Shown: positions 1 to 40,586 of the stretch, one piece after another
How the letters are laid out: every line of letters starts with the position of its first letter
Position numbering within the stretch: the first letter of the stretch is position 1
NCBI GenBank assembly: GCA_016207645.1
Contig: JACQPH010000166.1
Coordinates: 1 to 40,586, forward strand
Length of the DNA: 40,586 nucleotides
From: Elusimicrobiota bacterium
GTDB lineage: Bacteria; Elusimicrobiota; Elusimicrobia; Elusimicrobiales; UBA9959
Direction of reading: 5' to 3'
Made by a program: the position numbers and the translations under genes
Notes under the pieces: generated by a model
What the model saw: the letters and a program-made list of their open reading frames with translations, nothing else
Databases searched by the model: none
What the model was told of the DNA's origin: nothing

Positions 1-3
1 AAG

Positions 4-44
4 GGGTTCGCGAAACAAAACCCCGTCCAACCCTCCACTGCCTG
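4..44 (-). repeat. Dispersed repeat copy A (outer arm of an inverted-repeat element, truncated by window start)
   Basis: Reverse complement CAGGCAGTGGAGGGTTGGACGGGGTTTTGTTTCGCGAACCC matches 40546-40586 at 38/41 positions and also matches 21776-21810. Confidence 0.9.
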
Positions 45-57
45 AGCGTTTACGACG

Positions 58-900
58 ATGAATAAAAAGGTAAAAGCCGGGGTAGGCCGGGCCTGGGCGA
101 CGTTCCGCCTCGCCGCCGGGAGGTTCATCCTCATCGACGGGGAGCAATGGGCCGCGGCCTTCGCCTACAGCGCTTTTTTCAGCCTTTTCCCGCTGATAAT
201 CCTTTTAGTGACCGGGGCCTCCATCCTTTTCGACCAGGCCGCGGCCAGCGCCCTGGTCGTCGCCTTTATCGGGCAGTATATCCCTATAACCGGCGACATG
301 AAGAACTACGTCTTCGACACCATTTCCGGCGTGATAAGCGCCCGCGGCCAGGCCGGGTCCGTGGCGTTCTTCATGCTGGTCTGGATAGCTACCCAGACTT
401 TCAATACGCTCATACTCGCCGCCAACCGGGCCTGGGGCTCCTCCGGCAGCCGCTGGTGGACCCTCCCTTTGAAGAGCCTGGAGCTGCTGCTGGTGATAAA
501 CCTCGCGGTCATTACGCTGATCTGGGTCCCGGTCCTGGAGCGGGTGGCGAGGGGGCTGCTGCCGCACTTCGGGCTCATCGAGCGCACCTATAGTTTCTTT
601 ATGACCTGTCTGCCCTGGACGCTCATCTTTCTCAGCCTGAGCCTGTTCTACAAGGTGGCGCCCCACCGCAAGACGAAATTCTCGGAAGTCTGGGCCGCGG
701 CCTTGTGCGGGACGGCGCTGCTCGCGGGAGCCCAGTACCTGTTCACTTTCTATTTGAAGCATTACGCCACTTTCAACGCCGTTTACGGGGCCTTCGGCGG
801 CGTGATGGCGCTGCTTCTCTGGATCTACATTTCCGGCCTCATCTTCATCTTCTGCGCCTGCCTGAGCGCCGCGCAGAATGAAACGGGGAATAAACCGTGA
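58..900 (+). CDS. YihY/virulence factor BrkB family membrane protein
   Basis: 280 aa ORF, multiple TM segments, AAAFAYSAFFSLFPLIILLV and VYGAFGGVMALLLWIYISGLIFIF family motifs. Confidence 0.9.
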   Translation: MNKKVKAGVGRAWATFRLAAGRFILIDGEQWAAAFAYSAFFSLFPLIILLVTGASILFDQAAASALVVAFIGQYIPITGDMKNYVFDTISGVISARGQAGSVAFFMLVWIATQTFNTLILAANRAWGSSGSRWWTLPLKSLELLLVINLAVITLIWVPVLERVARGLLPHFGLIERTYSFFMTCLPWTLIFLSLSLFYKVAPHRKTKFSEVWAAALCGTALLAGAQYLFTFYLKHYATFNAVYGAFGGVMALLLWIYISGLIFIFCACLSAAQNETGNKP

Positions 901-2093
901 TAAGGCCGCTGGTCGTCCATATCATCACCCGCCTGGAACCGGGCGGGTCCAGCAGGAACGTGATCGATTCCTGCTCCGCCCAGGCCGCCGATCATAGCGT
1001 GGTGCTGATCTCGGGGCCGCATAAGGATTCCGGGGTCCTGCTCAAACTCCTGCCGCCGGAAGTGAATTACATAGAAGTAAAGAACCTCCAGCGCGAACTT
1101 TCCCCCGCCAGGGATATCCGCGCGCTGCTGGAACTGAGGAAGGAGATCGCCAGACTTGGGCCGGCTATCGTGCATACGCATACCTCGAAAGCCGGGGCGC
1201 TGGGGCGGGTGGCCGCCGCCCTGGCCAATCTGAGGTCGGAAAAACCGGCGATAGTTATACACACGCCGCACGGCCATTTGCTCCACGGCTATTACGGCCC
1301 GCTGAAAACTTTTATTTTTCTCCGGGCCGAGAAATCCCTCGCCAATTTCACCGATTATTTTATCGCCCTTACTCCCGGAGAAATGCGCGAATCCGCCGCG
1401 GCGGGAATAGGAAAGCTGAAGCAGTGGAGAGTAGTGCACAGCGGGGTGGACTTCAAGCCGCCGCCGGTCCCGGCGCAGAAGCTGGACCTCGATATAGCCG
1501 CGGATGAAATAGCCGTCGGCACGGTGGCCCGGCTGGAGCCGGTGAAGGGCGTGGAATACCTTATCCGCGCCGCCGCGCTCCTGGCGAAGAGCCTGCCCGC
1601 CAGGCGGCTTAAATATGTGGTGATCGGCGGCGGGGAACTGGAGCCCGCGCTCCTTAAACTGGCCGTAAGACTGGGCGTACGGGACCGCTTTATCTTCACC
1701 GGCTTCCGCGCTGACGCCGCGGCCCTTATGTCCGCGCTGGATATTTACGTCCAGCCCTCGCTCAACGAGGCCATGGGCAGGGCGCCGCTGGAGGCCCAGG
1801 CCCTGGGCCTCCCCGTGGTGGTAAGCCGGGTCTGCGGCCTGCCTGATATCATAAAGGAGGGGGAGACCGGCCTGACCGTAAAGCCCGGCGACGCCGGAGA
1901 CCTGGCACAGGCCCTCGAAAGGCTCATCCTTTCCGAAAAGCTCCGCGCGCGCATGGGGGCCGCCGCCAAAGCGTGGGCGGCCGAGCCGGACGGAACGGGC
2001 TTCCCGCGCTTCGGCGTGGAAAGCATGAACGCGCAGCTGCTCGCGCTTTACGCCTCCGTCCTCGGCAAGGCCGCGCCGCCGGAAACGGCGTAG
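897..2093 (+). CDS. Glycosyltransferase family 4 protein
   Basis: HIITRLEPGGSSRNV N-terminus, HTHTSKAGALGR, GT4 C-terminal domain (PSLNEAMGRAPLEAQALGLPVV); ATGA overlap with upstream gene. Confidence 0.9.
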   Translation: MIRPLVVHIITRLEPGGSSRNVIDSCSAQAADHSVVLISGPHKDSGVLLKLLPPEVNYIEVKNLQRELSPARDIRALLELRKEIARLGPAIVHTHTSKAGALGRVAAALANLRSEKPAIVIHTPHGHLLHGYYGPLKTFIFLRAEKSLANFTDYFIALTPGEMRESAAAGIGKLKQWRVVHSGVDFKPPPVPAQKLDLDIAADEIAVGTVARLEPVKGVEYLIRAAALLAKSLPARRLKYVVIGGGELEPALLKLAVRLGVRDRFIFTGFRADAAALMSALDIYVQPSLNEAMGRAPLEAQALGLPVVVSRVCGLPDIIKEGETGLTVKPGDAGDLAQALERLILSEKLRARMGAAAKAWAAEPDGTGFPRFGVESMNAQLLALYASVLGKAAPPETA

Positions 2094-2122
2094 CCGCTCA
2101 CCGGACTTCCGGAATCGCCGCT

Positions 2123-2149
2123 GCCGGGTATAAATGCCCGGCTTTTTTT
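2123..2149 (+). terminator. Rho-independent terminator
   Basis: GCCGGG-tataaatg-CCCGGC followed by TTTTTTT. Confidence 0.85.
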
Positions 2150-2272
2150 GATATACTTTTTATACAGCAGTTCGCACCACGCGCGACCCCCGGCAGCCCG
2201 ACAGAAGCTGCGACACAATTCCAGAAGCGCCCGCCAGGCCGGCCCGCCGCGAATAAACACCCCGGAGGTTCT

Positions 2273-2476
2273 ATGCCGAAGATGGAAGTGGACGTGGATA
2301 AGTGCAAAGGCTGCTACCTTTGCATCGTGGTTTGCCCCAAAAAGTGCATCGAAAGGTCCGATAAATTCTCCAAAACCGGCTATTACCCGGCCAAAGACTC
2401 GAAGGAAGGCTGCTGCATAGCCTGCCAGAGCTGCGCCCGCATCTGCCCCGACCTTGCGGTCAGGGTCTATAAATAA
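2273..2476 (+). CDS. 4Fe-4S ferredoxin subunit (delta) of 2-oxoacid:ferredoxin oxidoreductase
   Basis: MPKMEVDVDKCKGCYLCIVVCPKKC...CCIACQSCARICPDLAV, two CxxCxxCxxxC clusters; start chosen at internal ATG after GGAGG; directly upstream of alpha, beta and gamma subunits. Confidence 0.88.
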   Translation: MPKMEVDVDKCKGCYLCIVVCPKKCIERSDKFSKTGYYPAKDSKEGCCIACQSCARICPDLAVRVYK

Positions 2477-2487
2477 GGAGCATCATC

Positions 2488-3576
2488 ATGGCTGAAAAAA
2501 AATTAATGAAAGGCAACGAGGCCCTGGCCGAGGGAGCCGTGCGCGCGGGCTGCCGCTTCTTCGCCGGCTACCCGATCACCCCGCAGAACGAGATCCCCGA
2601 ATACATGTCCTGGCGCCAGCCGCAGGTGGGCGGGGCTTTCGTGCAGGCCGAGTCCGAGGTCTCGGCCATCAATATGGTCTACGGCGCCGCGGCCACCGGC
2701 ACGCGCTGCATGACCTCTTCCTCCAGCCCCGGCATGAGCCTCAAACAGGAAGGCATCTCCTACTGCGCCGGCGCCGACCTGCCCATCTTCATAGGGAATA
2801 TCATGCGCGGCGGCCCCGGCCTCGGCAACATAGCGGGCTCCCAGGGCGACTATTGGCAGGCCACGCGCGGCGGCGGCCACGGCGACTACCGCACCTTCGT
2901 GATGGCGCCCGCCAGCGTCACGGAGATGGGGAACTTCCCCCACAAATGCTACGAGGTCGCCTTTAAATACCGCATCCCCTCCATGATCCTGGCGGACGGC
3001 ATCATCGGCCAGATGATGGAGCCGGTGGAATTCACGACCCCCGAGATAGACCCCGCGGCCCTGCCCGTGCCGGAGTGGGCCATCGGCGTGAACAAGAACC
3101 GCGCCAAGCGCGTGGTAAAGTCCTACGACCTGCGCGAGGGCTGCCTTGAAGTGCTGGTCAACGAGCGCGCGAAGCGCTACAGGCAGATAGAGGCCAGCGA
3201 GGTGCTGTACGAGGAGAAAATGCTGGACGACGCCGAAATAGCCATAGTGGCCTACGGCATCTCGGCCCGCGTCTCCGTGGCCGCCATGAAGCTGGCCCGC
3301 GAGAAAGGCCTGAAGGCGGGGCTGTTCCGCCCGATAACGCTCTGGCCCTTCCCGAAAGCCCGGCTGGCCGAACTCTCAAACCGGATAAAGAAGTTCCTGG
3401 TGGTGGAAGTAAGCCTCGGCCAACTGGTGGAAGACGTCCAGCTCTCCAGCTGCGGCCGCGCGGACGTCCACCTGTACGCGAGGCCGGGCGGCGCCATCAT
3501 GACCGCCGACGAGGTGTGCCGGGCCGTCGAGAATATCGTGAAGAAGGGGGCTAAAGAATATGCAACTGCAAAATAA
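2488..3576 (+). CDS. vorB: 2-oxoacid:ferredoxin oxidoreductase alpha subunit (VorB/KorA type)
   Basis: KLMKGNEALAEGAVRAGCRFFAGYPITPQNEIPEYMS; SSPGMSLKQEGISYCAGADLP typical of VorB. Confidence 0.88.
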   Translation: MAEKKLMKGNEALAEGAVRAGCRFFAGYPITPQNEIPEYMSWRQPQVGGAFVQAESEVSAINMVYGAAATGTRCMTSSSSPGMSLKQEGISYCAGADLPIFIGNIMRGGPGLGNIAGSQGDYWQATRGGGHGDYRTFVMAPASVTEMGNFPHKCYEVAFKYRIPSMILADGIIGQMMEPVEFTTPEIDPAALPVPEWAIGVNKNRAKRVVKSYDLREGCLEVLVNERAKRYRQIEASEVLYEEKMLDDAEIAIVAYGISARVSVAAMKLAREKGLKAGLFRPITLWPFPKARLAELSNRIKKFLVVEVSLGQLVEDVQLSSCGRADVHLYARPGGAIMTADEVCRAVENIVKKGAKEYATAK

Positions 3577-4324
3577 GAGACCCGAATCCCTCCTGGACGT
3601 GAAGATGCATTACTGCCCCGGCTGCGGCCACGGCACGGTACACCGCCTCATAGCCGAAGCCATGGACGAGCTCGGGATACGGACCCGCACCATAGGGGTG
3701 GGACCGGTGGGCTGCACCGTCTTCGCGGACGCCTACTTCAACTGCGACATGATCCAGGGCGCCCACGGGCGCGGCCCCGCCGAGGCCACCGGCATAAAGC
3801 GCGTCAAGCCGGAGACCATCGTTTTCTCCTACCAGGGCGACGGCGACCTGGCCTCCATAGGCATGGCCGAAATAGTTCACACGGCGATACGCTCGGAGAA
3901 CATAACGGTGATCTTCGTGAACAACGCCATCTACGGCATGACCGGCGGCCAGATGGCCCCGACCACGCTGATAGGCCAGAGGGCCACCACCTGCCCCGAC
4001 GGCCGCACCGCCAAGCAGGCCGGCTACCCCATAAAAATGTGCGAACTGCTGGCCACTATAGACGGCGCGACCTACCTGGAGCGCACCACCGTGCACAATG
4101 TCCCGGGCGTGGTAAAGACCAAGACGGCCATAAGGAAGGCTTTCCAGAACCAGATAGACGGCAAGGGCTTCTCCATGGTGGAGATCCTCTCCATGTGCCC
4201 GACCAACTGGGGCACCAGGCTGGACAACCCTTCGGAGGCCGTGAAGTTCGTGGCCGAAGGCATGCTGCCCGTGTTCCCGCTCGGCGTGTACAAGGACGCC
4301 GGCGCGGCGAAGGGAGGACTTTAA
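3560..4324 (+). CDS. 2-oxoacid:ferredoxin oxidoreductase beta subunit (TPP-binding)
   Basis: YCPGCGHGTVHRLIAEAMDELGI and GDGDLASIGMAEIVHTAIRSENITVIFVNNAIYGMTGGQ. Confidence 0.92.
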   Translation: MQLQNKRPESLLDVKMHYCPGCGHGTVHRLIAEAMDELGIRTRTIGVGPVGCTVFADAYFNCDMIQGAHGRGPAEATGIKRVKPETIVFSYQGDGDLASIGMAEIVHTAIRSENITVIFVNNAIYGMTGGQMAPTTLIGQRATTCPDGRTAKQAGYPIKMCELLATIDGATYLERTTVHNVPGVVKTKTAIRKAFQNQIDGKGFSMVEILSMCPTNWGTRLDNPSEAVKFVAEGMLPVFPLGVYKDAGAAKGGL

Positions 4325-4325
4325 T

Positions 4326-4865
4326 ATGTACCAAGGCATAAGGATATCCGGTTTCGGCGGGCAGGGCGTCATCTCCGCCGGCGTGCTTCTGGCCCAGGCC
4401 GGCATGATGGAGGGGAAGGAGGTCAGCTTCTTCCCGGCCTACGGCGCCGAGATGCGCGGCGGCACGGCCAACTGCTCCATAGTGGTCGCTTCCGACGAGG
4501 TCTCGACCCCGATAGTTTCCTCCCCCGACACCGCCATAGTGTTCAACGAGCCCTCCCTGGCCAAGTTCGAGCCCGCGGTGAAACCCGGCGGGCTGCTGAT
4601 AATAAACAGTTCGCTGATAAACTCCAGGGCCGGCCGCGCGGATATAAAGACGCTTTATGTGCCCTGCAACGCCATCGCGGCCGAACTGGGCAACGCCAAG
4701 GTCATGAACATGGTCGCTCTCGGCGCGTTCGCCGCGGCCACCGGCGCGATGTCCGTGGACGCCATAGCGAGGGCCCTGCCCAAAGTCTACAAGAAGCTCA
4801 AGCCCGAAGTCCTAGAGCTGAACGTGAAAGCCCTGAAGCGCGGCGCCGAGTTCAAGCTGAACTGA
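4326..4865 (+). CDS. 2-oxoacid:ferredoxin oxidoreductase gamma subunit
   Basis: ISGFGGQGVISAGVLLAQAG...PAYGAEMRGGTANCSIVVASDEV. Confidence 0.92.
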   Translation: MYQGIRISGFGGQGVISAGVLLAQAGMMEGKEVSFFPAYGAEMRGGTANCSIVVASDEVSTPIVSSPDTAIVFNEPSLAKFEPAVKPGGLLIINSSLINSRAGRADIKTLYVPCNAIAAELGNAKVMNMVALGAFAAATGAMSVDAIARALPKVYKKLKPEVLELNVKALKRGAEFKLN

Positions 4866-4878
4866 AGCGGCGCGCTTG

Positions 4879-4914
4879 AAAAAGGGCCGCCGGGCAGGAC
4901 CCGCGGCCCTTTTT
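4879..4914 (+). terminator. Rho-independent terminator
   Basis: AAAAAGGGCCGC / GCGGCCCTTTTT perfect 12 bp stem with U-tract. Confidence 0.88.
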
Positions 4915-4941
4915 CTTTGCGGTATTTTATAGAATACTATC

Positions 4942-6723
4942 ATGCATGACCGCAACGGCGACGACGGGCAGGACCCGAAAGAGAAGATAAACTACAGGTC
5001 CACCTTCCGCCTGCTGCTGGGCTTCATCCTGCCGGAGCGGAAAGGGTTCTCCGCCGCTTTCGCCTGGCTCCTGCTCTCCACGGCTTTCAACCTGCTGACC
5101 CCCATCATCGCCAAGCACATCATAGACAAAGCCATCCCCGCCCGCGACACGTCGCTGCTGGCGCTGTCGGTGGCCGCGCTTTTCCTTAACTCCGTCTCCT
5201 TCCTGGCCGCCAACTACATGCTCCGCATGCGGCTCATCCGGACCGGCCAGAAGATAATGACCGACCTGAAAAAGCGCATGCTGGCCCATATGCTGGCGCT
5301 CGACCTGCCCTTCTACGCCGAATTCCCGGTCGGCAGGCTGACCGCGCGCGTGCAGGCCGACGCCAGCACGCTCTACGAGCTCTTCACCGAGACCACCGTG
5401 AACATCTTCCGCGACCTGCTCATGTTCATAGTGACCTTCGGCGTGATGTTCTACTTCAGCCCCAGGCTCACCCTGCTCCTCTGCGCGGCCCTGCCCTTCG
5501 TGGTGGTCTTCAGCTCGGTCTTCCTGCGCAGGAGCTCGGCGCTCTTCGTCACCGTGCGCAAGCTGGCCAGCGAGATCTCCGGCTTCCTGACCGAGCACAT
5601 CAACGCCGCCGGACTGCTGCAGGCCTTCAACCGCGAGGCCATGACGGCGGCTAAGCTGGAGGAGATCAACAAGCGCAAGTTCGACACCGAGCTGAAAGGC
5701 GAGCTGATGATGATAGTCTTCTTCATGAGCATCATCATGATCAGCCCGCTTTCGATAGCCATGATACTGGGGGTGGGCGGAGGCTGGGCCATAGAGGGGA
5801 AACTGACCATCGGCACCCTGATAATGTTCATCCTCTATATCGACAAGCTCTTCGAGCCCATCTTCAGCGTCTCGGAGCATGTCAGCATCATCCAGCGCTC
5901 CTTCTCGGCCGGGCACCGCATTCATAAGATCCTCGAGCGCAAGCCGGCGATCACCGACCCGCCCAAGCCGCACTTCATACGCAATATCAAGGACAAGATC
6001 GAGTTCCGCGATGTCTGGATGCGCTATACCGACGACGCGCAATGGGTGCTGAAGGATATTTCCTTCACCCTGCCGCGCGGCAAAAGCCTCGCGATAGTCG
6101 GCGAGACCGGCGGAGGGAAGACCACCGTCACCAATCTGCTGTTCAAGTTCTATGTCCCGAACAAGGGGAGGATACTGATAGACGGCACCGACCTCTCCGA
6201 GATAAGCCTCAATTCCCTGCGCACTTCCATCGGCCTGGTGCAGCAGGACATCTACCTTTTTCCCGGCACCATCATGCAGAACCTCAAGCTGATGGACGAG
6301 GCCATCCCCGACGCCATGGTGCACGACGCCATCAAGAGCGTGGGCCTGGAGCAGTTCTTCAGGCGCCACGGCCTGAACAAGGTGATCGCCGACAAGGGCG
6401 CCAATCTCTCCGCGGGCGAGAAGCAGGTGATAGCCCTGGCCCGGGCAATGGTGCTCAACCAGGAAGTGCTGGTCTTCGACGAGGCCACCTCGCATATCGA
6501 CCCCTATACCGAGCGCCTGATAAACACGGCGATGCAGCGGCTCATCAGCCACAAGACGATGATCATCATCGCGCACCGGCTCTCCACCATCCGCAACGCC
6601 GACAATATCCTGCTGGTCTCGGAGGGGGAGATCAAGGAAAGCGGCACGCACGACGAGCTGCTGGCGAAGGGCGGCACTTATTCCAGGTTCTACAAGCTCC
6701 AGTTCGGGGAGGGCGCCGCATGA
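4942..6723 (+). CDS. ABC exporter, fused permease/ATP-binding half-transporter
   Basis: N-terminal TM domain; Walker A GETGGGKTT, signature LSAGEKQ, Walker B VLVFDEATSHID. Confidence 0.9.
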   Translation: MHDRNGDDGQDPKEKINYRSTFRLLLGFILPERKGFSAAFAWLLLSTAFNLLTPIIAKHIIDKAIPARDTSLLALSVAALFLNSVSFLAANYMLRMRLIRTGQKIMTDLKKRMLAHMLALDLPFYAEFPVGRLTARVQADASTLYELFTETTVNIFRDLLMFIVTFGVMFYFSPRLTLLLCAALPFVVVFSSVFLRRSSALFVTVRKLASEISGFLTEHINAAGLLQAFNREAMTAAKLEEINKRKFDTELKGELMMIVFFMSIIMISPLSIAMILGVGGGWAIEGKLTIGTLIMFILYIDKLFEPIFSVSEHVSIIQRSFSAGHRIHKILERKPAITDPPKPHFIRNIKDKIEFRDVWMRYTDDAQWVLKDISFTLPRGKSLAIVGETGGGKTTVTNLLFKFYVPNKGRILIDGTDLSEISLNSLRTSIGLVQQDIYLFPGTIMQNLKLMDEAIPDAMVHDAIKSVGLEQFFRRHGLNKVIADKGANLSAGEKQVIALARAMVLNQEVLVFDEATSHIDPYTERLINTAMQRLISHKTMIIIAHRLSTIRNADNILLVSEGEIKESGTHDELLAKGGTYSRFYKLQFGEGAA

Positions 6724-8489
6724 TCTTCGCCCTGAAATGGCTCATCCCCTACTGGCGCCGCTACAGATGGCGGATGATGACCATCATCCTGCTGGGCATG
6801 AGCAGCGCGGCGCTCGGCGCCGTCTACCCCTACCTGATAAAGCAGGTCATCAACGGGCTCGGCTCGCAGATGTCGCGCGCCTACCTGATGCGGTCCATCT
6901 GGCTGATCCTCGGCGTGGGCCTGGCCAACTCGGCGGTCAGCATCGCCGCGCAGCGCAACCGCGCCTACATGAACATGAAGCTGGAATGGGATTTCCGCAA
7001 GGAGGTTTTCGAGCATATCCTGCGCATGGATTCCCACTTCTTCCACCGCTTCACCACCGGCGACCTGGTGACGCGGCTGGTGGACGACATCTCCCGCAAG
7101 ATCTCCTGGTTCTCCTGCTCCGGCGTCTTCCGCTTCATCCAGGCGGTGTTCACGCTGATCGCGGCCGTGACCATGATGTTCCTGCTCAACCCGGCGCTGG
7201 CGGTCTGGGTGCTGCTGCCCACGCCGTTCATGCTGGCCGCCTCGCTGCTGACCGGCCGCAAGCTGCACGAGCGCTCCGATGCCCTGCAGAAGAGCATCAC
7301 GCTTATCTACGACTTCCTGGAGACCTGCTTCACCGGGATCAAGCTCATCAAGGCCAACGCCAAGGAGGCGGCGCAGTGCGCCTTCTTCGCCGCCAAGGCC
7401 GAAGGACAGATGGAAGCCGAGGTGTCGTCCTCGCGGCTGGACATCATCTTCTCCTATTTCTACCACTCCGCCAGCTTCGTTTCGGTGGCGCTCCTCTACC
7501 TGGCCGGCGGCCTGATGGTGATAGACGGCAAGGCCACGCTCGGCGACCTGATAGCCTTCTATTTCTACGCCGGCATGATCATGGGCCCCCTTATGGACAT
7601 CAGCCAGTTCTTCGTGACCGGCAACAGGGCCGGCGCCTCCATCAAGCGCATAGACGAGCTGCTGCGGTCCGGGAGCGCCGTGAAAAAGCCGCGCAAGCCC
7701 GCCCCGGCCCCGGAGCGGATAGAGAAAGTGGAAGCCCGCGACGTCTGCATGGCCACCGCCAAGGACGAACCGCTGCTGAGGAAGATCACCTTCGAGGCCC
7801 GGCGGGGCCAGTTGGTGGCCGTGGTGGGCAAGATAGGCTCCGGCAAGACCACGCTGATCTCGCTTTTGACCCGCCTGGCCGAATTCACCACCGGCGAGCT
7901 GATGGTGAACGGCGCTGACATCCGCTCTTTCGCCCCCGACGAACTGCGGCGCCGCGTCGGCCTGGTCACGCAGGAGCCGTTCATCATGACGGATACGGTG
8001 AAGAACAATATCACGCTGGGCAGGGAGGGCCTGGACGGCGAGCCGCTGGAGGCCGCCCTGCGCGTCTCCCAGCTCAAGCACGACCTGGCCAGGCTGCCCA
8101 AAGGCCTGGAAACAGGCGTGGGCACGCGCGGCTTCACGCTCTCCGGCGGCCAGAAGCAGCGCGTCTCGATAGCCCGGGCCATCCTCGCCAAGCCCGACCT
8201 GATCATCTTCGACGACGCGACCAGCGCCATGGACGCGCAGACGGAAGAGAATTTCTGGAAAGCGTTCAGGGGGGAACTCCCCGACGCGATCTGCCTGATA
8301 GTGACGCACCGGGTAAAGACCATCGAGCACGCCGACTTCATCCTGACCATGGACGAAGGCCGGCTGGCCGAGAAGGGGACCCACGCCGAGCTGATGGCGC
8401 TCAACGGGCTTTACAGGCAGATCTACGAGAGAAGGAAGCTGGAAGAGGAGCTGGGCGGCGGAGAGCCCAAAAAACGGAATGAAAACTGA
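6720..8489 (+). CDS. ABC exporter, second fused permease/ATP-binding half-transporter
   Basis: Start MIFALKWLIPYWRRYRW overlaps the upstream stop (ATGA); Walker A GKIGSGKTT, signature LSGGQKQ, Walker B IIFDDATSAMD. The provided 6042 start is an out-of-context extension. Confidence 0.9.
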   Translation: MIFALKWLIPYWRRYRWRMMTIILLGMSSAALGAVYPYLIKQVINGLGSQMSRAYLMRSIWLILGVGLANSAVSIAAQRNRAYMNMKLEWDFRKEVFEHILRMDSHFFHRFTTGDLVTRLVDDISRKISWFSCSGVFRFIQAVFTLIAAVTMMFLLNPALAVWVLLPTPFMLAASLLTGRKLHERSDALQKSITLIYDFLETCFTGIKLIKANAKEAAQCAFFAAKAEGQMEAEVSSSRLDIIFSYFYHSASFVSVALLYLAGGLMVIDGKATLGDLIAFYFYAGMIMGPLMDISQFFVTGNRAGASIKRIDELLRSGSAVKKPRKPAPAPERIEKVEARDVCMATAKDEPLLRKITFEARRGQLVAVVGKIGSGKTTLISLLTRLAEFTTGELMVNGADIRSFAPDELRRRVGLVTQEPFIMTDTVKNNITLGREGLDGEPLEAALRVSQLKHDLARLPKGLETGVGTRGFTLSGGQKQRVSIARAILAKPDLIIFDDATSAMDAQTEENFWKAFRGELPDAICLIVTHRVKTIEHADFILTMDEGRLAEKGTHAELMALNGLYRQIYERRKLEEELGGGEPKKRNEN

Positions 8490-9684
8490 AGAGGCGGATT
8501 ACCTGATAATAGGCGCCGGCATAATAGGGCTTACGCTGGCCCGGCAGCTCCGGGAGAGGTTCCCCGGGAAGAAGGTCCTGCTGCTCGAGAAAGAGCCCGG
8601 CGTGGCCTGCCACAGCAGCGGGCGCAACAGCGGCGTGCTGCATGCGGGATTTTATTATACCGCCAATTCGCTGAAGGCCCGCTTTACCCGGGACGGGAAC
8701 GCGGCGATGAAGAAATATTGCCGGGAGAACGGCCTGGCCCTGAACGAGTGCGGAAAGGTGGTGGTGGCCTGCGACGAGACGGAACTGAAGGCCCTTTACG
8801 AGCTTGAAAAGCGCGGCAGGACGAACGGCGTGGATGTCAGACTGATCGACGAGAAAGAGCTGGCGGCTATCGAGCCCAATGCCAGAACCTTCCAAAAAGC
8901 TTTATATTCCCCGTCTACCGCCACCGTGGACCCGGTCCAGGTGAATGTGTCCCTGAAAGACCAGCTTCTCAAGACCGGCGTGGCCATCTTTTTTGAGGAA
9001 GGCTACCAAGAGCTTACGGGGGCGAATACCGTTAAGACCACGAAAGGCCGCATGATCAAGGCCGGCCACCTCGTCAACGCCGCCGGACTTTACGCCGACA
9101 AGATAGCCAGGGACTTCGGTTTTTCCAGGGATTTCGTGATAATCCCTTTCAAAGGCATCTATTTGAAGTACACCGGCGCGGAAGCCCCGCTTAAAGTGAA
9201 TGTCTACCCCGTCCCGAACCTGAAAAACCCTTTTCTGGGCGTCCACTACACCGTCACCGTGGACGGCCACGTTAAGCTCGGCCCGACGGCCATCCCCGCC
9301 TTCTGGCGCGAGAATTACGAGGGCCTGGATAATTTCAGCCTGCCGGAACTGTTCGAGACGGCCTCCTATGAAAGCCTGCTTTTCCTGAGGAACTCTTTCG
9401 GCTTCCGGAGCCTGGCCTTCGAAGAGATGCGGAAATATTACAAGCCTTTCTTCGTAGGCCTCGGGAAGAAGCTGGTAAATAAGCTCGACGCCGACCGCTT
9501 CAACGAATGGACCCGCCCCGGCATCCGCGCCCAGCTCCTGAACACTAAAACCCTGGAGCTGGTCCAGGACTTCGTCGTAGAAGGCGACGCCGCCAGCACC
9601 CACATCCTGAACGCCGTCAGCCCCGCCTTCACCGGCAGCTTCCCCTTCACCAAGTGGATAATAGACTCCCGCCTGAATAATTGA
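8479..9684 (+). CDS. lhgO: L-2-hydroxyglutarate oxidase (FAD-dependent)
   Basis: DYLIIGAGIIGLTLARQL, HSSGRNSGVLHAGFYYTANSLKARF, VDPVQVN. Confidence 0.88.
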   Translation: MKTEEADYLIIGAGIIGLTLARQLRERFPGKKVLLLEKEPGVACHSSGRNSGVLHAGFYYTANSLKARFTRDGNAAMKKYCRENGLALNECGKVVVACDETELKALYELEKRGRTNGVDVRLIDEKELAAIEPNARTFQKALYSPSTATVDPVQVNVSLKDQLLKTGVAIFFEEGYQELTGANTVKTTKGRMIKAGHLVNAAGLYADKIARDFGFSRDFVIIPFKGIYLKYTGAEAPLKVNVYPVPNLKNPFLGVHYTVTVDGHVKLGPTAIPAFWRENYEGLDNFSLPELFETASYESLLFLRNSFGFRSLAFEEMRKYYKPFFVGLGKKLVNKLDADRFNEWTRPGIRAQLLNTKTLELVQDFVVEGDAASTHILNAVSPAFTGSFPFTKWIIDSRLNN

Positions 9685-9853
9685 GTTCCGAGAAAGACCA
9701 CGAGATGCCAAGTCGTGGGCGGCGGGGGGTGCCCTCCGCGCTCCGGGACAAGGCCGCGGGGGCAAGACCGCGGGACGCTGCTTCCTAACTTCCTGTTCTA
9801 GGTTAGGAAGATAGCAAACTACGCCCCTGCCTTTAAAATTGGAGCAGATAGAA

Positions 9854-10117
9854 TCAGCGCTGGAGTGTCTTTTTAGACTTGCTGAGGGAAACACCGCGGT
9901 AATACAGTGTATCCGCACTCAGGTCTTGCTCATGAGGCCATTCCACCCCGCCTGAGATAATGCGGACTTTTTTGAGATAAGCCTCTTTTTTAAGCTCTTT
10001 AAAAATACCTTTATTCAGGTAAGGTTTGATATTAAATAAACGCGCTTCCCCGTTGCAGAATCTAACACAGAGTTTGTACCCGGGTATTACTTCCACCTTC
10101 GCGATTTGCGGAGTCAT
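9854..10117 (-). CDS. DUF2442 domain-containing protein
   Basis: MTPQIAKVEVIPGYKLCVRFCNGEARLFNIKPYL...GGVEWPHEQDLSADTLYYRGV typical of DUF2442. Confidence 0.85.
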   Translation of the reverse strand: MTPQIAKVEVIPGYKLCVRFCNGEARLFNIKPYLNKGIFKELKKEAYLKKVRIISGGVEWPHEQDLSADTLYYRGVSLSKSKKTLQR

Positions 10118-10121
10118 TTCA

Positions 10122-10391
10122 TCACCTTAATGGCTGGATTTTGAAGACCTTCTGCCCTTCAACGGCTAATTTCCAATCGGCCATTAGATCCTCTTTATGA
10201 ATTTCAATCCATGCCTGGACCAGCTTTAATTTCGCAGGCTTGAGACTTCCAGTCAGAACATGCCCGCTTGGGATAGCAATCACCGCATTCTGCTCGCCGT
10301 ACTGGGCATGGATATGGGGAGATTTATGTTTATCCCTGTCAAAATGGAACATACGGATGATAATCCCGTAGAACATTGAGACGACCGGCAT
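10122..10391 (-). CDS. DUF4160 domain-containing protein
   Basis: MPVVSMFYGIIIRMFHFDRDKHKSPHIHAQYGEQNAVIAI...GSLKPAKLKLVQAWIEIHKEDLMADW typical of DUF4160. Confidence 0.88.
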   Translation of the reverse strand: MPVVSMFYGIIIRMFHFDRDKHKSPHIHAQYGEQNAVIAIPSGHVLTGSLKPAKLKLVQAWIEIHKEDLMADWKLAVEGQKVFKIQPLR

Positions 10392-10574
10392 AGTATCTCC
10401 TCTTTCCTCAATTCCCGAATCCTTCTGCGGTTGACTTGCAGAATATTAGCAAAAATCAAGGGAGTCCTGTCCAGTTAAATTCTCAAAGCTGGTCTGGCCC
10501 CTTCAGGCCCACCCAATACTACTACTGCCATTAGCTAATTTAATATCATGTAAGCAGCGCAGAACGGAGAAACT

Positions 10575-11843
10575 ATGATCCCCAAAGCAGAGAGCCGCAG
10601 CCCCTGGGCCTACGTGCCCACCACCTATTTCGCCGAAGGTCTGCCGTACATGATAGTCAACTCGCTGGCCGTCATCATCTACAAGAAGATGGGCGTGTCC
10701 AACACGCTGATCGCCTTCTGGACCAGCTGGCTGTACCTGCCATGGGTCATAAAGATGCTGTGGGGCCCGCTGATAGACATGTACTCCACCAAGCGCAGCT
10801 GGATAGCCTGGACCCAGGCGCTCATGTGCGGAGCCATAGCCTGCGCCGCGCTTTCCCTGAAGACCCCGCTCTTCCTCTACGTCTCCATGGCCTGCTTCAT
10901 GGGCGTGGCCTTCCTGTCGGCCACGCACGATATAGCGGTGGACGGCTTCTACATGCTGTCAATGGACGACAAGAAGCAGGCCTTCTTCGTCGGTATCAGG
11001 GCTTTCTGCTACCGCCTCGCCATGCTGTTCAGCTCCGGCGTGCTGGTGATGCTGGCCGGTCGCATCGAGACCCGTACCGGCAATATCCAGGACAGCTGGA
11101 CGCAGGTGCTGCTGCTGGCCGCGGCTATTATGGGCCTGCTGTTCGTCTACCACAGGGTTTTCCTGCCATACCCCGCCGCGGACAGGCCGGACGAGGCCAA
11201 GGCCAGCCAGCTGGCCGAGTTCGGAGAGATCTTCGCCGCTTATTTCAAGCTGGAGAACGTGGGCATAGGCCTGGCCTTCATCCTGCTCTACCGCTTCGGC
11301 GAGGCCATGCTGCTGAAGCTGGCGGCGCCTTTCCTGTTGGACAAGGCCGGGGCCGGCGGCCTGGCCCTGACCACCTCGCAGGTGGGCGTGGCCTACGGAA
11401 CCATAGGCCTGGCTTGCCTGATAACAGGCGGCCTGCTGGGCGGCTATATCATCTCGAAGTTCGGCCTGCGCCGCACCATCTGGCCGCTGGCCTTCCTGCT
11501 GAACGCCCCGGACCTGGTTTACGTCTATATGTCCTATAACCCGGGCCTGCCTGCCGACTTCATCTATACCCTGGTGGCGGTGGAGCAGTTCGGCTACGGC
11601 CTGGGCACCACGGCCTTCATGTACTACATGATACAACTGACCGGCGAGAAGTACAAGACCGCCCATTTCGCCATCTCGACGGGCATCATGGCGCTGGGGA
11701 TGATGGTGCCCGGCTTCGTAAGCGGCAAGCTGCAGGCCATGCTGGGCTACCCGCGGTTCTTCATAGCGGTCTGCCTGGCCACTATCCCGGGCATGCTGCT
11801 GATCCCCTTCCTGAAGATAAAGAACGGCGGGAAAGCGGCCTGA
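10575..11843 (+). CDS. MFS transporter, AmpG/PAT-like
   Basis: 12-TM-like protein; YFAEGLPYMIVNSLAVIIYKKMGVS...WTSWLYLPWVIKMLWGPLIDMY; ATHDIAVDGFYM. Confidence 0.85.
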   Translation: MIPKAESRSPWAYVPTTYFAEGLPYMIVNSLAVIIYKKMGVSNTLIAFWTSWLYLPWVIKMLWGPLIDMYSTKRSWIAWTQALMCGAIACAALSLKTPLFLYVSMACFMGVAFLSATHDIAVDGFYMLSMDDKKQAFFVGIRAFCYRLAMLFSSGVLVMLAGRIETRTGNIQDSWTQVLLLAAAIMGLLFVYHRVFLPYPAADRPDEAKASQLAEFGEIFAAYFKLENVGIGLAFILLYRFGEAMLLKLAAPFLLDKAGAGGLALTTSQVGVAYGTIGLACLITGGLLGGYIISKFGLRRTIWPLAFLLNAPDLVYVYMSYNPGLPADFIYTLVAVEQFGYGLGTTAFMYYMIQLTGEKYKTAHFAISTGIMALGMMVPGFVSGKLQAMLGYPRFFIAVCLATIPGMLLIPFLKIKNGGKAA

Positions 11844-11860
11844 GCCATTGCCGGGGCCCA

Positions 11861-11891
11861 AAAAAACAGCCCGCTTTCGGCGGGCTGTTTT
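11861..11891. terminator. Bidirectional intrinsic terminator between convergent genes
   Basis: AAAA-CAGCCCGC-tttcg-GCGGGCTG-TTTT. Confidence 0.9.
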
Positions 11892-11909
11892 ACTTTAAGG
11901 CCTGAGAGC

Positions 11910-12095
11910 CTATTCCACTTTAATGCACTGTACGGGGCAGTTGGCGGCGGCGGTCTTGCAGGCCTCTTCTTTGTCGGCGGGCACAACGTCGACTTTCACA
12001 ATAGCCTTGTCGGCGGCCATCTCGAAAACCTCGGGGCAGTCATTAACGCAAAGGCCGCAGCCTATGCAAACATCCTTGTCGATAACAGCTTTCAT
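11910..12095 (-). CDS. Ferredoxin (single 4Fe-4S)
   Basis: MKAVIDKDVCIGCGLCVNDCPEVF...ANCPVQCIKVE. Confidence 0.9.
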   Translation of the reverse strand: MKAVIDKDVCIGCGLCVNDCPEVFEMAADKAIVKVDVVPADKEEACKTAAANCPVQCIKVE

Positions 12096-12178
12096 GTCAA
12101 CACCTCCGTAGATTTGATTCCAAAATCGTACACCTGATTATACTTAATGTTCCCGAGGGGACTCAATGACGCGCGCCG

Positions 12179-13279
12179 CTATTCGCTTATACGGCGCTCG
12201 GTCGCTTTGTCGAAAACGTGCATGTTCCGGTAATTAAAGCAGAGCCCCACCGCACTGCCGGGGCTGCGGTTAAAGAACGCTTCCACGGTGGCCAGCAGGC
12301 GCTGGCCGCCCACCTTAAGGTAAAGGTTCTCGCGGTGCCCCAGCAGTTCGCATACCTCCAGGACGCCGTCTATCCTCCCCGAGCATTTCTCGCCGCCGGG
12401 CCGCTCCACCAGGACGTCGTCGGGCCTGATGCCGAGCACCACCTCGCGCCCTTCCAGCGCCTCTTTCTGCGGCAGCACGAAGGCCGGGACGGGGAGGGAG
12501 AGGTGCTCGCTGGAGAATATGGCCGTGCCGTCCTTTACTGTCAGCCTGCCGGGAACGAAATTCATGGTGGGGCTGCCGATGAAACCGGCTACGAAGAGGT
12601 TCACCGGCTTGCGGTAGACCTCGATGGGGGAGCCGACCTGCTGGACTATGCCGTGGTTCATGATGACGATGCGGCCGGCCAAGGTCATGGCCTCCACCTG
12701 GTCGTGGGTGACGTAGAGGATGGTGGCGTTGAGGCGCTGGTAGAGCTTGGCTATCTCCACGCGCATCTCCTCGCGGAGCTTGGCGTCCAGGTTGGAGAGC
12801 GGCTCGTCGAAGAGGAAGACCTTGGGCTTGCGCACGATGGCGCGGCCTATGGCCACGCGCTGGCGCTGGCCGCCGGAGAGCTGCTTGGGCATGCGCTTCA
12901 GGAACTTGTTCAGCTGGAGGATGTTCGACGCCTCGGCCACGCGGGAGGCTATCTCCGCCCTGGGCAGCTTGCGCAGGCGCAGCGCGAAATTCATGTTCTC
13001 CTCCACCGTCATATGCGGGTAAAGCGCGTAGTCCTGGAAGACCATGGCTATCTCGCGTTTGGAGGGATGGAGCTCGTTGACCAGGAGTTTATCTATGAAG
13101 ATCTCGCCGTCGGAGATCTCCTCCAGCCCCGCCAGCATCCTGAGGAGGGTGGTCTTGCCGCAGCCGGAAGGGCCCACTATCACCACGAACTCGTGGTCCT
13201 GGATCTCCACATCCACCCCGTTAAGCACCAGGTTGTCGCCGAATCTCTTCACTATCTTCTTAAATTGCACCGTAGCCAT
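12179..13279 (-). CDS. Sugar ABC transporter ATP-binding protein (MalK/UgpC/MsmK type)
   Basis: GPSGCGKTTLLRMLAGLEEISDGEIFID, LSGGQRQRVAIGRAIVRKPKVFLFDEPLSNLDAKLR, C-terminal TOBE region. Confidence 0.93.
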   Translation of the reverse strand: MATVQFKKIVKRFGDNLVLNGVDVEIQDHEFVVIVGPSGCGKTTLLRMLAGLEEISDGEIFIDKLLVNELHPSKREIAMVFQDYALYPHMTVEENMNFALRLRKLPRAEIASRVAEASNILQLNKFLKRMPKQLSGGQRQRVAIGRAIVRKPKVFLFDEPLSNLDAKLREEMRVEIAKLYQRLNATILYVTHDQVEAMTLAGRIVIMNHGIVQQVGSPIEVYRKPVNLFVAGFIGSPTMNFVPGRLTVKDGTAIFSSEHLSLPVPAFVLPQKEALEGREVVLGIRPDDVLVERPGGEKCSGRIDGVLEVCELLGHRENLYLKVGGQRLLATVEAFFNRSPGSAVGLCFNYRNMHVFDKATERRISE

Positions 13280-13282
13280 AAG

Positions 13283-14149
13283 TTATCCTTTCACGCTGCC
13301 GAGGGTGAGGCCGGAAATGAGCCATTTGGACGAGTAAAGGAACACGCACAGGACGGGGATGGTGACCAGCATGGAACCGGCGGCGAACATGCCCCACTGC
13401 GTTATATACTGCCCCTGCAGCTCGAACAAGCCCAGAGTCCAGGTGTACTGCTTCGAGCTGAACAGCACCACGCGCGCCACTAGGTATTCGTTCCAGGCGG
13501 TGGTGAAATTGAAAAGGAAAGCTATGCTCAGCGCCGGCGTGGAGAGCGGCAGTATGATGCGCCAGAAAGCGCCCACCTGGCTGGTGCCGTCTACGAGCGC
13601 GGCCTCCTCAAGCGAGCGCGGTATGGTGTCGTAGTAGCCCTTCAGTATCCAGATGCTGAAAGGCAGGGAGGAGACCGAGTAGGCGATGATCATGCCCAGG
13701 TAGGTGTTCATCAGCTTCAGCTTCATGATCATCAGGAAGAGGGGGAGGATAAGCATGCCCGCCGGTATCATCTGGCTGGAAAGGAGCAGGATCATCCCGG
13801 CTTTCTTGCCGGGGAAGCGGAAGCGGGAGAAGGCGTAGGCAGCGGTGGAGGCCAGCGAGACGCCGATGAAAGAAGTGGCCAGGGTTATCAGCAGGGAATT
13901 CCAGAGCCAGCGCAGGAACATCGTATCGCCGAGCAGTTTCGAATAGGAGAGGAGCGTGGCCCCGGCGGGAATGAGGGACAGGTCCGTGGAAACCAGCTTG
14001 TCTCCCGGGCGGAGCGAGACGGAGAGGATCCTGAGCAGGGGATAGACGCAGCCCGCGGCGAACAGGAGCAGCCCGGCGTGCAGCAGGACGCTCTTAACCA
14101 GCCTTCTCTTGGCGGCAGCGGTCATTTTTGTCTTCATATCAGCGCTCAT
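13283..14149 (-). CDS. Carbohydrate ABC transporter permease (MalG-like)
   Basis: EEAALVDGTSQVGAFWRIILPLSTPALS EAA loop. Confidence 0.92.
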   Translation of the reverse strand: MSADMKTKMTAAAKRRLVKSVLLHAGLLLFAAGCVYPLLRILSVSLRPGDKLVSTDLSLIPAGATLLSYSKLLGDTMFLRWLWNSLLITLATSFIGVSLASTAAYAFSRFRFPGKKAGMILLLSSQMIPAGMLILPLFLMIMKLKLMNTYLGMIIAYSVSSLPFSIWILKGYYDTIPRSLEEAALVDGTSQVGAFWRIILPLSTPALSIAFLFNFTTAWNEYLVARVVLFSSKQYTWTLGLFELQGQYITQWGMFAAGSMLVTIPVLCVFLYSSKWLISGLTLGSVKG

Positions 14150-15326
14150 CCTTCGCCGCGTCGAAACTCTTCAGGTAGAAAACGGAGAAGAAGAACAGCA
14201 TCGCGAACACCACCAGGGCGAAGGCCGCCGAGTAGCTGTAGCGGTTATAGGTGAAAGCCGCCTTGTACAGCGCCGAGACCAGTATATCCGCCTGCTCGGT
14301 GCCGCCGGCCTGGCCGGTGACCAGATAGATGACGTTGATATTGTTGAAGGTCCACACCGTGCCGAGCGTGACCGCCGGCATCATTACCGGGCGCACCAGC
14401 GGCAGCGTGATGAAGCGCAGCTTCTGGAAATACGAGGCCCCGTCGATATCGGCCGCGTCGTAATAGGAGCTGGAAATGGACTGGAGGCCGCCGAGTATCA
14501 CCACCATCATGAAGGGTATGCCCAGCCAGATATTAATGAGCGTGCAGGTGAGGAGCGGGTAATCGCTCAGCCACTGCACGGGGGCCAACCCTAGGGCGGC
14601 CAGGAAAGGGAGCTTATCGATGAGCTTCGTGATGGCGATGTTCACGAAGCCGTTGGTGAAATGGAATTCCCCGCGCATGGCCAGCACCGCCACCACCTGC
14701 GGCATGGCCCAGGGGATCACCAGCAGGGTGCGGTAAAGGCCCTTGAAGCGTATCTGGTTATTGAGCATGAGGGCTAGGATAAAGCCGCCGAGCACGTGGA
14801 AGAAAACGTTGGAGAAGGTCCAGACCAGGGTGCGCAGGAGCAGCTCCCAGAAAGTGGTCTCGGAAAGGGGGGAGGTAGTGAATACCTTGACGAACTGGTC
14901 GAGCCCGACGAAAGGGAGCTCGCCGGTGTTCTTCCACATCATGATGGTGGTGAGCTTCAGGTCGTGGAAGGAAAGGTAGATCTCGAACACGAAGGGATAG
15001 ACCAGCAGGAGCGCCAGGCCCGCGAAAGCGGGGGCCAGCAGGAGGTAGGGGACGGTATGGCGGCCCTTTACCGCGTAGCGGAAGAAGGCGGCGATAACGG
15101 CTTCGGCCACCGCAAAATAAAGCCACAGCTTCAGGGTATAGCCGCCCAGCAGGCCGCCGGAGACCGCCAGCGCGAGCGCGGGAAAAACCGCGAGGACCAC
15201 GGGGAAGAACCAGGACCGGGCGTAAAATTTAAAATGAGAGTACAAATAGCCGACAAGCGCGGCCACGCCCGCCGCTACGAGCAGGATGAACCAGCTGACT
15301 TCGGCTACCGACGTTAAAACATTCAT
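14139..15326 (-). CDS. Sugar ABC transporter permease (MalF-like, N-terminal extra TM helices)
   Basis: YYDAADIDGASYFQKLRFITLPLVRPVMMPAV EAA loop; LLLAPAFAGLALLLVYPFVFEIYLSFHD. Confidence 0.92.
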   Translation of the reverse strand: MNVLTSVAEVSWFILLVAAGVAALVGYLYSHFKFYARSWFFPVVLAVFPALALAVSGGLLGGYTLKLWLYFAVAEAVIAAFFRYAVKGRHTVPYLLLAPAFAGLALLLVYPFVFEIYLSFHDLKLTTIMMWKNTGELPFVGLDQFVKVFTTSPLSETTFWELLLRTLVWTFSNVFFHVLGGFILALMLNNQIRFKGLYRTLLVIPWAMPQVVAVLAMRGEFHFTNGFVNIAITKLIDKLPFLAALGLAPVQWLSDYPLLTCTLINIWLGIPFMMVVILGGLQSISSSYYDAADIDGASYFQKLRFITLPLVRPVMMPAVTLGTVWTFNNINVIYLVTGQAGGTEQADILVSALYKAAFTYNRYSYSAAFALVVFAMLFFFSVFYLKSFDAAKDER

Positions 15327-15342
15327 CTTCTATTTCTTCTTC

Positions 15343-15377
15343 CTGACTCCCGACTCCCCATTCCCGATTTTCGATTC
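15343..15377. repeat. Degenerate heptanucleotide tandem repeat (5 units)
   Basis: CTGACTC CCGACTC CCCATTC CCGATTT TCGATTC; on the minus strand approximately GGARTCG units. Confidence 0.7.
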
Positions 15378-15406
15378 CTTCGCACTAATTCGTGCTCGTC
15401 TGCTTC

Positions 15407-16624
15407 TTATTGGTTCATTTCCGCTATCTTCTTATCGGTGTTTTCCTGCATCTTGCGCACGGCGGTATCCACGTCCAGCTTCCGGGTGGTGGCCATGCCG
15501 AGGTAATTGCGCGCGGAGTCCCAGACGGCGCGCATTTCGGTGGCCATGGGCATGGGCCGGCCCTTCAGGATCTGGTCCAGCGAGATGCGGGAAACCTCGT
15601 CGGAAGTTATCTCCGGGGCCGCGCCGGCCGCCTTGAGGGCGGGCAGGCGGGTCAGGGCCTGGTACTGCTTCACCTGGTTCTCCCTGGTGGTATAGAATTC
15701 GAGCAGGCGCTTCAGGAGGGCCAGTTTTTCCGGCTTGGCGCCGGCGCTGATCATGAAATACTTGCCGCTCACCATGGGCGAGGGATAAAGGCCGGTCCTG
15801 GACAGCCTCGGTATGACGGCTAGGCCGAAATCCTTCCCGAAATGCTTCTGGTACAGGGAGATGGCCCAGTCGCCGTTTATGATGAAAGCGACCTTGCCCT
15901 CTTTGAACATGGAGTCCATGCAGTTGTAGTCGCATTCCATGGGAACGTACTGTTTTTCGTACTTGAGGTCCAGGTAGAAATTCACGGCGTCGCGCATCGG
16001 CTGCGTGTCGAGGGTGGGTTTCTTGCCGTCCATGGGCCAGCCGCCGAAAGCGCCCAGCCAGGGCATGAGCCAGAACGGCTCGCCGCCGTCGAAGGCCATG
16101 CAGCGCTCGAGCTTCAGCTGCTTCGCCGGCCCGGCGCAGAAAGCAAAAAGCTCGTCGGTGGTCTTAGGTGGGGCTTTGACGAACTTCTTGTTGTAGAACA
16201 GCAGTAGATGGTTGCCGTTGGAGACAGGCACGCCCCAGGCATGGCCGTCCAGCGTTATGGCTTCGACTACGGGCCTGTTGTAGCGGGTAAAGTCGAAATG
16301 GCCTTCGAGCGGTACGATGAAGCCCGACACGGCGTAAAGCCCGGCGGTATCGGAGGGACCGAGGAGGAGGTCCGGCGGCACGCCGGCCAGCGAGGCGGCC
16401 TGGAACTGAGAGCGCAGGTCCTCGGTCTGGTAATGGGTGCGGATTATCTCCAGGCCGGCGTTCTCCGGCAGTTTTTTGAAGGCCTCGAAAACCGAATCTA
16501 TGTAGGGGGCGACCTGGGCGTCTTCCTGCTCCCAGACCACGATGGTCTTCGAGGTGTCGGCGGCGGGGCGGGAGCAGGCGGCAAGCGCCCCGGCGAAAGC
16601 CAGTATTAAGAGTTCTTTCTTCAC
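15407..16624 (-). CDS. Extracellular solute-binding protein (sugar ABC transporter), lipoprotein
   Basis: MKKELLILAFAGALAACSRPA lipobox; TIVVWEQED; GDWAISLYQKHFGKDFGLAVIP. Confidence 0.9.
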   Translation of the reverse strand: MKKELLILAFAGALAACSRPAADTSKTIVVWEQEDAQVAPYIDSVFEAFKKLPENAGLEIIRTHYQTEDLRSQFQAASLAGVPPDLLLGPSDTAGLYAVSGFIVPLEGHFDFTRYNRPVVEAITLDGHAWGVPVSNGNHLLLFYNKKFVKAPPKTTDELFAFCAGPAKQLKLERCMAFDGGEPFWLMPWLGAFGGWPMDGKKPTLDTQPMRDAVNFYLDLKYEKQYVPMECDYNCMDSMFKEGKVAFIINGDWAISLYQKHFGKDFGLAVIPRLSRTGLYPSPMVSGKYFMISAGAKPEKLALLKRLLEFYTTRENQVKQYQALTRLPALKAAGAAPEITSDEVSRISLDQILKGRPMPMATEMRAVWDSARNYLGMATTRKLDVDTAVRKMQENTDKKIAEMNQ

Positions 16625-16716
16625 CGCCTCACCTTTAAACTCTCACTGTCCGGTATTATCCCAATTCTAACAAATAAACCGCGGTATTTATTAAAATATA
16701 TACGGTCAGGTCACCG

Positions 16717-17511
16717 ATGAAAAACACCCCCGCCAACGAGAAATTATACTGGAACAACCGGGCGCGCAATTACCCGCTGCCCTTCGACCCCGCTATCCTG
16801 GGGAAGACCAGGCGCATCCTGCGCCTGCTCCGCCGGCTGGGAACGGAATTCAGCGGGCGCGACATACTGGACATAGGCTGCGGAACGGGGGTTTACGCCC
16901 TGCCGCTGGCCAGGAAGGCCGGGAGGGTGCTGGGCGTGGATTCTTCCGCGCCCATGCTGAAAGTTTTCCGGGCGCAGGCCCGCGCCGCCGGAATAAAGAA
17001 CGCGCGCTGCCTGGCCGCGGCCTGGGCCGAAGTGCCGCCGGAAAAAGTCCGCGGCCGTTTCGACATAGCGCTGGCTTCGATGACCGCCGCCGTCCGGACG
17101 AAGAAGGACCTGCTGAAAATGGAAGCCGCCGCGCGGGAGCGCTGCGTGTATATCGGCTGGGCGGGTGTAAGGGAGAACGCCCTGCTGGAGGCGGTCTACG
17201 CGCACCACGGGCTGGAATACAAGGCCCCCGAAGGGGCGGAGCGCGCGCTGAAAGCCTTAAAGGCCCTGGGCCGGACCCCGCGCGTGAAATTCATCCGCGA
17301 CAGCTGGACGAAAAGCGCCGCGCCGGCCGAGACCCTGCGCGACCTGGAGGTGAGCATGCGGGTGAACGGCGCGCGCCTGGACAGGGAGTGGGTCCGGACC
17401 TTGCTCGAAGGAAAAGCGAGAGGGGGACAGGTGCGGCAGAGGACCAGGGTGCGCAAAGCGCTTATAACCTGGGAGCCGCCCTTTAAACCAAAGCGGCGGC
17501 CAGCGCTTTAA
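16717..17511 (+). CDS. Class I SAM-dependent methyltransferase
   Basis: DILDIGCGTGVYALPLARKAGRVLGVDSSAPML motif I. Confidence 0.88.
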   Translation: MKNTPANEKLYWNNRARNYPLPFDPAILGKTRRILRLLRRLGTEFSGRDILDIGCGTGVYALPLARKAGRVLGVDSSAPMLKVFRAQARAAGIKNARCLAAAWAEVPPEKVRGRFDIALASMTAAVRTKKDLLKMEAAARERCVYIGWAGVRENALLEAVYAHHGLEYKAPEGAERALKALKALGRTPRVKFIRDSWTKSAAPAETLRDLEVSMRVNGARLDREWVRTLLEGKARGGQVRQRTRVRKALITWEPPFKPKRRPAL

Positions 17512-18496
17512 GCTCTTCCGGGGTGCCCAGCGCCACCAGCACGTCGCCTTTTTTAAGCTTCACAGCCGGCAGCGGGTTGATCTCGTACTCCTGGTTCCCG
17601 GAATTTCTCAGCGCGACCACCAGCGCGCCCTTCGCCGCCGCGCCCTTGAACTCCCCCAGAAGGCGGCCTTCCGCCCCGGCGCCCGCTTCCATATCCTCGA
17701 ACCGGACCCCCGCCTTCTGCCCGCGCAGCATGGAATCCAGGAACTTCACCGTGGCGGGGCGCAGCATCTCGGAGGCCATGCGCAGGCCGCCGATATGGGA
17801 GGGGTTTATCACGATGTCCGCGCCGGCGCGCGTGAGCTTGTCCGTCATCTCCGGGTTATGCTCGTTCTGCACCGTCACCACCTTCACGGCCTGGTTAAGG
17901 CCCTTGGCCGTGATGGCGATGAAAGCGTTGTCCTTGTCGTTGGAAAGCGCGCAGAAAATGCCCCGCGCTTTCTTTATTCCGGCCGTCTCCAGGGCGGCGC
18001 AGGAGGAAGCGTCCCCGCCCGCGGCGCACCAGCCGCGCGACATGAATTTTTTAACTTCCTCTTCCTTCAGCACCACCAGCGCGAAGGGCCTGCCGGTCTT
18101 CGACAGCTCTTCGCAGACGCTCAGTCCCGAACGGGTGGCGCCGCAGACTATATAGTGGCTTTCCATCGCTTCGAGTTTTGCCTGCATTTTAAACCTCCGG
18201 ATCGCTTCCCCGAGCCCGCCCTTCAGCAGGAGCTCGGTAATGCTGGTGAAGATATAGGTCATCACGCCGATGCCGCCGAGAATGAGCACTATGGTGAAGA
18301 TCCTGCCCGGCGTGCTGAGCGGGTGCGTCTCGCCGTAGCCGATGGTGGCCAGCGTGATCACCGTCATGTAAAGGCTGTCCAGGAAATCCCAGCCCTCGAT
18401 CAGCGAATAGCCCCCCACCCCGGCGGCGCAAAGCAGGAGCAGCAGGGCCAGCGGCGCGAGCATTCCGGACCGCAGACTATTCTTCATATGGAACAT
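17483..18496 (-). CDS. Potassium channel family protein with TrkA-N/RCK domains
   Basis: Pore TLATIGYGE, TM2, YIVCGATRSGLSVCEEL Rossmann motif, TrkA-C-like C-terminus. Confidence 0.88.
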   Translation of the reverse strand: MFHMKNSLRSGMLAPLALLLLLCAAGVGGYSLIEGWDFLDSLYMTVITLATIGYGETHPLSTPGRIFTIVLILGGIGVMTYIFTSITELLLKGGLGEAIRRFKMQAKLEAMESHYIVCGATRSGLSVCEELSKTGRPFALVVLKEEEVKKFMSRGWCAAGGDASSCAALETAGIKKARGIFCALSNDKDNAFIAITAKGLNQAVKVVTVQNEHNPEMTDKLTRAGADIVINPSHIGGLRMASEMLRPATVKFLDSMLRGQKAGVRFEDMEAGAGAEGRLLGEFKGAAAKGALVVALRNSGNQEYEINPLPAVKLKKGDVLVALGTPEELKALAAALV

Positions 18497-18544
18497 TATA
18501 GGAAGATTAGGACCCGTTAGGGAACAAACGGCGCTGCCTGGGGC

Positions 18545-19921
18545 CTAGGAGGGCTTCCCTTTCCGGGAGGCGGCCGCGGTCCCGGCGGGGGGGTTGGCGT
18601 CCACCTTCAGCAGGGCCGGTTTGGCGGCGCATTGTCTTGCGAAGGCGGCGTCGCGGAGCTTATTGCGGTACTCGGGGTGCTGGAAAGTGTAGTTGAACTT
18701 CGTATGCACGTCGTATTTCCCGGCCATCAGGCCGGCCACGTCCTCCACGAAGACGCGCTCCTCGTCGGTGGGGATGACGAGGACCTTCACCCTGGAACCC
18801 CCGGCGGAAATATCGGTCTCGGCGTTGCGGGTCCTGGAAACGTCGTTCTTCCCGGCGTCGCACTTGATGCCGAGGAAGTCCAGGCCCTCGAGGGCGCCGG
18901 CCCGTGTGACGGCGCCCAGCTCGCCGACGCCGGCGGTGAACACCACCGCGTCTATGCCGCCCACCGCGGCGGCGTAGGCGCCGATATATTTTTTTATCCG
19001 GTAGGTCTCTATGGCGATAGCCAGCCTGGCGCGCTCGTCGCCGTGCCCGGCGGCCGCCTCGACGTCGCGGCGGTCGGTGTACTGCTCGGTGATGCCGAGG
19101 ATGCCGGACTTCTTATTGAGCAGCGCGTCCATTTCGCCGGGACTCAGGTACTCGCGCGCCATCACGTAAAGTGGTATGGCCGGGTCGTGGTCGCCGGCGC
19201 GGGTGCCCATGAGGAGGCCCTCCAGCGGGGTGAAGCCCATGCTGGTGTCGAAGGAGAGGCCGTTCTTCACGGCGTTGACGGAGGCGCCGTTGCCGATATG
19301 GCAGATCACGAGGTTAGTCCTGAAAGGGTCCTTCTTCAGCAGCACGGCGGCGCGCTTGGCGACGTAGAGGAAGGAGGTGCCGTGGAAGCCGTAGCGGCGG
19401 ATGCCGTACTTCCAGTACCACTTGCGCGGCAGGGCGTAGGTGTAGGAAGGGGGGGGCATGGTCTGATGCCAGGCGGTGTCCATGATGGCCATGTGCGGGA
19501 TGCGGGGCATCAGCTCGCGGGCGGCTTCTATGCCCTGGATATTGGGCGGGTTGTGCAGGGGGGCCAGAGAGGAGAGCTCGCGGAAGGTGTCGAGGATCTT
19601 GTCGTCTATGATGACGGATTTCACGAACCGCTCCCCGCCGTGCACGACGCGGTGGCCCACGGCCGCGATGCCGGAGAGGCCGTCTACGACCCCTGTGGCG
19701 CCGGCCGTCAGCGTGGCGAGGATAAGCTTGATGGCTTCCTTATGGCCGGGGCAGTCCCGCTTTACAACGACCTTCTCGCGGCCGGGGGCTTCATGGCCGA
19801 TAAGGGAGCCGCCGATGCCTATGCGCTCCACCGCGCCGGAGGCGAGCGTGGTCTTCGCCTGCCAGTCGAAAAGGGAGTACTTGACGGAGGAGCTTCCGCA
19901 GTTAAGGCACAGTATTTTCAT
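18545..19921 (-). CDS. ackA: Acetate kinase
   Basis: MKILCLNCGSSSVKYSLFD; GHRVVHGGERF; DTAWHQTMPPPSYTYALP; HIGNGASV; GTRAGDHDPAIP; TAGVGE. Confidence 0.95.
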   Translation of the reverse strand: MKILCLNCGSSSVKYSLFDWQAKTTLASGAVERIGIGGSLIGHEAPGREKVVVKRDCPGHKEAIKLILATLTAGATGVVDGLSGIAAVGHRVVHGGERFVKSVIIDDKILDTFRELSSLAPLHNPPNIQGIEAARELMPRIPHMAIMDTAWHQTMPPPSYTYALPRKWYWKYGIRRYGFHGTSFLYVAKRAAVLLKKDPFRTNLVICHIGNGASVNAVKNGLSFDTSMGFTPLEGLLMGTRAGDHDPAIPLYVMAREYLSPGEMDALLNKKSGILGITEQYTDRRDVEAAAGHGDERARLAIAIETYRIKKYIGAYAAAVGGIDAVVFTAGVGELGAVTRAGALEGLDFLGIKCDAGKNDVSRTRNAETDISAGGSRVKVLVIPTDEERVFVEDVAGLMAGKYDVHTKFNYTFQHPEYRNKLRDAAFARQCAAKPALLKVDANPPAGTAAASRKGKPS

Positions 19922-19969
19922 GGTCTGCTTCTCATATTTTTAACGAGCCCTAAGCGGTAAGAATTAAGT

Positions 19970-21031
19970 TTAATCCTTGATCCTTGATCCTTTAGCTTGC
20001 AGCACGTCTTCGTAGGAGCGCAGCAGGATGTTGGCCACCACGGGCACGGACATATTGTTGTTCACGTAGCCAAAAGCCATGTTCGACATATTGTGGCAGA
20101 CCGAAGGGTCGCTGATAAGGCGTATCACCGCCCTGGCGAAGGCGAGCGGGTCGCCCGGCTCCACTATGATGCCGTTCCGCTCGTTCACCGTAAAATCGCT
20201 CAACCCCTTCAGCCGGGGCACCACGCAGGGCACGCCCGAAGCCTGGGCCTCTATAAGCGACAGCGAGAGCCCCGGGCGGCCGGCGGTCTTGGCGAAGATG
20301 TGCATCATCGCCATCACCTCGGGAATATCGTTGCGCTCCCAGAGTATGTCCACCTTGTGGCTGATCCCCAGGCCCCTGGCCAGCTCCCGTATCCTCGGGT
20401 CCTTGACGCCCACTATCATGAAATTCGTCTCCGGCAGCACGTCGAGGACCTCTTTGGCCATCATCAGGAAGAGTTCCTGTTCCTTCAGCGCGGGGTCCAT
20501 GCTTATGATGCCGACCTTGTAGGGGCGCTTCTGGAACATGGCGGGCCTGATCAGCATGGCGCTTTCCCAGCGGCCGATGTTCAGGCAGGGAGGGACCATG
20601 AAGGTGCGCTGCGGGTCTATGCCGGCTATGACGAATTCCTCCTGCACGGAATTGCAGGCCCCGACATAGAGGTCCACGTAGGGCTGAAGCTGAGCCAGCT
20701 TCTCGAAATTCGCCGCGCTGCCCAGCTTTATCTGGGTCACGAAGATGCGCGAACCGGCAGCCGCCTTTTTAAGGAACAGGGGGGAAAGGCCCGGCATATT
20801 GTAGAAATGAGCTATGTCCCAGCCGCCGGTCTCGTAAAAACCGAACTTGGCCCCCAGCGAGAACGGCCGCGCCTCCACCTTGAGCCTGGCGCATTCCGCG
20901 AACAGCGGGGAATTCCTCAGGCACAGCACGGCGGCGGTATGCCCCAGCTTCGCGAAACGCGCGGCGGTGTGCAGGGCCTGGTAGGCCACCATATCCCAGA
21001 CGGGGGAATCGCAGACGTTGAGTATCTTCAT
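19970..21031 (-). CDS. Glycosyltransferase family 4-like protein
   Basis: Start MKILNVCDSPVWDMVAYQALHTAARFAKLGH; GRPGLSLSLIEAQASGVPCVVPRLKGL. Confidence 0.85.
   Translation of the reverse strand: MKILNVCDSPVWDMVAYQALHTAARFAKLGHTAAVLCLRNSPLFAECARLKVEARPFSLGAKFGFYETGGWDIAHFYNMPGLSPLFLKKAAAGSRIFVTQIKLGSAANFEKLAQLQPYVDLYVGACNSVQEEFVIAGIDPQRTFMVPPCLNIGRWESAMLIRPAMFQKRPYKVGIISMDPALKEQELFLMMAKEVLDVLPETNFMIVGVKDPRIRELARGLGISHKVDILWERNDIPEVMAMMHIFAKTAGRPGLSLSLIEAQASGVPCVVPRLKGLSDFTVNERNGIIVEPGDPLAFARAVIRLISDPSVCHNMSNMAFGYVNNNMSVPVVANILLRSYEDVLQAKGSRIKD
19973..19993 (-). repeat. Heptanucleotide tandem repeat (AAGGATN)3 at the gene 3' end
   Basis: + strand ATCCTTG ATCCTTG ATCCTTT; encodes part of the C-terminal KGSRIKD-stop. 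Confidence 0.75.
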
Positions 21032-21771
21032 CGGCGAGATCCGCCCCGCGGCGGGAGCCTCGTCCCGGCCAGCTTCTTGAGCTCTTTCACGGCGTTCTTT
21101 ACATAGGCCTCGTCGCGGGAAGTGGCCGCTATGTCGGCGTAGATAGCGGCGGCTGCCGCGTAATTGCCCGCCTTCTTGTTGAGGAAGGCCGCCAGCTGCT
21201 TGAGCATCACCGGGCAGTCGGGGTCCTTCAGGATAGGGGCGATGGTCTCGGCTACCGCGGCCGCGTTCCCGGATCTGCTGTAGCCTATGGCCGCCAGCAT
21301 GGTGAGGTACTTCCACTCCTTCGGGTTGTATCCGAGGGCGAAGCTTATGAGCGCCCGCGCCTCCTCCCCGCGCTGCATGTTAAAGGCCAGGCAGGCCGCG
21401 CCGTAAAGGCCCGCCGCGGTGAAAGCGGGGTCCACTTCAAGGACGTGGCGGGCCATCGGGAAGAACAGCGGGTAGTCGCCGGCGCCGTAATTTTCATGTT
21501 CCCCGTGGCGGTGCTCCCCGTTCCCGGCCTCTTCCTCGCCGTGGAATTCCCTGGAGCCGTAATACTGCAGCAGGCGTATGAACCAGAGGTCCGCGAAAAG
21601 ACGGCGCGACCCGGAGGCCAGGGCCAGCATGTCCCCGGCGGCGCCGGCGGCCGGGACCCGCATTTCCGACGGGGGCGGGAAGGGGCTGGCGTAGCCGCGG
21701 GCCAGAAAACCGCCGGCGGCCCAGGCGAGGAGGGCGGCGGCTAGTGTGGTGTCCCGCAGATAGTTATACAT
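21028..21771 (-). CDS. Hypothetical membrane-anchored TPR-like protein
   Basis: Start taken as MYNYLRDTTLAAALLAWAAGGFLARG; the longer N-terminus in the ORF track is encoded by the repeat element. Confidence 0.75.
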   Translation of the reverse strand: MYNYLRDTTLAAALLAWAAGGFLARGYASPFPPPSEMRVPAAGAAGDMLALASGSRRLFADLWFIRLLQYYGSREFHGEEEAGNGEHRHGEHENYGAGDYPLFFPMARHVLEVDPAFTAAGLYGAACLAFNMQRGEEARALISFALGYNPKEWKYLTMLAAIGYSRSGNAAAVAETIAPILKDPDCPVMLKQLAAFLNKKAGNYAAAAAIYADIAATSRDEAYVKNAVKELKKLAGTRLPPRGGSRR

Positions 21772-21775
21772 TATG

Positions 21776-21965
21776 GTGGAGGGTCGGCCGGGGTTTTGTT
21801 TCGCGAACCCCTTGCGGAAGGGGGGCCCCGCTTCGGGGGGAAACCGACGCAAGGGGTTCCGAAGCTATGCTAGTGTCGCATAAAAGGGCTATGCCCATCA
21901 AGCGACCCTCTTCCGGGGTTCGCGGGGCAAAACCCCGGCCAACCCGAACCCTGTATAGCGACCTG
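21776..21965. mobile_element. Putative MITE-like inverted-repeat element, apparently complete copy B
   Basis: Left arm 21776-21811 (GTGGAGGGTCGGCCGGGGTTTTGTTTCGCGAACCCC) is inverted relative to right arm 21915-21945; internal stem GAACCCCTTGCG/CGCAAGGGGTTC; flanked by AGTTATACATTATG / AGTTACACATTATG. Confidence 0.7.
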
Positions 21966-21987
21966 AGTTACACATTATGAAGGCTCA

Positions 21988-22749
21988 TCAGAATTCCTTG
22001 CGCGAGAGCAGCCAGAGGGACCCCAGGAAAGAGGCCGCTACCCAGGCGGCGGCGGGCAGAAGCACGGCGGGGCCCGGGGCGGCGGCGGCGCCCGCGGCGT
22101 CGCGGGCGTTGAAGAGCTGCAGGTTCGGGATAAGCCACAGGAAAACGCTTACGGCGGTCCCCTTAAGCCCGGGCAGGCGCTCGGCGAGGAAGCGGGCCTC
22201 GGAGGCGAAATGCCCCAGAGTCCACATTATCGAGGAGATGACCAGGGTGGAAACCGCGGAAGTGGAGAAGAGCGAGACGAAAAAAGCGAAGGAGACGATG
22301 ACGGCCAGCTTCAGGAAAGTGCCGGCCAGGGCCCAGGCGTAGAAAGGCGGCGGGCCGAAGCCCCTGAAGGCGAGCAGGGAAAGGTGCATGGCGGCCATTA
22401 TCAGGAGCATCAGCCCCGCCGTCAGCAGCGCCCCGCCCAGCTTCCCGGCCAGGTAGGCCCAGCGCGGCACGGGCCGCGAGAACACCAGGTAGATGGTCTT
22501 GGTCTCGGCCTCCTTGAGCAGGGCCGAGGAGGCGCCGAAGAGGGCATAAGCCAGAGCCGTAAGCTCGATCAGCGCCAGGCCGAAATCGGCCAGCACCCTG
22601 GACTCCTGGTCCACGGCCATCACGCCGGCCAGCACGGAAGCGTAGACGGCGGTGAAGGCGAAGACGGCGAAAAGGGTGAAAAAGCGGTTGCGCACGCTCT
22701 CGGAGAAGGAATTGAAGGCGACGGCCCGCACGAGGAAGAGGCTGTTCAT
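21988..22749 (-). CDS. ABC transporter permease (ABC-2 type)
   Basis: FLVRAVAFNSFSESVRNRFFTLFAVFAFT; EAETKTIYLVFSRPVPRWAYLAGKLGG. Confidence 0.85.
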   Translation of the reverse strand: MNSLFLVRAVAFNSFSESVRNRFFTLFAVFAFTAVYASVLAGVMAVDQESRVLADFGLALIELTALAYALFGASSALLKEAETKTIYLVFSRPVPRWAYLAGKLGGALLTAGLMLLIMAAMHLSLLAFRGFGPPPFYAWALAGTFLKLAVIVSFAFFVSLFSTSAVSTLVISSIMWTLGHFASEARFLAERLPGLKGTAVSVFLWLIPNLQLFNARDAAGAAAAPGPAVLLPAAAWVAASFLGSLWLLSRKEF

Positions 22750-23483
22750 TTAACCGCCTCCACGAAGAGCTTCTCCAGCCCGCCGGGCGAGGCCTCCCAC
22801 TGCGCCCGGGTCACGGTGGCCGCCAGCGCGCCCCTCACCATGATCAGCACCCTCGAAGCCAGCTTCTCCACCTCGGAAATGCTGTGCGAGGAAAGGAAGA
22901 TGGCGCGCCCCTCGGCATTGAGCCCGGCCAGGAGGGCGCGGATATCGTGTATGGCCAGCGGGTCCAGACCGCTCACCGGCTCGTCGAGCACGAGGAGGTC
23001 CGGCTTGTGCAGCAGCGCCTGGGCCAGGCCGAGGCGCTGGAGCATCCCCTTCGAGAATTCGGAGATGCGCTTGCCCGCGTGCGGCTCCAGGCCGGTCCTG
23101 TGCATGGAGGACCCTACGGCGAGGGAGAGCTCCGCGCCGGAAAGGCCGGAAAGGCGCCCGTAGTAAGCGAGGGCGGCCGCCGGCTTCACCTGCGGCGGGA
23201 AATAGGGCAGCTCGGGGAGGAAGCCGACCCTGGCCTTGGCGGCCACGTCGGCAGGGGAGTGCCCGAAGACCGAGACCCGCCCGGCCGTGGGGAAGAGCAG
23301 CCCGGTTATCAGCTTCATTATGGTGGTCTTGCCGGCGCCGTTGAGGCCCAGCAGGCCGGTGACCTCGCCGGGCCGGACCTCGAACGAGAGGCCCTTTACG
23401 GCGGTATTGTACTCGGCGCCCAGCAGGCGGGGCCGCTTATAGGTTTTCTCGACGCCGGAGAAGGCTACCGCCGGGGCTGTCAT
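22746..23483 (-). CDS. ABC transporter ATP-binding protein
   Basis: GLNGAGKTTIMKLITGLL, FSKGMLQRLGLAQALLHKPDLLVLDEPVSGLDP. Confidence 0.93.
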   Translation of the reverse strand: MTAPAVAFSGVEKTYKRPRLLGAEYNTAVKGLSFEVRPGEVTGLLGLNGAGKTTIMKLITGLLFPTAGRVSVFGHSPADVAAKARVGFLPELPYFPPQVKPAAALAYYGRLSGLSGAELSLAVGSSMHRTGLEPHAGKRISEFSKGMLQRLGLAQALLHKPDLLVLDEPVSGLDPLAIHDIRALLAGLNAEGRAIFLSSHSISEVEKLASRVLIMVRGALAATVTRAQWEASPGGLEKLFVEAVK

Positions 23484-25312
23484 CTGACTATTTTATTCTC
23501 CTCGCGCCTCACCCGGCGCATCTCCTCCTGTATGCGGTCTATGGGGATCTCGCCCATCTTGAGGAAACCCGTATGGAACTTGCGCAGGTCGAAGTACTTG
23601 GCCTCGGTGCGCTGGTAATAGCGGCGCATCTCGAGCAGGCGGTCCAGCCCCAGTATAAAGCTGAACCCCTCGGTGGGGGCCAGGGAGAGCTTCAGCACCT
23701 CGGCGTCGGCCTGCGCCCTGGTCATGTGGAGGTTGTCCTGGAAGAACTGTGAAGCCTGCGCCGGGTCCCATTTCCCGGTGTGCAGGGCCGCGTCGGCGTA
23801 GGCCCTGGCCGCGCGCAGGGCCCGCACGTAGCAGCGGAGGAAGCGCGACCAGTAGGAGGAATAATAGCCCAGTTCCTCGGCCAGCAGTTCCGCGTAGCAG
23901 CCCCAGCCGTTGTTCACCACCGGCTGCCGGGAAACCCGGCGTATGCGGGAAGTGTTGGAGGAAGCCTCGAAGCTGCGCAAATGCATGCCCGGCATTATGG
24001 AATAGGCGGTAAGCAGCTCCAGCTGGGCGTAATTGAAGCTGGCGGCCAGGACCTTCTCCCGGGCGGCCTCGGCGGCGCCGTCGGGGGGCAGCAGGATGAA
24101 AAGCTCCGAGACGCGCGTGTCGTCCAGCGCGAAGGAAGGCGCGTAATGGACGTAAGGCAGTACCGAGGCCATGAAGCCGGGCATGCGCTTTATGAGCAGC
24201 CGCTGGCGGGGGAATTCCACCACCTTGTGCTCGTCGAAATGCTGGTACGAGCGGTCCATCTCGTCCTGGAAGACCTTCAGCACGTCGCCGGCCGGCGGGT
24301 GCTCCTTCGGGAGCTTGTCCAGCACGCCTTTCCAGCCGCTTTCCTTCGTTACCATCGCGTCGATGTTGAGCGCCTCCTTCTGGAGGTCCTTCATCGCCTT
24401 CTTGAAAGCGCTTTTAGAGTAGCTCAGGGCCGAGCCCGGGGTCATGTCCAGCGAATGCAGGCGCTCGAGGTAAAAGCCGTAGGAATCGCTGCCGGCCCGG
24501 AAATCGCCGTCGGCGTTGGGCAGCACGTCCTTCTGGAGGAACTCGGCGTAGCGCGCCAGGGCCGCCTTGACCTTCTCCATCGTCTCGTCGACCTGCACCT
24601 TGAGCGTGGGGTCGTAGCGGGTATAGCCGCGGAAGACCTGCGCGGAATCGGAGACGAAGTTATTGAGAGCGTCGTTCGCCTGCTTCATGGCCTGGCGGAC
24701 CCAGATCTCGGGCGGGCGGGAGAGGTTGCGCTCGGCCTGCGCCAGGACCGAAGGGAACTGCTGCAGGCGGGAGATGGCGTTGGAGGCGCGGGTATTGTAG
24801 TCCTCGTAGTCCTTGCTCATCATCTGGTAGACGAGGAAGAGCGGGTCGAGGTACTGCTGGGGCCGCCGGGCGAGCAGGCCGAGGTTCTCCATCTCGTAGA
24901 CGTCGACCTCCAGCATATGGTCCAGGGCCTCGTAGTCCACCCTCAGGGCGGGAGCCATTGAATCCTTCTTTATCTCGGCCAGCTTGGCCCGGAGCCGTCT
25001 GAAGGCCTCGAGCTGGCGCGTGACCCGCTCCTGCGAGCGGGCGGTAAGCAGCGAGTCCGAGCCGTGCAGGCCCAGCCGGGTGGCCCTCTCGGGGTCGTAC
25101 ATCTGTATGGTGGCCAGGTACTGGGAGAAGACTTCGTTGAGCTTGGTGCCCTCCAGCGCGCCCTCTATATCGGCGGCGGTGAGCTTGTCCTCGTAGGCGT
25201 GAAGGGGAAGGGTGGAGGGTAGAAGGCAGAGGGCGGAGGTGAGCAGCAGCGCCGCCGTGAAAAGACCGCGCCTGCGCTGCGGGCGGGGTCCGGGAGAGAG
25301 CAAAGTCTTCAT
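23480..25312 (-). CDS. DUF885 domain-containing protein (putative exported peptidase-like)
   Basis: Signal-peptide-like N-terminus; DUF885-type sequence incl. LDHMLEVDVYEMENL, QYLDPLFLVYQMM, GWGCYAELLAEELGYY. Confidence 0.85.
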   Translation of the reverse strand: MKTLLSPGPRPQRRRGLFTAALLLTSALCLLPSTLPLHAYEDKLTAADIEGALEGTKLNEVFSQYLATIQMYDPERATRLGLHGSDSLLTARSQERVTRQLEAFRRLRAKLAEIKKDSMAPALRVDYEALDHMLEVDVYEMENLGLLARRPQQYLDPLFLVYQMMSKDYEDYNTRASNAISRLQQFPSVLAQAERNLSRPPEIWVRQAMKQANDALNNFVSDSAQVFRGYTRYDPTLKVQVDETMEKVKAALARYAEFLQKDVLPNADGDFRAGSDSYGFYLERLHSLDMTPGSALSYSKSAFKKAMKDLQKEALNIDAMVTKESGWKGVLDKLPKEHPPAGDVLKVFQDEMDRSYQHFDEHKVVEFPRQRLLIKRMPGFMASVLPYVHYAPSFALDDTRVSELFILLPPDGAAEAAREKVLAASFNYAQLELLTAYSIMPGMHLRSFEASSNTSRIRRVSRQPVVNNGWGCYAELLAEELGYYSSYWSRFLRCYVRALRAARAYADAALHTGKWDPAQASQFFQDNLHMTRAQADAEVLKLSLAPTEGFSFILGLDRLLEMRRYYQRTEAKYFDLRKFHTGFLKMGEIPIDRIQEEMRRVRREENKIVR

Positions 25313-25328
25313 ATCCGAATACCTCGGT

Positions 25329-27713
<2,385 letters not shown>

Positions 27714-27744
27714 GGTAGGTTTCCTGGTGAGGCTATGCGGGCGG

Positions 27745-28347
27745 TCACTTGCGGTGTTCGAGCACGGAATCGATGATCCCGTACTGCTTCGCCTCGGCGG
27801 CGGAGAGGTAGAAGTTCCTTTCCATGTCCGCGCGGACCTTTTCGGGCTTCTGGCCGGTATGCTTGGCCATGATGTCGATGAGCCGCGTCTTGTTCTCCTG
27901 CATCTCTTTGCTCTCTATCTCTATATCGGTGGCCTGCCCGGAGATGCCGCCGCCCCAGATCAGGGGCTGGTGTATCATAACGCGGGAATTCGGCAGCGCG
28001 TAGCGCTTGCCCTTGGAGCCGGCCGCGAGCAGCACCGCGCCGAAGCTCATGGCCATGCCCATGCAGATGGTGGAGATGGGGGCCTTGATGAACTGCATCG
28101 TGTCGTAGACGGCCAGGCCCGCGGTGACCATGCCGCCGGGGGAATTTATGTAGAGGTTGATGTCCTTTTCCGCGTCCTCGGCGTCGAGATACAGGAGCTG
28201 GGCGATCACGGTATTGGCGGAGGCGGTGGAGACGGCGCCTTCCGGGTCGCCGAAAAATATGATCCGGTCCTTCAGCAGGCGCGAAAAGATGTCGTAGGAC
28301 ACCATGGAGCCCTGGTTCCATTTCTCGAGAATTGTAGGTATTATCAT
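27745..28347 (-). CDS. clpP: ATP-dependent Clp protease proteolytic subunit
   Basis: [10 protein letters not shown]...[44 protein letters not shown]...MIHQPL. Confidence 0.96.
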
Positions 28348-28362
28348 CGTTCCTCCCGTAAA

Positions 28363-29628
28363 TTAAGCCTGCTCTTCCTTTATCACCGCTCTTTCCTTCA
28401 CCAGGTTCATGGTCTTGTTCTCGACCATGGAGGCCCTTATGTATTCCCTGCGCTTCTCGAAAAGTTCCCTGCCCTTCGTCTTTTCCTCTTCGGTGTTAAG
28501 GCGGGCCATCACCTTTTCCAGCTCGGCGTCCAGCTCCGAGTCGGCAGCCTCTATCTTCTCTTTTTTCGCTATGTGATGCAAGATATAGGTAAGGGAGAGG
28601 TTGCGCTCCGCCACCGGCCGGAGGCGCTCCAGCAGGGACTCGTCGGGAAGGTGCTGTTCGGCCGGAGCGCGCTTCTTGAAGAGCTCCAGCAGTTCCTGGG
28701 TCTCCTCCTTCACCAGGGTGGGGGGCAGCGAGAGCGGGTTGTTCTTCAGCAGCGCTTCCTCGAGCTGGCCCAGCATGTCCTTCTCGGTCTTCTCGGAGGA
28801 GCCCTGCTCCAGGAGCCTCCTCACGTTCGCCTTCAGCTCCTCCGCCGTCTTCACGCCGGCTTCCTTGAGGAAGTTCTCGTCCAGCTCGGGCACCACCTTC
28901 TGCTTTATCTCGGTGACCGTGACCTTGAAATGCATCTTCTTGTCGCCGAAGGGGGCGTCGAATTCGCGCGTCTCGCCTTTCTTCGCGCCTATAACGGCCT
29001 CGGCCAGGCCGGCTATGGTCTGGGGGCTGGAGAGGTCCACTATCTCGCCCTTCACGGCCCCGTCGGCTACGGGAACGCCGTTCTCGAAGGTGTCGTAGTC
29101 CACTATCACGAAATGGTTCTTCGCGGCGGCTTCGCCCTCGGCGCCGGGCTTGAGGTAGGCGTTATACTCGCGGACCTGGTTTATGTACTTGTCCACTTCG
29201 GCGTCGGTGATCTTGTGCACCTTGCGGATGGCGGCTATCTTCTCGTAGCCCTTAGGCTCGATGGAGGGGGAGCACTCGAACTGCAGTTCGAAATAGAGCG
29301 CCTTGGCGGGCTCGTAGCTGACGTTCTTCAGCAGCGGGGCGACCACGGGGTTGAGCCGGGCCCCTTTGAGGATCTCGGGCAGCGAGGACTTCGCGGCTAT
29401 GTCCAGGACCTCGTCCTTGACCATGGACGGGAACTGGTCCTTTATCATGGTCAGCGGCACTTTGCCCACGCGGAAGCCGGGCAGGCTCACCACGCTCTGC
29501 AGGCGCACCAGCGCCTCCTGCGAAGCCTCGGCCAGCGCCCTGGAGTCCAGGTTCACCCCGAACACGTGCACGCAGCCTTCCTGCTTGATCTTCTTGATCT
29601 TGTCGCCGAAACCGAGTGTGATGTTCAT
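28363..29628 (-). CDS. tig: Trigger factor
   Basis: LPGFRVGKVPLTMIKDQFPSMVKDEVLD; FKVTVTEIKQKVVPELDENFLKEAGV. Confidence 0.93.
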   Translation of the reverse strand: MNITLGFGDKIKKIKQEGCVHVFGVNLDSRALAEASQEALVRLQSVVSLPGFRVGKVPLTMIKDQFPSMVKDEVLDIAAKSSLPEILKGARLNPVVAPLLKNVSYEPAKALYFELQFECSPSIEPKGYEKIAAIRKVHKITDAEVDKYINQVREYNAYLKPGAEGEAAAKNHFVIVDYDTFENGVPVADGAVKGEIVDLSSPQTIAGLAEAVIGAKKGETREFDAPFGDKKMHFKVTVTEIKQKVVPELDENFLKEAGVKTAEELKANVRRLLEQGSSEKTEKDMLGQLEEALLKNNPLSLPPTLVKEETQELLELFKKRAPAEQHLPDESLLERLRPVAERNLSLTYILHHIAKKEKIEAADSELDAELEKVMARLNTEEEKTKGRELFEKRREYIRASMVENKTMNLVKERAVIKEEQA

Positions 29629-29665
29629 ACTTCTTTCCTCCGCCTTGCTGTCCGGCTCGCCGTTA

Positions 29666-29749
29666 TGTCGGGACGGGGACTTGAACCCCGACGGGAATTA
29701 CCCCACATGGTCCTAAGCCATGCGCGTCTGCCGATTCCGCCATCCCGAC
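29666..29749 (-). tRNA. tRNA-Leu(TAG)
   Basis: Acceptor GTCGGGA/TCCCGAC; anticodon arm CATGG-CTTAGGA-CCATG; variable arm; T-arm CGGGG-TTCAAGT-CCCCG. Confidence 0.93.
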
Positions 29750-29790
29750 CCGGAAAGAACGCCCGCCCCGGGAGCCGCCCTAAAAAAAAT

Positions 29791-29821
29791 GAGTAATGAG
29801 TAAGAGCATTACTCATTACTC
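29791..29821 (-). terminator. Intrinsic terminator on minus strand downstream of tRNA-Lys, built from heptamer repeats
   Basis: Perfect 13 bp stem GAGTAATGAGTAA/TTACTCATTACTC; on the minus strand followed by A-T8. Confidence 0.75.
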
Positions 29822-29839
29822 CAGGTGCGAAAATAGACG

Positions 29840-29911
29840 TGGGCCATACGGGATTCGAACCTGTAACCTTGCGCTTAAGAGGCGCCTGCTCTACCGTTGA
29901 GCTAATGGCCC
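29840..29911 (-). tRNA. tRNA-Lys(CTT)
   Basis: Acceptor GGGCCAT/ATGGCCC; anticodon loop CTCTTAA; T-loop TTCGAAT; 72 nt fold with mismatches in anticodon and T stems. Confidence 0.88.
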
Positions 29912-29921
29912 GTCGCTCTCT

Positions 29922-29949
29922 ATTATACATAAACGCAAAATAAATTCAA
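29922..29949 (-). promoter_or_regulatory. Sigma70-like promoter upstream of tRNA-Lys
   Basis: Minus strand TTGAAT-16 bp-TATAAT, -10 ends 11 bp from the tRNA 5' end. Confidence 0.6.
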
Positions 29950-30012
29950 AATTTCGGACGGCATACGGCCCGTATCTTCCCTTCGGGCGCGATAATTGCT
30001 AAATTTATTTCC

Positions 30013-32055
30013 ATGTTAAAGAGAGTAACCGCGCTGCTGTGCCTGTGCCTCCTGTCCGCCCCCGCCGTTCTGCCGGCGCAGGAGGACCTGGGGAAGATCT
30101 ATTCCGACGCCTCGGCCCAGTGGCTGGACGGCAGGCCCGAGGACGCGGCCGGGGCCCTCAAATACGTCGTCTACCGCTCCTCCGACCAGGTTCTCAACGC
30201 CGCGGCGCTGCGCGACCTCGCCGTGCTGTTCGCCGAGGCGGGGAAGAACGGGGAAGCCCTCGCCTACCTGCTGAAGGGGGAGGTCCTCAGCCCCGGGGAT
30301 TTCTACATCCATTTCGAGAAAGGCTGGAACCTGCTCAGCCTGGAAAAATACCAGGACGCGCGGGCGGCTTTCGAGAAGGCCCTCACGCTCACCGCCGACC
30401 AGGACCTCGCCAGCCAGGCGCGCTTCGCCCTGGGCATCGCCGAGGCGGAGCTGGGCGGGCCGGACGCCGCCATCGAAGAGCTCAACTCGGTCTACAAACG
30501 CTACCCCTACCTCCTTTCCCCGCTGGCACAGCTGATAAGCGCGAACCTCGAACGCCTTAAAAAGCGCCCTCACGCCGTGAACTTCATAAAGGAGGCCCTC
30601 ACCTACGACCCGCGCAACATCCAGGCGGAGCTGGACCTGGCGCGCCTTTACGAGGAAGCCAATTTTTACGTGCCGGCCTGGCAGACCTACTACACCCTGT
30701 CCGACATGGATCCGGGCGAGAAGCGCTTCATAGAGAAGGAAAAAAAGCTGCGCAAGCACGTAAAGGGGAAGATAGACAACATGCTCTACTGGTCCCGCCT
30801 GGCCTGGCCGGTCCACAAGGACCCGCTGCCGCCCGGCAGGGGGCCGAAAGTCAAGGTGGGCCTTTACGCCGGCAAGGACGGGGTCCCCGCGCTGGTCAAG
30901 GGCTTCAGTTTCATAGCCGCGACGGATTTCGACCTGGTGGATACGCGCCTCGGCCTCATCACCTCCGGCAGGGGCAACATGCAGTGGACGGTCTCCTATA
31001 ACGAGATGAACCGGATCTACGAGATCCGGGACAGCATGGGAGCCAAGGCCCACACTACCTCCAACAGCCTGCGGATAGTCCCCAAGACCCCCGGCGGCGT
31101 CATACTTATAAAGAGCCCGGACCTCGCCGGCATCTACGGCGTGAACCGCGGCGACAAGGAAGTCTCCGGCGAACTGCTCGCCCTGGTAAGGGAGAAGGGG
31201 TTCTGGCTCATAAACGAGACCTACCCCGAGAACATGGTAAGCCCCATAGCGGCCCAGCTGGCCGACGGCTCCAGGCTCCCCGAGCACCTCAAGGCGCTGG
31301 CCGTGGCCGTGCGCACCCGCCTCGCCCTGCTGACCAGCCTGCTCTCCCATGAAAGCCGCGAGTACGCTCTCTGCGACTCCTCCCACTGCCTTCCCTTCGC
31401 GGGGCTCCAGGCGGAGAACCCGCCCTCGGCCGCGGCCGCCTCGGAAACCCGGGGGGAGACCCTGCTGGCGGGCGCGGGCCTGGCGCCCGCGAATTTCCAC
31501 CGCGCCTGCGGCGGCTTCACGCGCGGCGGCGCGGACGACGGCGGCAGGGCCCTGCCCCGCCTGACGCCCTTCAATCTTTACACGCATACGCTCAAAGGCC
31601 CGCCCGACGGCCTGCTCTGCCTGTCGGAGGACAAGACCGCGAGCTCCGACGTCTACTGGACCCTCCTGCTGGAACCCCGCTGGATAGAGGACCGCGTCAA
31701 CCGCACGGCGAAAATAGGCTATATACGGGCCATAATCCCGCTGGCCCGCGAAGCTTCCGGGACTCTCAAGGCCATACGGATCGACGGCACGGCCGGCTCC
31801 ACCGTGGTGGAAGGGGCGGGCCCCATAGCCGCCGCCCTCGGCGCCGGCGCCCTTCGCTCCACCCTTTTTACCATACGACCCGTTTTCAGGGGGAGATCCC
31901 CGGCGTTCTTCATACTCAGGGGCATCGGCACCGGAGAAGGCGACGGCCTCTGCGTGCTGGGCGCGCGCGGCCTGGCCAAGGCCAGGGGCGCCAAGTACCG
32001 CGACATCCTGAAACATTACTTCCCCTTATATAAGGTAGGGCTCTCCACAAAATAA
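30013..32055 (+). CDS. TPR-repeat protein with C-terminal SpoIID/LytB-like domain
   Basis: N-terminal TPR-like helices; C-terminal EHLKALAVAVRTRLAL...CDSSHCLPFAGLQAENPPSAAAASETRGETL...HRACGGFT typical of SpoIID family. Confidence 0.82.
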   Translation: MLKRVTALLCLCLLSAPAVLPAQEDLGKIYSDASAQWLDGRPEDAAGALKYVVYRSSDQVLNAAALRDLAVLFAEAGKNGEALAYLLKGEVLSPGDFYIHFEKGWNLLSLEKYQDARAAFEKALTLTADQDLASQARFALGIAEAELGGPDAAIEELNSVYKRYPYLLSPLAQLISANLERLKKRPHAVNFIKEALTYDPRNIQAELDLARLYEEANFYVPAWQTYYTLSDMDPGEKRFIEKEKKLRKHVKGKIDNMLYWSRLAWPVHKDPLPPGRGPKVKVGLYAGKDGVPALVKGFSFIAATDFDLVDTRLGLITSGRGNMQWTVSYNEMNRIYEIRDSMGAKAHTTSNSLRIVPKTPGGVILIKSPDLAGIYGVNRGDKEVSGELLALVREKGFWLINETYPENMVSPIAAQLADGSRLPEHLKALAVAVRTRLALLTSLLSHESREYALCDSSHCLPFAGLQAENPPSAAAASETRGETLLAGAGLAPANFHRACGGFTRGGADDGGRALPRLTPFNLYTHTLKGPPDGLLCLSEDKTASSDVYWTLLLEPRWIEDRVNRTAKIGYIRAIIPLAREASGTLKAIRIDGTAGSTVVEGAGPIAAALGAGALRSTLFTIRPVFRGRSPAFFILRGIGTGEGDGLCVLGARGLAKARGAKYRDILKHYFPLYKVGLSTK

Positions 32056-32056
32056 G

Positions 32057-32176
32057 ATGACTATTTGGAGGCCCAGATTTGAGCCGGATGCAAGGCGCGA
32101 CGAACGAGCATACCGGTGGTATGTGAGTGAGGAGCAACGTAGCAGCCGGTTCAAAGATGGGTCTACAAATGGTCAT
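32057..32176. repeat. 120 bp imperfect palindromic intergenic element
   Basis: ATGACTATTTGGAGGCCCAGATTTGAGCCGGATGC ... reverse complement of right end ATGACCATTTGTAGACCCATCTTTGAACCGGCTGC; central CATACC-GGT-GGTATG. Confidence 0.85.
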
Positions 32177-32184
32177 ATTATTTT

Positions 32185-33348
32185 ATGGAGAGCCCTAAGC
32201 AAGTGATCAAGGCGGCGCATATAATAACGCGGCTTGATTTCGGCGGCGCCCAGGGCAACACGCTGTACACGGTCTCGGCCCTGGACCGCCGGCGCTTCGA
32301 CGCGGTTATCGTAACCGGCCCGGGCGGCCTCCTCGACGGCAAGGCCGAACCGGGCAGGCTTATCGCGGCGGGCAGCCTGGTCAGGGAGCTCAACCCTTTG
32401 AAGGACCTGGCGGCGCTTTTCCAGCTGCGGGCCATCCTGAAGGGGCTCTCGCCCGACGTGGCGCACACCCATTCCTCCAAAGCCGGCATACTCGGCCGCC
32501 TGGCCGCGGCGGCGGCCGGAGTACCGGCGATAGTGCACACCTTCCACGGCTTCGGCTTCCACCCGCGCCAGAACCTCCTCAAGCGCTCCCTCTTCGTCCT
32601 GCTCGAGAAATTCTGCGCCCGCTTCACCGACGTCCTGGTCTTCGTCTCGAAGTCCAACATGGAAACGGCGCGCGCGGCCGGCATAGGCTCGCCGGAACAA
32701 TACCGCCTTATACGCAGCGGCGTGAAGCTCTCCGGCTACCCGGCCCCGGTAGACCGCGCGGCCAAGAGGGCCGAGTTGGGCCTTTCCCCCGCCGACACCG
32801 TGGTGCTCAGCATCGGCAACGCCAAGCCGCAGAAGAATCCCGGGCATTTCCTCGAGGCGGCGGCGCGCCTCTCGGCGCGCCACCCGGCCGCCCGCTTCGT
32901 CTTCGCGGGCGGGGGGGAAGAGCTGGGGAACCTGCGGGCCGCGGCCCGCGCCCGCGGGCTCGAGAGGACCTGTCTTTTTACCGGGTGGCGGGAGGATTCC
33001 GCCGAACTGCTGGCGGCCTCGGACATCTTCGTCCTGACCTCCCTCTGGGAAGGCCTGCCGCGCAGCCTGGTCGAGGCCTTCAAGACCGGCCTGCCCGCGG
33101 TCTGCTACCGCACCGACGGGGTAGCGGATATCCTGAAGGCCGGCGTCAACGGTTTCTCGCCGGAGCCGGGCGACCTGGACGCCTTCTGCTCGGCGCTTTC
33201 CGGCCTCCTCGGCGACCCGGCCCTGCGGGCCAGGCTCGCGGCCGGGGCCGCCGCCACCGACCTGCGGGAATTCGACATCGATTTCATGGTGCGCCAGCAG
33301 GAAGCGCTGTACGAAGAACTCCTCCAACGGAAAGGACTAAAAAAATGA
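32185..33348 (+). CDS. Glycosyltransferase family 4 protein
   Basis: AAHIITRLDFGGAQGNTLYTV; HTHSSKAGILGRLAA; ILTSLWEGLPRSLVEA-like motif. Confidence 0.9.
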   Translation: MESPKQVIKAAHIITRLDFGGAQGNTLYTVSALDRRRFDAVIVTGPGGLLDGKAEPGRLIAAGSLVRELNPLKDLAALFQLRAILKGLSPDVAHTHSSKAGILGRLAAAAAGVPAIVHTFHGFGFHPRQNLLKRSLFVLLEKFCARFTDVLVFVSKSNMETARAAGIGSPEQYRLIRSGVKLSGYPAPVDRAAKRAELGLSPADTVVLSIGNAKPQKNPGHFLEAAARLSARHPAARFVFAGGGEELGNLRAAARARGLERTCLFTGWREDSAELLAASDIFVLTSLWEGLPRSLVEAFKTGLPAVCYRTDGVADILKAGVNGFSPEPGDLDAFCSALSGLLGDPALRARLAAGAAATDLREFDIDFMVRQQEALYEELLQRKGLKK

Positions 33349-34295
33349 CGCCTGTGCTCTCCGCCGTTATCCCCGTCTTCAACGAGAGCGGGAACCTCGC
33401 GGCCTTCGAGGCCGAGCTTTCCGCCGCGCTCGCCGGCATGAAGGTCCCGCATGAGATCATCTGGGTGGACGACGGCAGCACGGACGGCTCTTTCCGGCAG
33501 CTCTCCGGCTTCGCGGGCGCGGGACAGCGGGTCCTGAAGCTTTCCAAGAACTACGGCCAGACCGCGGCGCTGGCGGCGGGCATAGCGGCGGCCCGGGGCG
33601 AATGGATAGTCACGCTCGACGCCGACGGCCAGAACGACCCGGAGGATATCCCGCGCCTTTTCGCCGCCGCCGCGGCCGGCACGGACGTGGTGAGCGGCTG
33701 GCGCAGGAACAGGCGCGATCCTTTTTTCTCCCGCATCCTCCCTTCGCGCGCCGCGAATTTCATCATCTCCGCCGTCACCGGGGTCAGGCTCCACGACTTC
33801 GGCTGCACCCTCAAGGTTTACCGGGCCTCGCTGCTGAAAGCGGCGGACCTGTACGGCGAAATGCACCGCTTCCTGCCGGCCATACTGGGTTACGCCGGCG
33901 CCTCGGTGACGGAGCTGGACGTCAACCACAGGCCGCGCAGGGCGGGAAAGTCCAAGTACGGCATAGCGCGCACCTTCAAGGTGGTGCTGGACCTGTTCAC
34001 GGTGAAGTTCATGGGTGATTTCATCACCAAGCCGATCTATCTCTTCGGCGGGCTGAGCCTCGCGCTGCTGGCGGCCTCGTCCCTGATGGCGGCCTGGACG
34101 CTGTACAACAAGTTCTTCAACGGCATCTTCGTCAAGGACCAGCCGCTTTTCCTGGTGGCCATCTTCTTCGCGCTCGTGGCGGTGCAGTTCGCCTTCATGG
34201 GCCTGCTGGCCGAAGTGCTGATACGCACCTACCACAGGGCCTACCGCAAGCCCCCCTACGCCATAGCGGCCGAGCTCGGCGGGGACGGGAAATAA
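33345..34295 (+). CDS. Glycosyltransferase family 2 (DPM1/GtrB-like) with C-terminal TM helices
   Basis: SAVIPVFNESGNLAAFEAEL; VDDGSTDGSF; ALAAGIAAARGEWIVTLDADGQNDPEDIPRL; start at ATGA overlap. Confidence 0.92.
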   Translation: MTPVLSAVIPVFNESGNLAAFEAELSAALAGMKVPHEIIWVDDGSTDGSFRQLSGFAGAGQRVLKLSKNYGQTAALAAGIAAARGEWIVTLDADGQNDPEDIPRLFAAAAAGTDVVSGWRRNRRDPFFSRILPSRAANFIISAVTGVRLHDFGCTLKVYRASLLKAADLYGEMHRFLPAILGYAGASVTELDVNHRPRRAGKSKYGIARTFKVVLDLFTVKFMGDFITKPIYLFGGLSLALLAASSLMAAWTLYNKFFNGIFVKDQPLFLVAIFFALVAVQFAFMGLLAEVLIRTYHRAYRKPPYAIAAELGGDGK

Positions 34296-34319
34296 CCCCT
34301 TCCCCGCCCGCAGCCCCGG

Positions 34320-34348
34320 TTGACTATTCCCCGGATAGTTGATATCTT
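34320..34348 (+). promoter_or_regulatory. Sigma70-like promoter for yceD-rpmF-plsX operon
   Basis: TTGACT-17 bp-TATCTT, -10 ends 9 bp before the ATG at 34358. Confidence 0.6.
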
Positions 34349-34357
34349 ATTGATCTT

Positions 34358-34864
34358 ATGCGGGAAAACAGCCCCCTGGTCTTCAAATACGCGGACATCG
34401 TCGCCGAAGGCGGCCTGAGCCTTGAGCTCGAGCCCGACCCGGCCGGCTACGCCGACCTCTACGACCTACCGGTCGCGGTGAATAAAGTGCGGCTCGAGCT
34501 GGCTCTCACCGTCGGGCCGGATTCCGTCTTCCTCGCGGGAAAGGTCCGGGCCGAGCTGCGGCTGGAATGTTCCCGCTGCGCCGAGCCGCTGGTCCGGTCT
34601 TTCGAGGACTCTTTTGACGAGGTATACCCGGATACGGTAGAATATATAGATACGCGCGAATTAATAAGGGAAACCGCCGGTCTGCTCGCGCCTATGAAGG
34701 TTTTGTGCTCCGAAAACTGCAGGGGGCGCTGCCTGGTCTGCGGAGCCAACCGCAACAGGCTCGTCTGCGCATGCAAGACCGAGAAGGCCAGCCCTTTCGA
34801 AGCGCTGAAAGGGCTCAAGCTCCCGGAAGGGGGCAAGCCGCGGAAGAAGAAGAAAGATATCTGA
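34358..34864 (+). CDS. DUF177 (YceD-like) protein
   Basis: LRLECSRCAEPLVRSFEDSFDEVY; CSENCRGRCLVCGANRN; directly upstream of rpmF. Confidence 0.9.
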   Translation: MRENSPLVFKYADIVAEGGLSLELEPDPAGYADLYDLPVAVNKVRLELALTVGPDSVFLAGKVRAELRLECSRCAEPLVRSFEDSFDEVYPDTVEYIDTRELIRETAGLLAPMKVLCSENCRGRCLVCGANRNRLVCACKTEKASPFEALKGLKLPEGGKPRKKKKDI

Positions 34865-34891
34865 GAACAAGTCTAGCAACGAGGTGCGACC

Positions 34892-35104
34892 ATGCCTAAT
34901 CCTAAACGTAAACATACCCCTATGCGCAGGGACAAGCGCCGCTCGCAGAACTGGAAGCTCGAGGTAAAGTCCCTCTCCGCCTGCGGCCAGTGCGGCGCCC
35001 TCCGCCTGCCCCACCGCGTCTGCCCTTCCTGCGGCTTCTACAACGGGAAGCTGGAAGTGGCCCGGAAGGCCGCCAAGACCGAAGAGGGCAAGGACCAGAA
35101 ATAA
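34892..35104 (+). CDS. rpmF: 50S ribosomal protein L32
   Basis: MPNPKRKHTPMRRDKRRSQNWKLE...CGQCGALRLPHRVCPSCGFYNG. Confidence 0.96.
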   Translation: MPNPKRKHTPMRRDKRRSQNWKLEVKSLSACGQCGALRLPHRVCPSCGFYNGKLEVARKAAKTEEGKDQK

Positions 35105-35122
35105 CCGCCGGACCGAAGACCA

Positions 35123-36178
35123 ATGCGAATAGCGCTTGACGCTCACGGCGGGGACCTGGGGCTCAAACCCAACATCGAAGGGGCCCTCCTCGCCGCCAAA
35201 AAGCTGGCCCACGAGGTGATACTCGTGGGCAGGGACCCCGAGATACGGGAGGAACTGCGCCGGCAGGGCGCGGAGGACCCGGCCCGGATAACCATCGTCC
35301 ACGCCCCGCAGACGGTTGAGATGGGCGGCGACCCTGTCGCGGAATGCCGCACCAAGCCTAATTCCTCGCTCATGGTAGGCGCCGGCCTGGTGCGCGAGGG
35401 CAAAGCCGACGCCTTCATTTCGGCCGGCAATTCCGGCGCCATCATGGTGGCCTCGCTGCTCAAGCTGAAGCGGATCCCCGGCGTGATCCGCCCGGCCATC
35501 GCCGCCCCGCTGCCCACGCTGAAAGGCACCACGCTGCTCCTCGACGCCGGGGCCAACATGGACTGCAAGCCCTGGCACCTGGCCCAGTTCGCCGTGATGG
35601 GCTCCATCTACATGCACTCCCTTTTCAAGCTGGAGAACCCCTCGGTGGGCCTGCTCTCCATAGGCGAAGAGGAGACCAAGGGCAACACCCTGGTGCAGGA
35701 GACCCTGCCGCTCATCAGGAACGTCGGCGTCAATTTCCACGGTCCGGTGGAGGGCCGCGACATCCCGGAAGGCCTCACCGACGTGGTAGTGGCCGACGGC
35801 TTCGACGGCAACGTCGCGCTCAAGCTTTACGAAGGGGCCGCCAAGGTCGTTTTCACGATGCTGAAGCACCAGATCAAGCGCAAGTTCACCTACAAGATAG
35901 GCGCCATGCTGATGCGCAAGGTCTTCACCGAGATGAAGACCAGGATGAGCGTAGATATTTACGGCGGCGCGCCCCTGCTGGGCGTGAACGGCGTGGTGCT
36001 GGTCTGCCACGGCCGCGTCACGGCCAACGCCATCTACAACGCCGTGCGCGTCAGCGCGGACCTCGCCGGTTCCGGCATGATCGGCCACATCAAGAAGCGG
36101 ATGGAACAGGTCAAGGACAGGATCTCGGCCACCGAAGGTGTTAAGGTCGGGAGTCCGCTCCGCGAGGAGCAGGTATGA
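35123..36178 (+). CDS. plsX: Phosphate acyltransferase PlsX
   Basis: MRIALDAHGGDLGLKPNIEGA; FISAGNSGAIMVASLLKLKRIPGVIRPA; LLDAGANMDCKP; DGFDGNVALK. Confidence 0.96.
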   Translation: MRIALDAHGGDLGLKPNIEGALLAAKKLAHEVILVGRDPEIREELRRQGAEDPARITIVHAPQTVEMGGDPVAECRTKPNSSLMVGAGLVREGKADAFISAGNSGAIMVASLLKLKRIPGVIRPAIAAPLPTLKGTTLLLDAGANMDCKPWHLAQFAVMGSIYMHSLFKLENPSVGLLSIGEEETKGNTLVQETLPLIRNVGVNFHGPVEGRDIPEGLTDVVVADGFDGNVALKLYEGAAKVVFTMLKHQIKRKFTYKIGAMLMRKVFTEMKTRMSVDIYGGAPLLGVNGVVLVCHGRVTANAIYNAVRVSADLAGSGMIGHIKKRMEQVKDRISATEGVKVGSPLREEQV

Positions 36179-36194
36179 GTCCCACCAGCCCGCT

Positions 36195-36258
36195 TTGCGG
36201 GCAAGCAGATGGCAGGATGAGCCGCCTCGCGGGCAAGGGGGTGGTGGGATGAGCCGCT
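36195..36258 (+). repeat. 32 bp imperfect tandem duplication spanning the fabG start
   Basis: GCGGGCAAG-CAGATGGCA-GGATGAGCCGC-CTC and GCGGGCAAG-GGGGTGGTG-GGATGAGCCGC-TTC; boundaries approximate by a few bases. Confidence 0.75.
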
Positions 36259-36995
36259 TCTCCGGACAGGCCGCCCTGGTAACGGGCGCCGCCCGCGGGA
36301 TAGGCCTGGAGATAGCCGCCGCTTTCGCCGCCGAGGGGGCTTCGGTGGCCGTAGCCGACCTTTCCCTGCAGGACTCCGCGGCGGCCGCCTCGGGCATAGC
36401 GGCGAAGACCGGGGCGAAGACCCTCGGCCTCGCGCTGGACGTCTCCAAAGAGGCCGACTGCCAAAAGGCCGTGGAAGAGACGGTAAAGGCTTTCGGTAAG
36501 GTGGACATACTTGTCAACAACGCCGGCATCACGAAGGACAACCTGGTACTGCGCATGAAAGAGGCCGATTTCGACGCGGTCATGAACGTCAACCTGAAGG
36601 GCGCCTTCCTCATGTCCAAGGCGGTCTCCGGGCTGATGCTCAAGGCGCGCTCGGGCCGCATCGTGAACATTTCCTCCGTAGTGGGGCAGAGCGGCCAGGC
36701 CGGGCAGGCGAACTATTCCGCCTCGAAAGCCGGCCTGATAGGGCTCACGAAATCGCTGGCGCGCGAATTCGCGCCGCGCGGGGTGCTGGTGAACGCGGTC
36801 GCCCCCGGCTTTATCCGCACGCGCATGACCGAGGGCCTGAAAGAAGAGGCCAGGGCTAAGATCTCCGAACTCATACCGCTGGGCCGCATGGGCGAGCCCG
36901 GCGACGTGGCTAAGGCCGCGCTGTTCCTGGCCGGCGGCGAGTCGGCCTATATCACCGGCCAGGTGCTGTCCGTGAACGGCGGGCTGTACATGTAG
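36249..36995 (+). CDS. fabG: 3-oxoacyl-ACP reductase
   Basis: [67 protein letters not shown]; start at second ATGAGCCGC. Confidence 0.95.
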
Positions 36996-37044
36996 CGCGG
37001 CCGCGGTTTTCAGCGGTCTACAAACTCAGCAGGAGGGTAAAGAA

Positions 37045-37299
37045 ATGGCAGTAACCGAGAACCTTGAAGAGAGAGTCAAGAAAATAATCATCGAGCAGCT
37101 GGCCGTCGACGCGGCCGAAGTCTCCCCGCAGGCCCAGTTCGTACAGGACCTCGGCGCGGACTCCCTCGACACCGTCGAGCTGGTCATGGCGCTCGAAGAG
37201 GAATTCGACATCGAGATCCCCGACGAGGACGCCGAGAAGATCAAGACCGTCGGCGAAGCCGTGCGCTATATCACCGAGAAATCCGGGAAGAAAGACTAG
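37045..37299 (+). CDS. acpP: Acyl carrier protein
   Basis: [59 protein letters not shown]. Confidence 0.97.
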
Positions 37300-37304
37300 G
37301 GGAA

Positions 37305-37381
37305 AAGGCTAAAGGATGAAGGCTTAAGGATAAGGCGGGGAGGACCCAATCTGTCCTTTAGCCTTTATCCTTAATCCTTTG
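37305..37381. repeat. Inverted pair of heptanucleotide tandem arrays (NAAGGMT units)
   Basis: AAGGCTA AAGGATG AAGGCTT AAGGATA, then 21 bp, then TCCTTTA GCCTTTA TCCTTAA TCCTTTG. Confidence 0.8.
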
Positions 37382-37397
37382 CCTTCCGAATTACGGA

Positions 37398-38084
37398 ATG
37401 TCTTCCCTCGAGGAAGTAATAGCGTACAAATTCAGGGACAGGGAGCTGCTGACGGAAGCCCTCACCCACAAGTCGCACGCTACCGAGCGGGGCGGCCTCC
37501 GGCATAACGAGCGCCTGGAGTTCCTGGGCGACAGCGTCCTGGGCCTGGTCGTTTCCTATTATCTCTTCCTCAAGAACCCCTCGCAGGACGAGGGGTTCCT
37601 TTCAAAAAGCAGGTCCGCCGTAGTCTCCCGCGCCAACCTCGCCCGCTGGGCGGAGCTGATCCGCCTGGGGCACCACCTGAACCTGGGCGCCGGCGAGCAC
37701 CTCAGCGGCGGCAGCAAGCGCCACAGCATCCTCGCCAACGCCATGGAGGCCGTGCTGGGCGCCGTCTACCTCGACGGCGGGCTGCCGCAGGCGGAGAAGC
37801 TGATCATCCCCTGGCTCGAAAGCCAGGTACCCGGCCAGCTGGACATAGACCATAAGAGCATACTGCAGGAAGCGATACAGAAGACCCATAAGCGCCCGCC
37901 CGACTACGAGCTTATGAGCGAGACCGGCCCGGAGCACGAAAAGCTTTTCACCGTGCGGGTCTGCCTGGGCAAGAAGACGCTGGGGCTGGGCTCGGGAAAG
38001 AACAAGAAGGAGGCCCAGCAGGCCGCGGCGAAGAACGCGCTGGACTACCTGGGCGCCCATGACGTGCACAAGTACGAACTTTAA
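37398..38084 (+). CDS. rnc: Ribonuclease III
   Basis: LTEALTHKSHATE; HNERLEFLGDSVLGLVVSYYLF; dsRBD GLGSGKNKKEAQQAAAKNAL. Confidence 0.96.
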   Translation: MSSLEEVIAYKFRDRELLTEALTHKSHATERGGLRHNERLEFLGDSVLGLVVSYYLFLKNPSQDEGFLSKSRSAVVSRANLARWAELIRLGHHLNLGAGEHLSGGSKRHSILANAMEAVLGAVYLDGGLPQAEKLIIPWLESQVPGQLDIDHKSILQEAIQKTHKRPPDYELMSETGPEHEKLFTVRVCLGKKTLGLGSGKNKKEAQQAAAKNALDYLGAHDVHKYEL

Positions 38085-38102
38085 CCCCGGGGAGGCATTA
38101 AC

Positions 38103-38447
38103 ATGAAACATATCAGGACGAAAAAGGATTTCGAGGCCGAACTCTCGGCCGGCGGCGACAGGTTCGTTTATTTCTATTCCGGCTGGTGCCACTACTGCTC
38201 CGACTTCCTCAACTCGCTGGAAAAACACCATAAGTCCGGCCACGCGGGCTTCCTCAAGCTCTGCGTAGACGAGCTCCCCGCGCTGGAGGAGCATTTCCAG
38301 GTGGAAGTGGTGCCCAGCGTGCTTTTCTTCAGCGGCGGCAAGCTGGTAAAACGCCTCGACGGCGTCCTGGGCCGCGGCCTCAACGAGGAAAAGCTCCTGG
38401 CCTTCATGAAAGCCTGCGAGGCCAGACCGGCCGGGGGGGCGAAATGA
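38103..38447 (+). CDS. Thioredoxin-family protein
   Basis: FVYFYSGWCHYCSDFLNSLEKH, VEVVPSVLFFSGGKLVKRLDGV. Confidence 0.85.
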   Translation: MKHIRTKKDFEAELSAGGDRFVYFYSGWCHYCSDFLNSLEKHHKSGHAGFLKLCVDELPALEEHFQVEVVPSVLFFSGGKLVKRLDGVLGRGLNEEKLLAFMKACEARPAGGAK

Positions 38448-39223
38448 AGGCCGCCAAACGGACCGCCGCGGCCGAAAAGGCCCCGGCTGAAGCCCTGGAG
38501 GGCGTGCTCGCCCGCGTAAAGAAGGCCACCGCGGCCGGCAGGTCCACGCTGGCCATCTTCGACCTCGACGGCACGCTCTTCGACAACCGCACCCGCACCA
38601 TTTTCATCCTGCGCGAGATCTCGGAGAAGTTCGACAACAGGGCGCCGGAACTCTCGGCCGCCTTCGAGCGCTTCCAGGACCTCTCCATAGTGGACTACAG
38701 CCTGGACAACACCCTGAAAAGAATGGGGGTCCGGCATCCCGCCGAGATAGCCTTCATCAAGCAGGAATGGGCGAAGCGCTTCTTTTCGGACGAGTACCAG
38801 AAGTACGACATGCCCATACTCGGCGCAAAGGCCTACGTCGAACGCGTCCACGGGGCCGGCGCCACGGCGATCTACCTCACCGGCCGCGACGTGGGCCGCA
38901 TGCTGGTGGGCACCACCGAGGTGCTGCGCCTCTACGGCTTCCCCGTCGGCGTCGCCGGGACCATGACCATAGTGAAAAAAGAGTTCGAGCAGGACGACGA
39001 GCTCTTCAAGAAGGAAGTGAGCGAGTACATCGACCGCCTCGGCGAGGTGGTGGCTGTCTTCGAGAACGAGCCCGCCAATTCCAACATCCTGCAGGCCCGC
39101 TTCCCGGGGGCCGATTCCTTCTTCGTGCTGACCCAGCATAAGCCCGGCGCGCCGGACCTGAAGCCGGGCATCCGCCGGATCAAGGATTTCCGCACCGGCA
39201 AAACGCGCCCCGGCGGGAACTGA
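38444..39223 (+). CDS. HAD-superfamily hydrolase
   Basis: TLAIFDLDGTLFDNRTRT (motif I), AIYLTGRDVGRM. Confidence 0.82.
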   Translation: MKAAKRTAAAEKAPAEALEGVLARVKKATAAGRSTLAIFDLDGTLFDNRTRTIFILREISEKFDNRAPELSAAFERFQDLSIVDYSLDNTLKRMGVRHPAEIAFIKQEWAKRFFSDEYQKYDMPILGAKAYVERVHGAGATAIYLTGRDVGRMLVGTTEVLRLYGFPVGVAGTMTIVKKEFEQDDELFKKEVSEYIDRLGEVVAVFENEPANSNILQARFPGADSFFVLTQHKPGAPDLKPGIRRIKDFRTGKTRPGGN

Positions 39224-39230
39224 CCCCGCC

Positions 39231-39962
39231 ATGCAGCCCCGGCTCAGGATAATCCTCGTAAGGCCGCGGAACCCCGACAATATCGGGGCCGCGGCCCGCG
39301 CCATGGCGAATTTCGGGCTCTCCGACCTCGCCCTGGTCGCGCCTTTCGAGTCCGACTGGCGGGAGGCCGCCGCGGCCTGGCGGCGCGAGGCCTCGGTCTC
39401 GGCGATAGACGCGATGGACGTGGTGGACGCCGCCCGGCTCTACGGCACCATCCCCGAAGCCGCCGCGGACTGCTCGCTGCTGCTGGGAACCTCCTCGCTG
39501 CACCGCCTCAACCCCGGGCGCGACGTGATGCTCCTGTCCGAAACCCCGGGCTGCCTCTCGGGGAGAACCGGCAAGACAGGCATACTCTTCGGCTCGGAGA
39601 AGACCGGCCTCACAAAAGAGGAGCTTTCCTTCTGCAGCGCCATCATAAACATTCCCACGCGGGAGAAGCAGCCCTCCATGAACCTGGGCCAGTCGGTGGC
39701 GGTGCTGGCTTATGAACTCGCGGCGAGAGGGACCGCCGCGAAACCCAGGGCGGCCAGGGAAGCGATCGAACCCAATCACCGGGAGCTGGAGAGAGCGGCG
39801 CGCCGGATAAGCGCGAAGCTCAGCCTTGAAGCCGGCCCCCGCTGGGGCGGGGAAGCCGAGCTCCGGGCCATCAGGCAGGGCCTCCTGGACGCCCGGCTCA
39901 CCAAGGCGGCGATGAACGCGCTCAACCTGCTGCTCGACGGGAAAGGGGGGAAGAAACAATGA
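39231..39962 (+). CDS. SpoU/TrmH-family RNA methyltransferase (TrmJ-like)
   Basis: LRIILVRPRNPDNIGAAARAMANFGLSDLALVAP; GILFGSEKTGLTKEEL; IPTREKQPSMNLGQSVAVLAYEL. Confidence 0.9.
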   Translation: MQPRLRIILVRPRNPDNIGAAARAMANFGLSDLALVAPFESDWREAAAAWRREASVSAIDAMDVVDAARLYGTIPEAAADCSLLLGTSSLHRLNPGRDVMLLSETPGCLSGRTGKTGILFGSEKTGLTKEELSFCSAIINIPTREKQPSMNLGQSVAVLAYELAARGTAAKPRAAREAIEPNHRELERAARRISAKLSLEAGPRWGGEAELRAIRQGLLDARLTKAAMNALNLLLDGKGGKKQ

Positions 39963-40540
39963 AGGACGAACAAAGGTGCCCGTGGGCTTACGGCTCCAGC
40001 CCGCTTTATGTCCCGTACCACGATACCGAATGGGGCGTTCCGTCGCATGACGACCGGGTACAGTTCGAATTCCTCACGCTGGAAAGCGCGCAGGCGGGGC
40101 TGAGCTGGTCGACGATCCTGAACAAGCGGGAAGGCTACAGGAAAGCCTTCGCCGGCTTCGACCCGGCGAAAGTCGCGCGGTTCACGCCGGCGAAGATGGA
40201 AGCGCTGCTTAAGGACCCCGGCATAGTGCGCAACCGCCTGAAGGTGGGCGCCGCCGTGAATAACGCGCGACTCTTCCTTCAGGTGCGGAAGGAGTTCGGC
40301 TCCTTCTCTAAATATATCTGGTCTTTCGTCGGGGGGAAACCGAAGGTCAACCGCTGGACCCGGCTCGGGCAGCTGCCGGCTTTCTCCAAAGAATCCGACG
40401 CCCTCAGCGCCGACCTGAAAAGGCGCGGCTTCAAGTTCGTAGGCAGCACCATCATCTACGCCCACATGCAGGCCACCGGCCTGGTCAACGACCACCTGAC
40501 GACCTGCTTCAGGCACCGGGCCTGCTCGAAAATCAAGTAA
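39959..40540 (+). CDS. tag: DNA-3-methyladenine glycosylase I
   Basis: RCPWAYGSSPLYVPYHDTEWGVPSHDDRVQFEFLTLESAQAGLSWSTILNKREGYRKAFAGFD; FVGSTIIYAHMQATGLVNDHLTTCFRH. Confidence 0.95.
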   Translation: MKDEQRCPWAYGSSPLYVPYHDTEWGVPSHDDRVQFEFLTLESAQAGLSWSTILNKREGYRKAFAGFDPAKVARFTPAKMEALLKDPGIVRNRLKVGAAVNNARLFLQVRKEFGSFSKYIWSFVGGKPKVNRWTRLGQLPAFSKESDALSADLKRRGFKFVGSTIIYAHMQATGLVNDHLTTCFRHRACSKIK

Positions 40541-40545
40541 CTACT

Positions 40546-40586
40546 CAGGTAGTGGAGGGTCGGCCGGGGTTTTGTTTCGCGAACCC
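40546..40586 (+). repeat. Dispersed repeat copy C (outer arm, truncated by window end)
   Basis: CAGGTAGTGGAGGGTCGGCCGGGGTTTTGTTTCGCGAACCC; last 35 nt identical to 21776-21810. Confidence 0.92.

Follow-up and report, generated by a model that had tools for sequence, protein, structure and literature searches.

A MITE Family of the Elusimicrobiota with a Conserved and Probably RNA-Level Structured Interior

Introduction

The interiors of MITEs are commonly regarded as unconstrained leftovers. A long inverted repeat that separates two genes in the genome of an Elusimicrobiota bacterium raises three questions in this respect: what kind of element is it, how did it arrive at its site, and why does its interior fold? 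The DNA analyzed here, called the window below, is a stretch of 40,586 nucleotides that constitutes the entire contig C144 of a 2.80-Mb genome assembly, which consists of 167 contigs, is 81% complete, and is broken at repeats. The repeat at positions 21776–21971 is one damaged copy, 196 bp long, of a small mobile element with dozens of copies in this genome. Taken as a whole, the observations are, in our judgment, probably best explained by an inactive MITE copy that was likely moved in trans by an IS66-type mechanism, and whose interior is an older folded element of intergenic spaces, likely an RNA.

In the first part of this report, we describe the copy in the window, its family, and the probable source of its movement. 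In the second part, we consider the structured core, its distribution, and the reasons for which its fold may have been kept.

The Copy in the Window and Its Empty Site

The copy (21776–21971, plus strand) is flanked by two identical sequences of 8 bp, ACATTATG, at 21768–21775 and 21972–21979 (plus strand), which matches the duplication length of the family as a whole. A preliminary description of the locus had proposed a target-site duplication of 14 bp. The flanks on which this was based, AGTTATACATTATG and AGTTACACATTATG, are indeed present, but the right-hand AGTTAC is part of the element and is merely similar to the host AGTTAT, and the duplication itself is 8 bp long. The copy had also been taken as complete, whereas comparison with other copies reveals that its 15-base left terminal repeat, GTAACTACTCAGGTA, has been deleted. 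The right terminal repeat, GACCTGAGTTAC (21960–21971, plus strand), lacks three bases of the family form GACCTGAGTAGTTAC. Because the left end is gone and the right end is three bases short, this copy is probably immobile.

All strings of the preliminary description are at the places that it gave. The two arms of the inverted repeat, 21781–21811 and 21915–21945, are 31 nt long and 87% complementary. No second inverted repeat of comparable quality is present in 20001–24000, nor is there any in three composition-preserving shuffles, and the predicted fold of the repeat lies far below those of shuffled sequences on both strands (z = −7.2 and −6.2). The perfect inner stem of 12 bp that had been described (21805–21816/21848–21859) also exists, but it is perfect only by virtue of a base change specific to this copy (GGGGTTCC for the family's GGGTTTCC), which the covariation alignment places in a hairpin, P3 (21837–21860, plus strand); covariation supports another pairing.

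The insertion lies between two genes on the minus strand, namely an ABC-2-type permease gene upstream (21988–22749) and a gene with a weak TPR match downstream (21028–21771), whose start codon is inside the target duplication. In 16 relatives, the two genes overlap or have no more than 29 nt, and no insertion, between them, as against a spacing of 219 nt in the window; in the relative L327 the permease match stops early, which makes its gap size less certain. The overlapping or adjoining genes in these relatives thus provide a clear empty site for the window locus, the kind of allele by which the preliminary description had proposed to test its reading. Because the second gene has its start codon within the target duplication, the insertion parted two genes that overlap or nearly touch in relatives without destroying that codon.

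Ends, Copy Number, and Target Duplications of the Family

When the copies are aligned with their flanks, they share a left end, GTAACTRCTCAGGTA-GTGGAGGG, and a right end, ACCTGAGTAGTTAC, that extend beyond the ends first described. The family ends are GTAACTRCYCRGGT, with an optional further A, and form terminal inverted repeats of 14–15 bp. Shared boundaries, on which the preliminary description had made its proposal depend, are therefore present. A sequence search of the own genome retrieved 93 matching pieces, and the copy number is about 70 or more. With at most one mismatch, the end pattern has 143 matches in this genome, compared with a single match for the reversed control pattern. A search for the exact 30-nt arm over all genome contigs returned no match. 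Exact ends number 70 in the window's genome and 0–2 in each of 40 other genomes searched; among the genus genomes searched, amplification of the MITE is confined to the window's species.

Perfect duplications of 8 bp surround 8 of the 35 candidate end pairs for which both flanks are available, and perfect duplications of 5, 6, 7, 9, or 10 bp surround none of them. When duplications that are at least 7/8 identical are counted, the number rises to 12 of 35, versus an expectation of 0.45. Full copies are about 165–220 bp long, which is below 300 bp, and contain no coding gene. They have common ends and target duplications of fixed length, they are dispersed in many copies, and relatives have the empty site at the window locus. 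These are properties of a MITE, and the original proposal of an undescribed, non-autonomous, MITE-like element is borne out.

Two further copies are cut off by the two ends of the contig, and their terminal sequences account for the outlying strings that had been noticed earlier, CTCAGGCA at the beginning of the window and CTCAGGTA near 40546. According to copy comparison and model matches, the first of these partial copies occupies 1–53 on the minus strand, with its terminal repeat at 39–53 (GTAAACGCTCAGGCA on the minus strand), and the second occupies 40537–40586 on the plus strand, where the left terminal repeat (40537–40551) is intact. Many contigs of the window's genome break off within element copies, C144 at both ends, and the copies help to account for the break points of the assembly.

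There are also elements with GTAAC ends that have no core: L057:1501–1560 (60 bp), L058:1434–1514 (81 bp), and L049:1501–1573 (73 bp). The 60- and 81-bp elements are surrounded by perfect 8-bp duplications, which indicates that the ends define the mobile unit.

A Probable IS66-Type Source of Movement

The ends of IS66 elements begin with GTAA and their duplications are 8 bp long (PMC11946415), and both hallmarks are found in the MITE. The search for a transposase with matching ends, suggested in the preliminary description, succeeded in a sister genus of the same family and not in the window's genome. In the latter, neither IS66 (PF03050) nor DruA (PF14236) was found, the assembly being 81% complete and broken at repeats, and no IS66 transposase was found in the other genus genomes searched. 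The sister-genus genome G033 has an element (L184:32–2467) bounded by GTAACTACTCAGAT and GTAACTGCCCAGGT, in which an IS66 transposase (PF03050, zf-IS66) is accompanied by an adjoining gene with a DruA domain (PF14236). A second G033 element, 1.2 kb in length, carries GTAACTACTCAGGT at both ends. A clear target duplication is absent at both of these elements.

Since an IS66-family element with the same ends exists in the sister genus, IS66-type mobilization in trans is likely, and an IS66-type transposase is our best inference for the mover of the MITE. Such a transposase would bind the GTAACTRCYCRGGT ends in trans and make the 8-bp target duplications.

A Branched Fold Kept on One Strand

The alignments of copies reveal that the core is a branched hairpin of about 130 nt, with a long stem (P1), two hairpins (P2 and P3), and conserved junction bases, whereas the P1 sequence itself varies freely. 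In the window copy, all parts are on the plus strand: the 5' arm of P1 at 21782–21811, supported by covariation in 62 sequences and by a covariance-model match; the conserved P1–P2 junction, TTGCGGAAGG, at 21812–21821, where the columns are nearly invariant; hairpin P2 (CCCCGCTTCGGGG) at 21826–21838, both sides of which change in relatives; hairpin P3, mentioned above; and the 3' arm of P1 at 21914–21940, again supported by covariation and a model match. The covariance model matches this copy at 21779–21944 with 82 bits.

Across the 62 sequences, standard pairs fill 94% of the pair cells, and this value falls to 39–56% when the partner is slid by 1–3 columns. Changes on both sides occur at 25 of the 45 pairs, in 332 cells versus 85 in shuffles. 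In other words, the covariation test proposed for this repeat yields compensatory changes in excess of both the shuffled and the slid controls, as would be expected of a structured RNA. Among the P1 mismatches of 105 genus copies, G–T outnumbers A–C by 116 to 17 (P = 3e-19), and the bias persists in copies that are antisense to both neighbors (35:4). The excess of G–T over A–C identifies one strand as the folding strand. Covariation and the strand-specific G–U wobble together show that the core is maintained as a folded single strand with one fixed polarity. Judged from sequence, this strand is most likely RNA, and single-stranded DNA is possible.

It should be mentioned that the covariance model recognizes the palindrome on its reverse strand as well, with up to 51 bits. 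For this reason, alignment A4 was excluded, and distant matches were accepted only after inspection of their sequences. A candidate pseudoknot, TTGCG/CGCAA, was rejected: it can be drawn in most copies, but it displays no compensatory change, 12 of the 62 sequences break one of its pairs, and distant relatives do not have it.

Additions to the core were also observed. In one species, several copies (L102–L108, from G024) have an insertion of about 100 nt and of variable sequence in the P2 loop, and in another species (L128, from G013) the P3 loop is enlarged. Copy comparison assigns to the window copy an additional 47-nt module (21861–21907, plus strand), which is present in the copies of about 190 bp and not in those of about 145 bp. 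This 45–47-nt module (GAAGCTATGCTAGTGCCGTATCAAAGGGCTATGCCC..GACGGCC) follows P3 in the long copies, and a similar module lies within the 3' arm of P1 in three copies of the same genome (L010, L017, and L024). It occurs at 15 exact places in the genome versus none in the control, and may be a tiny inserting unit itself.

Distribution of the Core

With a 143-bp copy as the query, the inner part was found in 27 of 61 genomes, all from a single genus. Of the 32 genus genomes, 31 gave hits to the covariance model, with one to at least 56 matches in each, as did one of five family members from other genera in the same set. A scan of 200 genomes sampled from the phylum added copies from two genomes that belong to another genus of the family and from three that fall outside the family. 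The distant copies that were inspected retain the GCGGA junction and the P1–P2–P3 layout, with P2 rewritten. The named genomes that carry the core motif are Elusimicrobia (GWA2_61_42, GWC2_61_19, GWC2_64_44, and others) or MAGs titled "bacterium". In G204, which belongs to another Elusimicrobiota family, a homologous core is located inside a separate MITE with the ends G[AT]AAGGGTTTAGCGCAGGGG (L219 and L222–L233) and 125 bp between its inner ends; its 8-bp duplications are perfect in 5 of 11 cases and agree at 6/8 or more in 10 of 11.

Rfam 15 recognizes only two tRNAs in the window, with no gathering-score match for the core, and no match near the threshold at other core loci. Genes for tRNA-Leu (TAG) and tRNA-Lys (CTT) are located at 29666–29749 and 29839–29911 (minus strand) of the window. 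The core pattern was not found in viral contigs, blastn against plasmids and phages gave no matches, and we found nothing in the literature on such repeats in Elusimicrobia.

Genomic Context and Neighbors of the Core

A codon-trained gene finder, which was a custom script, places each of the 102 genus copies that have usable calls between genes; some of the copies are orthologous and hence non-independent. The placements "inside a gene" that came from a plain-ORF pass were nearly all removed by the codon-trained pass. Several loci are shared across species, with the core upstream of aspS in four, of glyA in two, and of an etfB-like gene in two, where the gene names are what we take the protein starts to indicate. 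At the glyA site, the flanks can be aligned, and the P1 arms differ strongly yet are still paired. Where genus copies are not part of the MITE, their presumed edges show target duplications no more often than expected by chance.

A second structured repeat of about 110 nt, "B" (GGGGACCGGAACGCAAAAC...CACACCGTG...GGTTTTGCTAACCCGGTCCCC), is found at L180:361–472 (plus strand), L263:1234–1345 (minus), and L259:812–926 (plus), and in the window's own genome at L044:998–1109 (minus). Double changes occur at 13 of its 25 predicted pairs, and Rfam gave no credible match. B precedes the core on the same strand, at a distance of no more than 250 nt, in 14 of 22 copies, and in none of the 22 is it found on the opposite strand or downstream within that range.

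Two tails were also observed beside the core. Six genus copies (L138, L141, L075, L095, L129, and L135) have a right tail ending in TGACGTGAGT, and directly outside each of them are inverted repeats of 7–14 bp whose sequence differs from copy to copy; these repeats are either an outer stem or the result of insertion into palindromes. The tail CCCCGACTNNGCATCTCGCGG, seen for example at L237, L092, L093, and L111 (minus strand), is located 3' of the core in many genus copies. It is also present in another genus (L237), and after other structured sequence without the core.

Why the Fold May Have Been Kept

The insertion has an 8-bp duplication and ends shared with its family, its site is unoccupied in relatives, and its single-strand fold is conserved. 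We suggest that the element represents a new MITE family with a conserved structured domain that probably functions at the RNA level. On this account, the interior of the MITE is a copy of an older structured element of intergenic spaces, spread across the genus and with relatives elsewhere in the phylum. The core would be transcribed within the RNA between genes, and selection may keep its fold because a folded RNA is harmless or useful there. A broader reading, which we put forward tentatively and hold to be somewhat less probable than its opposite, is that the Elusimicrobiota possess a class of mobile structured RNAs (the core, often with B upstream on the same strand) that acts between genes at the RNA level and was taken up at least twice by different MITEs with 8-bp duplications.

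Among copies flanked by tandem genes, one third run antisense with an unchanged wobble bias; this does not agree with simple operon read-through and would be compatible with the fold having a part in spread. The strongest rival holds that the core is needed for mobility: a folded single strand, DNA or RNA, would be recognized by the transposition machinery or by a host factor, and the fold would be kept through successful spread and not through a role in the host. The 35:4 bias in antisense copies speaks for it, as does the presence of the core within 8-bp-duplication MITEs in two distant lineages. However, the core-less MITEs of 60 and 81 bp have perfect duplications, and genus copies without duplications persist at orthologous sites with compensated arms. 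We regard this rival as unlikely.

Much less probable is a cis-acting regulator, riboswitch-like or an attenuator, of particular downstream genes. In its favor, covariation is strong, the core is oriented with tandem neighbors in 58 cases and against them in 25 (P = 4e-4), and it recurs upstream of aspS, glyA, and the etfB-like gene in different species. Against this, the downstream genes are of all kinds, a third of the tandem-gene copies are antisense, and some copies lie between convergent genes. The REP-type reading of the preliminary description, in which a Y1 (RAYT) transposase spreads the element, is very improbable, and for the MITE it is largely refuted: the element is palindromic and intergenic with a GGAG-like left edge, and most genus genomes have Y1 transposases, but it has terminal repeats and exact 8-bp duplications, and three relatives without a detected Y1 carry 14, 19, and 23 core copies.

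Under the preferred account, that of an IS66-ended MITE with an older, probably RNA-level interior, the interior is the most conserved part of the element, with a genus-wide fold in the midst of changing ends and arm sequences. It offers a clear test of whether intergenic repeats owe their persistence to an RNA that does the host no harm or benefits it, and it adds a new candidate RNA family from a little-studied phylum.

Comparison with Known Systems

The closest kind of element is bcr1–bcr3 of the Bacillus cereus group. These repeats are described as similar to MITEs in structure and function, are often located in untranslated regions or in intergenic operon RNA, and are restricted to one bacterial group, and bcr1 averages 39 copies per strain (PMC3446304, PMC6542083). 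The likeness is one of description (MITE-like, many copies, group-restricted), and the covariation-tested structure refers to the Elusimicrobiota element alone. The mobility of bcr1–bcr3 is tied to a TTTAT motif, whereas the Elusimicrobiota element has IS66-like GTAAC ends and 8-bp duplications. The published intrastrand triplex motif of E. coli, 34–36 nt long (PMC4666352), differs in layout from the core; the G-rich tracts beside the P2 C-run could in principle provide a putative third strand, as an idea only.

With MITEs derived from IS66 and other IS elements (PMC11946415; PMC3189936 for bacterial MITEs), the element shares its GTAA starts and 8-bp duplications, and a sister-genus IS66 transposase lies between the same ends. 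The published IS66 ends start with GTAAGCG (PMC11946415), whereas those in the Elusimicrobiota start with GTAACTA or GTAACTG, and no conserved structured interior is described for IS66-type or bacterial MITEs in these sources (PMC11946415, PMC3189936). REP elements and REPINs (PMC3733652) are likewise palindromic, intergenic, and present in many copies. However, REP elements are 20–40 bp long (PMC3733652), whereas the Elusimicrobiota element measures about 165–220 bp and has terminal repeats, exact 8-bp duplications, and a branched core of about 130 nt, without a link to Y1. Because of its exact duplications and its independence of Y1, we rate it as a new family of IS66-ended MITEs, with a structured interior that has a distribution of its own.
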